This document shows, in pieces, positions 1-64,000 of a stretch of DNA of 64,000 nt. Position 1 is the stretch's first letter. Every line of letters starts with the position of its first letter. Below the pieces are notes generated by a model that searched no databases, was not told the DNA's origin, and worked only from the letters and a program-made list of their open reading frames with translations. The DNA is from Saccharospirillaceae bacterium. Lineage in GTDB: Bacteria > Pseudomonadota > Gammaproteobacteria > Pseudomonadales > Oceanobacteraceae. The DNA lies in NCBI GenBank assembly GCA_022448365.1, contig JAKVCS010000003.1, positions 1,116,001 to 1,180,000 on the forward strand, read 5' to 3'. The position numbers and the translations under genes were made by a program.

Positions 1-42
1 CAGGATAGCGTTTTGATCAACACAGCCACCAAGGTAAACTAG
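1..42 (+). CDS. possible C-terminal tail of a truncated upstream gene
   Basis: Frame 1 is open from the first base to a TAG at 40-42 and encodes 13 residues ending in TATKVN. It may be the end of a gene that starts outside the window, but 13 codons are too few to identify it or to exclude chance. A short CCGGC/GCCGG hairpin at 51-65 lies between it and plsB. Confidence 0.25.
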   Translation, partial: QDSVLINTATKVN

Positions 43-96
43 CGGCCGACCCGGCCTTTTGCCGGTTCATAAAGTGTCATCTTAAGAGTGTTACCT

Positions 97-2586
97 ATGA
101 AGTTTATTAAAGCCCTGCGCCGCACCTTATATCGCTGGCAGCAGAAATTGCTCTACGGGGTTATCAAAACCCATATCATTGGCCCGGATGTCAAAGAGTT
201 TAATCTCGATCCGGACAAGCCGGTGGTTTACGCCCTGTGGTCTCCGTCCCATGCTGAGCAACTGGTAATTGATCGCGAAGCCAGTCAGTTTGGCTGGAGC
301 AGTCCGTATGAAGATCGGTTGAATCGCCGACTCCCCGCCAAACCCTTTTTCCATATTTACAAACGCACAGGGGTCTTCCGTCGCCAGGGCTCACCGATTG
401 TGGCGAAACAATTGATCAGCCAGGCGGAATGGCTTGCTGAAGATGAACAGCGTGATATTCAGATTGTTCCGGTTCGTGTGATGTGGGGCCGCGCACCCGA
501 TAAAGAAGGCTCTTTCCTGCGCATCTGGCTACAAAACAGTGGCGCGCTCGGCGGTCGGCTGGTGACGCTGATGGCCATCCTACTGAATGGCCGCAACACC
601 TTTGTTCATTTCTCCAAGCCAATGTCATTGCGTGAGCTGTATGAAGCTGACAAAACTCCGGAAGTTTTGGCGCGTAAAGTATCCCGTATTCTGAGAGTCC
701 ATAATCGTCAGGTCTCTGCTTCTGTTCTTGGCCCTGATTTATCTCACCGCCGGACTCTGGTGCATCAGATTCCGCGTAAGCCGATGGTGCTGAAAGCCAT
801 TCAGGAGGAAGTGAACGATAAAGGCACCAGTAAAGCCAAAGCGCAGCAGCAAGCGTCGAAGTATGCTGATGAGATTGCTTCCAATATTTCTTACACCAAC
901 GTGCGTTTCCTGGATCTGGTTTTAACCTGGGTATGGAACAAGATTTATAACGGTGTGAACCTGCATAATATCGAGCACCTGAAAGAAATCAGCAAAGACA
1001 ATGAAATCATCTATGTGCCCTGTCATCGCAGCCACATTGATTATCTGCTGTTGTCTTATGTGCTGTATCACAACGGCTTACAACTGCCACAAATTGCAGC
1101 GGGTATTAACCTGAATATGCCGGTTATTGGTCCGATTCTGCGCCGTGGTGGGGCGTTCTTTATGCGTCGCACGTTCCGCGATAACAAACTCTACGCTGCA
1201 GTATTTGATGAATATCTGCATTCCGTATTTACCCACGGATATTCAGCAGAGTATTTTGTTGAAGGTGGCAGAAGTCGCACCGGCCGCACCCTGAGCCCTA
1301 AAGCTGGCATGCTGGCAATGACCTTACGCAGTTACCTGCGAGATTCTAAGAAGCCGATTATATTTATGCCGGTTTATACCGGTTATGAAAAAGTATTTGA
1401 AGCAAGCAGCTACCTTGGCGAATTGCGCGGTAAGAAAAAAAAGAAGGAAAGCTTACTGGGCGTCTTTGGTACCCTCAAGTCGTTTAAAAATTCCTTCGGT
1501 AAGGTACATGTTACGTTTGGCAAACCGATTTACCTGACTGAATTTCTTAATGAGCAGCAGCCGGGCTGGCAGCAACAGGACTTCAGCAGCTGCGATTATC
1601 GTCCTGAATGGGCGCCTGCAGTGGTGAATACTCTGGCAAATCAGGTTGTTACTGAGATTAATCGCGCGACATCGATTAACCCTATTAACCTCATTGCCCT
1701 GAGTATTCTGTCAGCACCGCGCCAGGCAATGGATGAGCAATTACTGGTGCGTCAGATGGAATCTTACCGTGATCTGATTGAACAAACGCCATACAGCACG
1801 TTAACGGCACTGCCTCCCGGAACCGGTAAAGACTGGTTGGCCTACGCGGAAGCGCTGGGTGTGTTCTCGCGCAGTAAGCATCCGATGGGAGACCTTATTC
1901 AAACTGATGATCGCCAGGCCGTTACCCTGACGTATTACCGCAATAACGTACTGCACCTCTTTGCACTGCCATCTCTGATTGCCTGTTTGTTTGTTAACAA
2001 CCAACGCTATACCCGCGATCAGGTTGTGCAAATGGCTAAACAAACCTACCCATTCCTGCAAGCAGAGTTATTTTTACATTGGGATATTAACGAGCTGGAT
2101 AGCGAAGTGAATAACTGGTTGGATGCTCTGGTGAATAAGGGTTACCTCTACGAAAATGAAGCAGGTTTCCATGCAACACCGGCCAGCAGTAATGAGTTTG
2201 CCATGCTGCGTGGTCTGGCTGATAACGTGATGCAAACTCTGGAGCGTTACTTCCTGACACTGAGCTTGCTCAACCGACGGGGATCGGGACAGCTCAACGC
2301 TAAAGAAGCGGAAGAACAAAGCACACTGCTGGCACAACGCATCAGCCTGCTATATGGTATTAATGCTCCTGAATTCTTCGACAAGGCACTATTCCGCACC
2401 CTGATTCAGCAATTGCTGCAAAAAAATCTTCTTACCAAGGATGATAATGGCAGCCTGTGTTTTGATGACTCTATGGATAGTCTGACTCAGTCACTGCAGG
2501 CTATTCTTGATGGCGAGCTCCGCCAGAGTATTTTACGCAGTCTTGAAGCGGATCTTGAAACCGATGAGCAAGACACGCCTGACTGA
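97..2586 (+). CDS. plsB: glycerol-3-phosphate 1-O-acyltransferase PlsB
   Basis: PlsB acylates sn-glycerol-3-phosphate at position 1 from acyl-ACP or acyl-CoA, the first step of membrane phospholipid synthesis, at the inner membrane. The product of 829 residues is close to the E. coli length (about 807). The acyltransferase HX4D motif is HRSHID with His310 and Asp315, and a glycerophosphate-binding segment VEGGRSRTGR follows. I start at ATG 97 because AAGAG at 84-88 sits 8 nt upstream; an in-frame GTG at 88 overlaps that site. The gene is monocistronic, convergent with rsmJ and closed by a strong shared terminator. Confidence 0.96.
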   Translation: MKFIKALRRTLYRWQQKLLYGVIKTHIIGPDVKEFNLDPDKPVVYALWSPSHAEQLVIDREASQFGWSSPYEDRLNRRLPAKPFFHIYKRTGVFRRQGSPIVAKQLISQAEWLAEDEQRDIQIVPVRVMWGRAPDKEGSFLRIWLQNSGALGGRLVTLMAILLNGRNTFVHFSKPMSLRELYEADKTPEVLARKVSRILRVHNRQVSASVLGPDLSHRRTLVHQIPRKPMVLKAIQEEVNDKGTSKAKAQQQASKYADEIASNISYTNVRFLDLVLTWVWNKIYNGVNLHNIEHLKEISKDNEIIYVPCHRSHIDYLLLSYVLYHNGLQLPQIAAGINLNMPVIGPILRRGGAFFMRRTFRDNKLYAAVFDEYLHSVFTHGYSAEYFVEGGRSRTGRTLSPKAGMLAMTLRSYLRDSKKPIIFMPVYTGYEKVFEASSYLGELRGKKKKKESLLGVFGTLKSFKNSFGKVHVTFGKPIYLTEFLNEQQPGWQQQDFSSCDYRPEWAPAVVNTLANQVVTEINRATSINPINLIALSILSAPRQAMDEQLLVRQMESYRDLIEQTPYSTLTALPPGTGKDWLAYAEALGVFSRSKHPMGDLIQTDDRQAVTLTYYRNNVLHLFALPSLIACLFVNNQRYTRDQVVQMAKQTYPFLQAELFLHWDINELDSEVNNWLDALVNKGYLYENEAGFHATPASSNEFAMLRGLADNVMQTLERYFLTLSLLNRRGSGQLNAKEAEEQSTLLAQRISLLYGINAPEFFDKALFRTLIQQLLQKNLLTKDDNGSLCFDDSMDSLTQSLQAILDGELRQSILRSLEADLETDEQDTPD

Positions 2587-2603
2587 CTTATCGATCATCA
2601 ACC

Positions 2604-2641
2604 AAAAAAGCCCGCGGTATTAAAATACTGCGGGCTTTTTT
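2604..2641. terminator. bidirectional rho-independent terminator between plsB and rsmJ
   Basis: A GC-rich stem (GCCCGC paired with GCGGGC, extended by GGTATT/AATACT) is flanked by A6 on the left and T6 on the right, so it can work for both convergent genes. Confidence 0.85.
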
Positions 2642-2654
2642 ACGTGCTTTATAG

Positions 2655-3446
2655 TTATTCAGGCGGCGCCACTTTAGCTTTGACGTATACATCAAAGCGA
2701 TTGGCTTTCCCCACCAACGCATAAGTCGGCTCAACATCGGCTAGTGGCCTGGCTTTTCGGGCACGTTTAACAACAACTCGACAGCGTGCGCACGCCATCG
2801 CACGGCTTAACAAATCATCAGCATCTGTATCCTGACCCACCACCTGACGAAATGCCTGCATATCTTTTTTAACTTGCGCTTTATTCTTCTCATCATGCTC
2901 AAACATAGGGTCCAGATAAACAACATCGGCACAGTCAGCAACCTCTGTAGCCGGTTTAAGTAGCTCGTGACTGGAACCAAGATGCAGAGATATCCGCGCA
3001 ATGATATCGCTGATTTCAACATCACTGGCGCCCCGGCTTAGTCCATCCGACAGAAGCGCTGCAATTACCGGCTGGCGCTCAAACGCGGTCACCTGACAAC
3101 CCAGGGTTGCGAGAACAAAGCTGTCACGGCCAAGGCCCGCCGTAGCATCAATAACGCTCGGCTTATAAGCTGTCACACCAATCGCTTTGGCAATGTCCTG
3201 CCCCTGACCGCCACCAAATTTTCGCCGATGCGCGGCCGCACCCTGAGAAAAATCGACTTGCACCTGAGTTCGTTTTTTCCCTGGCTTGACGCCGCCCTGC
3301 TGTAAACTCAAACCAGTGAAATCCAGACACAAATGAAAGCCATCGGTTTGCAATAGCGTTTTCGGAGCCAGAGTCAAAGCAAAACGCTGGCATATGGCCA
3401 GCGCTTCATCTTTTAACGCATTGTCCAGACAGATCAGTTCAGCCAT
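2655..3446 (-). CDS. rsmJ: 16S rRNA (guanine1516-N2)-methyltransferase RsmJ
   Basis: RsmJ transfers a methyl group from S-adenosylmethionine to N2 of G1516 of 16S rRNA. The 263-residue product has the SAM-binding segment DATAGLGRDSF and the family catalytic motif DPMFEH (DPMF in homologues). The length fits the family (about 250). It lies 9 bp downstream of uppP on the same strand, so the two probably share a transcript. Confidence 0.93.
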   Translation of the reverse strand: MAELICLDNALKDEALAICQRFALTLAPKTLLQTDGFHLCLDFTGLSLQQGGVKPGKKRTQVQVDFSQGAAAHRRKFGGGQGQDIAKAIGVTAYKPSVIDATAGLGRDSFVLATLGCQVTAFERQPVIAALLSDGLSRGASDVEISDIIARISLHLGSSHELLKPATEVADCADVVYLDPMFEHDEKNKAQVKKDMQAFRQVVGQDTDADDLLSRAMACARCRVVVKRARKARPLADVEPTYALVGKANRFDVYVKAKVAPPE

Positions 3447-3455
3447 AGAGAACGA

Positions 3456-4253
3456 TTAAATAAAGAAAAGGACGAGAATGCCGCCCAGAATGAGGCGATA
3501 AATCACGAATGGCATCATGCCAATTTTGTTAATAAACGCGAGGAAATAATAAATACAAATCCAGGCACTGATGGCAGAAAGACCCGCTCCCAAAGCAAGA
3601 GATGTCCAGTCTACCGGCGCTGATGAATTTACCAGATCCAGTGTTTTTAACCCACCTGCTGCGAGAATCAATGGGATCGACAATAAAAAAGAAAAACGTG
3701 CGGCTTCAACCCGGTGTAAGCCAACCAGCAGAGCGGCAGTAATGGTAATACCGGAACGAGAGGTACCGGGAATCAGCGCCAACGCTTGAGCCAGGCCAAT
3801 GATTACCGCCATCATCAACGTCATATGAGTCAAAGTGATCCCATCTTTGCGACTTTTATCAGCAAAACCCAGTAATAAACCAAAACCAATAGTAGCGGCA
3901 GCAATCACTGCCGTTGAACGCAGGTTAGCTTCAATCCAGTCATCCAGCAGTAACCCGGCCAGCCCCGCGGGAATGGTTGCCACCACAACGTACCAAGCCA
4001 GTTTTGCTTCGGTATTCGGGGTTGGCGTGAATCCGGTTTTCATCCAGTTCAAAGCCAGTACGCCAATATCACGGCGAAAATACAAAATAACCGCCGCCAA
4101 CGTTCCCACATGAACAGCAACATCAAATGCCAATCCCTGATCATCCCAACCGAACAGGCGCGACGGCAAAATCAGGTGAGCAGAGCTGGAAATAGGTAAG
4201 AATTCGGTGAGTCCCTGCAATAGTGCCAGAACGATAATTTCAATCAGATCCAC
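3456..4253 (-). CDS. uppP: undecaprenyl-diphosphatase UppP (BacA)
   Basis: This integral membrane phosphatase recycles undecaprenyl diphosphate to the monophosphate lipid carrier for peptidoglycan and O-antigen synthesis. The 265-residue, very hydrophobic product carries both family signatures: LQGLTEFLPISSSAHL near the N terminus with the catalytic glutamate, and PGTSRSGITIT in the second half. It sits between tsaB (upstream, 26 bp) and rsmJ (downstream, 9 bp) in one minus-strand run. Confidence 0.96.
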   Translation of the reverse strand: MDLIEIIVLALLQGLTEFLPISSSAHLILPSRLFGWDDQGLAFDVAVHVGTLAAVILYFRRDIGVLALNWMKTGFTPTPNTEAKLAWYVVVATIPAGLAGLLLDDWIEANLRSTAVIAAATIGFGLLLGFADKSRKDGITLTHMTLMMAVIIGLAQALALIPGTSRSGITITAALLVGLHRVEAARFSFLLSIPLILAAGGLKTLDLVNSSAPVDWTSLALGAGLSAISAWICIYYFLAFINKIGMMPFVIYRLILGGILVLFFI

Positions 4254-4279
4254 AGTTGTTCCCTAACAGGCATATGCCC

Positions 4280-4990
4280 TTAACGTTTTAATAAACTTGG
4301 TTGTTCGTCGAGTTTCTTCCAGGCAACAGAATCGCGTAAGTAAACCGGGGCATGCTGTTCTTCATTACCAAACTTATCATTGTCCCAGGCATCACCCACC
4401 AGCGACGTCATATATTCCGTCTTTGGTAAAACATCGGCAAAACATATTTCTTTCTTAAACTGTCCGCGTAATGACTCAAGTGTGAGTCCATCACCGGCAA
4501 ATACTCCATTAAATTCAGCCAGTTGCTCGATGCAAGACTCAGGAGTAGACACATGCTCCTGCCCCTGAAGTTCTACCAGGCCATTTTCCTGCAACCGGAA
4601 AATAGCCCAAAACACTTCGCCCATATGAGCATCCATGATGGCTGTAATTTCTTGTCCCGAAGTAAATCCTTGCTGCTGAGCCAGCTGTTGGGCAATTGCC
4701 TGGAGTGACGAAACGCCATATAGGGGCAGATTTAATGCCAGTGCGATGCCTTGCATAACGGACGCCGCAATACGTATACCGGTAAAAGAACCTGGGCCAC
4801 GGCCGTACGCAATACCATTGAGTTCGGATTTCTTTACCCCGGCGATATTAAGAATTTCATCAACCATAGGTAAGAGACGCTGAGCGTGTCTGCGCGGCTG
4901 TTCTTCGCATAAGTGATAGGCTTTCCCGGAACTTAACAAAGATACCGAACATAAGCTGGAAGAGGCATCCAGAATCAGAATATTTGCCAT
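4280..4990 (-). CDS. tsaB: tRNA threonylcarbamoyladenosine biosynthesis protein TsaB
   Basis: TsaB is the scaffold partner of TsaD in making t6A37 on ANN-decoding tRNAs. The product has the ASKHA fold start LILDASSSLCSVSLL and the RGPGSFTGIR loop. The frame is open 54 nt further upstream (5044), but homologues begin directly before the first beta strand, so I use ATG 4990, which gives 236 residues (E. coli 231). The Shine-Dalgarno sequence is weak. The order tsaB, adk, ppc on this strand matches what I recall from Pseudomonas, here interrupted by a histone-like gene. Confidence 0.93.
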   Translation of the reverse strand: MANILILDASSSLCSVSLLSSGKAYHLCEEQPRRHAQRLLPMVDEILNIAGVKKSELNGIAYGRGPGSFTGIRIAASVMQGIALALNLPLYGVSSLQAIAQQLAQQQGFTSGQEITAIMDAHMGEVFWAIFRLQENGLVELQGQEHVSTPESCIEQLAEFNGVFAGDGLTLESLRGQFKKEICFADVLPKTEYMTSLVGDAWDNDKFGNEEQHAPVYLRDSVAWKKLDEQPSLLKR

Positions 4991-5077
4991 AACTTGGACA
5001 ATCTCAGGAGTAAAAAGCGGCGCGAGTATACCATAGCGACTCATCTGCGTTCACAACAAGTTGTTAACAGACAGGCA

Positions 5078-5104
5078 TAAAAAAACCCGGCGAACCGGGC
5101 TTTT
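5078..5104 (-). terminator. rho-independent terminator of the histone-like gene
   Basis: Read on the minus strand, GCCCGG and CCGGGT pair around a TTCG loop and are followed by a T7 run, about 14 nt after the stop codon of the AT-hook protein gene. Confidence 0.85.
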
Positions 5105-5117
5105 CTAACGAGAGCTA

Positions 5118-6038
5118 TTACTTAGCTGCCGCTTTTGGTGGACGACCACGGCGCTTTGGAGCTGCGTCTTTTGCTGGTGCCGCTGCAGCAGCCTTTGGTG
5201 GACGACCGCGACGCTTAGGAGCCGCATCTTTTGCAGGAGCTGCTGCCTTCGCTTTAGCTGGACGACCGCGACGCTTTGGAGCTGCATCTTTTGCCGGTGC
5301 AGCTTCAGCAGCCTTAGGTGGGCGACCGCGACGCTTAGGAGCCGCGTCTTTTGCAGGAGCCGCAGCCACTGCTTTTGGTGGACGACCACGGCGCTTAGGA
5401 GCTGCCTCTTTTGCAGCAGCTGGCTTAGCTTTCGCTGGGCGGCCTGGCTTTGCTTTTGGCTTAGCTGCTTTTTCTGCTGCTACCGCTTTGGCTTTCAGCT
5501 TTTTGGCGGCTGTTTTAGCTTTTGCATCTTCTTTCTTAGCGCGAGCTTTTACTTTTGCTGCATCTTGCTTAGCACGTGCTTTACGCCATTTCTTCTCGAA
5601 ATCCGCAACAGCTTTAGCAAGATCGGCATCCGCTTTAGCAGCCAGAGACGCTTCAAATGCAGCAGCCGCTTCTTTTGCAGCTACTGCTGTCGCTTCAGCT
5701 TTTGCTTCAATTTCAGCAACTTTCAGCGCAGTGTTCGCTTCACGCAGTGCAGCTTTAACAGTTTGCAGTTTTGCTTTTTCAGCTTTTACTTTTGCATTTG
5801 CAGAAGTTGCTGCGCGTTTTGCCGCAGCAGTTGCTTTAGCAGCAGTTGCTTTGGTTTTCGCTGCAGCAGCTTTCTTTTCAGCCGCTTCGACTTTAGTTTG
5901 TTGAGTCGCAACTGCTTTAGTTGCTTTTTCAACAGCCTTAGTGGCCGCTACAACTGCTTTTGGCAGAGCTGGTACTTCAGCTTTTTTTGCAGCTGGCTTA
6001 CGTCCGCGTTTCGCAGGAGCTTTCTTTGGTCGTGCCAT
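5118..6038 (-). CDS. histone H1-like, AT-hook repeat nucleoid protein (AlgP-like)
   Basis: The 306-residue protein consists almost only of Ala, Lys, Pro, Arg and Glu. Residues 1-200 form a lysine/alanine-rich segment resembling eukaryotic H1 tails and Pseudomonas AlgP. The C terminus carries five AT-hook cores KRRGRPPKA (one is RGRPAKA) spaced exactly 20 residues apart. AT hooks insert into the minor groove of A+T-rich DNA, so a role in nucleoid packing or transcription modulation is the natural inference. No enzymatic motif is visible. The start ATG 6038 has GAGGA 7 nt upstream. A strong terminator follows. Such low-complexity proteins vary greatly in length between strains. Confidence 0.85.
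   Translation of the reverse strand: MARPKKAPAKRGRKPAAKKAEVPALPKAVVAATKAVEKATKAVATQQTKVEAAEKKAAAAKTKATAAKATAAAKRAATSANAKVKAEKAKLQTVKAALREANTALKVAEIEAKAEATAVAAKEAAAAFEASLAAKADADLAKAVADFEKKWRKARAKQDAAKVKARAKKEDAKAKTAAKKLKAKAVAAEKAAKPKAKPGRPAKAKPAAAKEAAPKRRGRPPKAVAAAPAKDAAPKRRGRPPKAAEAAPAKDAAPKRRGRPAKAKAAAPAKDAAPKRRGRPPKAAAAAPAKDAAPKRRGRPPKAAAK
5120..5412 (-). repeat. five 60-bp tandem repeats encoding AT hooks
   Basis: Near-identical 60-bp units encode APKRRGRPPKA followed by an Ala/Pro/Lys/Asp linker. The unit is in frame (20 codons), so slippage changes the number of AT hooks without breaking the gene. Third codon positions have drifted between copies, which suggests that the array is not freshly amplified. 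Confidence 0.9.
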
Positions 6039-6679
6039 GGTTAGTCCTCGATTTATTTTGCCTGATCAGAAATCGTAGTAGGTACAGTAATCAGCTGTAC
6101 AATAACTATTCGAAGCAATAATAGTATTTTTATTTTGAAAAACCAAAAAAATATGCATGAAAAATCCATATTTTGCTCGTTTTTATAGAAATATGGCCTC
6201 ATTTCCATAAATACCTGATGAAGCCGACGATGATATGGCGCAAAAAAACAATATTTTCGGGATTGCTATGAGTTGTCGTAATTGAAATCAATACCAATAA
6301 CAGCAGCTCATGGATTAAATAGTTCGACGATATATTATTAATGATACTCCTCAGAACGATTGGGTTAGACCGATAATTCCATCATACTAAACACTGATTT
6401 AGCAATTACTCCTGCGAACTCTCTATCCCCTAATCACGCCCGAATATTATCTCAAGCATCATTTTATAATCACAATATTGATTTTTATATTGTCACTATG
6501 CCCCAACACCCTTGTGATGAAGTATCGATATCTCTATGAAATCTTTTACATATTATTAGTTCGTCGAATGATCGGCCTAGCAGATGACGAATAAGAATTG
6601 GCTTATAACTACCAATGAACAAAAAATCTGAAGCAAAAAAAAGGGCCAATGAGGCCCTTTTTTAAACAACCGTATGAAT
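6039..6679. other. 641-bp A+T-rich intergenic region
   Basis: No convincing reading frame or RNA gene is visible. The part next to the histone-like gene holds the inverted repeat GTACAG-N7-CTGTAC (6082-6100), which could be an operator for that gene. The middle (about 6120-6560) is strikingly rich in A and T. The adk terminator closes it at 6635-6663. It may contain the promoter of the histone-like gene and possibly bent DNA or a small RNA, but I cannot support either from sequence alone. Confidence 0.5.
6635..6663 (-). terminator. rho-independent terminator of adk
   Basis: On the minus strand GGGCC and GGCCC pair around a 5-nt loop, flanked by A-runs and followed by T8, shortly after the adk stop codon. 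Confidence 0.85.
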
Positions 6680-7345
<666 letters not shown>

Positions 7346-7460
7346 TCATGGTTAATTAAAAAACTGGGATATCTGGCACAACTTGTTCAAAATTCGGCCA
7401 GATACAGAGAAAAATTGGCATAACCTTACCCCTAGCAAGGTTCTTGCTCAAGTCATTGTG

Positions 7461-7494
7461 AAAAAAAAGCCGGGAAGCACTCCCCCGACTTTAG
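7461..7494 (-). terminator. rho-independent terminator of ppc
   Basis: On the minus strand AAAG-T-CGGG pairs with CCCG-G-CTTT (one T:G wobble) and a run of eight Ts follows, 40 nt after the ppc stop. Confidence 0.8.
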
Positions 7495-7533
7495 TCGCCA
7501 GACTTGTTCCTGCTCAGGTGCCGCCCTGAATAT

Positions 7534-10167
7534 TTAGCCGGTATTGCGCATGCCAGCTGCAATCCCCGCCATGGTGACTTTAAGAGCCTGTTCAACCTGA
7601 GTGTTTGAGCATTCACCGGATTCTCGGTCACGATACAGCAGCTCGGCCTGTAAATAATGCAGAGGGTCGGTGTATGGATTACGGATACTCATGGAGTGAT
7701 CCAACAACCGGTTATTTTCCAGTAAAATCTGTTGCTCTTTAATCGCAAGCACCAAATTACGCATGTCTTCAAGACGTGCCCTTAAAACACTGCCTAAAGG
7801 CTGTAATTCCTGTTCAACCAGCCGGCGCTCATAATATTGTGCCAAACCGCTGTCGGCTTTCGAAACCACCATCTCCAGCATTTCGATATACGTTCGAAAG
7901 AATGGCCATTGTCGATACATCTGCTGCAGCAACGGTAACTTGCCATCTTTGATATGCTGCTGCAGAGATTCGTCGGCACCCAACCAGGCTGGCAACATTA
8001 AGCGCATTTGTGTCCAGGCAAAAATCCACGGAATTGCTCTCAGTGTTTCAATTCCACCCCCGGATTTTCTCCGCGCCGGACGACTACCCAAGGCCAGCTT
8101 CCCCAGCTCCTGCTCAGGCGTAGCCGCCCGAAAGTATCGAACAAAATCCGATGTATCACGCACCATAGAGCGATAAGAGTTGACCCCCGAATGCGCCAGT
8201 GACTCCATTACCTCTCGCCATTCAGGTTTCGCACTTTCCGGCGGCAATAAATTCGCTTCCAGAACAGACGAAACATATATTTTCAAATTACGCACTGCCA
8301 GGGTTGGCATGCCATATTTAAAACGGATCATTTCGCCTTGTTCCGTAACCCGCAGACCGCCTTCAACAGAACCCGGTGGCTGTGCCAGAATAGCGCCATG
8401 AGCAGGACCACCACCACGACCCACCGTACCACCTCGGCCATGGAACAGGCGCAGACGAATATTTTTTTCGTTTGCAACCGCAGAGAGTCGTTCCTGAGCT
8501 CGGTATTGGGCCCATACTGCCGCTAATTGTCCGGCGTCTTTTGATGAATCGGAATAACCAATCATCACTTGCTGGTGACCCTGGCAATACGCCTGATACC
8601 AATCGACGGACCACAGTTTTTCCATTCGCGGTGCTGATTGCTCTAGATCATCCAGCGTTTCAAAGAGCGGCACAATTGGCAGATGATCACGCACGTCACA
8701 CGCTTGCAGCAATAACGCCACCGCAAGAATATCGGATGGCTCACTCGCCATCGAAATAATGTAGCAAGACACACCCTCGCCAACATCGGAAGCAATGACC
8801 CTCATGGTATCCAATACTTCCTGCACTTCAGCATCCGGCTGCCATCGGGTTGGAATGATCGGCCGTTTCGATTTTAATTCTTTCAGCAGGAATGCCTGTT
8901 TCTGTGATTCCGGCCAGTCTTGATAATCACCCCAGCCATAAAATTCACACAATGCCTGAATCACGTTGGCGTGACGCGTGGATTCCTGACGAACATCCAG
9001 GCGAACCATAGACAAACCAAAACAGGCAACACGGCGCAAGGTATCTAACAATAAACCATTGGCAACGGTGCCCATTCCCTGGTCGATGAGGCTGTTGTAA
9101 CAGAGCATCAGCGGTTGTAATAATTCATTGTGTGACGACAGTGGACGAACTTCGCATTCTTTTCCTTTCGCTTTAGCAGCAGCCCAGACACGAGTTGCTT
9201 CTAATTTGTCGCGTAAATCATGAATACAGGCGCGATAAGGTTCATGCACCGGGTATGCCTGACGCATTTCAGCCGATGCCGCTGTCATTGATAGCTGCAT
9301 ACCAAGCTTTTCAATATCACGGAGATATAAATCTGCTGCCATCCAGCGGGCTAAGTACAAGACTTCTCGGGTAATCGCTGCCGTCACATTTGGGTTTCCG
9401 TCACGATCTCCACCCATCCATGACGAAAACCTCACCGGTGCGGCAGTCAGTGGCAAGGCATCGGCACCGCGAGAGCGCAATTCGTTATCTAACTGACGCA
9501 AAAGTTGCGGTACTGCCTGCCATAAGGAATTTTCGACAACAGCAAAACCCCACTTGGCTTCATCAACCGGAGACGGTCTTGTCTGACGAATTTCATCGGT
9601 TTGCCAAATTTCCTCTACCAGCGAGGCAATGCGCTTTTCAATATCATCCAGCTGAGGATGACCATCGCGTAAATCATCTCGCTGCTGCAATAGCTGAGCA
9701 ATTAAATCGTATTTCTGAATGAGAGTTCGGCGGGTAACTTCGGTGGGGTGAGCAGTTAAAACCAGCTCAATATTCACATCGGCCACTTGTTGGCTGAGAT
9801 CCAGACCACGGATGCCTTTTTCCTGAAGACGGTCCAGCAAACCATTAAACAGTAAATCGACGTCATCCCGTAAAAAATCACCACGTCGCCAACTGGCTGA
9901 GTGTTGCTGTTCGGCGATATTTGCGAGATTCAAAAACTGGTTAAAACCGCGCACGACAGGAACCAGTGCGCCATCCGGCATGGTTTTTAACAAAGCTAAC
10001 AATCGGTCACGATCCGTATCATCGCCAGCGCGCGCTGTTTTTGCTTGCTGACGAATGTCTTCAATTCTCTTCAGCATCTCTTCGCTGTGTTGGGCAGCAA
10101 TTGCTTGTCCCAACACATTACCCAACAAACGTACTTTATCGCGTAACAAACCATCCAGCTCGGACAT
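7534..10167 (-). CDS. ppc: phosphoenolpyruvate carboxylase
   Basis: Ppc fixes bicarbonate onto phosphoenolpyruvate to give oxaloacetate, an anaplerotic entry into the TCA cycle. At 877 residues it matches E. coli (883). Family signatures are present: LTAHPTEV with the catalytic histidine, GGDRDGNP, FHGRGGTVGRGGGP, and the conserved C-terminal end RNTG. GGAG lies 7 nt before ATG 10167. The gene has its own terminator. With oadGAB at 21-24 kb, this window encodes both the synthesis and the Na+-coupled decarboxylation of oxaloacetate. Confidence 0.98.
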   Translation of the reverse strand: MSELDGLLRDKVRLLGNVLGQAIAAQHSEEMLKRIEDIRQQAKTARAGDDTDRDRLLALLKTMPDGALVPVVRGFNQFLNLANIAEQQHSASWRRGDFLRDDVDLLFNGLLDRLQEKGIRGLDLSQQVADVNIELVLTAHPTEVTRRTLIQKYDLIAQLLQQRDDLRDGHPQLDDIEKRIASLVEEIWQTDEIRQTRPSPVDEAKWGFAVVENSLWQAVPQLLRQLDNELRSRGADALPLTAAPVRFSSWMGGDRDGNPNVTAAITREVLYLARWMAADLYLRDIEKLGMQLSMTAASAEMRQAYPVHEPYRACIHDLRDKLEATRVWAAAKAKGKECEVRPLSSHNELLQPLMLCYNSLIDQGMGTVANGLLLDTLRRVACFGLSMVRLDVRQESTRHANVIQALCEFYGWGDYQDWPESQKQAFLLKELKSKRPIIPTRWQPDAEVQEVLDTMRVIASDVGEGVSCYIISMASEPSDILAVALLLQACDVRDHLPIVPLFETLDDLEQSAPRMEKLWSVDWYQAYCQGHQQVMIGYSDSSKDAGQLAAVWAQYRAQERLSAVANEKNIRLRLFHGRGGTVGRGGGPAHGAILAQPPGSVEGGLRVTEQGEMIRFKYGMPTLAVRNLKIYVSSVLEANLLPPESAKPEWREVMESLAHSGVNSYRSMVRDTSDFVRYFRAATPEQELGKLALGSRPARRKSGGGIETLRAIPWIFAWTQMRLMLPAWLGADESLQQHIKDGKLPLLQQMYRQWPFFRTYIEMLEMVVSKADSGLAQYYERRLVEQELQPLGSVLRARLEDMRNLVLAIKEQQILLENNRLLDHSMSIRNPYTDPLHYLQAELLYRDRESGECSNTQVEQALKVTMAGIAAGMRNTG

Positions 10168-10267
10168 TTCAACACTCCGTCATGTAAGGAACTTCACCAT
10201 CACATCGAACTATTAGAGTGTCAACATACCAAAAGCGACCAACAAGATCTGGAGCAGCAAACAGACA

Positions 10268-10303
10268 CAAAAAAACCGCAGGCATTTTCATACCTGCGGT
10301 TTT
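10268..10303 (-). terminator. rho-independent terminator of argG
   Basis: Perfect 11-bp stem (AAACCGCAGGT type) around a short A/T loop followed by T7 on the minus strand, 24 nt after the argG stop. Confidence 0.88.
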
Positions 10304-10326
10304 AAGCGTATTTAAGCGGTCACTGA

Positions 10327-11544
10327 TTACAGCGGGCTACGACCCTTTTTCGCTGCAGTGCGTAAACGCAGCGCATTCAGTTTAATGAAACCTGCAGCAT
10401 CTGCCTGATCGTAAGCGCCCGCATCGTCTTCGAAAGTAGCGATGGCTTCATCGAACAATGTGTCTTCAGACTGACGTCCAACAACAATGACATTGCCTTT
10501 ATAAAGCTTCAGACGAACATCACCGTTTACCACTTTCTGAGTTTCATCAATTGCAGCTTGAAGCATCGCACGCTCAGGAGACCACCAGTAACCGTTATAA
10601 ATCAACTTAGCGTATTTCGGCATCAGTTCATCTTTCAGGTGCATCGCTTCACGGTCCAGAGTAATCGACTCAATGGCACGGTGTGCTTTGAGCAATACAG
10701 TACCGGCTGGGGTTTCGTAACAACCACGGGCTTTCATACCAACGTAACGGTTTTCTACGATATCAACACGACCGACGCCGTTTTCACCCGCCGTTTTATT
10801 CAGCTCTTCCATAATGGTTGCTGGTGATTTTTCAACACCGTCGATCGCTACCGGATCACCGTTTTTGAAACTGATGGTTAGATAGGTTGGCTCATCTTTG
10901 GCCTGCTCTGGTGCCTTGGTCCACAACCACATATCTTCTTCAGGTTCATTCCAAGGATTTTCCAGAATGTCACCTTCGTAAGAAATATGCAGCAGGTTAG
11001 CATCCATAGAATAAGGCGACTTCTTGCCGGCCTTCTTCTCAACTTCAATGCCGTGCTCATCACAATAGGCCATCAACGTTTCACGGGACGTCAGATCCCA
11101 GTCACGCCATGGAGCAATCACTTTAACGCCAGGCTTCAGTGCGTACGCACCTAATTCAAAACGAACCTGGTCGTTACCTTTACCGGTTGCACCGTGAGCA
11201 ATCGCATCAGCTCCGGTTTCGTTGGCAATCTCAATCAGACGCTTAGCGATCAGTGGACGAGCAATCGAAGTACCCAACAAGTACTCACCTTCGTAAATGG
11301 TGTTTGCACGGAACATCGGGAATACGAAGTCACGGGCGAATTCTTCACGCAGGTCGTCGATATAGATTTCTTTGATACCCAGCGCTTCAGCTTTGGCACG
11401 CGCTGGTTCAACTTCTTCACCCTGACCCAGGTCAGCAGTAAACGTCACCACTTCGCACTGATATTCTTCTTGCAGCCACTTAGCAATTACCGAGGTGTCT
11501 AAACCACCGGAATAGGCCAACACCACTTTTTTGATGTCTGACAT
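10327..11544 (-). CDS. argG: argininosuccinate synthase
   Basis: ArgG joins citrulline and aspartate with ATP in the penultimate step of arginine synthesis. The 405-residue product starts with the N-type ATP-pyrophosphatase loop [10 protein letters not shown] and has the family segments [13 protein letters not shown] and [15 protein letters not shown] lies 7 nt before ATG 11544. The 275-bp upstream gap to motY should contain its promoter, but I could not pick out a convincing ArgR box by eye. Confidence 0.97.
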
Positions 11545-11819
11545 GGGATTTCTCCAGGATGATTAAGCCTGAACCGATCATCAGTTCAGGCAATAGAAAA
11601 TTTAAGGGGGCGTAGTGTACTGGTTGAGCGGCGACTAGCCAAGCCTGTCAGAAGCAGACACTGCTAACCCGACTCAGTGCCTGGCTATTGAAAGTCGGTC
11701 AATCAGATACAGCCATCTGCATACGCCACCTAACCTGCGCACCAGACAACCAACAAGGATATTCAAAGAATAGGGACTCTGGTCACTTTTAGATGTGACG
11801 AACACCGTATTTACCCGAA

Positions 11820-12743
11820 CTAGCGGCGGTCCGCACGGGGTGGCAGTTTAAACAACAGATCATCAGGAATCGGCATATCCTCACGTTGTTCTATGCGGAT
11901 GGTTACCCGACGGTTCTCTGCCCGACCTTTGGCGGTTTTATTGGAAGCAACCGGATAACGCCCGCCGTGGAACCGAGTGGTAATCATCTCCGGGTTGATC
12001 CCTTGCTTGATAAAGTAGCGCTCAACATCTTCCACGCGGGCCTTGGATATCTGACGCTGATCGTAACGACGCCCCTGGTTGTCGGAATGGCCATCCAGAT
12101 ATACCGCAAATACCCGCGGATCGTTTTTCATGTAAAAAATAATGCGGTCGAGAATATCGGTATCGGTTTTATCAGTCGCTTTTTCATTGCTGCCAAAAAA
12201 TACTTTTGAGCGGGCCACTTGATCGAAGTTAACGGGTAACAGTTGTTTTACGCACTCAAGGTAATCGAGATAAAATTCATCAAACGCCGAGGCCGAGATC
12301 TGAACACGAATAAAACGCTGGTCGTCATAATAGGTTTTGTGGCTGATGGTTGGCCACTGGCCCTCCATTAAGGCATGTAAAAACTGATTGGTACGCTCAT
12401 GATCAAGATTAAGATTGGGCTTTCCCTTAACAATCTTAGCGCTGCCGAGGTTCTCTGTTTTGCCGCTGGGCTGCCAGTATGGTGGCAAAATACTCACCTG
12501 CGCCTGGCTGTAGTCCATCAGATTGCGAATGGTCTCGAGCTGAAAGTACACATCCTCACCGGCCTGATGATAAAACACTGCATTACCGTATTCCGGGATT
12601 TTCTGAGCGAAACGACATTCAAACACCGAACCGCTCAACGACCACTCAGCTCTGTCCAGGCTGCCACCAAACTGCAGCGGCTCAGCAGCCTGCAGTGGCA
12701 GTGAAGACAACATTAATATCGCCAGGCGGAACAGATTGGGCAT
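11820..12743 (-). CDS. motY: sodium-type flagellar motor protein MotY
   Basis: MotY belongs to the T ring of the sodium-driven or Pseudomonas-type motor and helps hold stators in place. The 307-residue product has a Sec signal peptide (cleavage likely after LPLQAA), a novel N-terminal domain, and a C-terminal OmpA-like peptidoglycan-binding domain of about 110 residues with VYLDGHSDNQG and the RAENRRV box. The argG-motY-pyrC-rnt order is as I recall from Pseudomonas, which supports the name. A near-perfect FliA promoter lies 37 nt upstream. Confidence 0.92.
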   Translation of the reverse strand: MPNLFRLAILMLSSLPLQAAEPLQFGGSLDRAEWSLSGSVFECRFAQKIPEYGNAVFYHQAGEDVYFQLETIRNLMDYSQAQVSILPPYWQPSGKTENLGSAKIVKGKPNLNLDHERTNQFLHALMEGQWPTISHKTYYDDQRFIRVQISASAFDEFYLDYLECVKQLLPVNFDQVARSKVFFGSNEKATDKTDTDILDRIIFYMKNDPRVFAVYLDGHSDNQGRRYDQRQISKARVEDVERYFIKQGINPEMITTRFHGGRYPVASNKTAKGRAENRRVTIRIEQREDMPIPDDLLFKLPPRADRR

Positions 12744-12779
12744 GGGCTTTATGTAAACTCTGAATGCAGGTTAATTTAG

Positions 12780-12806
12780 TTATCGGCCAGTCACCGAGAT
12801 AATTAA
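12780..12806 (-). promoter_or_regulatory. FliA (sigma-28) promoter of motY
   Basis: On the minus strand the sequence reads TTAA-N15-GCCGATAA. The -10 matches the sigma-28 consensus GCCGATAA at 8 of 8 and the -35 matches TAAA at 3 of 4, with the canonical 15-nt spacer. It sits 37 bp before the motY start. Confidence 0.8.
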
Positions 12807-12875
12807 GAAATCGGCTTGCTAATTCGGTAGAATACGCGCCAATTACACCAATAAGATTAGTCGAGGTTTGCAGAG

Positions 12876-13913
12876 ATGACTGAGCGTTTAACCATTACCC
12901 GTCCTGACGACTGGCACTTGCACCTGCGCGATGGCGCCGTGTTGCAACATACCGTGCCAGCCACAGCCCGTGTCATGGGGCGTTCGATTATTATGCCAAA
13001 CCTTCAGCCACCAGTCATGACGGCAGAACAGGCTCTGGATTATCGCGGCCGCATCCTGTCAAAAGTACCACAGGGACTGAACTTCAACCCATTAATGGTG
13101 CTCTACCTTACCGACAATACGACGCCAGAAATGATCCGCGAGGCAAAAGAAGCCGGTCACATCGTGGCAGTCAAGTTGTATCCCGCCGGTGCAACCACTA
13201 ACTCCGATTCGGGCGTTACCGACCTGAGCAAGCTGGACGAACTCGCTGCTGCGCTGGCCGAACACGACATCAAGTTACTGGTTCACGGTGAAGTCACGCA
13301 TTCCGATGTTGATATTTTTGACCGCGAGAAACGCTTCCTCGATGAAATTCTGGTGCCATTGGCCAGCAGACACCCTAGTCTGAAAATGGTGGTGGAACAC
13401 ATCACCACAAAAGATGCTGCTGAGTTTGTAGAAAGTCAGGGAGATAACGTCGCGGCCACTATTACCGTGCAACACCTGGCCTATAACCGAAATCACATGC
13501 TGGTTGGTGGTATAAAACCTCATTTTTACTGCCTCCCCATCCTAAAGCGCAATATCCACCAGCAAGCATTACAGGAAGCGGCGGTCAGTGGCAGTCCTAA
13601 ATTCTTCCTCGGTACCGACTCAGCTCCCCACGCAAAGGGCGCGAAAGAAAGTGCCTGTGGCTGCGCGGGCTGTTTCACGGCCTACGCCGCTATTGAGCTC
13701 TACGCTGAAATTTTTGAAGATCTGGGCGCGCTGGATAAACTTGAGGGTTTTGCCAGCCACTTTGGCCCGGATTTTTATGGCTTGCCGCGTAATTCAGATG
13801 AAATCACACTGATCAAACAAAACTGGCAAGCACCGACGGAAATGCCTTTTGGCGATGATATCATCGTACCCTTACGCGCCGGTGAAACCCTGCGCTGGAA
13901 ACTGGACTATTAA
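12876..13913 (+). CDS. pyrC: dihydroorotase PyrC
   Basis: PyrC cyclises N-carbamoyl-aspartate to dihydroorotate in pyrimidine synthesis. The 345-residue length is that of class II dihydroorotases. The N-terminal metal site DWHLHLRDG, a [11 protein letters not shown] segment with the probable carboxylated lysine, and GTDSAPH near the end are all present. GAGG lies 9 nt before the ATG. It is divergent from motY and leads into rnt after 22 bp. A TAGAAT box at 12828 may be its -10. Confidence 0.97.
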
Positions 13914-13935
13914 CAAACAGGATTAAGGACGAACA

Positions 13936-14598
13936 ATGAGTGACGATAAGCAGCCTAAATCCTTAATGGCGCAACGCTTCCGCGGTTTTCTACCGGTGGT
14001 TGTCGACGTTGAAACCGGCGGATTTAACGCACGGACCGATGCCCTGCTGGAAATCGCCATGGTAACACTGCGTATGGATGACGACGGCTATTTGCACCCG
14101 CATGAAACACTGTCAGCCAATATTCATCCATTTGATGGCGCCAACCTGGAAAAAGAGGCACTGGATTTCACCGGAATTGATCCGTTTGACCCGGAGCGCG
14201 ATGCCGAGTTTGAAATCGACGTGTTAAGCGAAATGTTCCAGACAATTCGCCGCGAGATAAAAAACTACGGTTGTAATCGGGCCGTGTTAGTGGGTCACAA
14301 CGCGCATTTTGACCATAGCTTTCTGCGCGAAGCGGTTGACCGTAACGATATCAAGCGCGATCCATTTCATCCGTTTTCCTCATTTGATACCGCGTCCATT
14401 GCGGCAATCGCACTCGGACAAACGGTATTGGCGAAATCCTGTAAAACAGCCGGCATCGATTTTGACAACAGCTCGGCTCACAGCGCTGAGTACGATACGT
14501 TTAAAACAGCCGAATTATTCTGCTTTATTGTTAATCGCTATAAAGACCTGGGTGGATGGCCATTAGATCTCGGCCACGCGATCGAAGAGGAAGAATAA
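13936..14598 (+). CDS. rnt: ribonuclease T
   Basis: RNase T is a 3'-5' exonuclease that trims the CCA ends of tRNAs and matures 5S and 23S rRNA. The 220-residue product has the DEDD motifs: [10 protein letters not shown] (Exo I), the [11 protein letters not shown] box (Exo II) and HSAEYDT (Exo III). AGGA lies 6 nt upstream of the ATG. It is 22 bp after pyrC and 1 bp before the next gene, so the three genes probably form one operon. Confidence 0.96.
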
Positions 14599-14599
14599 G

Positions 14600-14977
14600 T
14601 TGGAGTATCAATTTTATCAGGGAAACAGAGGCCCGGTTGCAGAATTGTCGATGGAACAAGCTGCGATTGGCCGCTGGCTGAGCGACGAAATTGGTAACGA
14701 TACCGACCGCGTCTCTGGTTTATTGCATAATATTGAACAAATTCAGGAAGGTATTTTCGAAGCGCTGGATATTGATGGCAAAGAATTTATGTTGTCGCTG
14801 AATCGCGATGAGGTAGAAGTCAAAGCCAATAGCATCGCTGGAAACTTTGACGATGACAGCCAAGAACAGATGAGCGCAGACGGACTCAGTTTCTACGACA
14901 GTGAAGATATTGCAGGTTGTGGCCTTGATGACTTTAAAGACTTACTGATCGCCTGGCTGGAGTATTGCTCTGGCTAA
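14600..14977 (+). CDS. yacL: UPF0231/YacL family protein
   Basis: A 125-residue acidic cytoplasmic protein. It resembles E. coli YacL at both ends: the N terminus MEYxF (E. coli MDYEF) and the C-terminal block SFYDSEDIAGCGLDDF (E. coli SYYDEESLSLCGVEDF). The start is TTG at 14600, immediately after the rnt stop, with a GAGGAAGA site inside the end of rnt; the family N terminus fits this start exactly. The function is unknown. Confidence 0.85.
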   Translation: MEYQFYQGNRGPVAELSMEQAAIGRWLSDEIGNDTDRVSGLLHNIEQIQEGIFEALDIDGKEFMLSLNRDEVEVKANSIAGNFDDDSQEQMSADGLSFYDSEDIAGCGLDDFKDLLIAWLEYCSG

Positions 14978-15004
14978 GGCCCGTTAATAACTTCCCGTAA
15001 AAAG

Positions 15005-15541
15005 CTATTGCGTTTTTACCGATATCTCCAACTCAAGACCCTCAATGGTATTGAGCGGTGGGATCGTTTGTTCCTCCGCTGACTCCTCCCAGTGAACTTT
15101 GCCGGAAAAATCGACCACTGATGATGTCTCGCTTGTTTCCGCGTCGCGCTCAAAGAAATTCGGCAGTGTTTGGGATTCTGCCGCAGGAGTATGTTGACGC
15201 CATGGCGATTCTCGGTTGATGTCAATATCACCGTGTTTTATATCGTGGGGAAGGTTCAGATCAAGAATTCGCCTTGCGACACTTGTATTTTGCTGGTCAG
15301 TCCCCTGTGGCTGACTGGCTGACTCTTCAGCATCAACAACATGCCCGTCAAAGCCATGATCCAAAGTCGTATCTTGATCGTCGGGTATTGCCGATACGCT
15401 GGTGTCTTTCGCGGGCTTGCTGCTCTCATGCTTAACACCCCGCAGGATCGGATTTTCTGCATCATTACAAGCGCAAAGCCAGGTACCTGCACTGAGTAAC
15501 AGGAGACATCGTAAACCTACTCGCACTCTACATATTTGCAT
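15005..15541 (-). CDS. predicted lipoprotein of unknown function
   Basis: The 178-residue product begins with a short basic stretch and hydrophobic segment ending in the lipobox LCAC (Cys25), so it should be lipid-anchored. The rest is polar, acidic and low in order, with no domain that I recognise. It overlaps the 3' end of the preceding secreted-protein gene by 25 bp and is the last gene of the dnaE-tilS run. An in-frame GTG at 15526 is an alternative start but would leave a shorter n-region. Confidence 0.6.
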   Translation of the reverse strand: MQICRVRVGLRCLLLLSAGTWLCACNDAENPILRGVKHESSKPAKDTSVSAIPDDQDTTLDHGFDGHVVDAEESASQPQGTDQQNTSVARRILDLNLPHDIKHGDIDINRESPWRQHTPAAESQTLPNFFERDAETSETSSVVDFSGKVHWEESAEEQTIPPLNTIEGLELEISVKTQ

Positions 15542-15951
15542 TCTTGTAATTCATTTTCGTCAACATTCACGTGTTTCACTAACGTTAACTGCAACTCCAC
15601 CGGTCCTACCAACTCGGCATCAAAAGCAACACTGCCCGGCTTGCCCTTCTCCAAGGTAACTGCTGGTGTACCCAGTAGTTTCTGACCTTTACCAAGATCT
15701 GCATAAATTTCAGTCTCAACGGTATAACTGCCGCCAGCGTTCTGATTCACACTCAACACTAAACTATAGCCACCCGCGCCGTGTTCTTCAAAGCGACTGG
15801 TGTCATTCTCAAGAATGACAAATGCGCTATCCGTTTTCAGCTGTCCACCATAGGTCATAATGGCGTTAACCTGATATACCGACAACGCCTCGGCCGTTAT
15901 TACGAAAAGGCTCATTACAAGTACAAACAAACCCAACATCTTATTTTTCAT
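15517..15951 (-). CDS. small secreted protein of unknown function
   Basis: A 144-residue protein with a clear Sec signal peptide (MKNKMLGLFVLVMSLFV, cleavage likely after AEA) and a predicted beta-rich mature part ending in two cysteines (ECKYVECE) that could pair. No known domain is evident. Its start overlaps the tilS stop by 11 bp, with AGGAA upstream, indicating translational coupling in the dnaE-tilS operon. Confidence 0.65.
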   Translation of the reverse strand: MKNKMLGLFVLVMSLFVITAEALSVYQVNAIMTYGGQLKTDSAFVILENDTSRFEEHGAGGYSLVLSVNQNAGGSYTVETEIYADLGKGQKLLGTPAVTLEKGKPGSVAFDAELVGPVELQLTLVKHVNVDENELQECKYVECE

Positions 15952-17344
15952 TATGCTTTTCCTGACGACCCCAGCTTAATGTATAGCCGCTCTCTGCAAT
16001 GTATTGAGAATCCACAACCAGGTTTATAACACTCACCAGGTCTCCGTTATCCGCAACCAGGCAAGGCCATTGAGACCTTAACCACGGTGGAATTTTATGC
16101 TCTTGCCAGATATGTTTGAGCTTTTTTGCCGGGCGACCTTGCGGCCTTATCAAACCGGCCGAAATTCTTTTAGCAGCCATCAGTGTGTAGTTACCGGGCA
16201 ATAATGGTTCAGCATCACCGTTTCGTGAATTTGCTTTCACCTGTAGCTTACCCGATTGCCAGTTGATGGCAGCAAATGACTTCTCGTTTCCGTCATCAGA
16301 TTCCGGGAGTCTAACCGACATGTTCTGGGCATGCGTGCCACGCTCTGCGTGGCACAAGAACAGCGCATTATCGAATCGTCTTAAAACATGGCCGTCCAGC
16401 AAAAGTTCAGGCTGTTTATCCGCTTGAGCGGCGATAATTTCACTAAATACACATTGCAGTTGTATGGCAGACGGCGAGTTAATGCCATTGAGCCTGAACC
16501 AGGTGCGTAATATACAGGCCTGAACCGGCTGACTGTGCTTGCTTAATTGGCTCAGCTGTATTTTTTGACTGACCGTGCCTGGCCATACACTATCAGTCAG
16601 GCAAATTTCGAGCTTAGGTTGCAGTAATTCTTGTAAAACCTCGTGATCACGACGCAGTTGTTCGATGCTGCGCAACACACTTGCCTGACGTCCGGGATAA
16701 CGTGCCCACAACATCGGCAATACCTTATGACGCCACCAATTACGATCAAATCGCTGGTCGTGATTGGATTCATCTTCAATCCAGTTTAATCGTTTGGTGT
16801 TGGCATAATCGACAAGCTGACTGCGCTGACAGGACAACAGCGGTCGCAATAGAACATAGTGCTTTTCATTGCGTGCGTCTGCCATAGCGCTCAGTCCCTG
16901 AATACCGGCACCACGCATCAAACGCTGAAAAAACGTTTCGATCTGATCATCGCCATGATGCGCCGTTATTAAATACTCACCCGCCTTTAATTCTTCTGAA
17001 AAGGCGTTATAACGTGCTTTGCGAGCGGCTTGCTCCAATCCCTGATTACGGGAAATCACTGTTACTTTTTTTACGGTTAACGGGACATTTAACTGCGCAC
17101 AAAGCTGCTGACAAAACAGCTGCCACTCATCTGCATTTTCAGACAAACCATGATGAACATGAATAGCTTTCAGGCGTTTAAGGTAACGTTTGCTATTGGC
17201 CAGAAGGTTCAGCAGCACAACGGAATCAAGCCCGCCACTTAACGCGATCCAGATTGTCGTTTCTTCTGTCGCAAGCTGTTTATCGAGCTGGCGCTCAACA
17301 ACTTCAGTTAAATAACAGCTCAACAGCTTCCTCGCCAAATTCAT
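15941..17344 (-). CDS. tilS: tRNA(Ile)-lysidine synthase TilS
   Basis: TilS converts C34 of the CAU-anticodon tRNA-Ile to lysidine, which makes it read AUA. The 467-residue product has the ATP-pyrophosphatase loop SGGLDSVVLL, the HHGLSENADEW and HHGDDQIETFFQRLMRGAG segments, and the C-terminal TilS domain with RPQGRPAKKLKH. ATG 17344 lies inside dnaE (41-bp overlap). A TTG at 17323 with GAGGA before it is an alternative start that leaves less overlap. In many relatives accA lies between dnaE and tilS; here it does not. Confidence 0.93.
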   Translation of the reverse strand: MNLARKLLSCYLTEVVERQLDKQLATEETTIWIALSGGLDSVVLLNLLANSKRYLKRLKAIHVHHGLSENADEWQLFCQQLCAQLNVPLTVKKVTVISRNQGLEQAARKARYNAFSEELKAGEYLITAHHGDDQIETFFQRLMRGAGIQGLSAMADARNEKHYVLLRPLLSCQRSQLVDYANTKRLNWIEDESNHDQRFDRNWWRHKVLPMLWARYPGRQASVLRSIEQLRRDHEVLQELLQPKLEICLTDSVWPGTVSQKIQLSQLSKHSQPVQACILRTWFRLNGINSPSAIQLQCVFSEIIAAQADKQPELLLDGHVLRRFDNALFLCHAERGTHAQNMSVRLPESDDGNEKSFAAINWQSGKLQVKANSRNGDAEPLLPGNYTLMAAKRISAGLIRPQGRPAKKLKHIWQEHKIPPWLRSQWPCLVADNGDLVSVINLVVDSQYIAESGYTLSWGRQEKHNEK

Positions 17345-20300
17345 ATTTCAGTTGCAGTAGCTGATCATCAGTAGGATTGATGCGGTATTGGTCACCCAGT
17401 TGAATATCACACTGAGCCACTTCGTTACGAAAATCGAGTACAACCGGACAACCATTTTCCATTGGCAGTAATTTTTGTTGCAGTTGCTTGGGTAAATGTT
17501 CACCTGCCCGTTCAGCATCAACACGGATCCGTAAGGACTTAGCGAAATTTAATCGTGCCTGACTGATCTCCATCGCGCTGCGGCCGGTAGCTTTTAAACC
17601 ACCGGAATAATCGTCATGACTCACCTGGGCTTCGACAACCAGCACTTTGTCTTTCGCCACAACCTCACGAACTTCCTCATACACATCTGCGAACAAAGCA
17701 ACTTCCATTCGCCCAGAGCGATCATCCAAAGTCACAAAGCACATATTGTCACCACGCTTATTTTTCATCACCCGCATATCAACAACCAGGCCAGTGAGTT
17801 TTTGCGTGCCTTTATTTTCCTGGATATGAGAAAGCTTGGTTGGCACCAGCTGACGTACTTCTTTTTCATATTCATCAAACGGATGGCCGGTGACGTATAA
17901 ACCCAAGGTATCTTTTTCACCCTGCAACCGTTCTTTCAAAGTCCATTTACGCAAATGACGATGTCGTTCATACGGGTCGGTCTCGTCAGCAACCTCAGCT
18001 TCGACTTCACCGAATAAATCGATCATACCCGCCGCTTCATTAGCGGCGCTTTGTCCGGCCGCTTTTACCGCATCCTCAATACTTGCCATCAAAATTGAAC
18101 GGTCCTCGCCAAAGCAGTCGAAAGCGCCACAACGAACCAGGGCTTCCAGTACTCGTTTGTTAATACGCTTGGAATCACAGCGTTCACAGAAGTCGAACAA
18201 ATCTTTAAATGTTCCACCCTCGGCACGGGCTTCTGTGATGGCTTCAACCGGACCTTCACCGGCACCTTTCACAGCGCCCAAACCATATACGATGGCACCG
18301 TCATCATTGACGGTAAAACCAAATTCCGACTGATTCACATCGGGTAAAACCAGCGCCAGCTCCATCTCTCGACATTCTTCGATAAAGCCAACCACCTTGT
18401 CGGTGTTCTGCATATCTGAGGTCATTACCGCCGCCATAAACGGCGCCGGATAATGTTTTTTCAGCCACAGGGTATGATAGGAAACGACCGCATAGGCCGC
18501 GGAGTGCGATTTGTTAAAACCATAGCCCGCGAACTTTTCTACCAGGTCGAAAATTTTCATCGCCAGGTCAGGATCGACACCAACTGAAATGGCACCTTCA
18601 CGGAACGTCTCACGCTGCTTGGCCATTTCTTCCGGTTTTTTCTTACCCATCGCCCGACGCAACATATCGGCACCGCCAAGGGTGTAACCCGCCAGCGTCT
18701 GGGCAATCTGCATTACCTGTTCCTGATAAACAATAACGCCGTAAGTTGGCTCCAGAATGGGCTTTAAACTTTCATGCTGGAAATCCGGGTGGGGATAAGC
18801 CACTTCAGCGCGGCCGTGTTTCCGGTTAATAAAGTCATCAACCATGCCGGACTCCAATGGCCCCGGACGGAACAGTGCCACCAGTGCAATCATATCTTCC
18901 AGATTATCCGGCTGCAGACGGCGAACCAGGTCTTTCATCCCCCGGGATTCGAGCTGGAAAACCGCGGTAGTCTGGGCGGTTTTCAGGTATTCAATCGACG
19001 GCTTATCATCCAGCGGAATTTCTTCCACCCGAATTGGTTCTTTACCCTCGCGCTCACGGAAGCGGTTTATCGTTTTTAATGCCCAATCAATGATGGTCAG
19101 GGTGCGCAGACCCAGGAAGTCGAACTTAACCAGTCCGGCTTCCTCCACATCATTTTTATCAAACTGGGTTACCAGACCAGCACCGCCCGGCTCACAAGCC
19201 GTCGCGGAAAAGTCGGTTAATTTTGTTGGAGCAATAACAACACCACCGGCATGTTTACCGGTCTGACGGGCAATACCTTCCAACCGTAACGCCATATCCC
19301 AGATTTCCTGGGCCTCGTCATCGTCATTTAAAAATTCGCCCAGAGCCGGTTCGGTATTTAACGCTTTTTCCAGCGTCATACCCGGATCACCGGGAATTAA
19401 TTTCGATAACTTATCCGCTAAACCAAATGACTTGCCCTGAGCACGGGCCACGTCACGGACCACAGCTTTTGCCGCCATGGTGCCGAAGGTCACAATCTGG
19501 GATACCGCCTGACGACCATAGTTGTCCGCCACATAGGAAATCACTTTTTCCCGATCTTCCATGCAGAAGTCGATATCAAAGTCGGGCATGGATACCCGTT
19601 CCGGGTTCAGGAATCGTTCGAACAGCAAGTCGTATTCAAGTGGATCCAGGTCAGTAATTTTTTGCGCATAAGCAACAAGGGAGCCAGCACCGGAACCCCG
19701 CCCCGGGCCAACAGGAATGTTGTGGTCTTTAGCCCACTGGATAAAGTCCATTACGATCAGGAAATAGCCCGGGAACCCCATTTGGATAATAATATCCAGC
19801 TCGAACTTTAAACGCTCATCATAGGGCTTACGTTTGTCCTGGAACTCAGCGGAATTTGGATCGAGGTCGGAATAAATAAACTCCAGACGCTCCTGCAAAC
19901 CCACTTCGGAAATTTTACGGAAGAAGTCGTCCTCACTCAGACCCTCCGGGATCGGGTAATCGGGCAGAAAGTACTTACCCAATAACACTTCGACCGAGCA
20001 ACGCTTAGCAATTTCGACGGTATTTTCAATCGCAGATGGAATATCTTTGAACAGCTCAGCCATTTCTTCCGCCGAACGGAAATACTGCTGCTCGCTGTAT
20101 TCGCGCGGACGGCGCTTATCTTCAAGGGCATATCCCTGACCAATCGAAACCCGGGTTTCGTGGGCTTCAAAGTCTTGAGCCTTCAGGAAGCGTACATCGT
20201 TGGTCGCCACCAACGGGATTCCTAACTTGCCGCCCAATGCGATACCCGCCTTAACTACGACTTCGTCACCTTCGCGGCCAGTACGCTGAACTTCATAATA

Positions 20301-20795
20301 AAAACGGTCACCAAGAACGTGTTGGTATTCCCTGGCAAGTATCTCTGCACCCTCTAAGTCCCCCTTCACCACGCGCTGACCGATATCTCCATCGCGCGCA
20401 CCTGACAGCACAATTAACCCCTGCTGATGCTCAAATAACCATTGCTTTTTGATCATAGCGCGATCGAAATGCTGATTATCAACAAAGCCCTGGGAAATCA
20501 GTTCCCGCAAACTGAGGTAGCCTCCTGGGGTCTGACATAAGGCCGTTACACGAAACGGGGCATGAATATCTTCGTCATTCTCCAACCACAGATCAGCACC
20601 AAGAATGGGCTTAATACCTGCCCCAAGAGCGCCTTTATAGAACTTAACCAGCGCGTACATATTGGCCTGGTCGGTCAAAGCAACAGCCGGCATGCCCATT
20701 TCAGAAACCGCACCAATCAGCTTCTTCACCCGCACAGTACTGTCGTACAGCGAGAACTCTGAGTGAACACGAAGATGGACGAAATTCTGGGACAT
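17304..20795 (-). CDS. dnaE: DNA polymerase III alpha subunit DnaE
   Basis: Catalytic subunit of the replicative polymerase. At 1163 residues it equals the E. coli form (1160). In order: PHP domain from residue 5 (HLRVHSEFSLYDS), palm with PGRGSGAGSLV and the catalytic PDFDIDF, the thumb/fingers region, and near the end an OB-fold with KLTGLVVDMR. The first gene of a minus-strand run with tilS and two exported proteins, divergent from the DUF2956 gene. Confidence 0.98.
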   Translation of the reverse strand: MSQNFVHLRVHSEFSLYDSTVRVKKLIGAVSEMGMPAVALTDQANMYALVKFYKGALGAGIKPILGADLWLENDEDIHAPFRVTALCQTPGGYLSLRELISQGFVDNQHFDRAMIKKQWLFEHQQGLIVLSGARDGDIGQRVVKGDLEGAEILAREYQHVLGDRFYYEVQRTGREGDEVVVKAGIALGGKLGIPLVATNDVRFLKAQDFEAHETRVSIGQGYALEDKRRPREYSEQQYFRSAEEMAELFKDIPSAIENTVEIAKRCSVEVLLGKYFLPDYPIPEGLSEDDFFRKISEVGLQERLEFIYSDLDPNSAEFQDKRKPYDERLKFELDIIIQMGFPGYFLIVMDFIQWAKDHNIPVGPGRGSGAGSLVAYAQKITDLDPLEYDLLFERFLNPERVSMPDFDIDFCMEDREKVISYVADNYGRQAVSQIVTFGTMAAKAVVRDVARAQGKSFGLADKLSKLIPGDPGMTLEKALNTEPALGEFLNDDDEAQEIWDMALRLEGIARQTGKHAGGVVIAPTKLTDFSATACEPGGAGLVTQFDKNDVEEAGLVKFDFLGLRTLTIIDWALKTINRFREREGKEPIRVEEIPLDDKPSIEYLKTAQTTAVFQLESRGMKDLVRRLQPDNLEDMIALVALFRPGPLESGMVDDFINRKHGRAEVAYPHPDFQHESLKPILEPTYGVIVYQEQVMQIAQTLAGYTLGGADMLRRAMGKKKPEEMAKQRETFREGAISVGVDPDLAMKIFDLVEKFAGYGFNKSHSAAYAVVSYHTLWLKKHYPAPFMAAVMTSDMQNTDKVVGFIEECREMELALVLPDVNQSEFGFTVNDDGAIVYGLGAVKGAGEGPVEAITEARAEGGTFKDLFDFCERCDSKRINKRVLEALVRCGAFDCFGEDRSILMASIEDAVKAAGQSAANEAAGMIDLFGEVEAEVADETDPYERHRHLRKWTLKERLQGEKDTLGLYVTGHPFDEYEKEVRQLVPTKLSHIQENKGTQKLTGLVVDMRVMKNKRGDNMCFVTLDDRSGRMEVALFADVYEEVREVVAKDKVLVVEAQVSHDDYSGGLKATGRSAMEISQARLNFAKSLRIRVDAERAGEHLPKQLQQKLLPMENGCPVVLDFRNEVAQCDIQLGDQYRINPTDDQLLQLKYEFGEEAVELLFN

Positions 20796-20893
20796 TAGAG
20801 GCTACTTCAACTAAAAAACAGTCGACCATTGTAGCGACATTCGCGGGCTAATGGCACACTCGCCAACCGTCTCCCACACAATCGATACACACT

Positions 20894-21229
20894 ATGGCAA
20901 AGAAGCATTCCAAGGCAGAGATTTCCGACACAACCAAAACTGAGGCAATGAAAATTGCCAAAGGCACTCAAAAACCGGGCCAGACCAAAGAGCAGACCAA
21001 GCTGATCGCCCAGGGGATCGAAAAAGGCATCGCCGAGTATAAAAAGCGCGAGAAGCAGAAATCCCGCGAGCGTGATAAACAGCGGAAACAGGAACTGAAA
21101 GCAAAACTGAAAGAGACCGAAATGGAGCAGTGCGAAGAAACGCAGGCTATGCCACAGACCTTTCTTCCCTGGGTGTTACTGGTAGTCAGCTGGGTCGGCT
21201 TTATTGCGTTTGGGTTTATTATTCCGTAG
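20894..21229 (+). CDS. DUF2956 family single-span membrane protein
   Basis: A 111-residue protein with a strongly charged, Lys/Glu/Arg-rich N-terminal 85 residues, probably helical, and one C-terminal transmembrane helix (LPWVLLVVSWVGFIAFGFIIP). The start MAKKHSKAEIS and the overall layout match the DUF2956 family of marine gammaproteobacteria as I recall it. The function is unknown. It is monocistronic and divergent from dnaE, with a strong shared terminator downstream. Confidence 0.8.
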   Translation: MAKKHSKAEISDTTKTEAMKIAKGTQKPGQTKEQTKLIAQGIEKGIAEYKKREKQKSRERDKQRKQELKAKLKETEMEQCEETQAMPQTFLPWVLLVVSWVGFIAFGFIIP

Positions 21230-21277
21230 ATCATCAGATTCGATCCCAAAGCAGCTAATTACGGAAGCTCCAAAAAT

Positions 21278-21311
21278 AAAAAAGCCGCTCTGTCTCCAGA
21301 GCGGCTTTTTA
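21278..21311. terminator. bidirectional terminator between the DUF2956 gene and oadB
   Basis: GCCGCTCTG pairs perfectly with CAGAGCGGC around a TCTC loop, with an A-run before and T5 after, between two convergent genes. Confidence 0.87.
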
Positions 21312-21333
21312 CGTCTTACGAAATGCTTAACGA

Positions 21334-22644
21334 TTAACCAAAGAAGGAAATCATCACACCGGCTGCTACCGCAGAACCGATTACACCCGCAACGTTTGGA
21401 CCCATCGCATGCATCAACAGGAAATTCTGGCTGTTGGCTTCCAGACCTACTTTGTTGGATACACGAGCCGCCATAGGCACAGCAGATACACCTGCAGAAC
21501 CGATCAGCGGGTTGATAGGGTCTTTGCTCAGCTTGTTCATGATCTTAGCCATGATGACACCAGCAGCAGTACCTACCATAAAGGCAACCAGACCCAGGAT
21601 AATAATGGCCAGAGTACTGCCATTCAGGAAAGCATCCGAGCTCATCTTATAACCAACAGACAGACCCAGGAAGATGGTCACAACGTTGATCAGAGCATTT
21701 TGTGCAGTGTCGCTCAGACGCTCAACCACACCGGATTCTTTCATCAGGTTACCGAAGCAGAACATACCCAGCAGCGGAGCAGCCGATGGCAGCAGAATCG
21801 CAACCAGCACCAATACCGCAATCGGGAATACGATCTTCTCGCCCTTGGTTACAGTGCGCAGCTGACTCATCGCAATCTGGCGCTCAGATTCTGAAGTCAG
21901 TGCTTTCATAATCGGTGGCTGGATCAGAGGAACCAGAGCCATGTATGAGTAGGCTGCTACCGCAATTGCACCCAGCAGTTCAGGCGCCAGTTTCGATGCA
22001 ATAAAGATCGAAGTCGGGCCATCAGCACCGCCAATGATACCAATCGCAGCGGCTTGCTGAACGGTGAAGTCCATCAGGCCTGCGTCAGTCAACAGAACCG
22101 CACCAGCAACAGTACCAAAGATACCGAACTGAGCCGCCGCACCTAACAACAGAGTTTTCGGGTTAGCCAGCAGTGGACCGAAGTCAGTCATCGCGCCAAC
22201 ACCCATGAAAATCAGCAGCGGTGCAACACCACTGGCGATTGTCATGCTGTAGAACACGTACAACATGCCATTATCGAAGCCCAGTGTAGAACCCAGTGCA
22301 ACGGCTTTCTTGTACATCAGACCCTGAGTTTCGTACGCTTCTTTGTAAGCGGCAAACACCTGATCCATCGTCGAGTTAGCTGCGATGCCAAATAGTTCGG
22401 CAAATTCAGTCAGTACTTTTGGGTCCGCAGAACGAATCGCAGCTTCAGCTGCAGACCAGCCCATGCCAGCACTCGGGATGTTAACCATCAGAGTACCAAC
22501 AGCGATTGGTAACAGCAGCAGTGGCTCAAAGCCTTTTTTGATGGCCAGGTACAACATACCGAAGGCCACCAACATCATGAACGCCTGACCACCCTCAATG
22601 TGGGCGATACCAGTGTCATTCCAGAGACGGAGTAAGCTATCCAT
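21334..22644 (-). CDS. oadB: oxaloacetate decarboxylase beta subunit (Na+ pump)
   Basis: OadB decarboxylates carboxybiotin and couples this to Na+ export across the inner membrane. The 436-residue product is an integral membrane protein with family segments [15 protein letters not shown] (with the conserved aspartate) and [13 protein letters not shown]. It is the last gene of oadGAB, 13 bp after oadA. In this setting it supplies sodium motive force to a cell that also carries sodium-type motor parts. Confidence 0.97.
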
Positions 22645-22657
22645 CAGTCAGCCCCCA

Positions 22658-24433
22658 TTAAGCCAGCGTGTACAGAGTGTCGCCAACCTTAACTGCAGAA
22701 CCTTCAGCCGCAGCAATGCTGCCGATGGTGCCAGCGCGCGGTGCACGAACTTCGGTTTCCATCTTCATGGCTTCCAGGATCAGAACCACGTCGCCTTCAG
22801 CAACTTGCTGACCCGGCTGAACCAGAACTTTCCACACGTTACCAGCCAAAGGCGCAGCGATTGGATCACCACCACCTACGGCTGCAGCAGGAGCAGCACC
22901 AGCCGCTGGCGCTGCGCCGCCCAAGCTGATTGGAGCACCGTTTACAGGAGCCAGTTCTTTAACGTCGCCGCCTTCATCCACTTTCACTACGTATTCGTTG
23001 CCATCAACATTTACGGTGAAAGTGTCTTCATCAGCGCCTTTAGGAGCTGGTTCGAAGGCATCCGGGTTACCACGGTTTTCCAGGAACTTAGGAGCAATCT
23101 GTGGGAACAGAGCATAAGTCAGAGCGTCGTCGATTTTGTCAGTGGCCAGCTTGATACCTTTATCGGCAGCCAGTGCGTCAACGTCTGCGATGATCTTGTC
23201 CATCTCGTTTTCCAGCAAGTCAGCCGGACGACAAGTAATTGCTTCAGCACCATCCAGAACGCGCGCTTGCAGCTCAGCATTCATAGGTGCCGGTGCAGCA
23301 CCGTATTCGCCTTTCAGAATGCCCTGGGTTTCTTTCGAAATAGACTTGTAACGCTCGCCAGTCAGTACATTCAGTACCGCCTGAGTACCAACGATCTGAG
23401 AAGTCGGAGTTACCAGAGGGATATGACCCAGATCTTCACGAACGCGTGGGATTTCTTTTAATACTTCATCGAATTTGTCAGAAGCACCCTGCTCTCGCAG
23501 CTGGTTTTCCATGTTGGTCAACATGCCACCCGGAACCTGAGCAACCAGAATACGGGAATCGGTACCACGCAGAGCGCCTTCATACTTCGCGTATTTCTTA
23601 CGAACATCGCGGAAATAAGCTGCAATTTCTTCCAGCAATAACAGGTCGATGCCAGTATCGCGTTCGGTACCTGCCAGCGCCGCAACCACAGATTCGGTTG
23701 CGGTGTGACCATAGGTCATGGACATAGAGGAGATGGCTGTATCAACGCGATCAATGCCTGCTTCTACCGCTTTCAGGATGGTCATGTCGGACATGCCAGC
23801 GGTTGCGTGTGCATGCAGTTGCACTTCCAGGTCAGTCTGCGCTTTCAGCTTAGTAACCAGATCAAACGCGTCATACGGGGTCAGAATACCGGCCATGTCT
23901 TTAATGGCGATAGAGTCTGCGCCCATATCTTCAATCTGTTTCGCCAGATCAACCCATGCATCCATGGTGTGAACTGGAGAAGTTGTAAACGACAGTGTTC
24001 CCTGTGCGTGTTTACCCTGTTTCTTAACTGCTTTTAATGCAGTTTCCAGGTTACGCGGGTCGTTCATCGCGTCGAATACACGGAAAACGTCTACACCGTT
24101 GGTAGCAGCGCGCTCTACGAATTTATCAACTACGTCGTCAGCATAATGACGGTAGCCAAGCAGGTTCTGACCGCGCAACAGCATTTGATGCGGGGTTTTT
24201 GGCATGGCTTTCTTGAATTCGCGAATGCGATCCCATGGGTCTTCGCCCAGGAAGCGGATGCAAGAATCAAATGTTGCGCCGCCCCAGGATTCAAGAGACC
24301 AGTAGCCTACTTGATCCAGCTTTTCAGCAATGGGAAGCATGTCGTCAATGCGCATACGAGTCGCCAGGATGGACTGGTGTGCGTCGCGCAGAACGACGTC
24401 GGTGATACCTAAAGGTTTTTTAGAATCGGTCAT
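22658..24433 (-). CDS. oadA: oxaloacetate decarboxylase alpha subunit
   Basis: OadA carries the carboxyltransferase and biotin-carrier functions. Residues 1-300 form the TIM-barrel carboxyltransferase ([26 protein letters not shown]), followed by the conserved PYC/OadA-like region, an Ala/Pro/Gly-rich linker and the biotinyl domain with EAMKMETE, biotin on Lys558. I start at ATG 24433 (592 residues), which has AAAGG upstream and begins just before the first barrel strand; the frame is open 51 nt further without family support. Confidence 0.96.
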
Positions 24434-24529
24434 GGGTGATGGCCTTTTCAATCCGTTAACGTTGTAAACGTTTGGGTAATCCAAATTCGCGGGCTACTAC
24501 TTTTGGTAGCTATTAATAACGTTGTTTCG

Positions 24530-24775
24530 TTATTTTTGGCGCGCGCGATGCTCTTTAACTGCCGCAGACAATACTTTTAGCAGCAGTGGGTCCACGCCCT
24601 GGGTCGGAGCGGCAGGTGCTGGTGTAGCAACTACTTCTTCTTCCGGCGCGATTTTGTTCACCAGTTTAGACATGGCGCTGGTTACGAATACCAACATGGT
24701 CAGGAATACAAATACGACTCCCATACCGAATACCATCAGGTCTAAACCTTGAGAGACGAGACTTGGCTCAGTCAT
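24530..24775 (-). CDS. oadG: oxaloacetate decarboxylase gamma subunit
   Basis: An 81-residue protein with one N-terminal membrane helix (about residues 12-35) and a soluble Ala/Pro-rich tail ending in KEHRARQK. OadG assembles the alpha and beta subunits and binds zinc through its tail in studied members. It lies first in the operon, 96 bp before oadA. Confidence 0.9.
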   Translation of the reverse strand: MTEPSLVSQGLDLMVFGMGVVFVFLTMLVFVTSAMSKLVNKIAPEEEVVATPAPAAPTQGVDPLLLKVLSAAVKEHRARQK

Positions 24776-24901
24776 GTCAGGCGTCCTCTGTTTTTTGTGT
24801 CGAAGCTCCCACCCCTTTCACTCAACTTTCTTGAGGAATTACCCTTACGAAACGCACAGTTATGGGGATAGTAAGCCGCCGTAGAGTACTTAAAAGGTCT
24901 G

Positions 24902-24969
24902 ACTGGCGCAACTTAAACTGGTTGCCATTAGGTTAATTAATAACCAGCTGTCACGTAAAATGCGCCAGT
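24902..24969 (-). promoter_or_regulatory. nested inverted repeats in the oadGAB leader region
   Basis: A perfect 9-bp inverted repeat, ACTGGCGCA (24902-24910) and TGCGCCAGT (24961-24969), encloses two further pairings that exclude each other: CTGGTT/AACCAG (24918-24923 with 24942-24947) and GGTTA-N5-TAACC (24931-24945). It lies 127-194 bp upstream of oadG. It could be a structured 5' leader of oadGAB or a complex operator. The 319-bp gap (24776-25094) contains no other feature except the probable dusC promoter. Confidence 0.5.
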
Positions 24970-25031
24970 AGTAAGGTGAATCGTAGGATATAATGACCAG
25001 TGTTATTCGTCATTCACAAAACTTATACCAC

Positions 25032-25060
25032 TAGAGTGCTCAATCACTCCAGCGTATAAT
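25032..25060 (+). promoter_or_regulatory. probable promoter of dusC
   Basis: A perfect TATAAT at 25055-25060 lies 35 bp before the dusC ATG. The -35 region at about 25032-25037 is weak. A second perfect TATAAT lies at 24989-24994. Confidence 0.4.
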
Positions 25061-25094
25061 CGGTTCCCATTGTGCGTTTCTCAGCTGTCATCTT

Positions 25095-26153
25095 ATGTTT
25101 ACCGGTTCTCTCCCCTTCTCTGATTGCCAATCTCCTTATATTGCCCTGGCGCCAATGGAAGGGTTAATGGATGGCCATTTCCGCGAATTGTTAACCGCCG
25201 TTGGCGGTATTGATCACTGCGTTACCGAGTTTGTGCGAATTACTCAGCAGGTTTATCCGGAACGAGTGTTCAAACGGTTTAGCCCGGAACTGGCCTACTC
25301 CGGTGAACACCGCGGAAAAACCCGAGCCGGAACACCGGTTCACGTTCAGCTGCTGGGAAGCGACCCGCAACTGATGGCGGAAAACGCAGCCAAAGTAGCT
25401 CGCATGGGCGCCCCCGCCATCGACCTCAATTTTGGTTGCCCGGCAAAAACCGTGAATAAAAGCCAAGGCGGGGCTGTGTTATTACAATGGCCAGGATTGA
25501 TTCACGAAATTGCTGCCGCCGTGCGCAAGGCCGTTCCGGACGATATCCCTGTGTCTGCCAAGATGCGCCTGGGTTTTAAAGACAAAACTCTGGCGCTGGA
25601 AAATGCCGAGGCGTTGGCATCGGCGGGTATCCAATGGTTGACCGTACATGCCCGCACGAAAATCGAGGGGTATAAACCACCGGCATACTGGGAATGGATT
25701 TCACGAATAAAGGATCGACTTTCAATACCGGTTCTGGCCAATGGCGAGATCTGGACTCCGGATAACGCGCAACAATGTATCCAGGAAAGTGGTTCGGATA
25801 TTCTGATGATTGGTCGCGGTTTAGTAGCAACGCCGGATCTTGGCTTACGTATCAAGGCGCAACATTCGGGCTCAGATTATCAGCCACAGGGCTGGCAACA
25901 GCACTTGCAACTGTTCCGCAAGCTGGCAGACGACCTGCAGCATCTCAACGACAAACAGCTCACCGATCGCTTAAAGCAATGGCTGCATTATTTCACCATG
26001 CAATCGCCGGAGATTTCTGCGGTATTCCAGCAGGTAAAACGTGAGCGGGATAAAGCGGTGTTTTTTGATAAGTTAGATCAGGCGATTCTTGAGGTCGAAA
26101 AAAATCCTCCACAGCGGGAGGATTTTAAACAGTATCAGCATAGTGGTTTTTGA
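25095..26153 (+). CDS. dusC: tRNA-dihydrouridine(16) synthase DusC
   Basis: This FMN enzyme reduces uridine 16 in the D loop of tRNAs with NADPH. The 352-residue product has the FMN barrel start IALAPMEGLMD, the catalytic segment DLNFGCPAKTVNKSQGGA with its cysteine, KMRLGF and HARTKIEGY. The CPAKTVN version of the motif points to DusC rather than DusA or DusB. The C terminus is a little longer than E. coli DusC. A perfect 10-bp hairpin (26101-26126) falls inside the last codons. Confidence 0.9.
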   Translation: MFTGSLPFSDCQSPYIALAPMEGLMDGHFRELLTAVGGIDHCVTEFVRITQQVYPERVFKRFSPELAYSGEHRGKTRAGTPVHVQLLGSDPQLMAENAAKVARMGAPAIDLNFGCPAKTVNKSQGGAVLLQWPGLIHEIAAAVRKAVPDDIPVSAKMRLGFKDKTLALENAEALASAGIQWLTVHARTKIEGYKPPAYWEWISRIKDRLSIPVLANGEIWTPDNAQQCIQESGSDILMIGRGLVATPDLGLRIKAQHSGSDYQPQGWQQHLQLFRKLADDLQHLNDKQLTDRLKQWLHYFTMQSPEISAVFQQVKRERDKAVFFDKLDQAILEVEKNPPQREDFKQYQHSGF

Positions 26154-26195
26154 ATTGCCGTTGTCTATTTCAATTTAATGATCACTGCTGAACAC

Positions 26196-26825
26196 TCAGA
26201 TTTTGTAATTTGATATGTAATTTTGACCTTCATTACCCTCAAAATAAATAAAGTCGATGAGAAAAACGGCGGCTAACAGAACTTTCTTTTCCTTCGAAGT
26301 TGCTCCGTCTGGAAATTGAATACCAAAGGTATCAGCATCCGTGAGAAACTCCTCGGCCCACCCTCGCCATGATTTTCGAATAATTCCATACACTTTCTGA
26401 TTTTGGACAATATCAAATGTCCACGGTTTCCATAATGGTCCCTTAATTTCACAAAGTAAGTTTCCATCGCAATCGAGAACTTCGAACAGCTTATTCACTG
26501 GACTGAACTTCCTTTGAACCGCTCCAATCCATTGGCCATCCTCAAATACATCCAATCGGTGAAAATAAAAACGAAATGGGCGATAAGCGGTTAATACATC
26601 TCTGTTATCATCATTCACTATTCTGAGAGTGAATGGCCTATGCCCTGAAAGCACGGATCTCACCAATAGAGAGAACCAGCGGCGTCCTCCTATCTCAAAA
26701 GCAAAGTAGGACCCATCGCCGGCTTTATTCCTGATTTCATAACGATTTGTGCTCTCCAGTGGCAGAATAATTTCATTAAAATCAACCAACTGCCTGACTA
26801 ATAAAGTGTCTTCCTCTATTTCCAT
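26196..26825 (-). CDS. scramblase / LURP-one-like family protein
   Basis: The 209-residue product resembles the phospholipid scramblase fold family: a tubby-like beta barrel pattern with RPFRFYFHRLDVF, a Cys/Asp-rich turn DCDGNLLCEIKGP, and IIRKSWRGWAEEFLTDADTFGIQFP followed by a hydrophobic C-terminal segment. Bacterial members have no settled function. I use ATG 26825; an in-frame GTG at 26867 has no ribosome-binding site. The gene is visibly more A+T-rich than its neighbours, which hints at acquisition, and it stands alone between dusC and the DAHP synthase. Confidence 0.7.
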   Translation of the reverse strand: MEIEEDTLLVRQLVDFNEIILPLESTNRYEIRNKAGDGSYFAFEIGGRRWFSLLVRSVLSGHRPFTLRIVNDDNRDVLTAYRPFRFYFHRLDVFEDGQWIGAVQRKFSPVNKLFEVLDCDGNLLCEIKGPLWKPWTFDIVQNQKVYGIIRKSWRGWAEEFLTDADTFGIQFPDGATSKEKKVLLAAVFLIDFIYFEGNEGQNYISNYKI

Positions 26826-26881
26826 ACTTTTCCAGTTCGTTTTCAAAACAGGTGCAAAAAACAGCACCTGTCTATATTACT

Positions 26882-28015
26882 TCAAAGCAAATTATACAGA
26901 TCAGCTAGCAGCTCTGCTGTCTGCCCCCAGCTAATACAAGGATCGGTAATCGACTTACCGTAAGTTAGCTGGCCATCGCCACTTTCGCCATTCATGCCTT
27001 GCTTACCTTCTTCCAGGAAGCTCTCCAGCATTAAGCCAATAATTGCTTTATTACGTTGTTTGTTTTCGAGACCAGCTCGCTGAGAAACCACTGCTTTAGC
27101 GATATCAATCTGACGCAAGTGTTGTTTCTCAGCGTTGTCGTGACTGCAATCGACCATCACCTTGGCGTTTACCCCGCCCGCCGCCAGCGTAGTTAATGAA
27201 GCGGCAATACTATCGGCATCATAATTCGTGATGGTTTGACCCTGAATATTCTTACCACCACGCAATACCAGATGTGTATCCGGGTTTCCTGGAGTGTCTA
27301 ACATGGCAATCTGCCCATCGACATCCAGACCCAGCGTATGGTGACTATGCCGCGCTGAAATCATGGCATTGACTGCGGTGGTTGCCGAGCCATCAGTACC
27401 ATTTTTAATGCCAACCGGCATCGGCAAATGACTCACCATTTCACGGTGAGTTTGTGATTCAGCCGTGCGGGCGCCAATAGCTGTCCAGCTCACCAGATCA
27501 TCCAGGTACAGCATGGTTAATGGATTCAGCGCCTCGGTCGCCAACGGCAGACCAAGCTCTGCCAATTGAATCATTAACTGTCGGGAACGGGTGACACCCT
27601 GCTCCATATTGCCACGACCATCACGTTCCGGATCGTATGCTAAACCCTTCCAACCAATATGAGTACGTGGCTTTTCCACGTAAGCGCGCATCACAATCAA
27701 TAGTTTATCGCTGAGCTGCTCATTTAATGCCGCCAGGCGCTTACCATAATCCAACGCTGCTGCTTCATCGTGAAGAGAACATGGGCCGGTAACAATTAAT
27801 AAACGCTCGTCGTCACCATTGAGTACATCGCGAATTTGCTGGCGCTGCTGGTCAATTTGTAAAACCAGTTCATCGGTTAACGCCAGCTGTTGCTTTAAAT
27901 CGCGTGGCGTACGTACCTTGCGTACTGCCGGATCATTCGCTGCCAGTTTTTCAGACTGCTGATCATCGGCTGGCAGATTGTTTGTTTGATCTAAGGTTGT
28001 CACTGAAGTTGTCAT
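26882..28015 (-). CDS. 3-deoxy-7-phosphoheptulonate (DAHP) synthase, class I AroFGH type
   Basis: DAHP synthase condenses phosphoenolpyruvate and erythrose 4-phosphate, the first step shared by Phe, Tyr and Trp synthesis. The core matches the AroF/G/H class: TGPCSLHD, MRAYVEKPRTHIGWKG, GIKNGTDGS, VMVDCSHDN and the end DPCISWGQT. Which amino acid inhibits it cannot be told from sequence by eye. ATG 28015 gives 378 residues, nearer to the family's 350-360; an upstream in-frame ATG at 28081 adds 22 residues. Both have weak ribosome-binding sites. It is preceded by a long leader with terminator and leader-peptide candidates. Confidence 0.95.
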   Translation of the reverse strand: MTTSVTTLDQTNNLPADDQQSEKLAANDPAVRKVRTPRDLKQQLALTDELVLQIDQQRQQIRDVLNGDDERLLIVTGPCSLHDEAAALDYGKRLAALNEQLSDKLLIVMRAYVEKPRTHIGWKGLAYDPERDGRGNMEQGVTRSRQLMIQLAELGLPLATEALNPLTMLYLDDLVSWTAIGARTAESQTHREMVSHLPMPVGIKNGTDGSATTAVNAMISARHSHHTLGLDVDGQIAMLDTPGNPDTHLVLRGGKNIQGQTITNYDADSIAASLTTLAAGGVNAKVMVDCSHDNAEKQHLRQIDIAKAVVSQRAGLENKQRNKAIIGLMLESFLEEGKQGMNGESGDGQLTYGKSITDPCISWGQTAELLADLYNLL

Positions 28016-28095
28016 CTTTTTCTCACTTAATTTAGCTGTTGTATCTGCTGGATGTTGCTGTTTTATGTTGTACACGTTCATATCTTTTTCTATCG

Positions 28096-28151
28096 AGCCC
28101 GGACTTAACGGCTGTTGGCGAATATCACCAACGACGCATTAAGCCCGGGCT
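28096..28151 (-). promoter_or_regulatory. long stem-loop in the DAHP synthase leader
   Basis: AGCCCGGACTTAA (28096-28108) pairs at 12 of 13 positions with TTAAGCCCGGGCT (28139-28151), and an inner GTTGG/CCAAC pair (28114-28118 with 28128-28132) extends it. On the minus strand it ends 14 nt before the upstream candidate start codon at 28081, so it could influence translation. No T-run follows, so it is not a terminator. Confidence 0.6.
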
Positions 28152-28302
28152 AAAATAGCCAGCAAAGCTAAATCGACCTGCTGCCCTCACGCCTCCGGCG
28201 TCAACAGGTTGAGAAATTAAAATCTTCTGAATGCAGAGTGTTTCCATCTCATTGCTCTCTTCAGTGTGTCGCTTTTTGCTTTTGTGAAAAACGACGACCA
28301 AT

Positions 28303-28340
28303 AAAAAACCCCGACTGGCTGACTACCAATCGGGGTTTTC
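28303..28340 (-). terminator. rho-independent terminator (probable attenuator) upstream of DAHP synthase
   Basis: On the minus strand a 14-bp stem (AAAACCCCGA-T-TGG with CCA-G-TCGGGGTTTT, one T:G wobble) with a 7-nt loop is followed by T6. It lies about 290 nt before the gene and downstream of the leader peptide, with no other gene to terminate except ogt, whose stop is 290 nt earlier. This position suggests premature termination control. Confidence 0.85.
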
Positions 28341-28352
28341 TTGTTCCCTGGA

Positions 28353-28380
28353 GGCAGTCTGGCGTTTCGCCGGGACTGCC
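28353..28380 (-). promoter_or_regulatory. pre-terminator hairpin in the DAHP synthase leader
   Basis: GGCAGTC pairs with GACTGCC and GGCG with CGCC around a short loop. It lies between the leader peptide stop and the terminator, where a pause or protector hairpin is expected in a ribosome-mediated attenuator. Confidence 0.65.
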
Positions 28381-28391
28381 AACTTTACATT

Positions 28392-28547
28392 TTAGCTGGC
28401 GATACCCGACTTCTGACTAAAATAGCCAAAGCCATACCACCAAAAATACACAGGAGCAGCAGCGACCAGACCATTCTTAGCCTGTACTGAATTCGCTGAT
28501 TGATGCTCAGCGATGATGTTTGCGCTACGTGTATTCGAAATATTCAT
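28392..28547 (-). CDS. candidate aromatic leader peptide of the DAHP synthase attenuator
   Basis: A 51-codon frame from ATG 28547 to TAA 28392. Residues 34-43 read YFWWYGFGYF: eight aromatic codons in ten, covering Tyr, Phe and Trp. It ends 12 nt before the pre-terminator hairpin and 52 nt before the terminator. The segment AGTCGGG (28405-28411), 7 nt after the last aromatic codon, can pair with the 5' arm of the terminator (28328-28334) as an antiterminator. Caveats: the ATG has a poor ribosome-binding site, a TTGCAA-N16-TAGTAT promoter would start transcription almost at it, and an overlapping frame (28385-28474, 29 codons, AGG upstream) encodes a hydrophobic peptide, whose shifted codons could mimic an aromatic run. 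Confidence 0.5.
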   Translation of the reverse strand: MNISNTRSANIIAEHQSANSVQAKNGLVAAAPVYFWWYGFGYFSQKSGIAS

Positions 28548-28630
28548 GAGCTTGATACTAATGATCCTGAATCAGATTGCAACCTGCTTTTTAACTGTCA
28601 TTGATGGCTTTTACCTTTTTCCTGCCATGT

Positions 28631-29206
28631 TCAACGCAATTCAAACTCCGTTTGACGGTGATCCAACACCTTAGAAGTGAGGGTAATTTCGCCCGTTTGA
28701 ATCTGATGGCCTTCCAACTCCAACAGCTTTGCCTTGGTCTCAATGCCGCCAGCGTAGCCACGTAACGCGTTATCAGAGCCAATAACACGGTGACAGGGGA
28801 CGACCAGACTGACGGGATTTCTGGCATTAGCACTGGCCACCGCTCGGACGGAACCCGGGTTGTTGATCGCTTCAGCTAACTGCTGATAACTGCGTAACTC
28901 TCCATAAGGAATTTGCTGCAGCGCCAACCAGACTTGTTGCTGGAAATCAGTACCTAATGGCTTGACCGGCAGATCAAACGTCTGCAGTTCGCCGCAACAA
29001 TACGCAGTGACTTGCTGACGACAGCGATCAACCCAGTCAGCAATATCGGTATTCTGATTCGCCTGCCCCGGCTGAAAACGAATACTACGGATCACATCCC
29101 TCTCTCCTCGGATCACGATATCACCCAACGGGGACGCGACAACCAGGCAAACAGGTCCTTCTCGCTGAGTTATTTTTCCTGGGGTGCGAGCATGCAATAC
29201 CGGCAT
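28631..29206 (-). CDS. ogt: methylated-DNA-protein-cysteine methyltransferase
   Basis: It repairs O6-methylguanine and O4-methylthymine by moving the methyl group to its own cysteine. The 191-residue product has the active-site PCHRVIGSDNALRGYAGG and the helix-turn-helix RAVASANARNP. There is no Ada N-terminal regulatory domain. GGAG lies 6 nt before ATG 29206. It is upstream of the DAHP synthase leader on the same strand. Ogt and AdaB-type names are both in use for such proteins. Confidence 0.93.
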   Translation of the reverse strand: MPVLHARTPGKITQREGPVCLVVASPLGDIVIRGERDVIRSIRFQPGQANQNTDIADWVDRCRQQVTAYCCGELQTFDLPVKPLGTDFQQQVWLALQQIPYGELRSYQQLAEAINNPGSVRAVASANARNPVSLVVPCHRVIGSDNALRGYAGGIETKAKLLELEGHQIQTGEITLTSKVLDHRQTEFELR

Positions 29207-29433
29207 TTGTTACTCCAATTACAACTGAATGACCCTTGCTACGAGGCAAGATTCGATAGCTTACCCTGATTATTACGCCTGACCGGTAGTTTTGAGTAAT
29301 CAATGCACTCTGACACGGAATTAAATTGAGAATTGGCCTAATATGACAGCCTGCGCGATCAATTTGCCTATTCAGCTAACGGGATAAGCAGAGTATGATC
29401 CGCGCGCCTTTACGATACGATCAGAGACAACGT

Positions 29434-30021
29434 ATGCATACCACCATGTTTGACACCCCGATCCTGAAGACCCTTCTGCGCTGGATATCCATCCTTGCGT
29501 TGAAACTGGCTGGCTGGAAAGCCGAAGGGGAAATTCCAAAGGATCTGAAAAAGTGCGTCATGATTGCGGCGCCGCACACCAGCAACTGGGATCTGCCTTT
29601 TATGCTGTTTATCGCGTTTAAACTCCGAGCGAAAATTTACTGGATGGGTAAAGAGCAAATATTCAAGCCTCCTTTTAAAAGCCTGATGATGTGGATGGGT
29701 GGCGTTCCTGTTGATCGCTCCAAAGCCAACAATATGGTTCAGGCATCCATTGACGCGATCAATGAAAATGATCAACTGTTTTTGATAGTGCCACCAGAGG
29801 GTACTCGTTCGAAAGTAACGTACTGGAAAACAGGTTTCTACCACATTGCACACGGTGCGGATGTTCCTATCCTGATGGGGTTTCTGGATTACAAAAATAA
29901 GCGCGGTGGCATTAAAGGTACCTATACCACTACCGGAGATATCGAAACCGACATGGAAGAAATTAAAGGCATTTACGCTGCGATCAGCGGCAGAAAAGAA
30001 GACCAATATCACGCCAACTGA
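29434..30021 (+). CDS. lysophospholipid acyltransferase family (PlsC-like) protein
   Basis: The product of about 195 residues has the acyltransferase motifs HTSNWD (HX4D), MWMGGVPVDRS and PPEGTRSKV. It is shorter than typical PlsC (about 240) and matches the small 1-acylglycerol-3-phosphate acyltransferase-like group, so the true substrate is open. Starts at 29395, 29434 and 29446 are possible; none has a strong ribosome-binding site. I prefer 29434 because the hydrophobic N-terminal helix then begins normally. Confidence 0.8.
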   Translation: MHTTMFDTPILKTLLRWISILALKLAGWKAEGEIPKDLKKCVMIAAPHTSNWDLPFMLFIAFKLRAKIYWMGKEQIFKPPFKSLMMWMGGVPVDRSKANNMVQASIDAINENDQLFLIVPPEGTRSKVTYWKTGFYHIAHGADVPILMGFLDYKNKRGGIKGTYTTTGDIETDMEEIKGIYAAISGRKEDQYHAN

Positions 30022-30108
30022 TAGCAGTCATTACCGACACAGGCCAACGATGCATTCTGGTCTGTGTTAAACTGCCCGACCGAGTTACCACACAGTTTTA
30101 TTGTCGTC

Positions 30109-30915
30109 ATGAGCAAGAAAAAGCGCCGCGATATTCCGCATTATCAGTTACCTATTATCGAAACCCACTTCCATCTGGATTACCTGAAAGAAGGAGAACC
30201 AGAAGAAATCCTGGCTGCCGGTCGTGCCATTGGGGTGGAACGCTTTATGACGATTGCCGTGCAACCCGACAATATGCCTACAGCACTTGGTTTGGCTGAA
30301 CGTCATGAAGATGTTTATGCAACATTAGGGGTTCATCCCCATGAGGCCGCTTCATTTGATGAGGCTGCGGACAACTACATTCAGACACATGCAACGAACC
30401 CAAAAATTGTTGCTGTTGGGGAAATCGGCCTCGATTATTTCTACGATCACTGTGACCGGGATGTACAAAGAAAAGTGTTTAAACGGCAGTTACAACTGGC
30501 CATTGATTGTGAACTCCCCGTCGTCATTCACACCCGCGAAGCAGACGAAGACACCATCGAAATTCTGCAGGAATACGCCCCCCAGATGCCAAAAAAGGGC
30601 GTAGTACACAGCTTTACTTCAGGGCTGGAGCTGGCAAAAATTGCAGTGGACTTAGGCTTTTGCCTTGGAATTAATGGCATTGTTACCTTCAATAAAGCCG
30701 ACAATGTTCGCGAAGTGGTAGCACAAACGCCATTGGAAAACCTGCTACTGGAAACGGATGCGCCGTATCTAACGCCAGTGCCTTATCGTGGCAATGAAAA
30801 CGCACCGAAGTATTTGCCGTTCATTGCCGAAAAAATCGCCGATGTGAAAGCAATATCGGTCGAGCAAGTATTGCAGCAAACCTACAGCAACTCTGTAAGC
30901 ACTTTCTTTAGCTGA
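30109..30915 (+). CDS. TatD family metal-dependent hydrolase
   Basis: TatD enzymes are Mg2+-dependent 3'-5' DNases of the amidohydrolase fold. The 268-residue product has the metal ligands in order: ETHFHLD, GEIGLDYF, VIHTREAD, VHSFTSG and ETDAPYLTP. I use ATG 30109; the frame extends to GTG 30064 without family support. It could be TatD, YcfH or YjjV type; the sequence does not decide. It stands alone, convergent with the histidine kinase operon. Confidence 0.88.
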   Translation: MSKKKRRDIPHYQLPIIETHFHLDYLKEGEPEEILAAGRAIGVERFMTIAVQPDNMPTALGLAERHEDVYATLGVHPHEAASFDEAADNYIQTHATNPKIVAVGEIGLDYFYDHCDRDVQRKVFKRQLQLAIDCELPVVIHTREADEDTIEILQEYAPQMPKKGVVHSFTSGLELAKIAVDLGFCLGINGIVTFNKADNVREVVAQTPLENLLLETDAPYLTPVPYRGNENAPKYLPFIAEKIADVKAISVEQVLQQTYSNSVSTFFS

Positions 30916-30952
30916 GTTGCCTGATCATAGCCACTGAGAGTGCTGGCATGAT

Positions 30953-32824
30953 TTATAACCAGCGCTCAAGTGCCTTGCGAATGGTCTCGACCTTCAGTGG
31001 TTTAGCAATGTAATCATTCATACCGGAATCGATACAGCGTTCATAAATCTGATCTGTCGTATTAGCAGTGCAGGCAACAATCGGTTGATGAAAACCAAAT
31101 TCACGCAGTTGCCTGCTGGTTTCAAAACCATCCAGGCCGGGCATCTGGCAGTCCATAAGAATCAGGTCGTAGCGATTGTTTATTACCACGTCTAAACAGC
31201 GTTCACCGGATTCCACAGTATCGACATTCATGTTACTGAAACTCTTAAGTAACATCTTTTCAGCAACCTTCATATTAACCAGATTATCCTCAACGATCAG
31301 AACCTGGCGTTGACTATCAGCCTGGACATTCCCAAAACCATCGCGACGCGCAACAACCTCGACCGGAAACTGAACCTCAACCTGAGTACCGCCACTGGCA
31401 TTGTCACGCAGAACCAGATGACCGCCCAGAATCTGACTGATGTGATTGGTAATTGTCAGACCCAATCCAACACCGTCGTAGCGCCGGCTGAAGGATGAGC
31501 TGGCTTGCTTGAATGCTTCCAGAACCTCACGTTTTTTCTGATCAGGGATACCAATACCACTGTCGGACACCTGAATCCAAAGGTAGCTCTGACCACCGCG
31601 CTCATGAATGCCCAATTCAACAATCACCATCCCCTCTTCGGTAAATTTCAGCGCATTATCAAGAAGGTGGCGGACGATTTGCCTGACCAGCGAAGGATCC
31701 GTACGGATGGCTTTGTTTTTCAGGCAACGGTCGTAGTCAACCACTAAGGAAATGCCTTTATTCATGGCAGATGCGGTAAACGCATCCATTAAGTTGGCCA
31801 GAATCTCCTCAACTTTATGATCCGAAAACAAAACCTGAAGTTTATTTTTCTCAGTATCAACAACAACCAGAACATCCTCCAACAGCTGTGTCAGATGGGT
31901 CAATGATTGCTCAGCCATGGCCTTATAATCATCAAATTCCGCCGCTGACTGCCCTTGCTCCATCAGTTGCAGCATACCAATGGCACCGTTAAGCGGGGTA
32001 CGGAATTCGTGGCTCATCATCGCCAGAAATTCACTTTTCGCACGGCTGGCTTGCTGAGTTTTGACCTGCTCCTCCATCAACCGCTCGGTGTACACTTTTT
32101 GATCTTCTTCCGCCTGTTGAAGCGAATAAGCAAGCTGATTGGCGCTTACCTGAAGTCGGCCAACTTCAGCCCCGTTTTCCACTGATATTCGCGCGCTGTT
32201 TTCCCCTCTCGCCAATCGTGAGAAAAACTCCGACAGCTTCTCGAGGGAAGCAATAATATCGTAAGACGTCAGATGGCTGACGAATGCAGCAATGAGTACC
32301 ACAATCAGTCCGGCGATTGCCGACTGCCACATAATGGTAATTTCGCGCTCACGCGTGAAGGCGTCGGTCATACTGAGGTTGATCGTCGCCAACAACTGAA
32401 ACTGCGGAGAACCCGCTTCGACCTCATCGTATTCAGAGAACTCATCCAGCGGTTCCAGCTTCATGTTCACCTGAAAGCTCAGGATATGGATATCTTCGAC
32501 TGCAACGGAATCGTACTGTTCATGCTTGAAGTTTAATAATTGCGCGCCAGCAGGATCCTGAAACTCAATCGCGACGACCCCTGGCTGCTGCAACGCAGGC
32601 TTTACCAAGGGATCAATCAGATCGTAGTTACCAGAAATAAGCGGGTACTCTACCGCTGCCGCAAGATCTTCAAGAATCAGCAAAGCGATACTGTTCTGTT
32701 CTGCACGCACATCGTCCCAACGCTGTAGCATATGGAATGCCGTCAGGATCAGGACGGCAGCACAGGTCGGAAATGCAGCAACCAATAAGATCCGACGACG
32801 CAACGACCACTGGCGAAACTTCAT
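30953..32824 (-). CDS. hybrid sensor histidine kinase (BarA/GacS-like)
   Basis: 623 residues: membrane helix about 12-31, a periplasmic sensor region of about 130 residues, second helix about 167-184, HAMP, HisKA with MMSHEFRTPLNG (phospho-acceptor His272), HATPase with NALKF and GVGLGLTI, and a C-terminal receiver (about 506-623) with the DCQMPGLDG phospho-acceptor. There is no Hpt domain, so a separate phosphotransfer protein or regulator must complete the relay. The ATG directly abuts the stop of the binding-protein gene, so the kinase is translated with it and probably reads its occupancy. Confidence 0.92.
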   Translation of the reverse strand: MKFRQWSLRRRILLVAAFPTCAAVLILTAFHMLQRWDDVRAEQNSIALLILEDLAAAVEYPLISGNYDLIDPLVKPALQQPGVVAIEFQDPAGAQLLNFKHEQYDSVAVEDIHILSFQVNMKLEPLDEFSEYDEVEAGSPQFQLLATINLSMTDAFTREREITIMWQSAIAGLIVVLIAAFVSHLTSYDIIASLEKLSEFFSRLARGENSARISVENGAEVGRLQVSANQLAYSLQQAEEDQKVYTERLMEEQVKTQQASRAKSEFLAMMSHEFRTPLNGAIGMLQLMEQGQSAAEFDDYKAMAEQSLTHLTQLLEDVLVVVDTEKNKLQVLFSDHKVEEILANLMDAFTASAMNKGISLVVDYDRCLKNKAIRTDPSLVRQIVRHLLDNALKFTEEGMVIVELGIHERGGQSYLWIQVSDSGIGIPDQKKREVLEAFKQASSSFSRRYDGVGLGLTITNHISQILGGHLVLRDNASGGTQVEVQFPVEVVARRDGFGNVQADSQRQVLIVEDNLVNMKVAEKMLLKSFSNMNVDTVESGERCLDVVINNRYDLILMDCQMPGLDGFETSRQLREFGFHQPIVACTANTTDQIYERCIDSGMNDYIAKPLKVETIRKALERWL

Positions 32825-33676
32825 TTATTTCGCCTCCTGCTGAGAAATGGCTTCTTGCAGTTTATGTTCCGGCGGGAGCAGCAAGTTAAGTGAACGCCCT
32901 ACTTGCTCGTTGTAGCGGACGTTAAAATAATGATTAAAGTCCGGCTCTGGCCAAGACCCTGTTTCAAGCCCCTGTTGTAGTATTTCTGATAAACGCTTAG
33001 CCACATCCGGAATATCGCTGTAGGTCGTCGCTAATGCACCGGCTTTAATATAAGCGCTGGAAGGGCCAATCAAAGGTTTATTCTGGCGATACGCCGTAAT
33101 CAGAATGTTCTTAATATTCGCTGAGCTATATAGCTTGGGATCATAAACACCGATTAAGGCTTCATTGTTACGCAGTAATTCCACCAAAGCCCGATTAAGA
33201 TTCTGATACTCAGAGACTGCATACCAACGCACATTGGCGATCTCCTTTACGGCCTTTACTGTTTGATGCCAGGGCGTAAGGTCAGCGACTAAAATACCAA
33301 AGGGTTTATCATCACCCAGAATCGTTGTTGCCAGGCGGATCTGGCGTGTCAGAGGGGGTTCAATAAAAATCGCTGAAGCGAGCTTACTTTTATACTGCTG
33401 CACTACTTTCCGACTGGTAAACACAGCAACAGCCAGCTGCTTGCCCCGCCAGCCAGACACAGCCTGGGGGCCAGCAAGAACAACGGCTTTATAAGAATCA
33501 ACAGGAAAGTCATCGGTAATCAGACCAACATCGACATCTTGCTGCAGCTGCTCAGAGAGCAACTGCGCCAGCTGTGTCACCGATCCCATTTTTTTGTGAC
33601 TTAAAACAGCAATATCAGCAGCTTCTGCCCGACTGATTACAGTCAGAAGCAGCAGAAGTTTGATTATCGTGTGCAT
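32825..33676 (-). CDS. periplasmic ABC-type substrate-binding protein
   Basis: The 283-residue product has a signal peptide (MHTIIKLLLLLTVISRAEA) and the two-lobed layout of the ABC_sub_bind (PF04392-like) family, with an early IAVLSHKK strand and GPSSAYIKAGALATTYSD. No permease or ATPase gene is nearby, so sensing or delivery to another system is more likely than a dedicated importer. The start ATG 33676 has AAGGA 4 nt upstream and lies 26 bp after the receptor gene. Confidence 0.75.
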   Translation of the reverse strand: MHTIIKLLLLLTVISRAEAADIAVLSHKKMGSVTQLAQLLSEQLQQDVDVGLITDDFPVDSYKAVVLAGPQAVSGWRGKQLAVAVFTSRKVVQQYKSKLASAIFIEPPLTRQIRLATTILGDDKPFGILVADLTPWHQTVKAVKEIANVRWYAVSEYQNLNRALVELLRNNEALIGVYDPKLYSSANIKNILITAYRQNKPLIGPSSAYIKAGALATTYSDIPDVAKRLSEILQQGLETGSWPEPDFNHYFNVRYNEQVGRSLNLLLPPEHKLQEAISQQEAK

Positions 33677-33702
33677 TGCATCCTTGCCTGCGAAGCCCAT
33701 GA

Positions 33703-35871
33703 TTAGAAGTTCAGACCAACCTGCAAGTAATACAAGTCATCAGTGGCATAGTCCTGATTACCGTAGACAAGAGGGTTGTCGTCAATGATATGATGCCAGA
33801 ACACTCCGATCCATGGTGTGTAACCATTTATTTGCCATTCTTTTCTGACATTAACCTCGTATCGACGATAACGGCGTGACGGGTTGTTCTCATATGCGTC
33901 ATACCAGAAATGTGAAGCCGTTGCATTCCAGCCATTGCCCGCATGATGCCAGCTGGCTACTATGCTGTCTTTTGCGGTGGCGCGGGTTTCTACGCGATTC
34001 AGGTTTTTAATTTCCTGGTCATCAAGGCCGGCAGTGCTGCCCAGTTCAAAGTTGGTATTAACGTATGCGGTAGCAATACGCAGCCAGTCTCGTTTAGTAA
34101 CATTCCAGGTAAATTGCAGCTCTGCACCGTCAATTGTCATTTCATTATCAGAGCTAATAACCGTGGTTTTTAAGGCAATGGGATTTGAGATTAACTGGGT
34201 TAGCTCATCCCGATAAAGTTTGAGGTCCCACTCAAAATCACCGGTTTTGCCATAATATCCCAGTTCAACACTGGTGATTTTTTCGTGGTCCAGGTCACGT
34301 TTTATATCGGCTTGGTTAACAAAAATGCTGCCAGAATCCAGATTCAGGTAATTGTCACTCAAGTCATTAATGCGGATACTGTAATCGGGCGATTGTTCAA
34401 CCAGATCGGGCGAACGCACAGCCTGAGAGAAAACAGCACGGATGCTATGTTGTGGCGCCAGCAAAAAATTCACGGCAAAACGCGGCGAGAAAGCATCGTC
34501 ATTCTGATCTTCGATTTCGTACATACCACCACCGTTAAAGATCAGCCAGTCGGTGACTCGCCACTCAGCATTCGCAAACAAGCGATAGGTATCGTTGTGA
34601 GCATTACCATCGAATAACGTTTTCGAACTCACGTCATCGCGACGCAAACTCACACCTGAAACTGTGCGGAACTGCGGGCTCCATTGCACGGTATCCTGCC
34701 ATTCAATGTCAAATCGCTGCTCCTGAACGCTGCGGTCAGTATATCCGCAAACTTCCTGGTAAGGGTTTACCCCTGGCACTAGAGCCCGACCAGCTGTTTT
34801 GGTAATCAACGCTAACTCGTCTTCATTAGCGGTCGCGATTAACTCAGCAGGAAATCCATTGCGAAACAAGGCATTCGCCAACCCGGGGTTGATTTGATAA
34901 AGCTTAAACAAATCCGGATCTATCCCCGCAGTAGGCACGCAAGCGTCAGCCTTTTGCGTGCGGCTATCGATTTGCCAGTAAGCCTGCAAATGAGAAAAAT
35001 GACGACTGCTGAACTCGTTATTCCATTTCACCCATAAATGCCCCTGCTCAGTTTTCTGATCGGGGAACGTTGTATCGTAAGCTTCTTCCTTACGAATATC
35101 AGTGTGTCCTTTTTTATAAGAGCCCTGAACATCCAAGTGTGAATAGGCATCAAGTTGTCGACTGACATAGGCGGAAACAAAACCATGCCGCCGGCTGTTG
35201 CGATACTCGTCTTTATTGGTCGCACCACTGCCATCAAAACCGTCATCGGCATTAATCTGGGCACTAACCCGGTAACTTAATTGATCCTCGGCTCCGGAGT
35301 AGCTTACAAATGAATCATCGTACCCCTGGTTACCGTTACGGTAGCGCACTCGAGTTCCGAGCGTGTCTGCCGGATGTTTACTGATGATGTTTATAACGCC
35401 CAAAAACGAATTGGCACCGTAAGTGGCCGCATTGGGTCCACGAGTTACTTCAATCCGCGCAATATCTTCAAGTGCAAGGGGAATATCATCCCAGACGACT
35501 GAAGCGATTGCCGCTTTGAATACCGATCGTCCATCAATTAAAACCTGTAATCGGCGCATGATATTAGGCGTCGAGGCGTGGTAGATAACGGATGCATTGT
35601 TTTCGTCATCGCCATGACCAATAAACATGCCCGGCACAAAACGCATCAATTCCGGAATGGTGCGCACACCCCAAGCCTGAATCTGCTCAGCGGTGATCAC
35701 GGTGACACTGGCAGGCACTTCCGCGCGCGGTTGTTTCAGACGCGCGGCGGTTAATACAACGGGAATATCGTCTTCGAGAATAAAGGGTGAATCCAGCTCG
35801 AACTCTTCGATTGCATTGGCTTTTATCGCAGTTAACAGCAGCAATGGTAATGCAAGTCCATGCCGTGTCAT
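33703..35871 (-). CDS. TonB-dependent outer membrane receptor
   Basis: A 722-residue receptor with a signal peptide (RHGLALPLLLLTAIKANA), a plug domain starting PVVLTAARLKQPRAEVPASVTVI and containing RLQVLIDGRSVF and EVTRGPNAATYGANSFLGVINI, and a beta barrel ending in a C-terminal Phe (LQVGLNF). The ligand cannot be told. Start choice is uncertain: the frame runs to 35967 with several ATGs and no strong ribosome-binding site; 35871 gives the most normal signal peptide. It is first of three genes with a binding protein and a hybrid kinase. Confidence 0.85.
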   Translation of the reverse strand: MTRHGLALPLLLLTAIKANAIEEFELDSPFILEDDIPVVLTAARLKQPRAEVPASVTVITAEQIQAWGVRTIPELMRFVPGMFIGHGDDENNASVIYHASTPNIMRRLQVLIDGRSVFKAAIASVVWDDIPLALEDIARIEVTRGPNAATYGANSFLGVINIISKHPADTLGTRVRYRNGNQGYDDSFVSYSGAEDQLSYRVSAQINADDGFDGSGATNKDEYRNSRRHGFVSAYVSRQLDAYSHLDVQGSYKKGHTDIRKEEAYDTTFPDQKTEQGHLWVKWNNEFSSRHFSHLQAYWQIDSRTQKADACVPTAGIDPDLFKLYQINPGLANALFRNGFPAELIATANEDELALITKTAGRALVPGVNPYQEVCGYTDRSVQEQRFDIEWQDTVQWSPQFRTVSGVSLRRDDVSSKTLFDGNAHNDTYRLFANAEWRVTDWLIFNGGGMYEIEDQNDDAFSPRFAVNFLLAPQHSIRAVFSQAVRSPDLVEQSPDYSIRINDLSDNYLNLDSGSIFVNQADIKRDLDHEKITSVELGYYGKTGDFEWDLKLYRDELTQLISNPIALKTTVISSDNEMTIDGAELQFTWNVTKRDWLRIATAYVNTNFELGSTAGLDDQEIKNLNRVETRATAKDSIVASWHHAGNGWNATASHFWYDAYENNPSRRYRRYEVNVRKEWQINGYTPWIGVFWHHIIDDNPLVYGNQDYATDDLYYLQVGLNF

Positions 35872-36100
35872 AAGTTTGCTAGTCAGCTTGCTTTTACAGA
35901 TCATTTTACAAGTCATAAAAAATTGTCTGGGCGCGGGGGCTCCATTGAGTCTAGGCATATACGGCACTTTAGTAAAAGGAATACCCTCACCTACAACTAT
36001 CGGCTGATATTTATACTGTTGGCAGGCTGTAAGAGCAAGCGTCTAGCCGCTATAATCCGGCCATTCCATTCATTAACCGAATCATTAACCGGAATTTATT

Positions 36101-36634
36101 ATGAGCTACAACGCGATTTCAGCTGGTAAAGATCTGCCTAACGACGTTTATGTTGTTATTGAGATCCCTGCAAACCACTCTCCGATCAAATACGAGATCG
36201 ACAAAGACATGGACTGCCTGATGGTTGACCGTTTTATGGCCACTCCAATGTTCTACCCAGCGAACTACGGCTACATTAATGACACTCTGGCTGACGATGG
36301 CGATCCATTAGATGTGCTGGTTGTAACTCCATACCCAGTGCAGCCAGGTTCTGTAATCCGTGCCCGCCCTGTTGGCGTGCTGAACATGGAAGACGAAGCA
36401 GGTGAAGATGCGAAGCTGGTTGCAGTACCACATGAGAAACTGACTCAGCTGTATAACGACGTTCAGGATATCAACGATGTACCTGAATTGCTGCGTGAAC
36501 AGATCAAGCATTTCTTCGAGAACTACAAAGACCTGGAAAAAGGCAAGTGGGTAAAAGTTCAGGGCTGGGGTAATGCTGACGACGCGCGTAAGATGATCGT
36601 CGACTCTGCCAAAGCTTACCACGACGCCAAGTAA
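36101..36634 (+). CDS. ppa: inorganic pyrophosphatase, family I
   Basis: Ppa hydrolyses diphosphate and pulls biosynthetic reactions forward. The 177-residue length equals E. coli (176), and the metal-binding signature [17 protein letters not shown] and the end [11 protein letters not shown] are conserved. Strong terminator downstream. Divergent from the TonB receptor operon. Confidence 0.98.
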
Positions 36635-36645
36635 GCCAGTGTCGA

Positions 36646-36682
36646 ACAACAAAAAAGGAGCCATGAGCTCCTTTTTTGTTGT
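36646..36682. terminator. bidirectional terminator between ppa and the LOV gene
   Basis: A 16-bp perfect stem (ACAACAAAAAAGGAGC with its complement) around CATGA, with A6 and T6 runs inside the arms, lies between convergent genes. Confidence 0.88.
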
Positions 36683-36685
36683 CAG

Positions 36686-37141
36686 TTATTCGATACCAAA
36701 CTTCTGCTTCAATAAGCGTAACTCTTCTTCGGCTTTATCAGCCCGCTGTTCAGCGGCAATCTGAGCGGTGACATCTTTTTGTACGCCAATGTAGTACATC
36801 AGCTGGTCCAATTCGTTAAATACCGGTGAAATACTCAGCTCGTTCCAAAACAAGCTGCCATCCTTGCGGTAGTTACGAATCACAACACGAGCACTTTCGT
36901 CGTGTTCGAGTGCGACTTTGAGATCATTCAGCGCTTGCTGATCACGATCACCCGCCTGCAGAAAACGACAGTCTTGGAAGAGGATTTCATCCGCTTCATA
37001 ACCTGTCAGCCTCTCAAACGCTTTGTTCACGTAAATCAGAATGTTGTCATCACCTTCACGCTCGGCAATAACAATACCTTCGCTGGAAGCATCAACAGCT
37101 TTCTTCAGTAAATCAAGATCAATTGCCGTATTGGAGTCCAA
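36686..37141 (-). CDS. short LOV-domain blue-light photoreceptor
   Basis: A 151-residue single-domain PAS protein. The flavin-binding signature is present as DCRFLQAGDRDQ (GxNCRFLQ consensus, first Asn to Asp), with Cys58 as the cysteine that forms the photoadduct, and the later NYRKDGSLFWNELSISPV and YYIGVQKDVT segments. A charged C-terminal helix follows (about residues 128-149) with no output domain, as in the Pseudomonas putida short LOV proteins (about 140-150 residues). It is divergent from a LitR/CarH-like regulator, a pairing that suggests protein-protein signalling. Confidence 0.85.
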   Translation of the reverse strand: MDSNTAIDLDLLKKAVDASSEGIVIAEREGDDNILIYVNKAFERLTGYEADEILFQDCRFLQAGDRDQQALNDLKVALEHDESARVVIRNYRKDGSLFWNELSISPVFNELDQLMYYIGVQKDVTAQIAAEQRADKAEEELRLLKQKFGIE

Positions 37142-37250
37142 TGACCGCCTCCGGAGAGAAAAAGAACAAATTCATACCCGGTAATTTACTACGACACGTT
37201 GAGAAGAAAAAGATCAATGTCGAAGTTACGCATCACTTTTCGCCAATTCT

Positions 37251-37279
37251 TTTACATTGTGTATAAGTACTTATAAAAT
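37251..37279 (+). promoter_or_regulatory. promoter of the MerR/LitR-like gene with palindromic operator in the spacer
   Basis: TTTACA (37251-37256), a 17-bp spacer, and TAAAAT (37274-37279) match the sigma-70 boxes at 5 of 6 each. The perfect 14-bp palindrome TATAAGTACTTATA (37262-37275) fills the spacer and touches the -10. It is 36 bp before the regulator's ATG and is the likely autoregulatory site. Confidence 0.7.
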
Positions 37280-37314
37280 CAAGCCTCATAGCGAACCTAA
37301 AGTAAGAGTACACA

Positions 37315-38241
37315 ATGGCGAGTAGCAACAACGACGGTCAAGCCGCCTATTTTCCCATCCGGGTGGTTTCTCAGCAAACCGGTGTTAATGCAATTACACT
37401 GCGCGCCTGGGAGCGACGCTACAACCTGTTAAGTCCAAAACGCACAGCAAAAGGTCATCGCCTGTACTCTGACGTAGATATCCGTCTGATCAAACAAGTA
37501 GTTGGCTTGCTCAACCGTGGCATTCCCATCTCGCAGGCGCAAGCCATGCTGAGCGAGAACAGCATCGAGACGGCGCCACTGAAAGTCGACAGTGCAGAGC
37601 AAACCTCACAGTGGCAACACTACCGCGAGACGCTTCATCAGGCACTTCACAACTTTGACGAGCAGACGCTTGATGCTGTTTTTGAAGAAGCGACACGCTA
37701 TTTTCCGGTCGATATTACGCTGAGGTTTTTGTTAATCCCGATTTACAACCAACTGAAAGATCAGTGCCAGGCGGAATTGGGCAAAGCCAGGCTGGGTTTT
37801 TATTCGGCTTTTTTACAGGCTCGACTGGCAACCCGTCTATACGACAACAGCAATGCTGCTGCTCAGGAGCAAGCAGCAATTGCGATCACCAACTTCAGTC
37901 AGCAAGACGATGTATCGCTTCTGTTAATGGCAGTATTACTGAAACAACTCGGTTTGCGCCCTCATTATTTCAGTGGGTTTTTAAACGGCTCGAACATCAC
38001 AGAGCTGATCACATCCGGTCCGTGGCAAGCCTTCCTGGTACAAATGACGGAAAGCGCTGATTCAGCCCAGTTTAAGCAGCTGCAACAAGCGGCGATCGAG
38101 TCTGGCAAGCCCATCTTCGTTATCGGTCTGCCAACAACAATGAACGATACCCTGCCCCATCACAATCTGATTCCAGTCTCCAAAGACATTCAGGAATCCG
38201 CACTAACGGTTCGGGATTTATTAACAGGAATGCCGGCATGA
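37315..38241 (+). CDS. MerR-family regulator, LitR/CarH-like without cobalamin ligands
   Basis: 308 residues: N-terminal MerR winged helix (about 13-85, with ITLRAWERRY and KGHRLYSDVD), a four-helix cap-like region (about 100-180) and a Rossmann-like C-terminal domain. This is the layout of LitR/CarH photoregulators that bind adenosylcobalamin. Here the usual E-H pair of the cap is replaced (ARLGFYSAFL) and the ExHxxG motif reads SQQDDVSLL, so B12 binding is unlikely. In Pseudomonas putida such class II LitR proteins work with short LOV proteins, as I recall. It overlaps rsmC by 4 bp (ATGA). Confidence 0.85.
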   Translation: MASSNNDGQAAYFPIRVVSQQTGVNAITLRAWERRYNLLSPKRTAKGHRLYSDVDIRLIKQVVGLLNRGIPISQAQAMLSENSIETAPLKVDSAEQTSQWQHYRETLHQALHNFDEQTLDAVFEEATRYFPVDITLRFLLIPIYNQLKDQCQAELGKARLGFYSAFLQARLATRLYDNSNAAAQEQAAIAITNFSQQDDVSLLLMAVLLKQLGLRPHYFSGFLNGSNITELITSGPWQAFLVQMTESADSAQFKQLQQAAIESGKPIFVIGLPTTMNDTLPHHNLIPVSKDIQESALTVRDLLTGMPA

Positions 38242-39251
38242 GCCAGCCCGTCTACGAAATCTTACAACGACACCCAGACCTTCTGAAACGGGCATTAATC
38301 ATCGGTAATGGTGCTGAACTCAGCAGCGACTGGCAGCAACTAGTGATTGCGCAGGGTGCCCGAATTCTGACCTGGGACTGGCAAACCTACATCCGCTACA
38401 ACCAGCTCGATAATGCACTCAAGCAATTTGCAGTTCCCCAAAACGACTGCCTTGACTGGCAACCAGAGCACATCATCGTGTTATGGCCTAAATCCAAACC
38501 TCTGGCGAAAAGTCTGATTCAGTTTACCTCAAGCCATGCTGATCGTTGTTTTGCTGTTGCGGCCAACGATGCCGGTGGAAAGAGCATCGGAAAAGCCTGC
38601 GCCGACCTCACCCGAAACAGTGAAAAACTCGACAGTGCGCGGCGCTGCTCGTTATGGCAACTGGACTTGATTCGTACCGACAGCTTCAACTGGCTGAAGC
38701 AGGCTCAGTCGTTTACCTGGGATAAACAGGCCTATATGACGCTGCCAGGGGTATTCAGTCACGGTAAACTGGATACCGGAACTCGCGTTTTGCTGGAACA
38801 CTTAGCTGCTCCGGCCCATGGCAAAGTGCTCGACCTGGGTTGTGGCAGTGGTGTGATTGGTCTGAGTTTGAAACAACGCCAGAATGCTCTTGATATTACT
38901 CTCGCTGATGTCGATGCATTCGCCTTGAGAAGTGCCCAACTCAATAGCATGCGACTGGGTGCTGCTGCGAACGTGACCGCCAGTGATGGCCTGCAGCAAA
39001 TTGATGGTCTGTTTGATTACATCATCAGCAACCCGCCCTTCCATCAAGGCAAAGAAACAAACTATCAGTTTGCTGAAGATCTGTTCCGCCAGGCAAAGAA
39101 ACATTTGGTGAGTGATGGCCAGTTATGGATAGTCGCTAACCGTCACCTGGCTTATGAGGAGTGGGCCCTGCAGAGCTTTGCCAGCGTTGAGATACTGGCT
39201 CAACAAGACGGCTTTAAAATATTGTGCCTGAGCCAGATTAAAGGGAACTAA
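38238..39251 (+). CDS. rsmC: 16S rRNA (guanine1207-N2)-methyltransferase RsmC
   Basis: RsmC methylates G1207 of 16S rRNA in the 30S subunit. The 337-residue product has a degenerate N-terminal methyltransferase-like half and an active C-terminal half with VLDLGCGSGVIGLSL and the catalytic NPPFH. The start overlaps the regulator's stop (ATGA) and the next gene follows after 4 bp, so it is translated in one operon with a light-type regulator and a TonB receptor, an odd setting for a housekeeping enzyme. Confidence 0.93.
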   Translation: MSQPVYEILQRHPDLLKRALIIGNGAELSSDWQQLVIAQGARILTWDWQTYIRYNQLDNALKQFAVPQNDCLDWQPEHIIVLWPKSKPLAKSLIQFTSSHADRCFAVAANDAGGKSIGKACADLTRNSEKLDSARRCSLWQLDLIRTDSFNWLKQAQSFTWDKQAYMTLPGVFSHGKLDTGTRVLLEHLAAPAHGKVLDLGCGSGVIGLSLKQRQNALDITLADVDAFALRSAQLNSMRLGAAANVTASDGLQQIDGLFDYIISNPPFHQGKETNYQFAEDLFRQAKKHLVSDGQLWIVANRHLAYEEWALQSFASVEILAQQDGFKILCLSQIKGN

Positions 39252-39255
39252 CGGT

Positions 39256-41232
39256 ATGACGGCATCCGGGTTGTTACTGTTTCTACTGTCAGCCTGTTTA
39301 TACGCCAGTGTAACTCAAGCACAGCTCACCAATACTGACGAAGCTTACAACCAGTTCAACTACCGGGCGCAGCACTTCAGCCATTGGCAGCCGAACACTG
39401 CACTGGATATGTTGATTCATATTCCCGGCGTTACCCTGCAACAAGACAGTGAAGGTCAACCACTGCTGCAGATGCACGGAATGGGAAATCGTTATCTGGC
39501 CATTCTGGTTGATGGTCATCCACTCAGTGGAGACAGTATTAACAATGCCGTCAGCGCCCGCCAGATTCCTGCCAGTATGATCGAACGAATTGAGGTAACC
39601 CGCAGTGGGCGCGCAGATCTTGATTCGCGTGGCGGTGCAGCAGGAACCATCAACCTGGTATTGCGCAACAGTGACCAACAAGATCATACGTTGCGCCTGT
39701 ATGCTGGTGCATTGCCGCTGAATTCAGCGGCCGCCGTTAACGGTTCACAGCTATTTGGCCAGCATCAGTTCTACTATGCGTTTGACTGGCAAAAGAGTCG
39801 AAATAAAGTACACGCAACGGAAATTGATCGCTCTGAGGAGCAATCACGCAGCAAAGACCGTTGGAATAGCCAGCAAGCCGATGACCGCACCAGTTATTAT
39901 CTTGGCTACAGCCGAACCAGCAGCCAAACACACTTTACCAGCACTTTGCTGCACTTAAAAAATTCCGAAGAAAACCGATCCAGTGGCAGAGTCGATCCTA
40001 ATCTCCGTAACCTGCAAAACCAGAACGGCGACGAAAACAGCGTTCGCTGGCGTACGCAGATCGCCAGTGATTGGTCGCATATGCGCTGGCAAAGTTCGTT
40101 AATTGCAGAAGTCCACAACAAAACGCAACAGCTGCAAGGCATTCAAGTTAAGCAAGATGATAACCGCTGGCAGTTTACCGCCAACCTTCAGGAAGTTGTC
40201 GATGAGCATCATTGGCAAGCAGGGCTAAATGTAAAACACATGCGCCGGCAGGTAAAAAGCGATCAGAGAATTAACATCAATGAATCGACACCACTCAGTT
40301 ACGAAGTTGATGATCTTTCATGGCATTTCTTTGGCCTAGATCGCTGGCACCTTACCGACTCAACACGATTTGAAGCAGGTTTTCGTATGGAAACGTACAG
40401 CCTGAAACAAACCGACCAATTGAGTGAATCCAACACCTCTGAAACAACCGGCGATACCTACTGGCTCCCCAGCTTCCATCTGAAACATCAATACAATGAT
40501 GAACTAGAATTGCAATTCAGTACTTTCCAGAGTGTCCGGCAGCCAGAACTGACAGCACGAATCCCCTATCGTATCCGCCAACAAGATGTCGAGCTGAGAG
40601 GCAACGGAAATCTGCAGGCAGAGCTGGTCAGTGCGGCAGAAGCAACGATTCTCTATCACGACCGGTGCAACATGAACCAGTTCAGGCTCAGCCTTTTTCA
40701 GCGCACCATCAATAACGCAATACTCAATATCAGTCGCCAGGAACCGCTCGACAACGGCACTGTGACCGTCATCGAACCGATTAACAGCGAAGTCAACGGC
40801 CGATTACGAGGCCTGGAAGTGGACAGTAGAATCCAGCTCTCTCCTGACCTGTCGTTAACGGCAGAGGCCGGGATCTACACCTCCTTCATGCGCGCGACAA
40901 CAGAGCGTTCCAGCCAACCATTGGCGCATCAACCCCAGTACAGCGTAACCCTGGCCGCTGATGGTAACTGGTCTCATTGGAAATACGGTATTTTCTGGCG
41001 CTATCAGGGAAGTAGTGAAGAGAAGATCAATATTGACGGCGAAAACGTAAAAATAACAAGCCAGCTCGGCCAGCAACTCGAACTCTATTTAAGCCGACAG
41101 TGGCATACGTGGCATATGAGCCTGGGCGTTAAACAGCTACTGGATGACAACTCAGTGATATCTGATGCTAACACTCAATTGACATATCATCGCCAACCAC
41201 GCTGGCAAGCTCAGATATATCATCAGTTTTGA
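39256..41232 (+). CDS. TonB-dependent receptor (second)
   Basis: A 658-residue receptor with a signal peptide ending at TQA, a plug domain (ALDMLIHIPGVTLQQ, RYLAILVDGHPLSG, IERIEVTRSGRADLDSRGGAAGTINLVLR) and a barrel ending in Phe (IYHQF). No TonB box is obvious. The ligand is unknown. It sits 4 bp after rsmC, third in the regulator operon, so its expression should follow the LOV/LitR-like switch. Confidence 0.83.
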   Translation: MTASGLLLFLLSACLYASVTQAQLTNTDEAYNQFNYRAQHFSHWQPNTALDMLIHIPGVTLQQDSEGQPLLQMHGMGNRYLAILVDGHPLSGDSINNAVSARQIPASMIERIEVTRSGRADLDSRGGAAGTINLVLRNSDQQDHTLRLYAGALPLNSAAAVNGSQLFGQHQFYYAFDWQKSRNKVHATEIDRSEEQSRSKDRWNSQQADDRTSYYLGYSRTSSQTHFTSTLLHLKNSEENRSSGRVDPNLRNLQNQNGDENSVRWRTQIASDWSHMRWQSSLIAEVHNKTQQLQGIQVKQDDNRWQFTANLQEVVDEHHWQAGLNVKHMRRQVKSDQRININESTPLSYEVDDLSWHFFGLDRWHLTDSTRFEAGFRMETYSLKQTDQLSESNTSETTGDTYWLPSFHLKHQYNDELELQFSTFQSVRQPELTARIPYRIRQQDVELRGNGNLQAELVSAAEATILYHDRCNMNQFRLSLFQRTINNAILNISRQEPLDNGTVTVIEPINSEVNGRLRGLEVDSRIQLSPDLSLTAEAGIYTSFMRATTERSSQPLAHQPQYSVTLAADGNWSHWKYGIFWRYQGSSEEKINIDGENVKITSQLGQQLELYLSRQWHTWHMSLGVKQLLDDNSVISDANTQLTYHRQPRWQAQIYHQF

Positions 41233-41241
41233 CTCAAATCC

Positions 41242-41275
41242 GAAATAGTTACAAATCTTTTTTTGTAGCTATTTC
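41242..41275. repeat. 14-bp inverted repeat downstream of the second TonB receptor gene
   Basis: GAAATAGTTACAAA and TTTGTAGCTATTTC pair with one T:G wobble around a 6-nt T-rich loop, 10 bp after the stop codon. It lacks a clean T-run after the stem on the plus strand, so it may be an imperfect terminator, an mRNA 3'-end stabiliser or an operator. Confidence 0.6.
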
Positions 41276-41383
41276 ATAAAGTTATATTCTCCGGCAAAGC
41301 AAAAACAGAAACTGCCAGAGAAGTTGCCTGGGCAAATTCTTATTTCTTTCTACCATTCAGATAATTGATGTGGAGAGATGCTC

Positions 41384-41512
41384 ATGATTATAACCTACAG
41401 TCTACTGGGTGCACTTTTGCTGTGTGGTGCGGCGTATACCTGCCTTATCCAACAAAAGAAAGCACAATTGCCCCAGGAAATTTTATTGGAACAGCTGACT
41501 GATAAACACTAA
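41384..41512 (+). CDS. candidate 42-residue single-span membrane protein
   Basis: ATG 41384 has GGAGAG 6 nt upstream. The peptide has one membrane helix (IITYSLLGALLLCGAAYTCLI) followed by a charged amphipathic tail ending LTDKH. It ends tail-to-tail with the MFS gene, overlapping by 4 bp. The good ribosome-binding site and clean topology support it; the size makes chance possible. No family recognised. Confidence 0.5.
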   Translation: MIITYSLLGALLLCGAAYTCLIQQKKAQLPQEILLEQLTDKH

Positions 41513-42696
41513 CCCTGTTGCAGTTTATTTGCCGGAACCTTTATCAGCAGTGTCAGTAACAATAACAAGGCCGGAATTGTGCTGAATAATAGTCCTTGCC
41601 AGCCGAGATACATCAGGACGGTACCCGACGCCAGGGCACCGAGGGCCTGAGCGGTAAATACCAGCATGTCGTTTACACCCTGAACCCGGCTGGCTTCCTC
41701 AGCGCGGTAGGTCAGGGGCAATAACGCGGTTCCTGCAACAAACATCAGGTTCCAGCCCAGACCAAGCAATATCAGCCCGACCCAATAATGCACCAGGGTT
41801 TGATCAAAACCCGATACCAGCAAAGTTCCGGCATAAACGATGACCCCCAATAAAATCATACGGTGATAGCCGAGATAGCGCACCAGCTGACCAGATATCA
41901 GTGAGGGTAAAAACATCGCTGCGATATGACTCTGAATCACCCATTTGGCTTCCATCACAGAATGATTATCCAGCGTCGTCATACTCAGGGGGGTTGCCGT
42001 CATAATAAAGGCCATCAGACCGTAGCCTCCGACACCCGCTGCCACCGCCAGCCATAAAACTGGCTGCGAGAAAATCTCAGCGATCGGTCGTCCACTGTTA
42101 TTCGCCTGCCGCTGCGGTAAATGAAGGGGCGGTAATACCCAATAAAACACCGCCAATACAGCAATGAATAGCACAGCCAGTCCCCAAAATGCCGAAGCAA
42201 AGCCATAATCTGGCCAGAGGGCCGATAATGACGTCAATTCAGGGCCAAGGAAGGCAGAAACAAGACCACCCAACAGCAGACGTGCAGCAGCAACGGGTTT
42301 TTTATCGGCAGTCACGCTGTCCATCGCGACAAAACGAGATTGCTGCATCACAGCAATGACGCCACCCAGGGTCAGAGCCGACAGCGAAAACCCCCAGAAA
42401 GACCCGACTGCGATGGTAAATCCGGCAACCAACGAGGATATACCACCCATACCAGCGGCCAGCAAAAACAGTCTACGCCGACCCAATCGCTGTGCCAGAC
42501 GCGACGCTGGCAATGCGGTTATCGCGGTCCCAACAATCATAAGCGCGATCGGCAGTGTCGCAAATCCCGGATCGGTATGGAGTTGCTTGCCGATCAGTCC
42601 GCCGGCAAACACCATGAGCGGCGCAGCGCTGAGAGCCAACGCCTGTGTCAGCATCAACCACCAAACGATGGCGGACCCCTGAACACCAACTGGCAT
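41509..42696 (-). CDS. MFS transporter, probable exporter
   Basis: A 395-residue protein with about 12 membrane helices and the MFS motif between helices 2 and 3 (ASRLAQRLGRRRLFL). Its ATG shares one base with the speD stop (TGATG), so it is translationally coupled to the polyamine gene. A role in moving a polyamine, a pathway by-product or a drug is possible, but only by position. Confidence 0.85.
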   Translation of the reverse strand: MPVGVQGSAIVWWLMLTQALALSAAPLMVFAGGLIGKQLHTDPGFATLPIALMIVGTAITALPASRLAQRLGRRRLFLLAAGMGGISSLVAGFTIAVGSFWGFSLSALTLGGVIAVMQQSRFVAMDSVTADKKPVAAARLLLGGLVSAFLGPELTSLSALWPDYGFASAFWGLAVLFIAVLAVFYWVLPPLHLPQRQANNSGRPIAEIFSQPVLWLAVAAGVGGYGLMAFIMTATPLSMTTLDNHSVMEAKWVIQSHIAAMFLPSLISGQLVRYLGYHRMILLGVIVYAGTLLVSGFDQTLVHYWVGLILLGLGWNLMFVAGTALLPLTYRAEEASRVQGVNDMLVFTAQALGALASGTVLMYLGWQGLLFSTIPALLLLLTLLIKVPANKLQQG

Positions 42697-43487
42697 CAGG
42701 GCATATTGCGCGAGTAGAAAATTTCCAGCATTTCCTTGCGCACCTTAGCTTCAACTTCGTGGCGTTCGGTCACTGTTAAGCTCTTTGAGCCTTCACCAAA
42801 CAGATAGTTATCCAGCACAAAATCCTTCAACAACATTTTTGTATGGAACGTGTTCTCCTGATACACATTCACATCAATCATCTGATAAGCGTTTTGAGTA
42901 TCTTCACTCAGATAGTTTTGAATCGAGTTAATATCGTGGTCGATATAATGTTTGACACCGTCAACATCACGGGTGAAACCACGCACACGATAATCGCAAG
43001 TCACAATGTCTGAATCGAAACTGTGGATCAGATAGTTAAGTGCCTTCAGTGGCGAGATCAGACCGCAAGTAGACACATCGATGTCTACCCGGAAGGTACT
43101 GATGCCGCCGTGCGGGTGACTTTCAGGGTAGGTGTGAACCGTTACGTGGCTCTTATCCAGGTGAGCAACCACAGAATCTTTTAATGGACCCGGCGCTTCT
43201 TCCATCAGATCCGCCGTTGGCGGTACTTCGTGTTCAGCGATCAGAATGGTGACGCTGGCGCCCTCCGGTTCATAATCCTGACGTGCAATATTCAAAACAT
43301 TGGCACCGATGATATCAACAACATCTGTCAGGATTTTGGTCAAACGATCTGCACTGTATAACTCATCGATATATTCGATGTACTCCTGACGCTCTTTCTC
43401 AGTTTGCGTGTAACAAATATCGTAAATGTTAAAACTCAGAGACTTGGTCAGATTATTAAAACCGTGCAGACGCAACTTCTTGTTCAA
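42696..43487 (-). CDS. speD: S-adenosylmethionine decarboxylase proenzyme
   Basis: SpeD makes decarboxylated SAM, the aminopropyl donor for spermidine. The 263-residue product is collinear with E. coli Spe[21 protein letters not shown] at the start, self-cleavage site before Ser113 in [18 protein letters not shown] (the serine becomes the pyruvoyl group), and [19 protein letters not shown]. The start is a TTG at 43487 with GAGGA 7 nt upstream; the N terminus matches E. coli there. No speE is in the window. Confidence 0.96.
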
Positions 43488-43521
43488 TAACGTATCCTCA
43501 ATTCAAAAACAGTTGCAGAGA

Positions 43522-43944
43522 TTATTCTGCGTCAATCACAACATAGCTATGACTGATTTCTACCCCACCCTGCTCCAGCATAATGGAGGCGGAGCAGTAT
43601 TTTTCTGCCGACAATTTAACCGCCCGCTCAACCAGGGACTCCTTCAGGTTCTTTCCGGTTACTTTGAAGTTCACATGAATCTTAGTGAAAACAGACGGAA
43701 CCGCATCAGCTCGTTCGGCTTCGATTTCGGCAATACAGTCAACGACCTGCTGACGCTGCTTCGATAAGATACTCATCACATCAAAGCTGGTACATCCACC
43801 CAAACCCAGTAATAACATTTCCATCGGACGCACCCCCATGTTGCGCCCGCCATGGTCTTCCGGGCCATCCATCACAACGCTATGGCCACTTCCCGATTCG
43901 CCCAGGAACATGGCATTATCAACCCACTTTACTGCTGCTTTCAC
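43522..43944 (-). CDS. OsmC family protein (YhfA-like)
   Basis: A 140-residue OsmC/Ohr-fold protein with GVRPMEMLLLGLGGCTSFDVMSIL (first conserved Cys) and EKYCSASIML (second Cys), the pair used for peroxide reduction in characterised relatives. The start is GTG 43944 with GGAG 7 nt upstream. Position next to crp is shared with E. coli yhfA and with the Pseudomonas vfr region, which supports the subfamily. 34 bp separate it from speD. Confidence 0.88.
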   Translation of the reverse strand: MKAAVKWVDNAMFLGESGSGHSVVMDGPEDHGGRNMGVRPMEMLLLGLGGCTSFDVMSILSKQRQQVVDCIAEIEAERADAVPSVFTKIHVNFKVTGKNLKESLVERAVKLSAEKYCSASIMLEQGGVEISHSYVVIDAE

Positions 43945-44093
43945 GTGAATACTCCAGTGTTATTTACCTACCCCGCTCAGACGGCGCAGATTACCACAGG
44001 GCAGGATTGCCGGAGAAGAAAAATTGTGACGCCGATACGCGAACAGAATGGCACAATCACCGCAAAACGATCCCCGATTACCATTGTTATTGT

Positions 44094-44107
44094 GACTTAC
44101 ATAAGTC
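44094..44107. repeat. 14-bp palindrome upstream of crp
   Basis: GACTTA-CA-TAAGTC lies 50 bp before the crp start. It may be an operator. It is not a canonical CRP site (TGTGA-N6-TCACA), although a TGTGA overlaps its left side. Confidence 0.4.
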
Positions 44108-44156
44108 GTCATAATCAGTAATAATCTTGCATTGTATTCTGACCGGATGTCACCTT

Positions 44157-44795
44157 ATGAGCCTTCCTCCCATCATTCCTAAACACCAACACCTGGAAGA
44201 CTTTTTATCTCATTGCCATCGACGTCGCTATCCGGCGCGCAGCACCCTGATCTACGCAGGCGAAGAGAGCAACACACTGTACTATCTGATCAAAGGTTCC
44301 GTTACCGTATTCATTGAAGACAGTGATGGTCGAGAGATGATCATGGCCTACCTCAACGAAGGCGATTTTTTCGGCGAAATGGGCTTGTTTGATGAAGAAC
44401 AACAAGAACGTACGGCCTGGGTAAAAGCCAAAACAGAGTGCGAAGTCGCTGAAGTCAGCTACGAAAAATTTCAGGAACTGGCCAACCAGGATTCACAACT
44501 GATCTTCCGGATTTTCCGCCAGATGGCCGAACGTCTGAGCCGCACAACGCGCAAAGCCGGTGATCTGGCGTTTCTTGACGTAACTGGCCGGGTTGCACGT
44601 ACTCTTCTGGATCTGAGTAAAGAACCGGACGCAATGACCCATCCTGATGGCATGCAGATCAAGATTACACGCCAGGAGATTGGCCGAATCGTTGGCTGCT
44701 CTCGTGAAATGGTCGGTCGGGTACTGAAAGATCTGGAAGAACAGGGACTGGTTTCTGTTAAAGGAAAAACAATGGTGGTATATGGTACGCGATGA
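44157..44795 (+). CDS. crp: cyclic AMP receptor protein (CRP/Vfr)
   Basis: A 212-residue global regulator: cAMP-binding beta roll with [30 protein letters not shown] split around the phosphate-binding cassette, the long dimerisation helix, and a C-terminal HTH with [20 protein letters not shown]. Length and sequence sit close to Pseudomonas Vfr (214) as well as E. coli CRP. ATG 44157 is chosen; an in-frame TTG at 44127 adds ten residues not seen in the family. It may control several genes of this window, including the flagellar block. Confidence 0.95.
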
Positions 44796-44911
44796 CGTTA
44801 CAACCGCTACCCAAAACACCAAGTCCCTCATTCTGAACTAGAATAAGTGAATGTTTATTCTTACCGCTGGTCAGCCCCATAACCTCAAGCGACATCAGGT
44901 TGGAGTTTTAT

Positions 44912-46465
44912 ATGCCAGATGACTTTCTCTTTGCTGACGATAATAATTCGGATCGTCAGACACCAACCAACAACACCGAAAAGATGGTATGGAAGGTTCT
45001 GATTGCTGATGACGAACCCGATGTTCATCGCATCACCCGCATGGTTCTGACCAGCTTCCAGTTCGATGGACGCAAGATGGAACTGATCAGCGCCTACAGC
45101 GGCGAGGAAGCCAAACAAATCATGCGCGATAATGACGACATCGCCATGGCTTTGCTTGATGTGGTCATGGAAGAGGACCATGCCGGCCTGAATGTTGCCC
45201 GCTACATTCGTGAAGACCTGAACAACCGTTACACACGAATTGTGCTGAGAACTGGCCAACCGGGGCAAGCACCCGAGCATGAAGTCATACGCACCTATGA
45301 TATCAATGACTATAAAGACAAGACCGAGCTGACGACCACCAAACTCAATACCCTGATGTACGCCACCCTACGAAGCTATCGCGATATTTGCACCCTGGAC
45401 GAGCATCGTCGTGGCCTGGAGCATGTCATTAAAGCATCGGCTCAGGTATTCAGCGCAGGCAAAATCAGTAAATTTGCCTCGGCTGTTCTCGACCAGGTCA
45501 CCAACCTGCTGGGCCTGGAGCAGACGGCACTGTATTGCTCAAGCAGCTCACAGCTAGACCATCTGAACCTGCATGAAAAACGTTTCCGAGTATTGGCAGC
45601 GACCGGTGATATGCAAGAGTTCACCGACATGGATAGCTTCTCCACCATGCCCGACTATATCCGTGCAGGATTTGAAGCCGCGATGAAAACGCAGTCAAGC
45701 CAATATTATGACGACTACTATATCGGCTATTTTGCTTCAGAACGTGGTAGTGAAAGCTTACTGTATGTGGCGTATCACAAAGAGCCTTCTGCACTGGACA
45801 AACAATTGTTGGAAATATACGCCACCAACGTCGCCATTACCTATGAAAACCTGTTGATGCGTGAAGACATTCTCGAGACCCAGCGCGAACTGGTCTACGT
45901 TCTGGGTGAAGCGGTGGAGCAACGCTCCAAAGAAACCGGCGCCCACGTCAAACGAGTGGCAAAAATATCTCGCTTATTGGCTGAAGAATATGGCCTATCC
46001 GAGGCGGAAGCTGAACTGATCAAACTTGCATCTCCGTTGCATGATGTTGGTAAAGTCGCGATTCCGGATAAGATTCTGAACAAGCCCGGAAAACACGATG
46101 CCGAGGAATGGGAAATCATGAAAAGTCATGCCGCCATCGGTAAAGACATTCTGTCGAAATCCGATCGGCGGATTCTCCAGCTGGGTGCCATTATTGCGGG
46201 TCAACACCATGAGCACTGGAACGGCCAGGGGTATCCGGAGGGTTTAAAAGAAGAAGAAATTCATATTGCGGGTCGCATAACAGCGCTGGCCGATGTGTTC
46301 GATGCGTTGGGCAGTGAGCGATGCTATAAAGAGGCATGGCCACTGGAAAAAGCTCTGACATTAATCGAACAACAATCCGGTAAGCAGTTTGATCCCGATC
46401 TAGTTCGTATACTATTGGATAATATCGACAGAGTTGCACAAATCCGCGAGCAATTTCCGGATTAG
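44912..46465 (+). CDS. response regulator with DUF3369 and HD-GYP domains
   Basis: 517 residues: receiver domain about 27-150 (Asp33/Asp34, phospho-acceptor Asp83 in LLDVVMEEDHAG), DUF3369 sensor-like region about 165-325, and HD-GYP phosphodiesterase about 335-505 with HDVGK and the complete HHEHWNGQGYP signature, so c-di-GMP hydrolysis is expected. ATG 44912 has GGAG 6 nt upstream. No cognate kinase is adjacent. Activity would favour motility over attachment. Confidence 0.92.
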   Translation: MPDDFLFADDNNSDRQTPTNNTEKMVWKVLIADDEPDVHRITRMVLTSFQFDGRKMELISAYSGEEAKQIMRDNDDIAMALLDVVMEEDHAGLNVARYIREDLNNRYTRIVLRTGQPGQAPEHEVIRTYDINDYKDKTELTTTKLNTLMYATLRSYRDICTLDEHRRGLEHVIKASAQVFSAGKISKFASAVLDQVTNLLGLEQTALYCSSSSQLDHLNLHEKRFRVLAATGDMQEFTDMDSFSTMPDYIRAGFEAAMKTQSSQYYDDYYIGYFASERGSESLLYVAYHKEPSALDKQLLEIYATNVAITYENLLMREDILETQRELVYVLGEAVEQRSKETGAHVKRVAKISRLLAEEYGLSEAEAELIKLASPLHDVGKVAIPDKILNKPGKHDAEEWEIMKSHAAIGKDILSKSDRRILQLGAIIAGQHHEHWNGQGYPEGLKEEEIHIAGRITALADVFDALGSERCYKEAWPLEKALTLIEQQSGKQFDPDLVRILLDNIDRVAQIREQFPD

Positions 46466-46483
46466 TCCAATACAGAAGTGCCC

Positions 46484-46741
46484 TCAGAAAAGCTCTACAT
46501 CCCCGCTTCCTTCAGCCTCACCTGCCAGCTGTCGGTACCTCTCGTTTTCCTCTGTCAGGACCAGGTCTTTCAGGTCAAGAAGTTCGTCGTCGTTTAATTC
46601 GGTAATATCGAGGCTTTGAAAAGTACGCCGCAGTGCTGCATCAGCCTGGTAACATTGCCGATGTGCCGGACCACGCTTTGGCACGGTTAAGCCATTTGGG
46701 CCAAAGACAGGCTTTTTACAAAAAACACAGTTAAGTGACAT
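46484..46741 (-). CDS. small zinc-ribbon-like protein of unknown function
   Basis: An 85-residue protein starting MSLNCVFCKKPVFG with CxxC and a later HRQC, a pattern that could bind one zinc ion. The rest is acidic and helical (LNDDELLDLKDLVLTEENERYRQL). The frame is open upstream to 46792, but the methionine directly before the cysteine motif is the natural start. Convergent with the HD-GYP gene. Confidence 0.6.
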   Translation of the reverse strand: MSLNCVFCKKPVFGPNGLTVPKRGPAHRQCYQADAALRRTFQSLDITELNDDELLDLKDLVLTEENERYRQLAGEAEGSGDVELF

Positions 46742-46867
46742 ATTACCAAAACTCAGAGTAACAGCACTGAGTGTAGTCTCTGCTTCCTGCAACGGCTTGT
46801 GAATAGCAAAAAACAGCCGAGATTTAAACTTTTTCAGGAATTATCATCAGATACGGAGTATCGATCA

Positions 46868-49378
46868 TTAATTCGACTCCGATGAAATTGCACCAGGCAA
46901 CGTTTTCTCTGTTCGGTTCCCCGATACATCCTCAACGATCAACGTCCATTCCGTGCTGTTATTCCGGTTTGGGCACACTACCCGAATATGACCGTTATAA
47001 ATTACCGAACCGTCACAGCGCTCCCCGAATGGATTTTGCAACCAAACGGCACGAATACCCATGCCATCGTCATAAGCCATTCCGCTTACAACCGTTGGCT
47101 CATTGCTGCGCCAATCGGCAAATTCAACCACCGGCGCATTGTGGTCAGGAAAGCTACTGACAGACCATTCATCGGTTCCTTCCTGACGTTCGGTTTTATT
47201 GGAAAAGCCATCACCATCACGATCCGGGTCGCTATTATCGCCCAGACCATCGCCATCTAAATCGGCCCATTCAGATTGGTCATCCGGGAACGCATCGTCT
47301 GCATCGGGGTAACCGTCGCCATCACGATCATCGTCCAAACTATTGGGAATACCATCACCATCACTATCGCTGGAAACTGATGCGGCATCGGCCGGATCGG
47401 TACCCACCGCAGTCTCGTAATCATTACTGATACCATCACCATCAATATCGGCATCACTGTTGTCGCCGATACCATCAAGGTCCAGGTCTGCCCACTCACT
47501 TGCGTCGCGAGGGAATACATCCTGGCCGTTGTTAATGCCATCGCCGTCGATATCCTCGTCTAATGCATCCGGAATATCATCGCTATCAAGATCGGCAGGC
47601 GTTGAAGCCGCATCCATTGGATCAAAATTCAGACGCACCTCATACTCATTGGAAATGCGATCGCCGTCGATATCCAGATCGGAATTATTACCAATGCCAT
47701 CGCCATCAAGATCTCGCCATTCGGATGGATCTCTGGGAAAGGCATCGTCGGCATTCAAATAACCATCACCATCGATATCGTCATCAAACAGGTCCGGAAT
47801 CTTATCATCGTCCAGATCATCAGGACGAGAGTTACCATCAGCCGGATCAGTGCCAGCCTGAATCTCATAATCATTGGTAATACCGTCGCCGTCACGGTCG
47901 GTATCTGAGTTGTCACCGACACCATCATTATCGATGTCATTCCACTCTAATTTGTCATTCGGGAAACGGTCAATGGCGTTGCCAATAGTATCGCCATCGC
48001 GGTCACTATCGAGAGCATCAGGTACACCGTCACCATCGAGATCTGCAGGCACGCTGGCGGCATCTAATGGATTAAAATTCAACCGTCGCTCAAAATCGTT
48101 GTTGATGCCATCGTTGTCCTGATCAGGGTCAGAGTTATCGCCGACACCATCACCATCAAAATCTGTCCACTCACTGCCATCTCTGGGAAACGCATCGCTA
48201 TCATTCGGGCGACCATCATCATCAATATCACGATCGACAACATCCGCGACGCCATCATTATCGAGATCAGCTGGAATACTGGTTGCATCCAGATCATCGG
48301 AACCAGCCTGCTTCTCTACATCGTTAGAGAAGCCGTCATTGTCTCGGTCTTCATCGGCATTATCACCAATACCGTCATTGTCAGAGTCAGCCCACTCATC
48401 CGGGTCAGCCGGAAAAACATCCAGAGCGTTATCCACCCCATCGCCGTCGCGATCAGAATCAAACGCATCTGGCATTGCATCACCGTCTTTATCCTGCGGA
48501 AAACTGCTCGCATCCAATGGATCGGTGCCCATGTGCAGCTCAAACACATTCGGAATTCCGTCACCATCAGCGTCCATATCGCGGTTATCGGGTAATCCAT
48601 CGCCGTCCGTGTCAGCCCAGTCACGGTGGTTATCAGGATACAAATCGTCAATATTGTCAGTACCGTCACCGTCACGATCACTATCTAACGAGTCCGGAAT
48701 ACCGTCACCATCAATATCACCCGGAACCGAGTTTTTATCCTTGGCATCCGTTCCTACCCGATCTTCCAGATCATTACTGATACCATCATTATCCCAGTCC
48801 TGATCTTCGTTATCGCCAATGCCATCGCCATCCAGATCCGACCATTCCCGCTCATCCAGCGGAAATGCATCTTCTGCATTGCTATAGCTATCGTCATCCA
48901 TATCCTCATCAAGCAAATCCGGCCAACCATCATTATCGTAGTCTGCCGGTGTTTCGCTGCTATCGAGCGGATCAGCATTGAGCTGAATTTCCAGATCGTT
49001 ACGAATACCATCGCCGTCGATATCTTTATCGCTGTTATCTCCAATACCATCGCCATCGGTATCCAGCCATTCGGACGGATCACCCGGAAAATCATCTTTC
49101 GTATTACGCACCCCGTCATTATCTGCATCATCATCCAGAGAATCCGGAATGCCATCGTCATCCGCATCCGACTGATCCGCTACGTCCGGGTTTGTGCCAG
49201 CGGCTTTTTCCAGAAAGTTGGAAATCCCGTCACCGTCACGGTCGGTATCGAGATGATCGGCAATGCCATCACCATCTAAATCGCTGATTTCTGCCTGTAC
49301 AGGCATCATCGCCACAGAAGCTGAGATGATAGCGCTGGCTAATAAAGATCGTGACAAACGGCTCGGGATGAAAAACAT
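46868..49378 (-). CDS. secreted thrombospondin type 3 repeat protein
   Basis: An 836-residue, extremely Asp-rich protein. Residues 1-30 form a signal peptide (cleavage after VQA). Residues 33-70 are a half unit, 71-745 are nine consecutive units of exactly 75 residues, and 746-836 form a C-terminal beta-type domain with two cysteines. Each unit contains several DxDxDGxxD calcium loops, a SEWxDxDxDGxGDNSD centre and an xGTDPxDAxS end, as in thrombospondin type 3 repeats. It should be a rigid calcium-stabilised rod outside the cytoplasm. There is no anchor, autotransporter or T1SS signal that I recognise. Confidence 0.88.
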   Translation of the reverse strand: MFFIPSRLSRSLLASAIISASVAMMPVQAEISDLDGDGIADHLDTDRDGDGISNFLEKAAGTNPDVADQSDADDDGIPDSLDDDADNDGVRNTKDDFPGDPSEWLDTDGDGIGDNSDKDIDGDGIRNDLEIQLNADPLDSSETPADYDNDGWPDLLDEDMDDDSYSNAEDAFPLDEREWSDLDGDGIGDNEDQDWDNDGISNDLEDRVGTDAKDKNSVPGDIDGDGIPDSLDSDRDGDGTDNIDDLYPDNHRDWADTDGDGLPDNRDMDADGDGIPNVFELHMGTDPLDASSFPQDKDGDAMPDAFDSDRDGDGVDNALDVFPADPDEWADSDNDGIGDNADEDRDNDGFSNDVEKQAGSDDLDATSIPADLDNDGVADVVDRDIDDDGRPNDSDAFPRDGSEWTDFDGDGVGDNSDPDQDNDGINNDFERRLNFNPLDAASVPADLDGDGVPDALDSDRDGDTIGNAIDRFPNDKLEWNDIDNDGVGDNSDTDRDGDGITNDYEIQAGTDPADGNSRPDDLDDDKIPDLFDDDIDGDGYLNADDAFPRDPSEWRDLDGDGIGNNSDLDIDGDRISNEYEVRLNFDPMDAASTPADLDSDDIPDALDEDIDGDGINNGQDVFPRDASEWADLDLDGIGDNSDADIDGDGISNDYETAVGTDPADAASVSSDSDGDGIPNSLDDDRDGDGYPDADDAFPDDQSEWADLDGDGLGDNSDPDRDGDGFSNKTERQEGTDEWSVSSFPDHNAPVVEFADWRSNEPTVVSGMAYDDGMGIRAVWLQNPFGERCDGSVIYNGHIRVVCPNRNNSTEWTLIVEDVSGNRTEKTLPGAISSESN
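47144..49168 (-). repeat. nine in-frame 225-bp tandem repeats
   Basis: Nine protein units of exactly 75 residues (225 bp each) without a single length change. Units are diverged at the DNA level, so the constant length reflects selection or repeated homogenisation of the protein fold rather than very recent copying. Confidence 0.85.
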
Positions 49379-49448
49379 AACAACTTCTTTTTTCGTTTTT
49401 ATTTTCGTATTTTCAGAATGCTTAGTGAGAATGGCAAATAAGAAATGC

Positions 49449-49856
49449 TTATTTTACGTCCGCTTCTTCCATCTGCTTTTTCAGGTACTGCTCTTCAGAA
49501 TCACTTTTCGCAAACCCGTAGCGACAGTGTACCGGGCGTTTTTTGTGATCAACCAGAATGCCCGCTACTTCATTGCCGTTGGTTGGGCGCAGCAATAAAT
49601 ACCCGTTCGCACAGAATGCTTCTTTGCCAGAGTTTTTGGGAGACACTTTGGTGGCTGCTTCGGTATTCAGTGAGATCAATTTGAACTCAGCAATGGTCGC
49701 ACCATCGAAATTAGATGGATGCTTAATATAACCATACCAATCCAGAGCAATGACCGAACCGATAATGCCGACAAATAAACCTACCGCGATCCATTTTACT
49801 TTATCTTCCTGCGGTTCCTGTACAGGATTGTGTGATTGAGGCAACGGCTCACTCAT
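49449..49856 (-). CDS. single-span inner membrane protein of unknown function
   Basis: A 135-residue protein: polar N-terminal 20 residues, one membrane helix (IAVGLFVGIIGSVIAL), then a domain of about 95 residues outside with two cysteines (AFCANGYLLLR and VHCRYGF) that may pair. Its start overlaps the ubiX stop by 4 bp, so they are co-translated. No family recognised. Confidence 0.7.
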   Translation of the reverse strand: MSEPLPQSHNPVQEPQEDKVKWIAVGLFVGIIGSVIALDWYGYIKHPSNFDGATIAEFKLISLNTEAATKVSPKNSGKEAFCANGYLLLRPTNGNEVAGILVDHKKRPVHCRYGFAKSDSEEQYLKKQMEEADVK

Positions 49857-50479
49857 GGTTTTTCCTCGTTATTATCCTTTCCCCAGGCAGGCATTAGCTG
49901 CTGGGAAATATTTAACTGATTTAAAATTCTCGCCACAACAAAATCGATTAAGTCTTCGATGTTCTCAGGCTGATGATAAAAGCCAGGGGACGCTGGCAAT
50001 ATTACGGCACCCATTCGTGTCAGGCTTAACATATTCTGGAGATGAATCTCAGAATAAGGCGTTTCCCTTGGAACCAGAACTAATTTACGTCGTTCTTTTA
50101 GCGCGACATCCGCAGCACGTTCGATTAAATTATTACTGGCACCTGTAGCAATCGCTGATAATGTTCCGGTGCTGCAGGGACACACTACAACCGGTCCTGG
50201 CTGGCCCGAACCAGAAGCCCATGGTGCCATCCAATCTTCGCGACCGAAGGCGCGAATCAACTCAGCATCGACATGAAAGTGCTTGGCAAGAAACTCAGCC
50301 TGAGCCTGAGGTTTAGCCGGAATCGCCAGATTAATCTCTGTAGCAAATACCAGTTGCGCAGCTTTGGAGATAATCACATCAACAGGCCTGGATGCCTTAA
50401 CCAACACCTCGATCAAACGTAATGCATATAAGGAACCAGAAGCTCCGGTGATTGCGACACAAATGCGTTCACTACTCAT
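49853..50479 (-). CDS. ubiX: flavin prenyltransferase UbiX
   Basis: UbiX makes prenylated FMN, the cofactor of the UbiD decarboxylase in ubiquinone synthesis. The 208-residue product has the ITGASGSLYALRLIE nucleotide-binding start, CPCSTGTLSAIATGASNNLIERAADV and VPRETPYSEIHLQNM. ATG 50479 has GGAAAG upstream; the frame continues to 50518 without family support. It follows mpl by 13 bp, an order that I recall from Pseudomonas. Confidence 0.95.
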   Translation of the reverse strand: MSSERICVAITGASGSLYALRLIEVLVKASRPVDVIISKAAQLVFATEINLAIPAKPQAQAEFLAKHFHVDAELIRAFGREDWMAPWASGSGQPGPVVVCPCSTGTLSAIATGASNNLIERAADVALKERRKLVLVPRETPYSEIHLQNMLSLTRMGAVILPASPGFYHQPENIEDLIDFVVARILNQLNISQQLMPAWGKDNNEEKP

Positions 50480-50492
50480 AACTGGCTTTCCT

Positions 50493-51896
50493 TCATAACT
50501 GACAGTCTTGCAAATCACTCAGCAATAATTTCGGCAGTCCGGAAAAACTGCCATTGGACATCACAACAATACGATCGCCCGGTTGTACCTCAGCACAGAT
50601 GGCCCGACGCAACCGCGTTAAATCATCAAAACACTCCGCCTCAATTTCACACTGGTGGGCCACTTCTGCCAATGACCAATCGATATTGGCCGGCTGAAAC
50701 CAAAACGCTTTATCAGCATCACTGACAGACTGCGCTAGCTCATGTTTATGCACACCCAGCTTCATGGTGTTGGAACGCGGCTCAAGCACCGCAATAATAC
50801 GGCCCTTATTAGTCTCTGCCTGCAACCTCGCTTTAGCACCCGCGAGAGTGGTGGCAATGGCCGTTGGGTGATGGGCAAAATCATCAATAACCTGAATACC
50901 GTTTACGTCACCGACCAGCTCCATTCGGCGTTTTACCGAAATAAACTCGCCCAGAGCTTTAGCCGATATAGTCGGCGTGACGCCCATATGGCGTGCAGCA
51001 ATCATTGCGGCAATAGCATTACTGACATTGTGTAAACCACTCAGCTGCCAGTTCACCGTGGCCTCAGTACCGTCGGCCAACAAGGTAAATTGAGAGGCGT
51101 CAGCCTTATCCAAACGCCATAACCAATCAGCCGGAACATGATCGTCGTCCCGGGCAAATCTCTGAACAGGCGTCCAACTCCCCAGGCCGATGACACGCTC
51201 CAAAGCATCTTCAGACGCAGGCATAACCAATAAACCATTGGCTGGAACCGTTCGAACCAAGTGATGAAACTGACGCTCAATAGCCGCAAGATCAGGGAAA
51301 ATATCGGCGTGATCAAATTCCAGATTATTCAGGATTAAGGTACGTGGCTGATAGTGTACAAATTTGGAACGTTTATCGAAGAAGGCCGTATCGTATTCGT
51401 CCGCTTCGATAACAAAGAACGGCGAATCACCGAGTTCTGCAGATCCTGGAAGTCGCGCCGAAACACCAAAATTTTCCGGCACACCACCGATCAGATAACC
51501 GGGTGCCATCTTTGCGTATTCAAGAATCCAGGCCAACATACTGGTTGTTGTGGTTTTACCGTGAGTGCCTGACACCGCAGCCACCCACTTTCCACGCAAC
51601 ACGTATTGCCCCAACCATTGTGGCCCGGACATGTATGGAATACCGCGTTCCAGTACAAACTCAACCGACGGATTACCGCGGGACAAGGCATTGCCAATGA
51701 TCACCAGATCAACGTCCTCTGGAATATTGACCGGATCAAATCCATCGTTCAATTCAATACCAGCAGCCAGCAGCTGATCGCTCATCGGCGGGTACACACC
51801 CGCATCCGATCCCGAGACCCGATGACCCATATCTTTAGCCAGCTTTGCCAGAGAACCCATGAAGGTACCGCAGATACCGAGAATATGTAGGCGCAT
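50493..51896 (-). CDS. mpl: UDP-MurNAc:L-Ala-gamma-D-Glu-meso-DAP ligase Mpl
   Basis: Mpl attaches recycled murein tripeptide to UDP-MurNAc. The 467-residue product starts MRLHILGICGTFMGSLA as in homologues, has the Mur ligase ATP loop SGTHGKTTTTSMLAW and the DDFAHHPTAI segment. The frame is open for 210 nt upstream of ATG 51896, but that stretch has no family similarity and runs into the fbp promoter region. Divergent from fbp. Confidence 0.94.
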   Translation of the reverse strand: MRLHILGICGTFMGSLAKLAKDMGHRVSGSDAGVYPPMSDQLLAAGIELNDGFDPVNIPEDVDLVIIGNALSRGNPSVEFVLERGIPYMSGPQWLGQYVLRGKWVAAVSGTHGKTTTTSMLAWILEYAKMAPGYLIGGVPENFGVSARLPGSAELGDSPFFVIEADEYDTAFFDKRSKFVHYQPRTLILNNLEFDHADIFPDLAAIERQFHHLVRTVPANGLLVMPASEDALERVIGLGSWTPVQRFARDDDHVPADWLWRLDKADASQFTLLADGTEATVNWQLSGLHNVSNAIAAMIAARHMGVTPTISAKALGEFISVKRRMELVGDVNGIQVIDDFAHHPTAIATTLAGAKARLQAETNKGRIIAVLEPRSNTMKLGVHKHELAQSVSDADKAFWFQPANIDWSLAEVAHQCEIEAECFDDLTRLRRAICAEVQPGDRIVVMSNGSFSGLPKLLLSDLQDCQL

Positions 51897-52111
51897 AGGA
51901 GTTGAAGCCATGGATTTAGTAGGTATTTCGTAACTGAGAATAGGCGCTAGTGTACTGGCATCTGTGCTTGTCCCCAAGCGCTCAACCATGACTTTTGCCA
52001 ACTTGGCGACATCTTTGTCGCCGTTCGCACAGAGATTGACTGAAATTCCAGCAATTTTCCGGTAGTATGCGCGCAATTTTGAATAAGATAAGCGTGAGAG
52101 GATCACCCACT

Positions 52112-53080
52112 ATGCAACGTCTGCGTACTTTTCTGGACCAGCACTGCGACAATCAGGCCGTCACTGAAATCATCGACGGCCTGATGGTAGCCTGTAAGGA
52201 TATTACCCACCAGCTACACCTTGGCTCTCTTGCCGGTATCCTGGGCAGCGCTGAACAAGAAAACGTACAGGGCGAATGCCAGAAGAAACTGGACGTTATT
52301 TCCAACGACATGATCAAGGACACGCTGGCAAAGATCCCTGCTGTTAAAGGCATTGCCAGTGAAGAGGAGGACGATCCGGTTGCCTGCAATAGCGACGGCG
52401 AATACCTGGTACTGTTTGATCCACTGGATGGTTCTTCCAACATTGATGTTAACGTCACCGTCGGCACTATTTTTTCAATTCTGAAAGCCGCCCCGGGTTC
52501 CGATGCCGGCGAACAGGAAGCCTATTTACAAGCAGGTACCGAACAAGTAGCCGCAGGCTATGTGTTGTACGGTCCATCGGCTCTGTTGGTTCTGACCGTT
52601 GGCAAAGGTGTATTCTCTTTCACACTCGACCCGCGTGACGGCGAGTTCTTCTTGCAACGTGAAAACATTCAGATTCCTGCAGAAACTCAGGAGTTTGCCA
52701 TCAACATGTCGAACCAGCGCTTCTGGCTTCCAGAGATGCAAAATTACGTTGCGGACCTGTTACAGGGCGAAGAAGGCCCTCTGGGTAAACGCTACAATAT
52801 GCGCTGGATTGCATCGATGGTTGCTGAAATTCATCGCATCCTGACCCGCGGTGGTATTTTTATGTACCCATACGATAAACGTGACCCGAAAAAACCAGGC
52901 AAACTGCGTTTGATGTATGAAGGCAACCCCATGAGTATGCTGGTTGAACAAGCTGGCGGTAAAGCGTCAACGGCATTTGAAGAAATCATGAATGTGAAAC
53001 CAGAAGGCATTCATCAACGCGTATCCGTTATTATGGGCTCTGCCAGTGAAGTGGATACTGCCGTGAAATATCATCGCTAA
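52112..53080 (+). CDS. fbp: fructose-1,6-bisphosphatase class I
   Basis: Fbp removes the 1-phosphate of fructose-1,6-bisphosphate in gluconeogenesis. The 322-residue product has SEEEDDP, FDPLDGSSNIDVNVTVGTIF with the metal-binding carboxylates, and KLRLMYEGNPMSMLVEQAGG. ATG 52112 has GAGAGG upstream. Own terminator downstream. Divergent from mpl. Confidence 0.97.
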   Translation: MQRLRTFLDQHCDNQAVTEIIDGLMVACKDITHQLHLGSLAGILGSAEQENVQGECQKKLDVISNDMIKDTLAKIPAVKGIASEEEDDPVACNSDGEYLVLFDPLDGSSNIDVNVTVGTIFSILKAAPGSDAGEQEAYLQAGTEQVAAGYVLYGPSALLVLTVGKGVFSFTLDPRDGEFFLQRENIQIPAETQEFAINMSNQRFWLPEMQNYVADLLQGEEGPLGKRYNMRWIASMVAEIHRILTRGGIFMYPYDKRDPKKPGKLRLMYEGNPMSMLVEQAGGKASTAFEEIMNVKPEGIHQRVSVIMGSASEVDTAVKYHR

Positions 53081-53109
53081 AGCTTTAGCTATAAAAAACA
53101 CACCACCTG

Positions 53110-53144
53110 AAAAAACCGGATAACGAACGTTAGCCGGTTTTTTT
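53110..53144. terminator. bidirectional terminator between fbp and fliD
   Basis: AAAAAACCGG pairs with CCGGTTTTTT, extended by TAACG/CGTTA after one mismatch, between convergent genes. Confidence 0.85.
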
Positions 53145-53217
53145 ATTGGATTACTGACTGTAGACGACAAAAGACTTGGCACTTCATTGCCGGTCGAATC
53201 AATGTTATGACTACCGA

Positions 53218-56200
53218 TTATTTAGACGCGTTCGCCATTGCTTCGAATTGCTGCTTGATAAAGTCTTGCGTGGTTTTTAGCTTCTGAATAACAGCATCAT
53301 TCGCCTGAAATTGCAGTTTTAATCGAGTCTCAAATGCTTCCACTCGGGTATCCAGACGTTTACGATCTTCTCCAATCTCTGTTTTTTCAGACTTTAACGC
53401 ATTCTCTTTCACTGAGATCAAGCTTCGTTCGCCACTCAGGAAGTTAGCCAGAATGTCCTCAAGCCGATCTGCAAAACCCTGAACATAAGTTACTGAACCA
53501 CGCTCACCGATACCGCCGCCAATCACTTTAACACGCAGTCCCGAAGCGTTATCGATGTCACCATCCTGTTCAGTTCCACGTTCACCATCACCAATGCCTT
53601 TAACAAATCCGAAGGCGCTGGTTGCCTCGGCGGATATATCTGTAATTTCAACCACAGAATCTTTACCGGTGGACTTCGATATAAAGCTTAATTTTTGATA
53701 AGCAAATGATTCCGGATTATCGGTGTACTCAACTTTTGCGCCGACTCCTTTCCCTTTAAATATCGGGTTGTCATCAATGGCTTTTTGCATCGCAATTGCT
53801 AACGTATCACCATTCACATAGGTTGCCGGAAAGTTAAGACTCACTTCAGCTTCTACACCGTCAATACTCAGCATGAACTTACTGTTATTGGCGTCAAGAA
53901 CTAAAGGTGTTGACAGGTCTAGTGTGTTGGCGACATAAAAACCGTTCTTAGCTTTTAAATTTCCATCATTTGCACGCAAGAACTGGCCATTACCCTTAGC
54001 TTCAACTCCGTTGATGGTTCCCTGAACATCGAGGCCTTTTGCTGGCTGGGGATTGTAAACAGAAGCATCCTGAAAACCGAACGCCGAGATCGCTTCAGCA
54101 TCCAACTCCTGAAAACCCACCTGCGTTCCTTGTCCACCACTGGTGACTTTAAATGATCCGAGCTTCGTATCGGCATCAAAAACGTACTCAACCTGAGTAT
54201 CAACGTCATAACCGAATTTTCGGGTATTATCGATACCGAAACCCTCATAACCGTTATCACTGACACCGGCCGTCAGACCTAAAGCCGACGATGCTGTACC
54301 TCCGAGATTCTTAATTTCGAGCGTAGCCGATGCACCAAAGGTTGATGCAGTTCGTACACCATTTTTAGCAAATGTTTCAAAATATAAGTTACCGGAGGAG
54401 TCGACCTGTGCCTTGATATCACCTGCCTGAAACTCTCCACTGGCGGTCAGAGCCGAATCCAGGGCTTTCTGAATGACAGCCAGGTTGGAAGCTGAATTAT
54501 TACCGTCTTGTGTCCCATCTTCATTTACATCAACGTTAATATCGATGCCACCAACGCCGAGAGTAAAGGTAGCGTTATTACCACCACCACTAAAGTCGAT
54601 ACCGCTGTTCAGATTGGCGAAATTTCCCGTCCGTACACCACGACCATCTGACTCCACCTGTATAAACTTGTCATAACCTTCTGCAACACTGGTCAACTTA
54701 AGGCCATTGCCATCAAGACTGGCCGTCACCACACTCGCACCAAAAGCAGTATCCAGAGCCGATTGAATATCCGTAATATTATTACCTGAGTCGCTGTTTA
54801 CCAGAACGTCTCTTTTTACACCGTTAACATTTAATACAAACCCAGCATTGGCGGCAGAAAAGTCAATATTCGTGCTGATATTGCGCGAACCAACATTCGT
54901 TTCAGCGCCTTTTCTCACCCCGACAAACTGTGGATCAGAAGACAATGTCGTATTAATCTGGTTCTGGATTTCAGTTGCCAGCGCATCACCAGTCAGGTAA
55001 TTGCCTGCCGGAATGGTCACCTTATTATCGGTTGTTCTACCATCAACCTGAAACTTAAACTGAATAGGCCCAGCAAGTACCACTCCTGGATCTTTGCCAT
55101 TGGTTTGCACTCCCTGTGAGCCGTCTAGCCCCAATAATACGTCACTGGTGGTAGAACCAACTCCCGTCAATTCTATCGACTTTGAAGCACCTTTCTGGGT
55201 TGTTTCAAACTGCAAATATCCCTGATCATCAAACGATGCCGTGACTTTACCATTCAGAGACGTCGCATCCACGGCCGTCTGAATTGCTTGCAAGGTATCT
55301 TTTCGATCACCAAATACCCCATCGCCGTTTAAGTCGACACCGCTTGCATTCTGATTAACCGTTACAGCAACAGGTCCTGTGCCATCAATGTTGAGAGAAA
55401 ATGTGCCATTATTAGCAGCAAAGTCGATGCCAACATCCGTATCAACCGTTCGGCTGCCAATTTGCGTCACGGCCCCTTTACCATTAAACGCATCTGAATT
55501 CAGAGTCGTTAAACTCACCCCCTGGAAAGTACCTTTTGTCAGGGTATTAAATCCAAGCGTATTCGCCGTATTGGTATCAACACTCGAAAAGGATACTTGA
55601 GAATCCGAGCCATACCGATTGGATGTGATCGAAAAGCGCTTTTCTGCTGCATCAAAGTCCACCGAAACACTTTTACCGATTTTCGACAGCGACTCGTTAC
55701 CGTTAATTTTTATTGAAAGCTCTCTGGCAAGATCCTCACCAGTGGCATAGCTGCCCTGCGTCAATTTTACGGAGGCATTAGTACCATCAACATTAATCGT
55801 AAACTCATCATTGGAGGTGTCGATAATAACCGGCGAAGAAAAATCGAGCGAAGTTAAACTACCACCATCCAGCTGAGCCTGTGTTGCTAACTGCGTAACT
55901 TGAATATCATAGCTGCCAGCTTTCGAATTAATTGAATCGTTACTGTAAACAATCTGGCTATCCGAAGTGGTACCAGACTTAGCCAGAATACTCACTACAG
56001 CATTTCGGTCTTCTGCAACCGCAGTATTAAAATCACTGCGAGAAAACTTCAGTAAATAATCATTATTCTTGTCGGTATTTAAACCAAGCTCCGTTAAAGA
56101 ACGGTATTTACTGCCTGTGATTCCTTCGATCGGTAAACTCACCATTGAGCGGATTTCATTCAACGCTCCACGGATGGTCGAATCACCCAGCAGCAAACCG

Positions 56201-57165
56201 GCTTCCTGCTTATCATTATCGTACTTAGAGATGTCATCAACGAACTTTTTGAGTTTGTTATAATCGTTAACAAAGGATTCAATATTACCTGCTAATTTAT
56301 CGACGTCAGCATCAACCTTAATTGCGACCGTTTTGCCAGCATCTGCGTTGTTAAGGTCAAGTGTCACGCCGTCAATTACTTCTGTGATGGTGTTAGATGA
56401 GCGGGTAATATTCAAACCATTCAAACTGATCTGAGCATCCTCTCCTTTCGACTTTTGTTCAAAATTATCAGGACCATTCTGGGTTTCATTGAACGCAAAT
56501 GCTGAAAGACCTGTAGATAATGGATTTCCTGAATCATCCAATGCTTCGATACGAAGGGCATTCTCCTCACCGGTTTCTTCAGAGGTCAACAATAATCGAT
56601 AGCCACTACCATCATTAACGATCGAAGCTTTAACCCCGATATTTTCACTGTTAATTTTTTCTTTAATTCCATTAAGACTGCGGCTACCTGAATCAATATT
56701 AATGGTTTTGGATGCTTTCTTGTCATTAGGCTCAAATGTCTGAAATTTGCCAGAGCCATCGTAACCAATCTTACCGAATGAAATCACCAGCTTGCCAGTA
56801 CCCACCTCTTCATTAAAGCCGGCGAACGATTTACTCGCTAACGAATGAGATTTAGCCGTATTCAATACATTAACATTATAGGTACCCGTCGCTGCATTGG
56901 ACGCACTACTGGCTGTTAATATGGTGTCATCAGAGGAAGTTGCTTTCGTGGCGCCAGCCTGAGCAGGATCAGACAACGCTGACACGGAGCTGTTCAGTTT
57001 TGACATTAGCGAGCGGATTTCGCCATAGGCCGTAATTTTGGCATCAACAAGTGTTTCGGTACGATCAAGGCGCAACTCGGTTGATGCTCGTTCTGCCTGA
57101 ACCAGCTTATCCACCAAGTCACTGGTTAACACCCCAGACCCCAAACCTAATGATTCAATTGCCAT
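53218..57165 (-). CDS. fliD: flagellar cap protein FliD, oversized
   Basis: FliD caps the filament and guides flagellin folding. The N terminus (GLGSGVLTSDLVDKLVQAE) and the C-terminal coiled coil (TRLKLQFQANDAVIQKLKTTQDFIKQQF) are typical. At 1315 residues it is about two to three times the usual 450-700. The excess lies in the outer part, where at least five related modules with an N..F.L.VDG signature recur (near 55,845, 55,450, 54,885, 54,620 and 53,910). GGAGG lies 6 nt before the ATG. A FliA promoter lies about 60 bp upstream, inside the flaG terminator. Confidence 0.9.
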   Translation of the reverse strand: MAIESLGLGSGVLTSDLVDKLVQAERASTELRLDRTETLVDAKITAYGEIRSLMSKLNSSVSALSDPAQAGATKATSSDDTILTASSASNAATGTYNVNVLNTAKSHSLASKSFAGFNEEVGTGKLVISFGKIGYDGSGKFQTFEPNDKKASKTINIDSGSRSLNGIKEKINSENIGVKASIVNDGSGYRLLLTSEETGEENALRIEALDDSGNPLSTGLSAFAFNETQNGPDNFEQKSKGEDAQISLNGLNITRSSNTITEVIDGVTLDLNNADAGKTVAIKVDADVDKLAGNIESFVNDYNKLKKFVDDISKYDNDKQEAGLLLGDSTIRGALNEIRSMVSLPIEGITGSKYRSLTELGLNTDKNNDYLLKFSRSDFNTAVAEDRNAVVSILAKSGTTSDSQIVYSNDSINSKAGSYDIQVTQLATQAQLDGGSLTSLDFSSPVIIDTSNDEFTINVDGTNASVKLTQGSYATGEDLARELSIKINGNESLSKIGKSVSVDFDAAEKRFSITSNRYGSDSQVSFSSVDTNTANTLGFNTLTKGTFQGVSLTTLNSDAFNGKGAVTQIGSRTVDTDVGIDFAANNGTFSLNIDGTGPVAVTVNQNASGVDLNGDGVFGDRKDTLQAIQTAVDATSLNGKVTASFDDQGYLQFETTQKGASKSIELTGVGSTTSDVLLGLDGSQGVQTNGKDPGVVLAGPIQFKFQVDGRTTDNKVTIPAGNYLTGDALATEIQNQINTTLSSDPQFVGVRKGAETNVGSRNISTNIDFSAANAGFVLNVNGVKRDVLVNSDSGNNITDIQSALDTAFGASVVTASLDGNGLKLTSVAEGYDKFIQVESDGRGVRTGNFANLNSGIDFSGGGNNATFTLGVGGIDINVDVNEDGTQDGNNSASNLAVIQKALDSALTASGEFQAGDIKAQVDSSGNLYFETFAKNGVRTASTFGASATLEIKNLGGTASSALGLTAGVSDNGYEGFGIDNTRKFGYDVDTQVEYVFDADTKLGSFKVTSGGQGTQVGFQELDAEAISAFGFQDASVYNPQPAKGLDVQGTINGVEAKGNGQFLRANDGNLKAKNGFYVANTLDLSTPLVLDANNSKFMLSIDGVEAEVSLNFPATYVNGDTLAIAMQKAIDDNPIFKGKGVGAKVEYTDNPESFAYQKLSFISKSTGKDSVVEITDISAEATSAFGFVKGIGDGERGTEQDGDIDNASGLRVKVIGGGIGERGSVTYVQGFADRLEDILANFLSGERSLISVKENALKSEKTEIGEDRKRLDTRVEAFETRLKLQFQANDAVIQKLKTTQDFIKQQFEAMANASK

Positions 57166-57203
57166 AACTGACCTCCGCGACCCTTAATATAGGCTGGAGC
57201 AGC

Positions 57204-57249
57204 AAAAAGAAAAGCTCCACAATGGTGTTATCGACCAATGCGGAGCTTT
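57204..57249 (-). terminator. rho-independent terminator of flaG
   Basis: On the minus strand AAAGCTCC pairs with GGAGCTTT, with inner CA/TG and TGG/CCA pairs, and a T-rich tract follows. The loop contains the -10 of the fliD promoter. Confidence 0.7.
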
Positions 57250-57254
57250 CTGTA
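57228..57254 (-). promoter_or_regulatory. FliA (sigma-28) promoter of fliD
   Basis: On the minus strand TACA-N15-GTCGATAA matches the consensus TAAA-N15-GCCGATAA at 3 of 4 and 7 of 8 positions with the right spacing, 63 bp before the fliD start. Confidence 0.7.
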
Positions 57255-57272
57255 TAGGAGTTTACTTAAATA

Positions 57273-57668
57273 CTACACTTTGGCACTGAACAATAACGTT
57301 GGTTCGTCATCATTCAATTTCTGCGCCAATGTGAGAGCTAACTCACTGGGTATCTGGCGAATCAATTTCTCCGACTCACTATCAAATACCTTGATCACCG
57401 TGCGACCACTGTCTTCATCTACCTGAAAATCGAGAGTACGCTCCATATTCTGAACATACTGGTTAATCTTAGAGACGGCTTCAGTCAGCTGCTCTTCGCT
57501 TAACCCGGCAATTTCTGTTGCCTGTCCCGGCAACCCCTTTCCTCTCAACTCTTGCACCTGAACACTTCCAGTTTGTGTAGCAGCTGCATCTTTAGCAGTC
57601 TGAGTATTACGTACAGACGAGGTAGCTGAAGATACGGTATCTCGCATTTCACCTTTTAAATCGTTCAT
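57273..57668 (-). CDS. flaG: flagellar protein FlaG
   Basis: FlaG affects filament length in Pseudomonas, Vibrio and Campylobacter. The 131-residue product has a variable Ser/Thr/Ala-rich N-terminal half and the conserved C-terminal FlaG domain (TLDFQVDEDSGRTVIKVFDSESEKLIRQIPSE). GAGAGG precedes the ATG. It lies between fliC and fliD, as is common. Confidence 0.92.
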   Translation of the reverse strand: MNDLKGEMRDTVSSATSSVRNTQTAKDAAATQTGSVQVQELRGKGLPGQATEIAGLSEEQLTEAVSKINQYVQNMERTLDFQVDEDSGRTVIKVFDSESEKLIRQIPSELALTLAQKLNDDEPTLLFSAKV

Positions 57669-57703
57669 AACCCACCTCTCAAATCAACGTTATCCTGTCA
57701 GAG

Positions 57704-57721
57704 CCAGACCCGAAGGTCTGG
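57704..57721 (-). other. TTCG-loop hairpin in the fliC-flaG gap
   Basis: On the minus strand CCAGACC and GGTCTGG close a C(TTCG)G tetraloop 18 nt after the fliC stop. There is no T-run, so it is better read as an mRNA 3'-end stabiliser that keeps fliC message abundant over flaG than as a full terminator. Confidence 0.65.
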
Positions 57722-57738
57722 TTCCATTTACTGAATTA

Positions 57739-59985
57739 TTAACCCAGTAGTGACAGTACTCGCTGACCAGAAGTGTTAGCCTGGGCCAGTACCGAGATAC
57801 CAGCCTGCTGCAGTACGTTCGTACGCTGCAACTCGGCAGTTTCTGCGGCGAAGTCAGCATCTTTAATACGAGAGTTCGCAGCATTCAGGTTTTCGGAGGT
57901 TACCTGCAGGTTTTTCACCGTTGATTCCAGACGGTTCTGAACCGCACCCAGCTCTGCCCGGTTACTTGCAACATCGCCGATGGCGTTGTCGATGGCAGTC
58001 AGCGCTTTCTGAGCGCCTTCAACGGTTGAGATATCCAAATCCTTCAGGAACTGACCATCTTCACCACCGCCGTATTCGCCGCGTTTGAAACCAGAATCTT
58101 CTAGACCAGCGGTCCCCTTCGAACCACCCTCAATATCAATGCTCTTAGCTGATTCGAGCTGTACAGTCGCATATTTTGTTTCTGCCGAAGTAGCAAAAGC
58201 TGTCGCTATCCCCGCACCGCCAGTAGCAACCGTACCAATACCAGCAACGCTAGTATCGAGACCGAAAGTACCAGTTGCCAGCGCAGCAGCAGTTGTAGAA
58301 CCGATGGCTACCGATATGTTACGTCCATCTGCTGCTTTCAGAGTGATGCCTTCACCATTGTCTTCAGCCACCACACCTGTCTGACCAGATTTTCCATTGA
58401 TAGCACCGATTGTGGCCGCACGGTCCTTCTCAAGATCGCCTTGTGAAGTTACAGAGCCAATATCAACATTATTAATAACAATCCCCAACTGGGTTCCAGC
58501 AGTCGCCGCTGCTGCCGGTGCTGCCCCCGTTACGCCAACAAGGACCGTTTCGTTGGCCTTAGCCGTAACGCCGGTTGATTCAGATGCATTGTTAATCGCC
58601 GCAGCAATCGCAATCGCAGAACCAGCAGCGTTTGAAGAATTCGCCGTAGTATCAGATGCTTTGTCGCTAACAGATGAGCTTGCACCAATGGTTACACCAT
58701 TAATTACCAGATCACCCTCTTCAATAGCCAATGGTGACGCCACGCTTCCGCCAGAAGCTGCTGCTACATCTTTCGCTTCGGTGGTAACTGTTGCAGTACT
58801 CTTATTATAAGTACCTTCAGTAAAACCAGTACGAGAGATATCGCCGGTACCGGTACCGGAGCCGCCTGTAATCTCAATATTTTTGGTGTCACCGTCAGCA
58901 ACAAGCGTTACACCCGACTCGTATACACCTGCTATCGCACCAGTTAACGAGCCATCTGCTGCACCAGCTGTAGTGGTTGCCGTGGCAAGACCAAATGCAG
59001 TAGTTACGTTACCACCTGTGCTTTCAATGGTGATGTTACGACCATCAGCGGCACGCAGCACAACACCATTCTCGTTACCACCATCAATCGCAACAACACC
59101 AGTCTGATCAGACTTCGCGTTGATTGCTTCGATAGTCGACTTACGGGTCTGAGCCTTTTCAACATCGTTGCCATTGTTAGTAGCCTGCAGCGAGAAGCTA
59201 ACGTTGTTGATTTCAATACTGGCTGAGGTACCGCCAGCAGCTGAAGTCATGGTTGTACCATTCACTTCATTGGCATTTGCAAATGCCGTAACACCTGTTT
59301 CATCGCTTGAGCGGTTAATTGCTGCCGCAATAGCGATACTGGAAGCCGCGGCATCCACAGTAGATTTGTCATCATCAGTCGCAACGGATGGCTTGATAGA
59401 TACACCATTGATGCTTAAGTCGCCGTTAGACAAACCAAAGTCAGTACCGTACGAGCTAACACCAGATTGCTTAGAAGCACCTAACTTATCGGCCGTCAGC
59501 TCACTGATGGAAACATCCACCGTTTGACCGGCATTGGCACCAATCTGAAAGCTTGCAGAGAAGGAACCGTCCAACAGCTTACGGCCGTTAAAGTCTGTCT
59601 CGTCAGCGGTACGCGAAACCTCAGCCAGCAACTGATTGACCTCTGACTGCAGCGCATCACGGTCAACGTCAGAGTTCGTGGCGTTAGCAGACTGTACTGC
59701 CAGCTCACGTATACGCTGTAAGTTTTCGTTGATAGAACCCAATGCACCTTCAGCAGTTTGCGCCAGTGCAATACCGTCGCCAGCATTTCGTACGGCAACG
59801 TTAAGACCCTTAATCTGGGAAGTAAAACGAGTAGAAATCGCCAAACCCGCTGCATCGTCTTTTGCGCTGTTAATACGCAAGCCGGAAGACAAACGCTGCA
59901 ACGCTGTTTGGTTGGCGGACTGTGAACGGTCCAGATTTCGCTGAGCATTCAGCGAGGCGATGTTGGTATTAATAATTTGAGGCAT
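57739..59985 (-). CDS. fliC: flagellin FliC with duplicated variable domain
   Basis: The filament subunit. Conserved D0/D1 ends are present: [17 protein letters not shown] and [23 protein letters not shown] at the N terminus, [14 protein letters not shown] and [14 protein letters not shown] at the C terminus. The 748-residue length is well above the common 280-500. The central part contains two related copies (from about residue 184 and about residue 427), each with GDLx[14 protein letters not shown], TIxAINxKSxQTGVVA and LRAADGRNI-type blocks. ATG 59985 has AGGAGA 7 nt upstream. A FliA promoter lies about 83 bp before it. Confidence 0.96.
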
Positions 59986-60067
59986 AGTCTTTCTCCTGTA
60001 CCTTCTTATCGGGGCTACCACCACCGCTCTGAGTTAGTTGGTAGCATTCCTGACTCTGTCAAAAAGG

Positions 60068-60094
60068 TTAACGGCGCCACCTGAGAAAGCTTTA
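60068..60094 (-). promoter_or_regulatory. FliA (sigma-28) promoter of fliC
   Basis: On the minus strand TAAA-N15-GCCGTTAA: perfect -35, 7 of 8 in the -10 and exact 15-nt spacing, about 83 bp before the fliC start. Confidence 0.85.
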
Positions 60095-60146
60095 GGCAAT
60101 TTTTTTAGAATTTTAAGAAATATTTCCTGCCGCCGACCGCCAATCA

Positions 60147-60162
60147 TGGCATAAAAAATGCT
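60147..60162 (+). promoter_or_regulatory. probable sigma-54 promoter of the maf operon
   Basis: TGGCATAAAAAATGCT carries GG and GC separated by exactly 10 nt, the invariant elements of RpoN promoters (TGGCAC-N5-TTGCT), 30 bp before the maf ATG. Confidence 0.6.
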
Positions 60163-60191
60163 TATTAGGTTCAGGGACTAGAGGATGAGTT

Positions 60192-62276
60192 ATGCAATCG
60201 CCACAAGAGGTATTAGCCTCACTACAAGCACGCAAAGAAAAGAACCTGAGCTTTTTCGCCCGTAACTTTCCCGGTATTCATGAGAAGGTAAAGGAACGGA
60301 AGCTACAAAGAACTCAGGTGAATATTGATCCCAAGTCATTGGAAGTGAATCTGATGAAAGAGGGAATCGCGATTTACCCTGAAGCCGTTGCGGGGTTTAA
60401 TCATAAGGAAGCCCGACAGTTTTCTGACGCTTTTCCGGTTGGCGGAATGAATCACCCACTGAGACACACCTTCGATACCGAACTCCATCAAGGGCGATTT
60501 TTCCACGGCACCCTGGCTAGGTTCCTGAGGACTGTTGGTGCTGTCCAAGGTAACGAGCGCCCATACCGTTTCGAGCACAGTATCCCGCAGGTTGCATTTC
60601 TTGGCTGTGGCCTCGGCCAACATATCAGCGAATTCCTCAAAATCAGAGATGTTCGTCATATTGTTGTTGCCGAACATGATATGGATGTATTCGCTGCCAG
60701 TTTGTATGTGACTGACTGGGAAGATTTAATAACTCCATATATTCAGGATCAGACAAAGTCCTTCGTTCTATCCATTGGTGACACAATAGAGCTGGAAGAC
60801 CATATCAGGGTGCATACAGGCTTCGCGGCTGTTTGGAATAACATCTGTATGAATATTCCATTTATGCCGATTCAGACCGTATTTTACGTTCACCAGGGGG
60901 ATGCGTTTTACACCCGAGTGGCGAACCGTCTAAATGAAGAAATCGAACCTTACATTAACATCTGGGGCTTTTATGACGATGAAATTAATCAGCTCAATCA
61001 TCTGATTCACAATATCAATCAACGGGTACCTGTCATGCGCTCGATTGATTTGTCCTCAAGCCCACGAGCGACACTGGTATGTGGTAACGGCCCATCACTT
61101 GACCACTATATCGAAACGATCAAAAAGTACCGAGCTCGCTTAACCGTTATTGCCGCCGGCAGTGCCGGACATTCTTTGATGAAAAACGGTATCAAACCAG
61201 ATTTTCTCGTCTCACTGGAGTCAGATGCAGCGATGTACGACGATCTGGCGCTCATACCCGAAGTCGAGACCATTCCAATTATTGGTGCGGCCCAAATCAG
61301 GCCAGAGACCTATAACCTGTTTTCCGACGGTATCATGTATCTCAAGCAGGAAACAACGTATGCGAAAGTATTTGAATCTAAGTACGATACCGTAATGGAC
61401 GGCACTCCAAGTGCAACGAATGCGGCACTGGCTGTTGCGATTGACCTTAAATTACCCAATATATTTTTTGTTGGCCTGGATTATGGTTTTCAGGACAAAA
61501 TGCAAACTCACTCACAATCTTCTTTCTATCTAGATGAGGACACATCGGGACAGTTTGAAGACTGGCGTAAAAACCTGGCTGATGGCGCTTATTTTCTTGA
61601 AGAGAATGAGCATGGAAAAATTTACACCACACCGTTTTACAACACTTCGAGAACTCACGCTCAGCGTAAGCTGCTGTCCGGTAAAAGATTCGATATTCAT
61701 AACCTTTCTCAGGGTGCAACCATCGAAAATTGTCCGTTCATGAAGAAAGATGACTTCATTAAATTACTTGAAAATCTGACGGATTCAGATTACGACGTAT
61801 TCCAATTAGTCAAAAATGCAGCAAGCCCCATTTCGCATGCGGAAAAAAACACTGGTATAAAGATCATCAGAAAAGCCATTGTAGCTATTAGCGAAGAGCT
61901 ACTGGAATATACCAACCAGCTACAACCAAACCTTGAGTCAATTGAGGTTTTTTGTTTCAAGGCCAACCAATCTGTCATCAATAACAAGAACCCTGATGTT
62001 GCATTAGTCAGCATGATGGTAAGGGGAACAATCTGGTTCTGGCTATTTAATCTCTATGCGTTAGCTAAGCATTTCGATGCTGAAAAAGATCTTCCGGATA
62101 TTGTGAAAACATTCACTGAGTATTTCTCTTCATTCCTGAGAGATTTACCCAAGCACTATGATAGCTATTTGTCCGACACGAAAAACCCGGATGATATAAA
62201 GCTGACATTGCAGATCAGCGAGAATGAGCCGGATATCGAAAAGTGGCTCAAAAAATATGATAAAGAGGAAGCATGA
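60192..62276 (+). CDS. maf: motility accessory factor Maf (flagellin glycosyltransferase family)
   Basis: Maf proteins transfer nonulosonic acids such as pseudaminic or legionaminic acid to flagellin before export. The 694-residue product has the DUF115/MptE-like core with CGNGPSLDHYIETIKKY, PDFLVSLESDAAMYDD and FVGLDYGF, flanked by the N- and C-terminal helical Maf regions. GAGGATGAG precedes the ATG. It is divergent from fliC and first in an operon with a sugar amidotransferase and hisH, which supports a role in making and attaching an amidino-sugar. Confidence 0.9.
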   Translation: MQSPQEVLASLQARKEKNLSFFARNFPGIHEKVKERKLQRTQVNIDPKSLEVNLMKEGIAIYPEAVAGFNHKEARQFSDAFPVGGMNHPLRHTFDTELHQGRFFHGTLARFLRTVGAVQGNERPYRFEHSIPQVAFLGCGLGQHISEFLKIRDVRHIVVAEHDMDVFAASLYVTDWEDLITPYIQDQTKSFVLSIGDTIELEDHIRVHTGFAAVWNNICMNIPFMPIQTVFYVHQGDAFYTRVANRLNEEIEPYINIWGFYDDEINQLNHLIHNINQRVPVMRSIDLSSSPRATLVCGNGPSLDHYIETIKKYRARLTVIAAGSAGHSLMKNGIKPDFLVSLESDAAMYDDLALIPEVETIPIIGAAQIRPETYNLFSDGIMYLKQETTYAKVFESKYDTVMDGTPSATNAALAVAIDLKLPNIFFVGLDYGFQDKMQTHSQSSFYLDEDTSGQFEDWRKNLADGAYFLEENEHGKIYTTPFYNTSRTHAQRKLLSGKRFDIHNLSQGATIENCPFMKKDDFIKLLENLTDSDYDVFQLVKNAASPISHAEKNTGIKIIRKAIVAISEELLEYTNQLQPNLESIEVFCFKANQSVINNKNPDVALVSMMVRGTIWFWLFNLYALAKHFDAEKDLPDIVKTFTEYFSSFLRDLPKHYDSYLSDTKNPDDIKLTLQISENEPDIEKWLKKYDKEEA

Positions 62277-62277
62277 T

Positions 62278-63432
62278 ATGAAGCGTTGCGTACAATGTGG
62301 ACTTCCTGAAACGTATGAAACCATCGAGTTTGATGAAAACTCGGTATGCAATATCTGTAATCAGAAGAATTATCGTGATACAGATATCGATTGGCAGTCC
62401 AGAAAAAGGACTCTAGATAAACTGATCGAAACATACCGCGGCAAGTATGAATATGATTGCATCATTCCTTTTTCAGGAGGGAAAGACTCTACATTCACCC
62501 TTCATTACCTGATCAAGGAATATGGTATCAAGCCATTGGTTGTTCAATTCAACCACGGTTTTATGCGACCCAACCTGCTGAAGAACAACGAGCGTACGTT
62601 TAAAGAACTTGGCGTCGATGTGCATAGCTTCACCCCTAACTGGAAACTGGTGAAGCGTCTGATGCTGGAAGCTTTGATTCGCAAAGGTGACTTTTGCTGG
62701 CATTGCCATACCGGAATTTTCGCCTATCCAATGCATGTTGCCTTAAAATATAAAACGCCACTGATTTTCTGGGGTGAACCATCGTCCGAATATACTGCCT
62801 ACTACGATTACCGTGAAGATGAAATCGAGACAGTGGATGAGACCCGTTTCAATCGGTTTGTAAACTTGGGAATCACTGCAGAAGATATGCAAGGGATGAT
62901 TTCATCCGATTTCGATTTCGACCCCCGGGATATGACTCCCTTCACTTATCCATCCATCCGGGATCTTAAGCGACTTAAGTATCATTCTGTTTGTCTGGGA
63001 TCTTATATTCCATGGAATACCAAAAAACAATCAAAACTGATTATGGATGAACTTGGTTGGCAAGGTGATCAGGTTGAAGGCATGCCATGGGATATTTATC
63101 CGTACGAGAAGATCGAATGTTATTTGCAGGGAGTTCGTGATTACATAAAATTCCTCAAGCGTGGTTACTCCCGCGTTACTCAAATGACTGCACTGGATTT
63201 ACGAAAAGGAGAAATCAGTAAACCGGATGCCGATGCCCTGATTAAAGAGTTTGAAGGAAAACGACCGCCATCACTCGATCTTTTCCTGGAATATCTGGAT
63301 ATGCCGGAAACAGAATTTAATGAATTAGTTATGAAGCTAATCGTTCCACCTTTTAAACCAGACTTCTCTGCGATTAAAGATGCGCCCAAAACCTGGGACT
63401 TTGATACGTGGTTCAGAGAGAAGAAAGCGTGA
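62278..63432 (+). CDS. N-acetyl sugar amidotransferase (PseA/WbpG/LegA type)
   Basis: These enzymes turn an N-acetyl group of a nonulosonic or diacetamido sugar into an acetamidino group using ammonia. The 384-residue product has two N-terminal CxxC pairs (CVQCG and CNIC, probable zinc site), the ATP-pyrophosphatase loop PFSGGKDST, a later CWHCHTG pair and WGEPSSEYTAYY. ATG 62278 lies 1 bp after the maf stop with GAGGA upstream; the frame extends upstream inside maf. It overlaps hisH by 4 bp, and the HisH/HisF-like pair would supply ammonia. Confidence 0.88.
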   Translation: MKRCVQCGLPETYETIEFDENSVCNICNQKNYRDTDIDWQSRKRTLDKLIETYRGKYEYDCIIPFSGGKDSTFTLHYLIKEYGIKPLVVQFNHGFMRPNLLKNNERTFKELGVDVHSFTPNWKLVKRLMLEALIRKGDFCWHCHTGIFAYPMHVALKYKTPLIFWGEPSSEYTAYYDYREDEIETVDETRFNRFVNLGITAEDMQGMISSDFDFDPRDMTPFTYPSIRDLKRLKYHSVCLGSYIPWNTKKQSKLIMDELGWQGDQVEGMPWDIYPYEKIECYLQGVRDYIKFLKRGYSRVTQMTALDLRKGEISKPDADALIKEFEGKRPPSLDLFLEYLDMPETEFNELVMKLIVPPFKPDFSAIKDAPKTWDFDTWFREKKA

Positions 63433-64000
63433 TTGGTATTTTGAAGATTGGCAGTGGCAATATTTCGTCTGTTGCCAACGCCGTATATATCAGTGGTTTT
63501 GACTACATTATGGTTGAAACTCCCGAAGATCTTGAAGAGTGTAGCCATCTTATACTTCCTGGTGTTGGTCATTTTGCTACTGCCATGAATAAACTCAGAC
63601 AAGCCAGCTTTGAACAACCGCTACAAGTATTTAAACGGTCAGGAAAGCCTATACTGGGTATCTGCCTTGGAATGCAGATGTTGCTGACAGATAGCGAGGA
63701 AGGAGAACACAGTAAAGGTCTTGATTATATTGAAGGCGAAATAAGGCGCTTCTCCGACGAAAAAGTTCGAGTCCCCCATGCTGGCTGGAACGAAATTCAT
63801 CTCAGAAACCCACACCCACTGCTTGAAGATATCAAACCAAACTCCGATATGTATTTTGTTCACTCTTTCAGAGCGGTAAATGTCTCGAAAAAATCAGTCA
63901 TTGCAACAACACACTACCAGGAAGATTATCCCTCCGTCATCGCCAGCGAAAATATCATTGGCGTGCAGTTCCATCCGGAAAAGAGTCAGAATTCAGGCCT
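63429..64000 (+). CDS. hisH: HisH-type glutamine amidotransferase (3' end beyond window)
   Basis: A class I glutaminase related to the HisH subunit of imidazole-glycerol-phosphate synthase: PGVGHF, the nucleophile segment GICLGMQML, VPHAGWNEI, and VQFHPEKS with the catalytic His and Glu. The start is GTG 63429, overlapping the amidotransferase stop (GTGA). 190 codons are visible, so only the last 10-15 are missing. Because it sits in a glycan operon and not with histidine genes, it is probably a dedicated HisH2-like copy, with hisF expected just outside the window. Confidence 0.88.
   Translation, partial: MIGILKIGSGNISSVANAVYISGFDYIMVETPEDLEECSHLILPGVGHFATAMNKLRQASFEQPLQVFKRSGKPILGICLGMQMLLTDSEEGEHSKGLDYIEGEIRRFSDEKVRVPHAGWNEIHLRNPHPLLEDIKPNSDMYFVHSFRAVNVSKKSVIATTHYQEDYPSVIASENIIGVQFHPEKSQNSG

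Follow-up and report, generated by a model that had tools for sequence, protein, structure and literature searches.

The window, by which we mean the whole analysed stretch of 64,000 nucleotides, carries a 51-codon leader ORF (uORF1; 28547-28392, minus strand) that encodes MNISNTRSANIIAEHQSANSVQAKNGLVAAAPVYFWWYGFGYFSQKSGIAS. The C-terminal part of this 51-residue peptide is VYFWWYGFGYFSQKSGIAS, and the run YFWWYGFGYF lies at 28448-28419 (minus strand). A hairpin (28380-28353), a terminator (28339-28303) and a DAHP synthase gene follow the leader ORF in this order, all on the minus strand. The features, with the evidence used to place them in brackets, are as follows.

28555-28582, minus strand: predicted promoter, with -35 TTGCAA at 28582-28577, a 16-nt spacer and -10 TAGTAT at 28560-28555
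28392-28547, minus strand: leader ORF uORF1, 51 codons, probably leaderless (ORF list, relatives, codon bias)
28419-28448, minus strand: sensor codons YFWWYGFGYF, biased to TTT, TAT and TGG (codon counts, Markov control, ribosome walk)
28394-28410, minus strand: segment A, the tail of the ORF, candidate partner of B if not covered by a ribosome (folding, helix scan, covariation)
28369-28383, minus strand: segment B, partner of A or C (folding, helix scan, covariation)
28353-28363, minus strand: segment C, partner of B, or of D as antiterminator (folding, helix scan, covariation)
28321-28339, minus strand: segment D, 5′ side of the terminator (folding, helix scan, covariation, relatives); within it GGTAGTC at 28327-28321 (minus strand), partner of C
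28303-28318, minus strand: segment E and T run of the intrinsic terminator (relatives, covariation)
26882-28081, minus strand: DAHP synthase gene, class I (AroF/G/H type; TIGR00034, NF009395 and PF00793 matches)

All six frames of the window were searched for stretches with at least 8 aromatic residues in 12 codons. The leader run was the sole such stretch, and a first-order Markov control gave 2 stretches in total in 20 replicates of 64 kb. The leader region 28560-28296 folded with a z of -5.7, with none of 200 shuffles as good. A simple terminator scan of 27800-30000 did not list the leader terminator, probably because the stem absorbs the T run; the terminator is nevertheless supported, because the fold and the relatives show it. 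The aromatic leader ORF and the terminator upstream of DAHP synthase are real, which confirms the first-pass annotation of a 51-codon frame with all three aromatic residues before a hairpin and terminator.

DAHP synthase genes were sought in 35 relatives, in 390 genomes of the order (27 at E ≤ 1e-110) and in named genomes, for which the best 80 of 482 matches were used. Loci were selected on enzyme similarity, and the leader was not a criterion. The close ortholog group comprised 114 loci (L001-L016 and L031-L128; some genomes occur twice), and 113 were scored because L055 was not oriented by the script. A leader ORF and terminator were found upstream of the orthologous DAHP synthase at 112 of the 113 scored loci. 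The single miss, L094, came from a wrong ORF chosen by the script; L094 and L055 also carry the leader ORF. At the paralog loci (L017-L030) the pair was found in 0 of 14. Among the best 80 of 482 named-genome matches, the hosts were Thalassolituus, Oceanobacter, Oleispira, Bacterioplanes, Marinobacter, Parashewanella, one Shewanella, Methylophaga, Pseudomonas, Halopseudomonas, Alloalcanivorax and Salinisphaera.

The leaders were split into two groups by whether the peptide ends in WFS. Group 1 is the window type, often ...YFSQ.PG., and group 2 is the Pseudomonas type, ...GYWFS. After identical leaders were dropped, 50 group-1 and 47 group-2 leaders were kept (97 in all). A class-wide model search with strict filters gave matches in 32 of 369 genomes at E ≤ 0.01, and 30 loci were inspected. 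The four best (L129, which is the window, and L130-L132) have an aromatic ORF with DAHP synthase downstream; the other 26 matches showed no DAHP synthase motif and were taken as chance terminators. A window-type leader and enzyme were also seen in Parashewanella/Shewanella and Methylophaga (L039, L041, L055), apart from the remaining hosts. From the sequences, leader and DAHP synthase gene may have been transferred together.

The coding signal of the leaders was then compared. Phe, Tyr and Trp all occur within the last 24 codons in 97 of 97 non-identical leaders, the reverse of the pattern that the first-pass annotation had named as speaking against its proposal (aromatic codons unconserved, hydrophobic frame kept). 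The median number of aromatic residues in these 24 codons was 8 in group 1 and 6 in group 2, as against medians of 2 and 4 (group 1) and 2 and 2 (group 2) in the other frames. Their order and number differ among leaders, and the gaps are whole codons. Codon choice was strongly skewed. In group 1, TTT made up 87% of Phe codons in leaders versus 21% in genes, and TAT 91% of Tyr codons versus 21%; the group-2 shares were 85% versus 3% for TTT and 80% versus 10% for TAT. Stops occurred in the +1 frame in 13 of 50 group-1 and 10 of 47 group-2 leaders, and in the +2 frame in 49 of 50 and 47 of 47. Since 37 of the 50 group-1 leaders have no stop in the +1 frame, which is that of the competing hydrophobic ORF, openness alone cannot decide the frame. 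Substitutions at the three codon positions over all pairs (19095, 20998 and 22275) were nearly even, so the rate test alone is weak and the evidence for coding lies in residue type and codon choice. The competing hydrophobic frame, or a frame shift as the origin of the run, which had been listed among the weak points of the proposal, is rejected on the aromatic density and conserved codons in frame 0 and the aromatic-poor other frames.

In order to find the conserved helices, 42 aligned group-1 leaders were subjected to an unguided scan of all 5-bp helices, sorted by doubly changed cells. The antiterminator C:D came out top (21 doubly changed cells, 99% paired), and B:C (17), the terminator D:E (14) and A:B (13, 87% paired) followed, all within the top ten lines. 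Helices outside the model, at columns 104-159 (13 cells) and 105-152 (12 cells), also scored. For A:B and C:D together, covariation was 0.349 versus 0.249 in shuffles (0 of 500) and at most 0.118 in slid versions; 8 pairs versus 4.9 had changed on both sides (5 of 500), 93.4% of cells versus 88.5% were paired, and 40 cells versus 14.1 were doubly changed. For B:C and D:E the values were 0.179 versus 0.120 (0 of 500), 5 pairs versus 3.3 (43 of 500), 95.6% versus 92.5% and 34 versus 13.8. Counts of pair types showed no excess over shuffles (177 of 500 for A:B and C:D; 432 of 500 for B:C and D:E). The shuffle counts are not probabilities, because the sequences are kin, and as C is common to B and D, changes propagate through three segments. 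The A:B register slips, the outer pair failing in 16 of 41 leaders and another pair in 9 of 41. In group 2 the scan returned the terminator, a GGGT:ACCC helix spanning the stop, B:C, and C:D with few changes. Covariation among the 42 group-1 leaders supports an antiterminator that is mutually exclusive with the terminator.

A different antiterminator had been proposed for the window, in which 28405-28411, right after the run, pairs with the 5′ terminator arm (A:D). The window does have this 7-nt complementarity, but relatives do not keep it as a pairing. Among the aligned leaders 78.7% of the A:D cells were paired versus 78.3% in shuffles, with 4 doubly changed cells versus 3.3; 135 of 500 shuffles were as good in pairing and 362 of 500 in covariation, and the modelled probability was 0.00. 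This pairing is rejected on covariation and folding, and the segment partners B instead. The first-pass annotation had the kind of element and its sensor right, and the pairing wrong.

The effect of ribosome position was modelled by a ribosome walk, in which the transcript with D but without E was folded while its 5′ part was hidden to 13 nt past the first A-site base. In the window, C:D had about 7 bp with the ribosome on codons 34-43; once the ribosome stood between codon 48 and the stop, C:D was down to 2.5-3.2 bp and B:C had about 8. One codon beyond the stop, C:D was again 7 bp. In group 1 the mean C:D over 50 leaders was 11.3 bp with the ribosome at codon -9, which encodes Tyr in 43 of them, and 4.9 bp once it had reached the stop. 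In group 2 it went from 11.1 to 7.6 bp and then up to 9.5 at the stop. The fall was 7.2 bp versus 0.8 in shuffles for 25 of the 50 group-1 leaders and 1.7 versus 0.5 for 24 group-2 leaders. Leader by leader, the shuffle count was at most 3 of 60 in 10 of 25 group-1 and 3 of 24 group-2 leaders and 11 of 60 for the window, and L042 was reversed. With footprints of 9, 11, 13, 15 and 17 nt, a C:D fall above 1 bp was obtained in 46, 45, 45, 42 and 35 of 50 group-1 leaders and in 30, 31, 22, 21 and 16 of 47 group-2 leaders. In the footprint test of the window, C:D went from 10.1 to 5.5 bp at 13 nt, from 10.1 to 9.8 at 15 nt and from 10.1 to 10.1 at 17 nt, so that the window responds to footprints of 9-13 nt but no longer to those of 15-17. 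In the model, ribosome position would switch the fold clearly in group 1 and weakly in group 2, and the predicted switch appears robust across window-type relatives, the window itself being sensitive to footprint size. When no ribosome was placed and the folded stretch began with the final 150 nt of the leader ORF region, antiterminator probability exceeded 0.5 in 39 of 50 group-1 and 45 of 47 group-2 leaders. Such antitermination without a ribosome means that repression needs efficient leader translation. The modelled default without translation would be read-through, the reverse of the trp arrangement.

The start of group-1 leaders was also examined. The predicted -10 of the window ends 7 nt before the leader ATG. 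A -35/-10 pair ending 6-8 nt before an in-frame ATG was found in 44 of 50 group-1 and 0 of 47 group-2 leaders; over all group-1 loci the same rule picked 51 of 4498 ATGs, leaders counted in. A Shine-Dalgarno (SD) match of at least 4 nt was absent in 48 of 50 group-1 leaders and present in 46 of 47 in group 2. Of the six group-1 exceptions to the promoter rule, L008 starts at the locus end, L005, L007, L010 and L012 have predicted starts further upstream, and L033 is the remaining one. A stricter promoter scan of 27800-30000 found no promoter under its rules. On this sequence evidence, group-1 leaders are predicted to start leaderless, as 44 of 50 look so. The poor ribosome-binding site and the start close to the predicted transcription start, both seen as earlier described, turn out to be a feature common to group 1, with its predicted leaderless start. 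Short 5′ UTRs have precedents: in the excerpts of PMC3890552, 4.7% (8/170) of P. putida 5′ UTRs are under 11 nt, and a title cited in PMC4046766 has the leader peptide of C. glutamicum ilvBNC formed without a ribosome-binding site.

Taken with the F/Y/W codons in 97 of 97 leaders, the switch modelling supports the original proposal, and the leader is very probably a ribosome-mediated attenuator of DAHP synthase whose input is the combined charging state of tRNA-Phe, tRNA-Tyr and tRNA-Trp. The mechanism that we infer from the computed parts, conservation, codon bias, covariation and modelled folding would involve a leaderless start, ribosome stalling, termination in the cell and a response to each amino acid. 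The transcript would begin at or beside the AUG, and a ribosome would load on the leaderless mRNA. If any aromatic tRNA were undercharged, the ribosome would slow on YFWWYGFGYF and leave segment A free; A:B pairing would release C, C:D would form, the terminator D:E would be blocked and the gene transcribed. With all aromatic tRNAs charged, the ribosome would reach the stop and cover A, B:C and D:E would form, and transcription would end. Because relatives have the same leader and switch design, the cell probably gauges Phe, Tyr and Trp together. If true, a single RNA switch takes in signals from three amino acids at the first step that their pathways share.

Part of the group-2 loci correspond to a family filed as a small RNA, Rfam P15 (RF00627), whose entry, as we take it, notes a location before a DAHP synthase gene. 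RF00627 matched 7 of 20 relatives above its gathering score (7 of 9 in group 2 and 0 of 11 in group 1): L057 2591-2709, L084 2649-2766, L067 1083-1203, L086 2776-2893, L103 2688-2807, L091 2745-2864 and L065 2687-2804. The window stayed below the gathering score. A model built from group-1 leaders only (R1) found 13 of 13 group-2 loci tried and 0 of 12 paralog loci; 12 of the group-2 loci scored 28.0-46.7 bits, where reverse-strand noise reached 27.4 at most, and L057 scored only 19.5. These matches and the same gene context suggest that window-type and P15-type loci share descent. The two types have the same place, leader ORF kind, hairpin and terminator, and differ in that group 2 is SD-led (46 of 47), has no promoter 6-8 nt before the ATG, and is filed as an sRNA. 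The locus might instead hold a trans-acting small RNA that lies before DAHP synthase by chance, the leader ORF being incidental. Beside the RF00627 matches, this is favored by the presence of P15 in a list of sRNAs detected by Livny et al. (excerpts of PMC2375449). We regard it as very unlikely, since the match runs from the uORF1 aromatic codons into the terminator (L057 and L084 checked), a terminated attenuator would resemble an sRNA, and a cis role is needed to account for the conserved residues, the biased codons and the constant position ahead of DAHP synthase. An additional trans role of the leader RNA beside the cis role is possible. If the attenuator reading is true, it explains what an orphan sRNA family of Rfam does, which is relevant to aromatic-compound production in Pseudomonas.

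The leader peptide might instead arrest the ribosome as TnaC does, sensing free aromatic amino acids and not tRNA charging. The tail is well kept in parts (in group 1, F+1 Ser 46 of 50, F+2 Gln 45 of 50, F+5 Gly 48 of 50), and its Ser and Gln lie outside the pairing roles tested. On the other hand, the residue before the Gly, at F+4, is P, S, L, R or Q while 43 of 50 leaders keep the pairing G as the third base of its codon, indicating that the RNA and not the peptide is under constraint. As the order and number of aromatic residues vary among relatives, codon sensing fits better than a fixed arrest peptide, and peptide arrest is very unlikely. Neither of the two window uORFs nor any of the peptides from three relatives passed the cut-off of any peptide family, and the sub-cut-off Pfam rows Toxin_8 and DUF2752 were dismissed as chance.

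A plain terminator with a chance ORF, or with another coding frame (28474-28385), to which the +1 frame open in 37 of 50 group-1 leaders could point, is scarcely credible, since the aromatic density lies in frame 0, stops close the +2 frame of 49 of the 50 leaders, and the 14 paralog loci have no such leader. A T-box or metabolite riboswitch was rejected, as no Rfam family except P15 reached its gathering score at the leader in the window and 20 relatives.

The attenuator reading places the leader in a known kind. In enterobacterial trp, pheA and pheST attenuators, ribosome position selects the antiterminator or the terminator; each senses one amino acid, is SD-led and terminates without translation. 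By comparison, the modelled window leader would read through without a ribosome, and its relay has an extra segment; termination without translation, as in the four-segment trp type, was not found in the model, and the SD-led leader ORF of that type was found in 46 of 47 group-2 leaders but was lacking in 48 of 50 in group 1. As for DAHP synthase itself, the excerpts of PMC4046766 and PMC11802643 describe C. glutamicum aroR, a Phe-Tyr-Phe leader attenuator of aroF. By this description, which is all that was compared, it is likewise a leader-peptide attenuator with aromatic codons at DAHP synthase, but is actinobacterial, is reported to answer Phe limitation and not Tyr, and has no Trp named. 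Attenuation of E. coli aroF was hypothesised by Camakaris (1980; as cited in the excerpts of PMC2659441 and PMC8632094), and a table in PMC2659441 has the entry 'Attenuator sensing tyr-tRNA'. This proposal and the predicted Shewanella aroF RNA motif, compared by description only, also put attenuation at DAHP synthase, but with Tyr only and, in these excerpts, no three-residue leader. Acholeplasma uORFC-13-1 (description in the excerpts of PMC8632094 only) carries Phe codon(s) and is followed by a terminator and aroF, but concerns Phe only and another phylum. In the excerpts that an open-access literature search returned, there was no description of a three-aromatic DAHP synthase leader, nor of P15 as an attenuator. 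The earlier statement that no case had been described thus holds for a mixed F/Y/W run, but a Phe-Tyr-Phe aroF leader is published, as far as these excerpts go, and the Pseudomonas form is in Rfam. What is new is a single run holding three amino acids ahead of a gammaproteobacterial DAHP synthase, together with a relay that has one more segment, a start predicted to be leaderless in one of the lineages, and what P15 probably is. If true, the leader is also a natural test case for attenuation on leaderless mRNA, and the predicted leaderless and SD-led lineages allow the effect of initiation mode to be compared.

Other aromatic genes of the window genome were examined, namely the DAHP synthase paralog, pheS, a trpE candidate (the single Anth_synt_I_N gene) and two genes for prephenate dehydratase. 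In the 400 nt upstream of each open frame, no ORF with at least 4 aromatic residues in 10 codons was found, except one weak 4-in-10 ORF at the DAHP synthase paralog; this threshold would miss a classical two- or three-Trp leader. NF008085 (PRK10820.1), which we take to be the TyrR model, gave matches in 9 of 9 genomes, mainly in the ATPase part, and scored over the cut-off in 0 of 9 (control, 1 of 14). If true, the attenuator reading suggests how aromatic synthesis may be controlled without a recognisable TyrR.

A second short ORF lies between the terminator and the DAHP synthase gene. Its features are as follows.

28125-28247, minus strand: uORF2, METLCIQK...GRFSFAGYFSPGLMRRW (located via a CGATTT string after the terminator)
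28175-28167, minus strand: CGATTTAGC in uORF2
28096-28151, minus strand: long hairpin covering the last codons and stop of uORF2 (folding)

A short ORF found by CGATTT after the terminator was present in 20 of 50 group-1 and 43 of 47 group-2 loci (one spurious match excluded), usually preceded by an SD-like purine run. As CGATTT served as search bait, its frequency in uORF2 is not independent. By aromatic density alone, uORF2 was found at 40 of 47 group-2 loci, 39 with R-F as CGATTT, and at 3 of 50 group-1 loci, 2 with R-F as CGATTT. An aromatic-dense leader role of uORF2 in group 1 was rejected on this count, which also implies that the window uORF2 is only moderately aromatic. In group-2 genes, CGA makes up 3% of CGA plus CGC, and TTT 3% of Phe codons; since both are rare, the CGATTT string looks constrained. 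A hairpin over the uORF2 end was found in 17 of 20 group-1 loci, a count that has no shuffle control. Accessibility of the DAHP synthase ribosome site showed no clear difference between a ribosome on W-R-F and one at the end of uORF2, so hiding of that site is not supported. uORF2 was absent from L056 (Marinobacter) and from 15 of the 17 loci of family f20 (L112-L128). We offer only tentatively a wider reading in which all of the following would hold at once: a leaderless three-tRNA sensor at the pathway entry replaces TyrR-type or single-amino-acid control, it works as a five-segment relay with a reversed default (untranslated leader, gene on), and uORF2, with its fixed R-F codons and hairpin, is a second checkpoint, the Pseudomonas form having been misfiled as an sRNA.

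Some further observations were made around the gene. The first ATG of DAHP synthase is at 28081, and another ATG in its frame, at 28015, comes with a 4-nt SD match, so that there are two possible starts; in the relatives L010 and L011, an ATG reading MTT... resembles this 28015 start. In Shewanella sp. OPT22 (L041 872-963, minus strand), an SdsR_RyeB sRNA match lies close to the DAHP synthase locus. The gene at 26867-26196 (minus strand), 14 nt past DAHP synthase, has a Pfam Scramblase match (PF03803), an odd neighbour that is perhaps co-transcribed with DAHP synthase.
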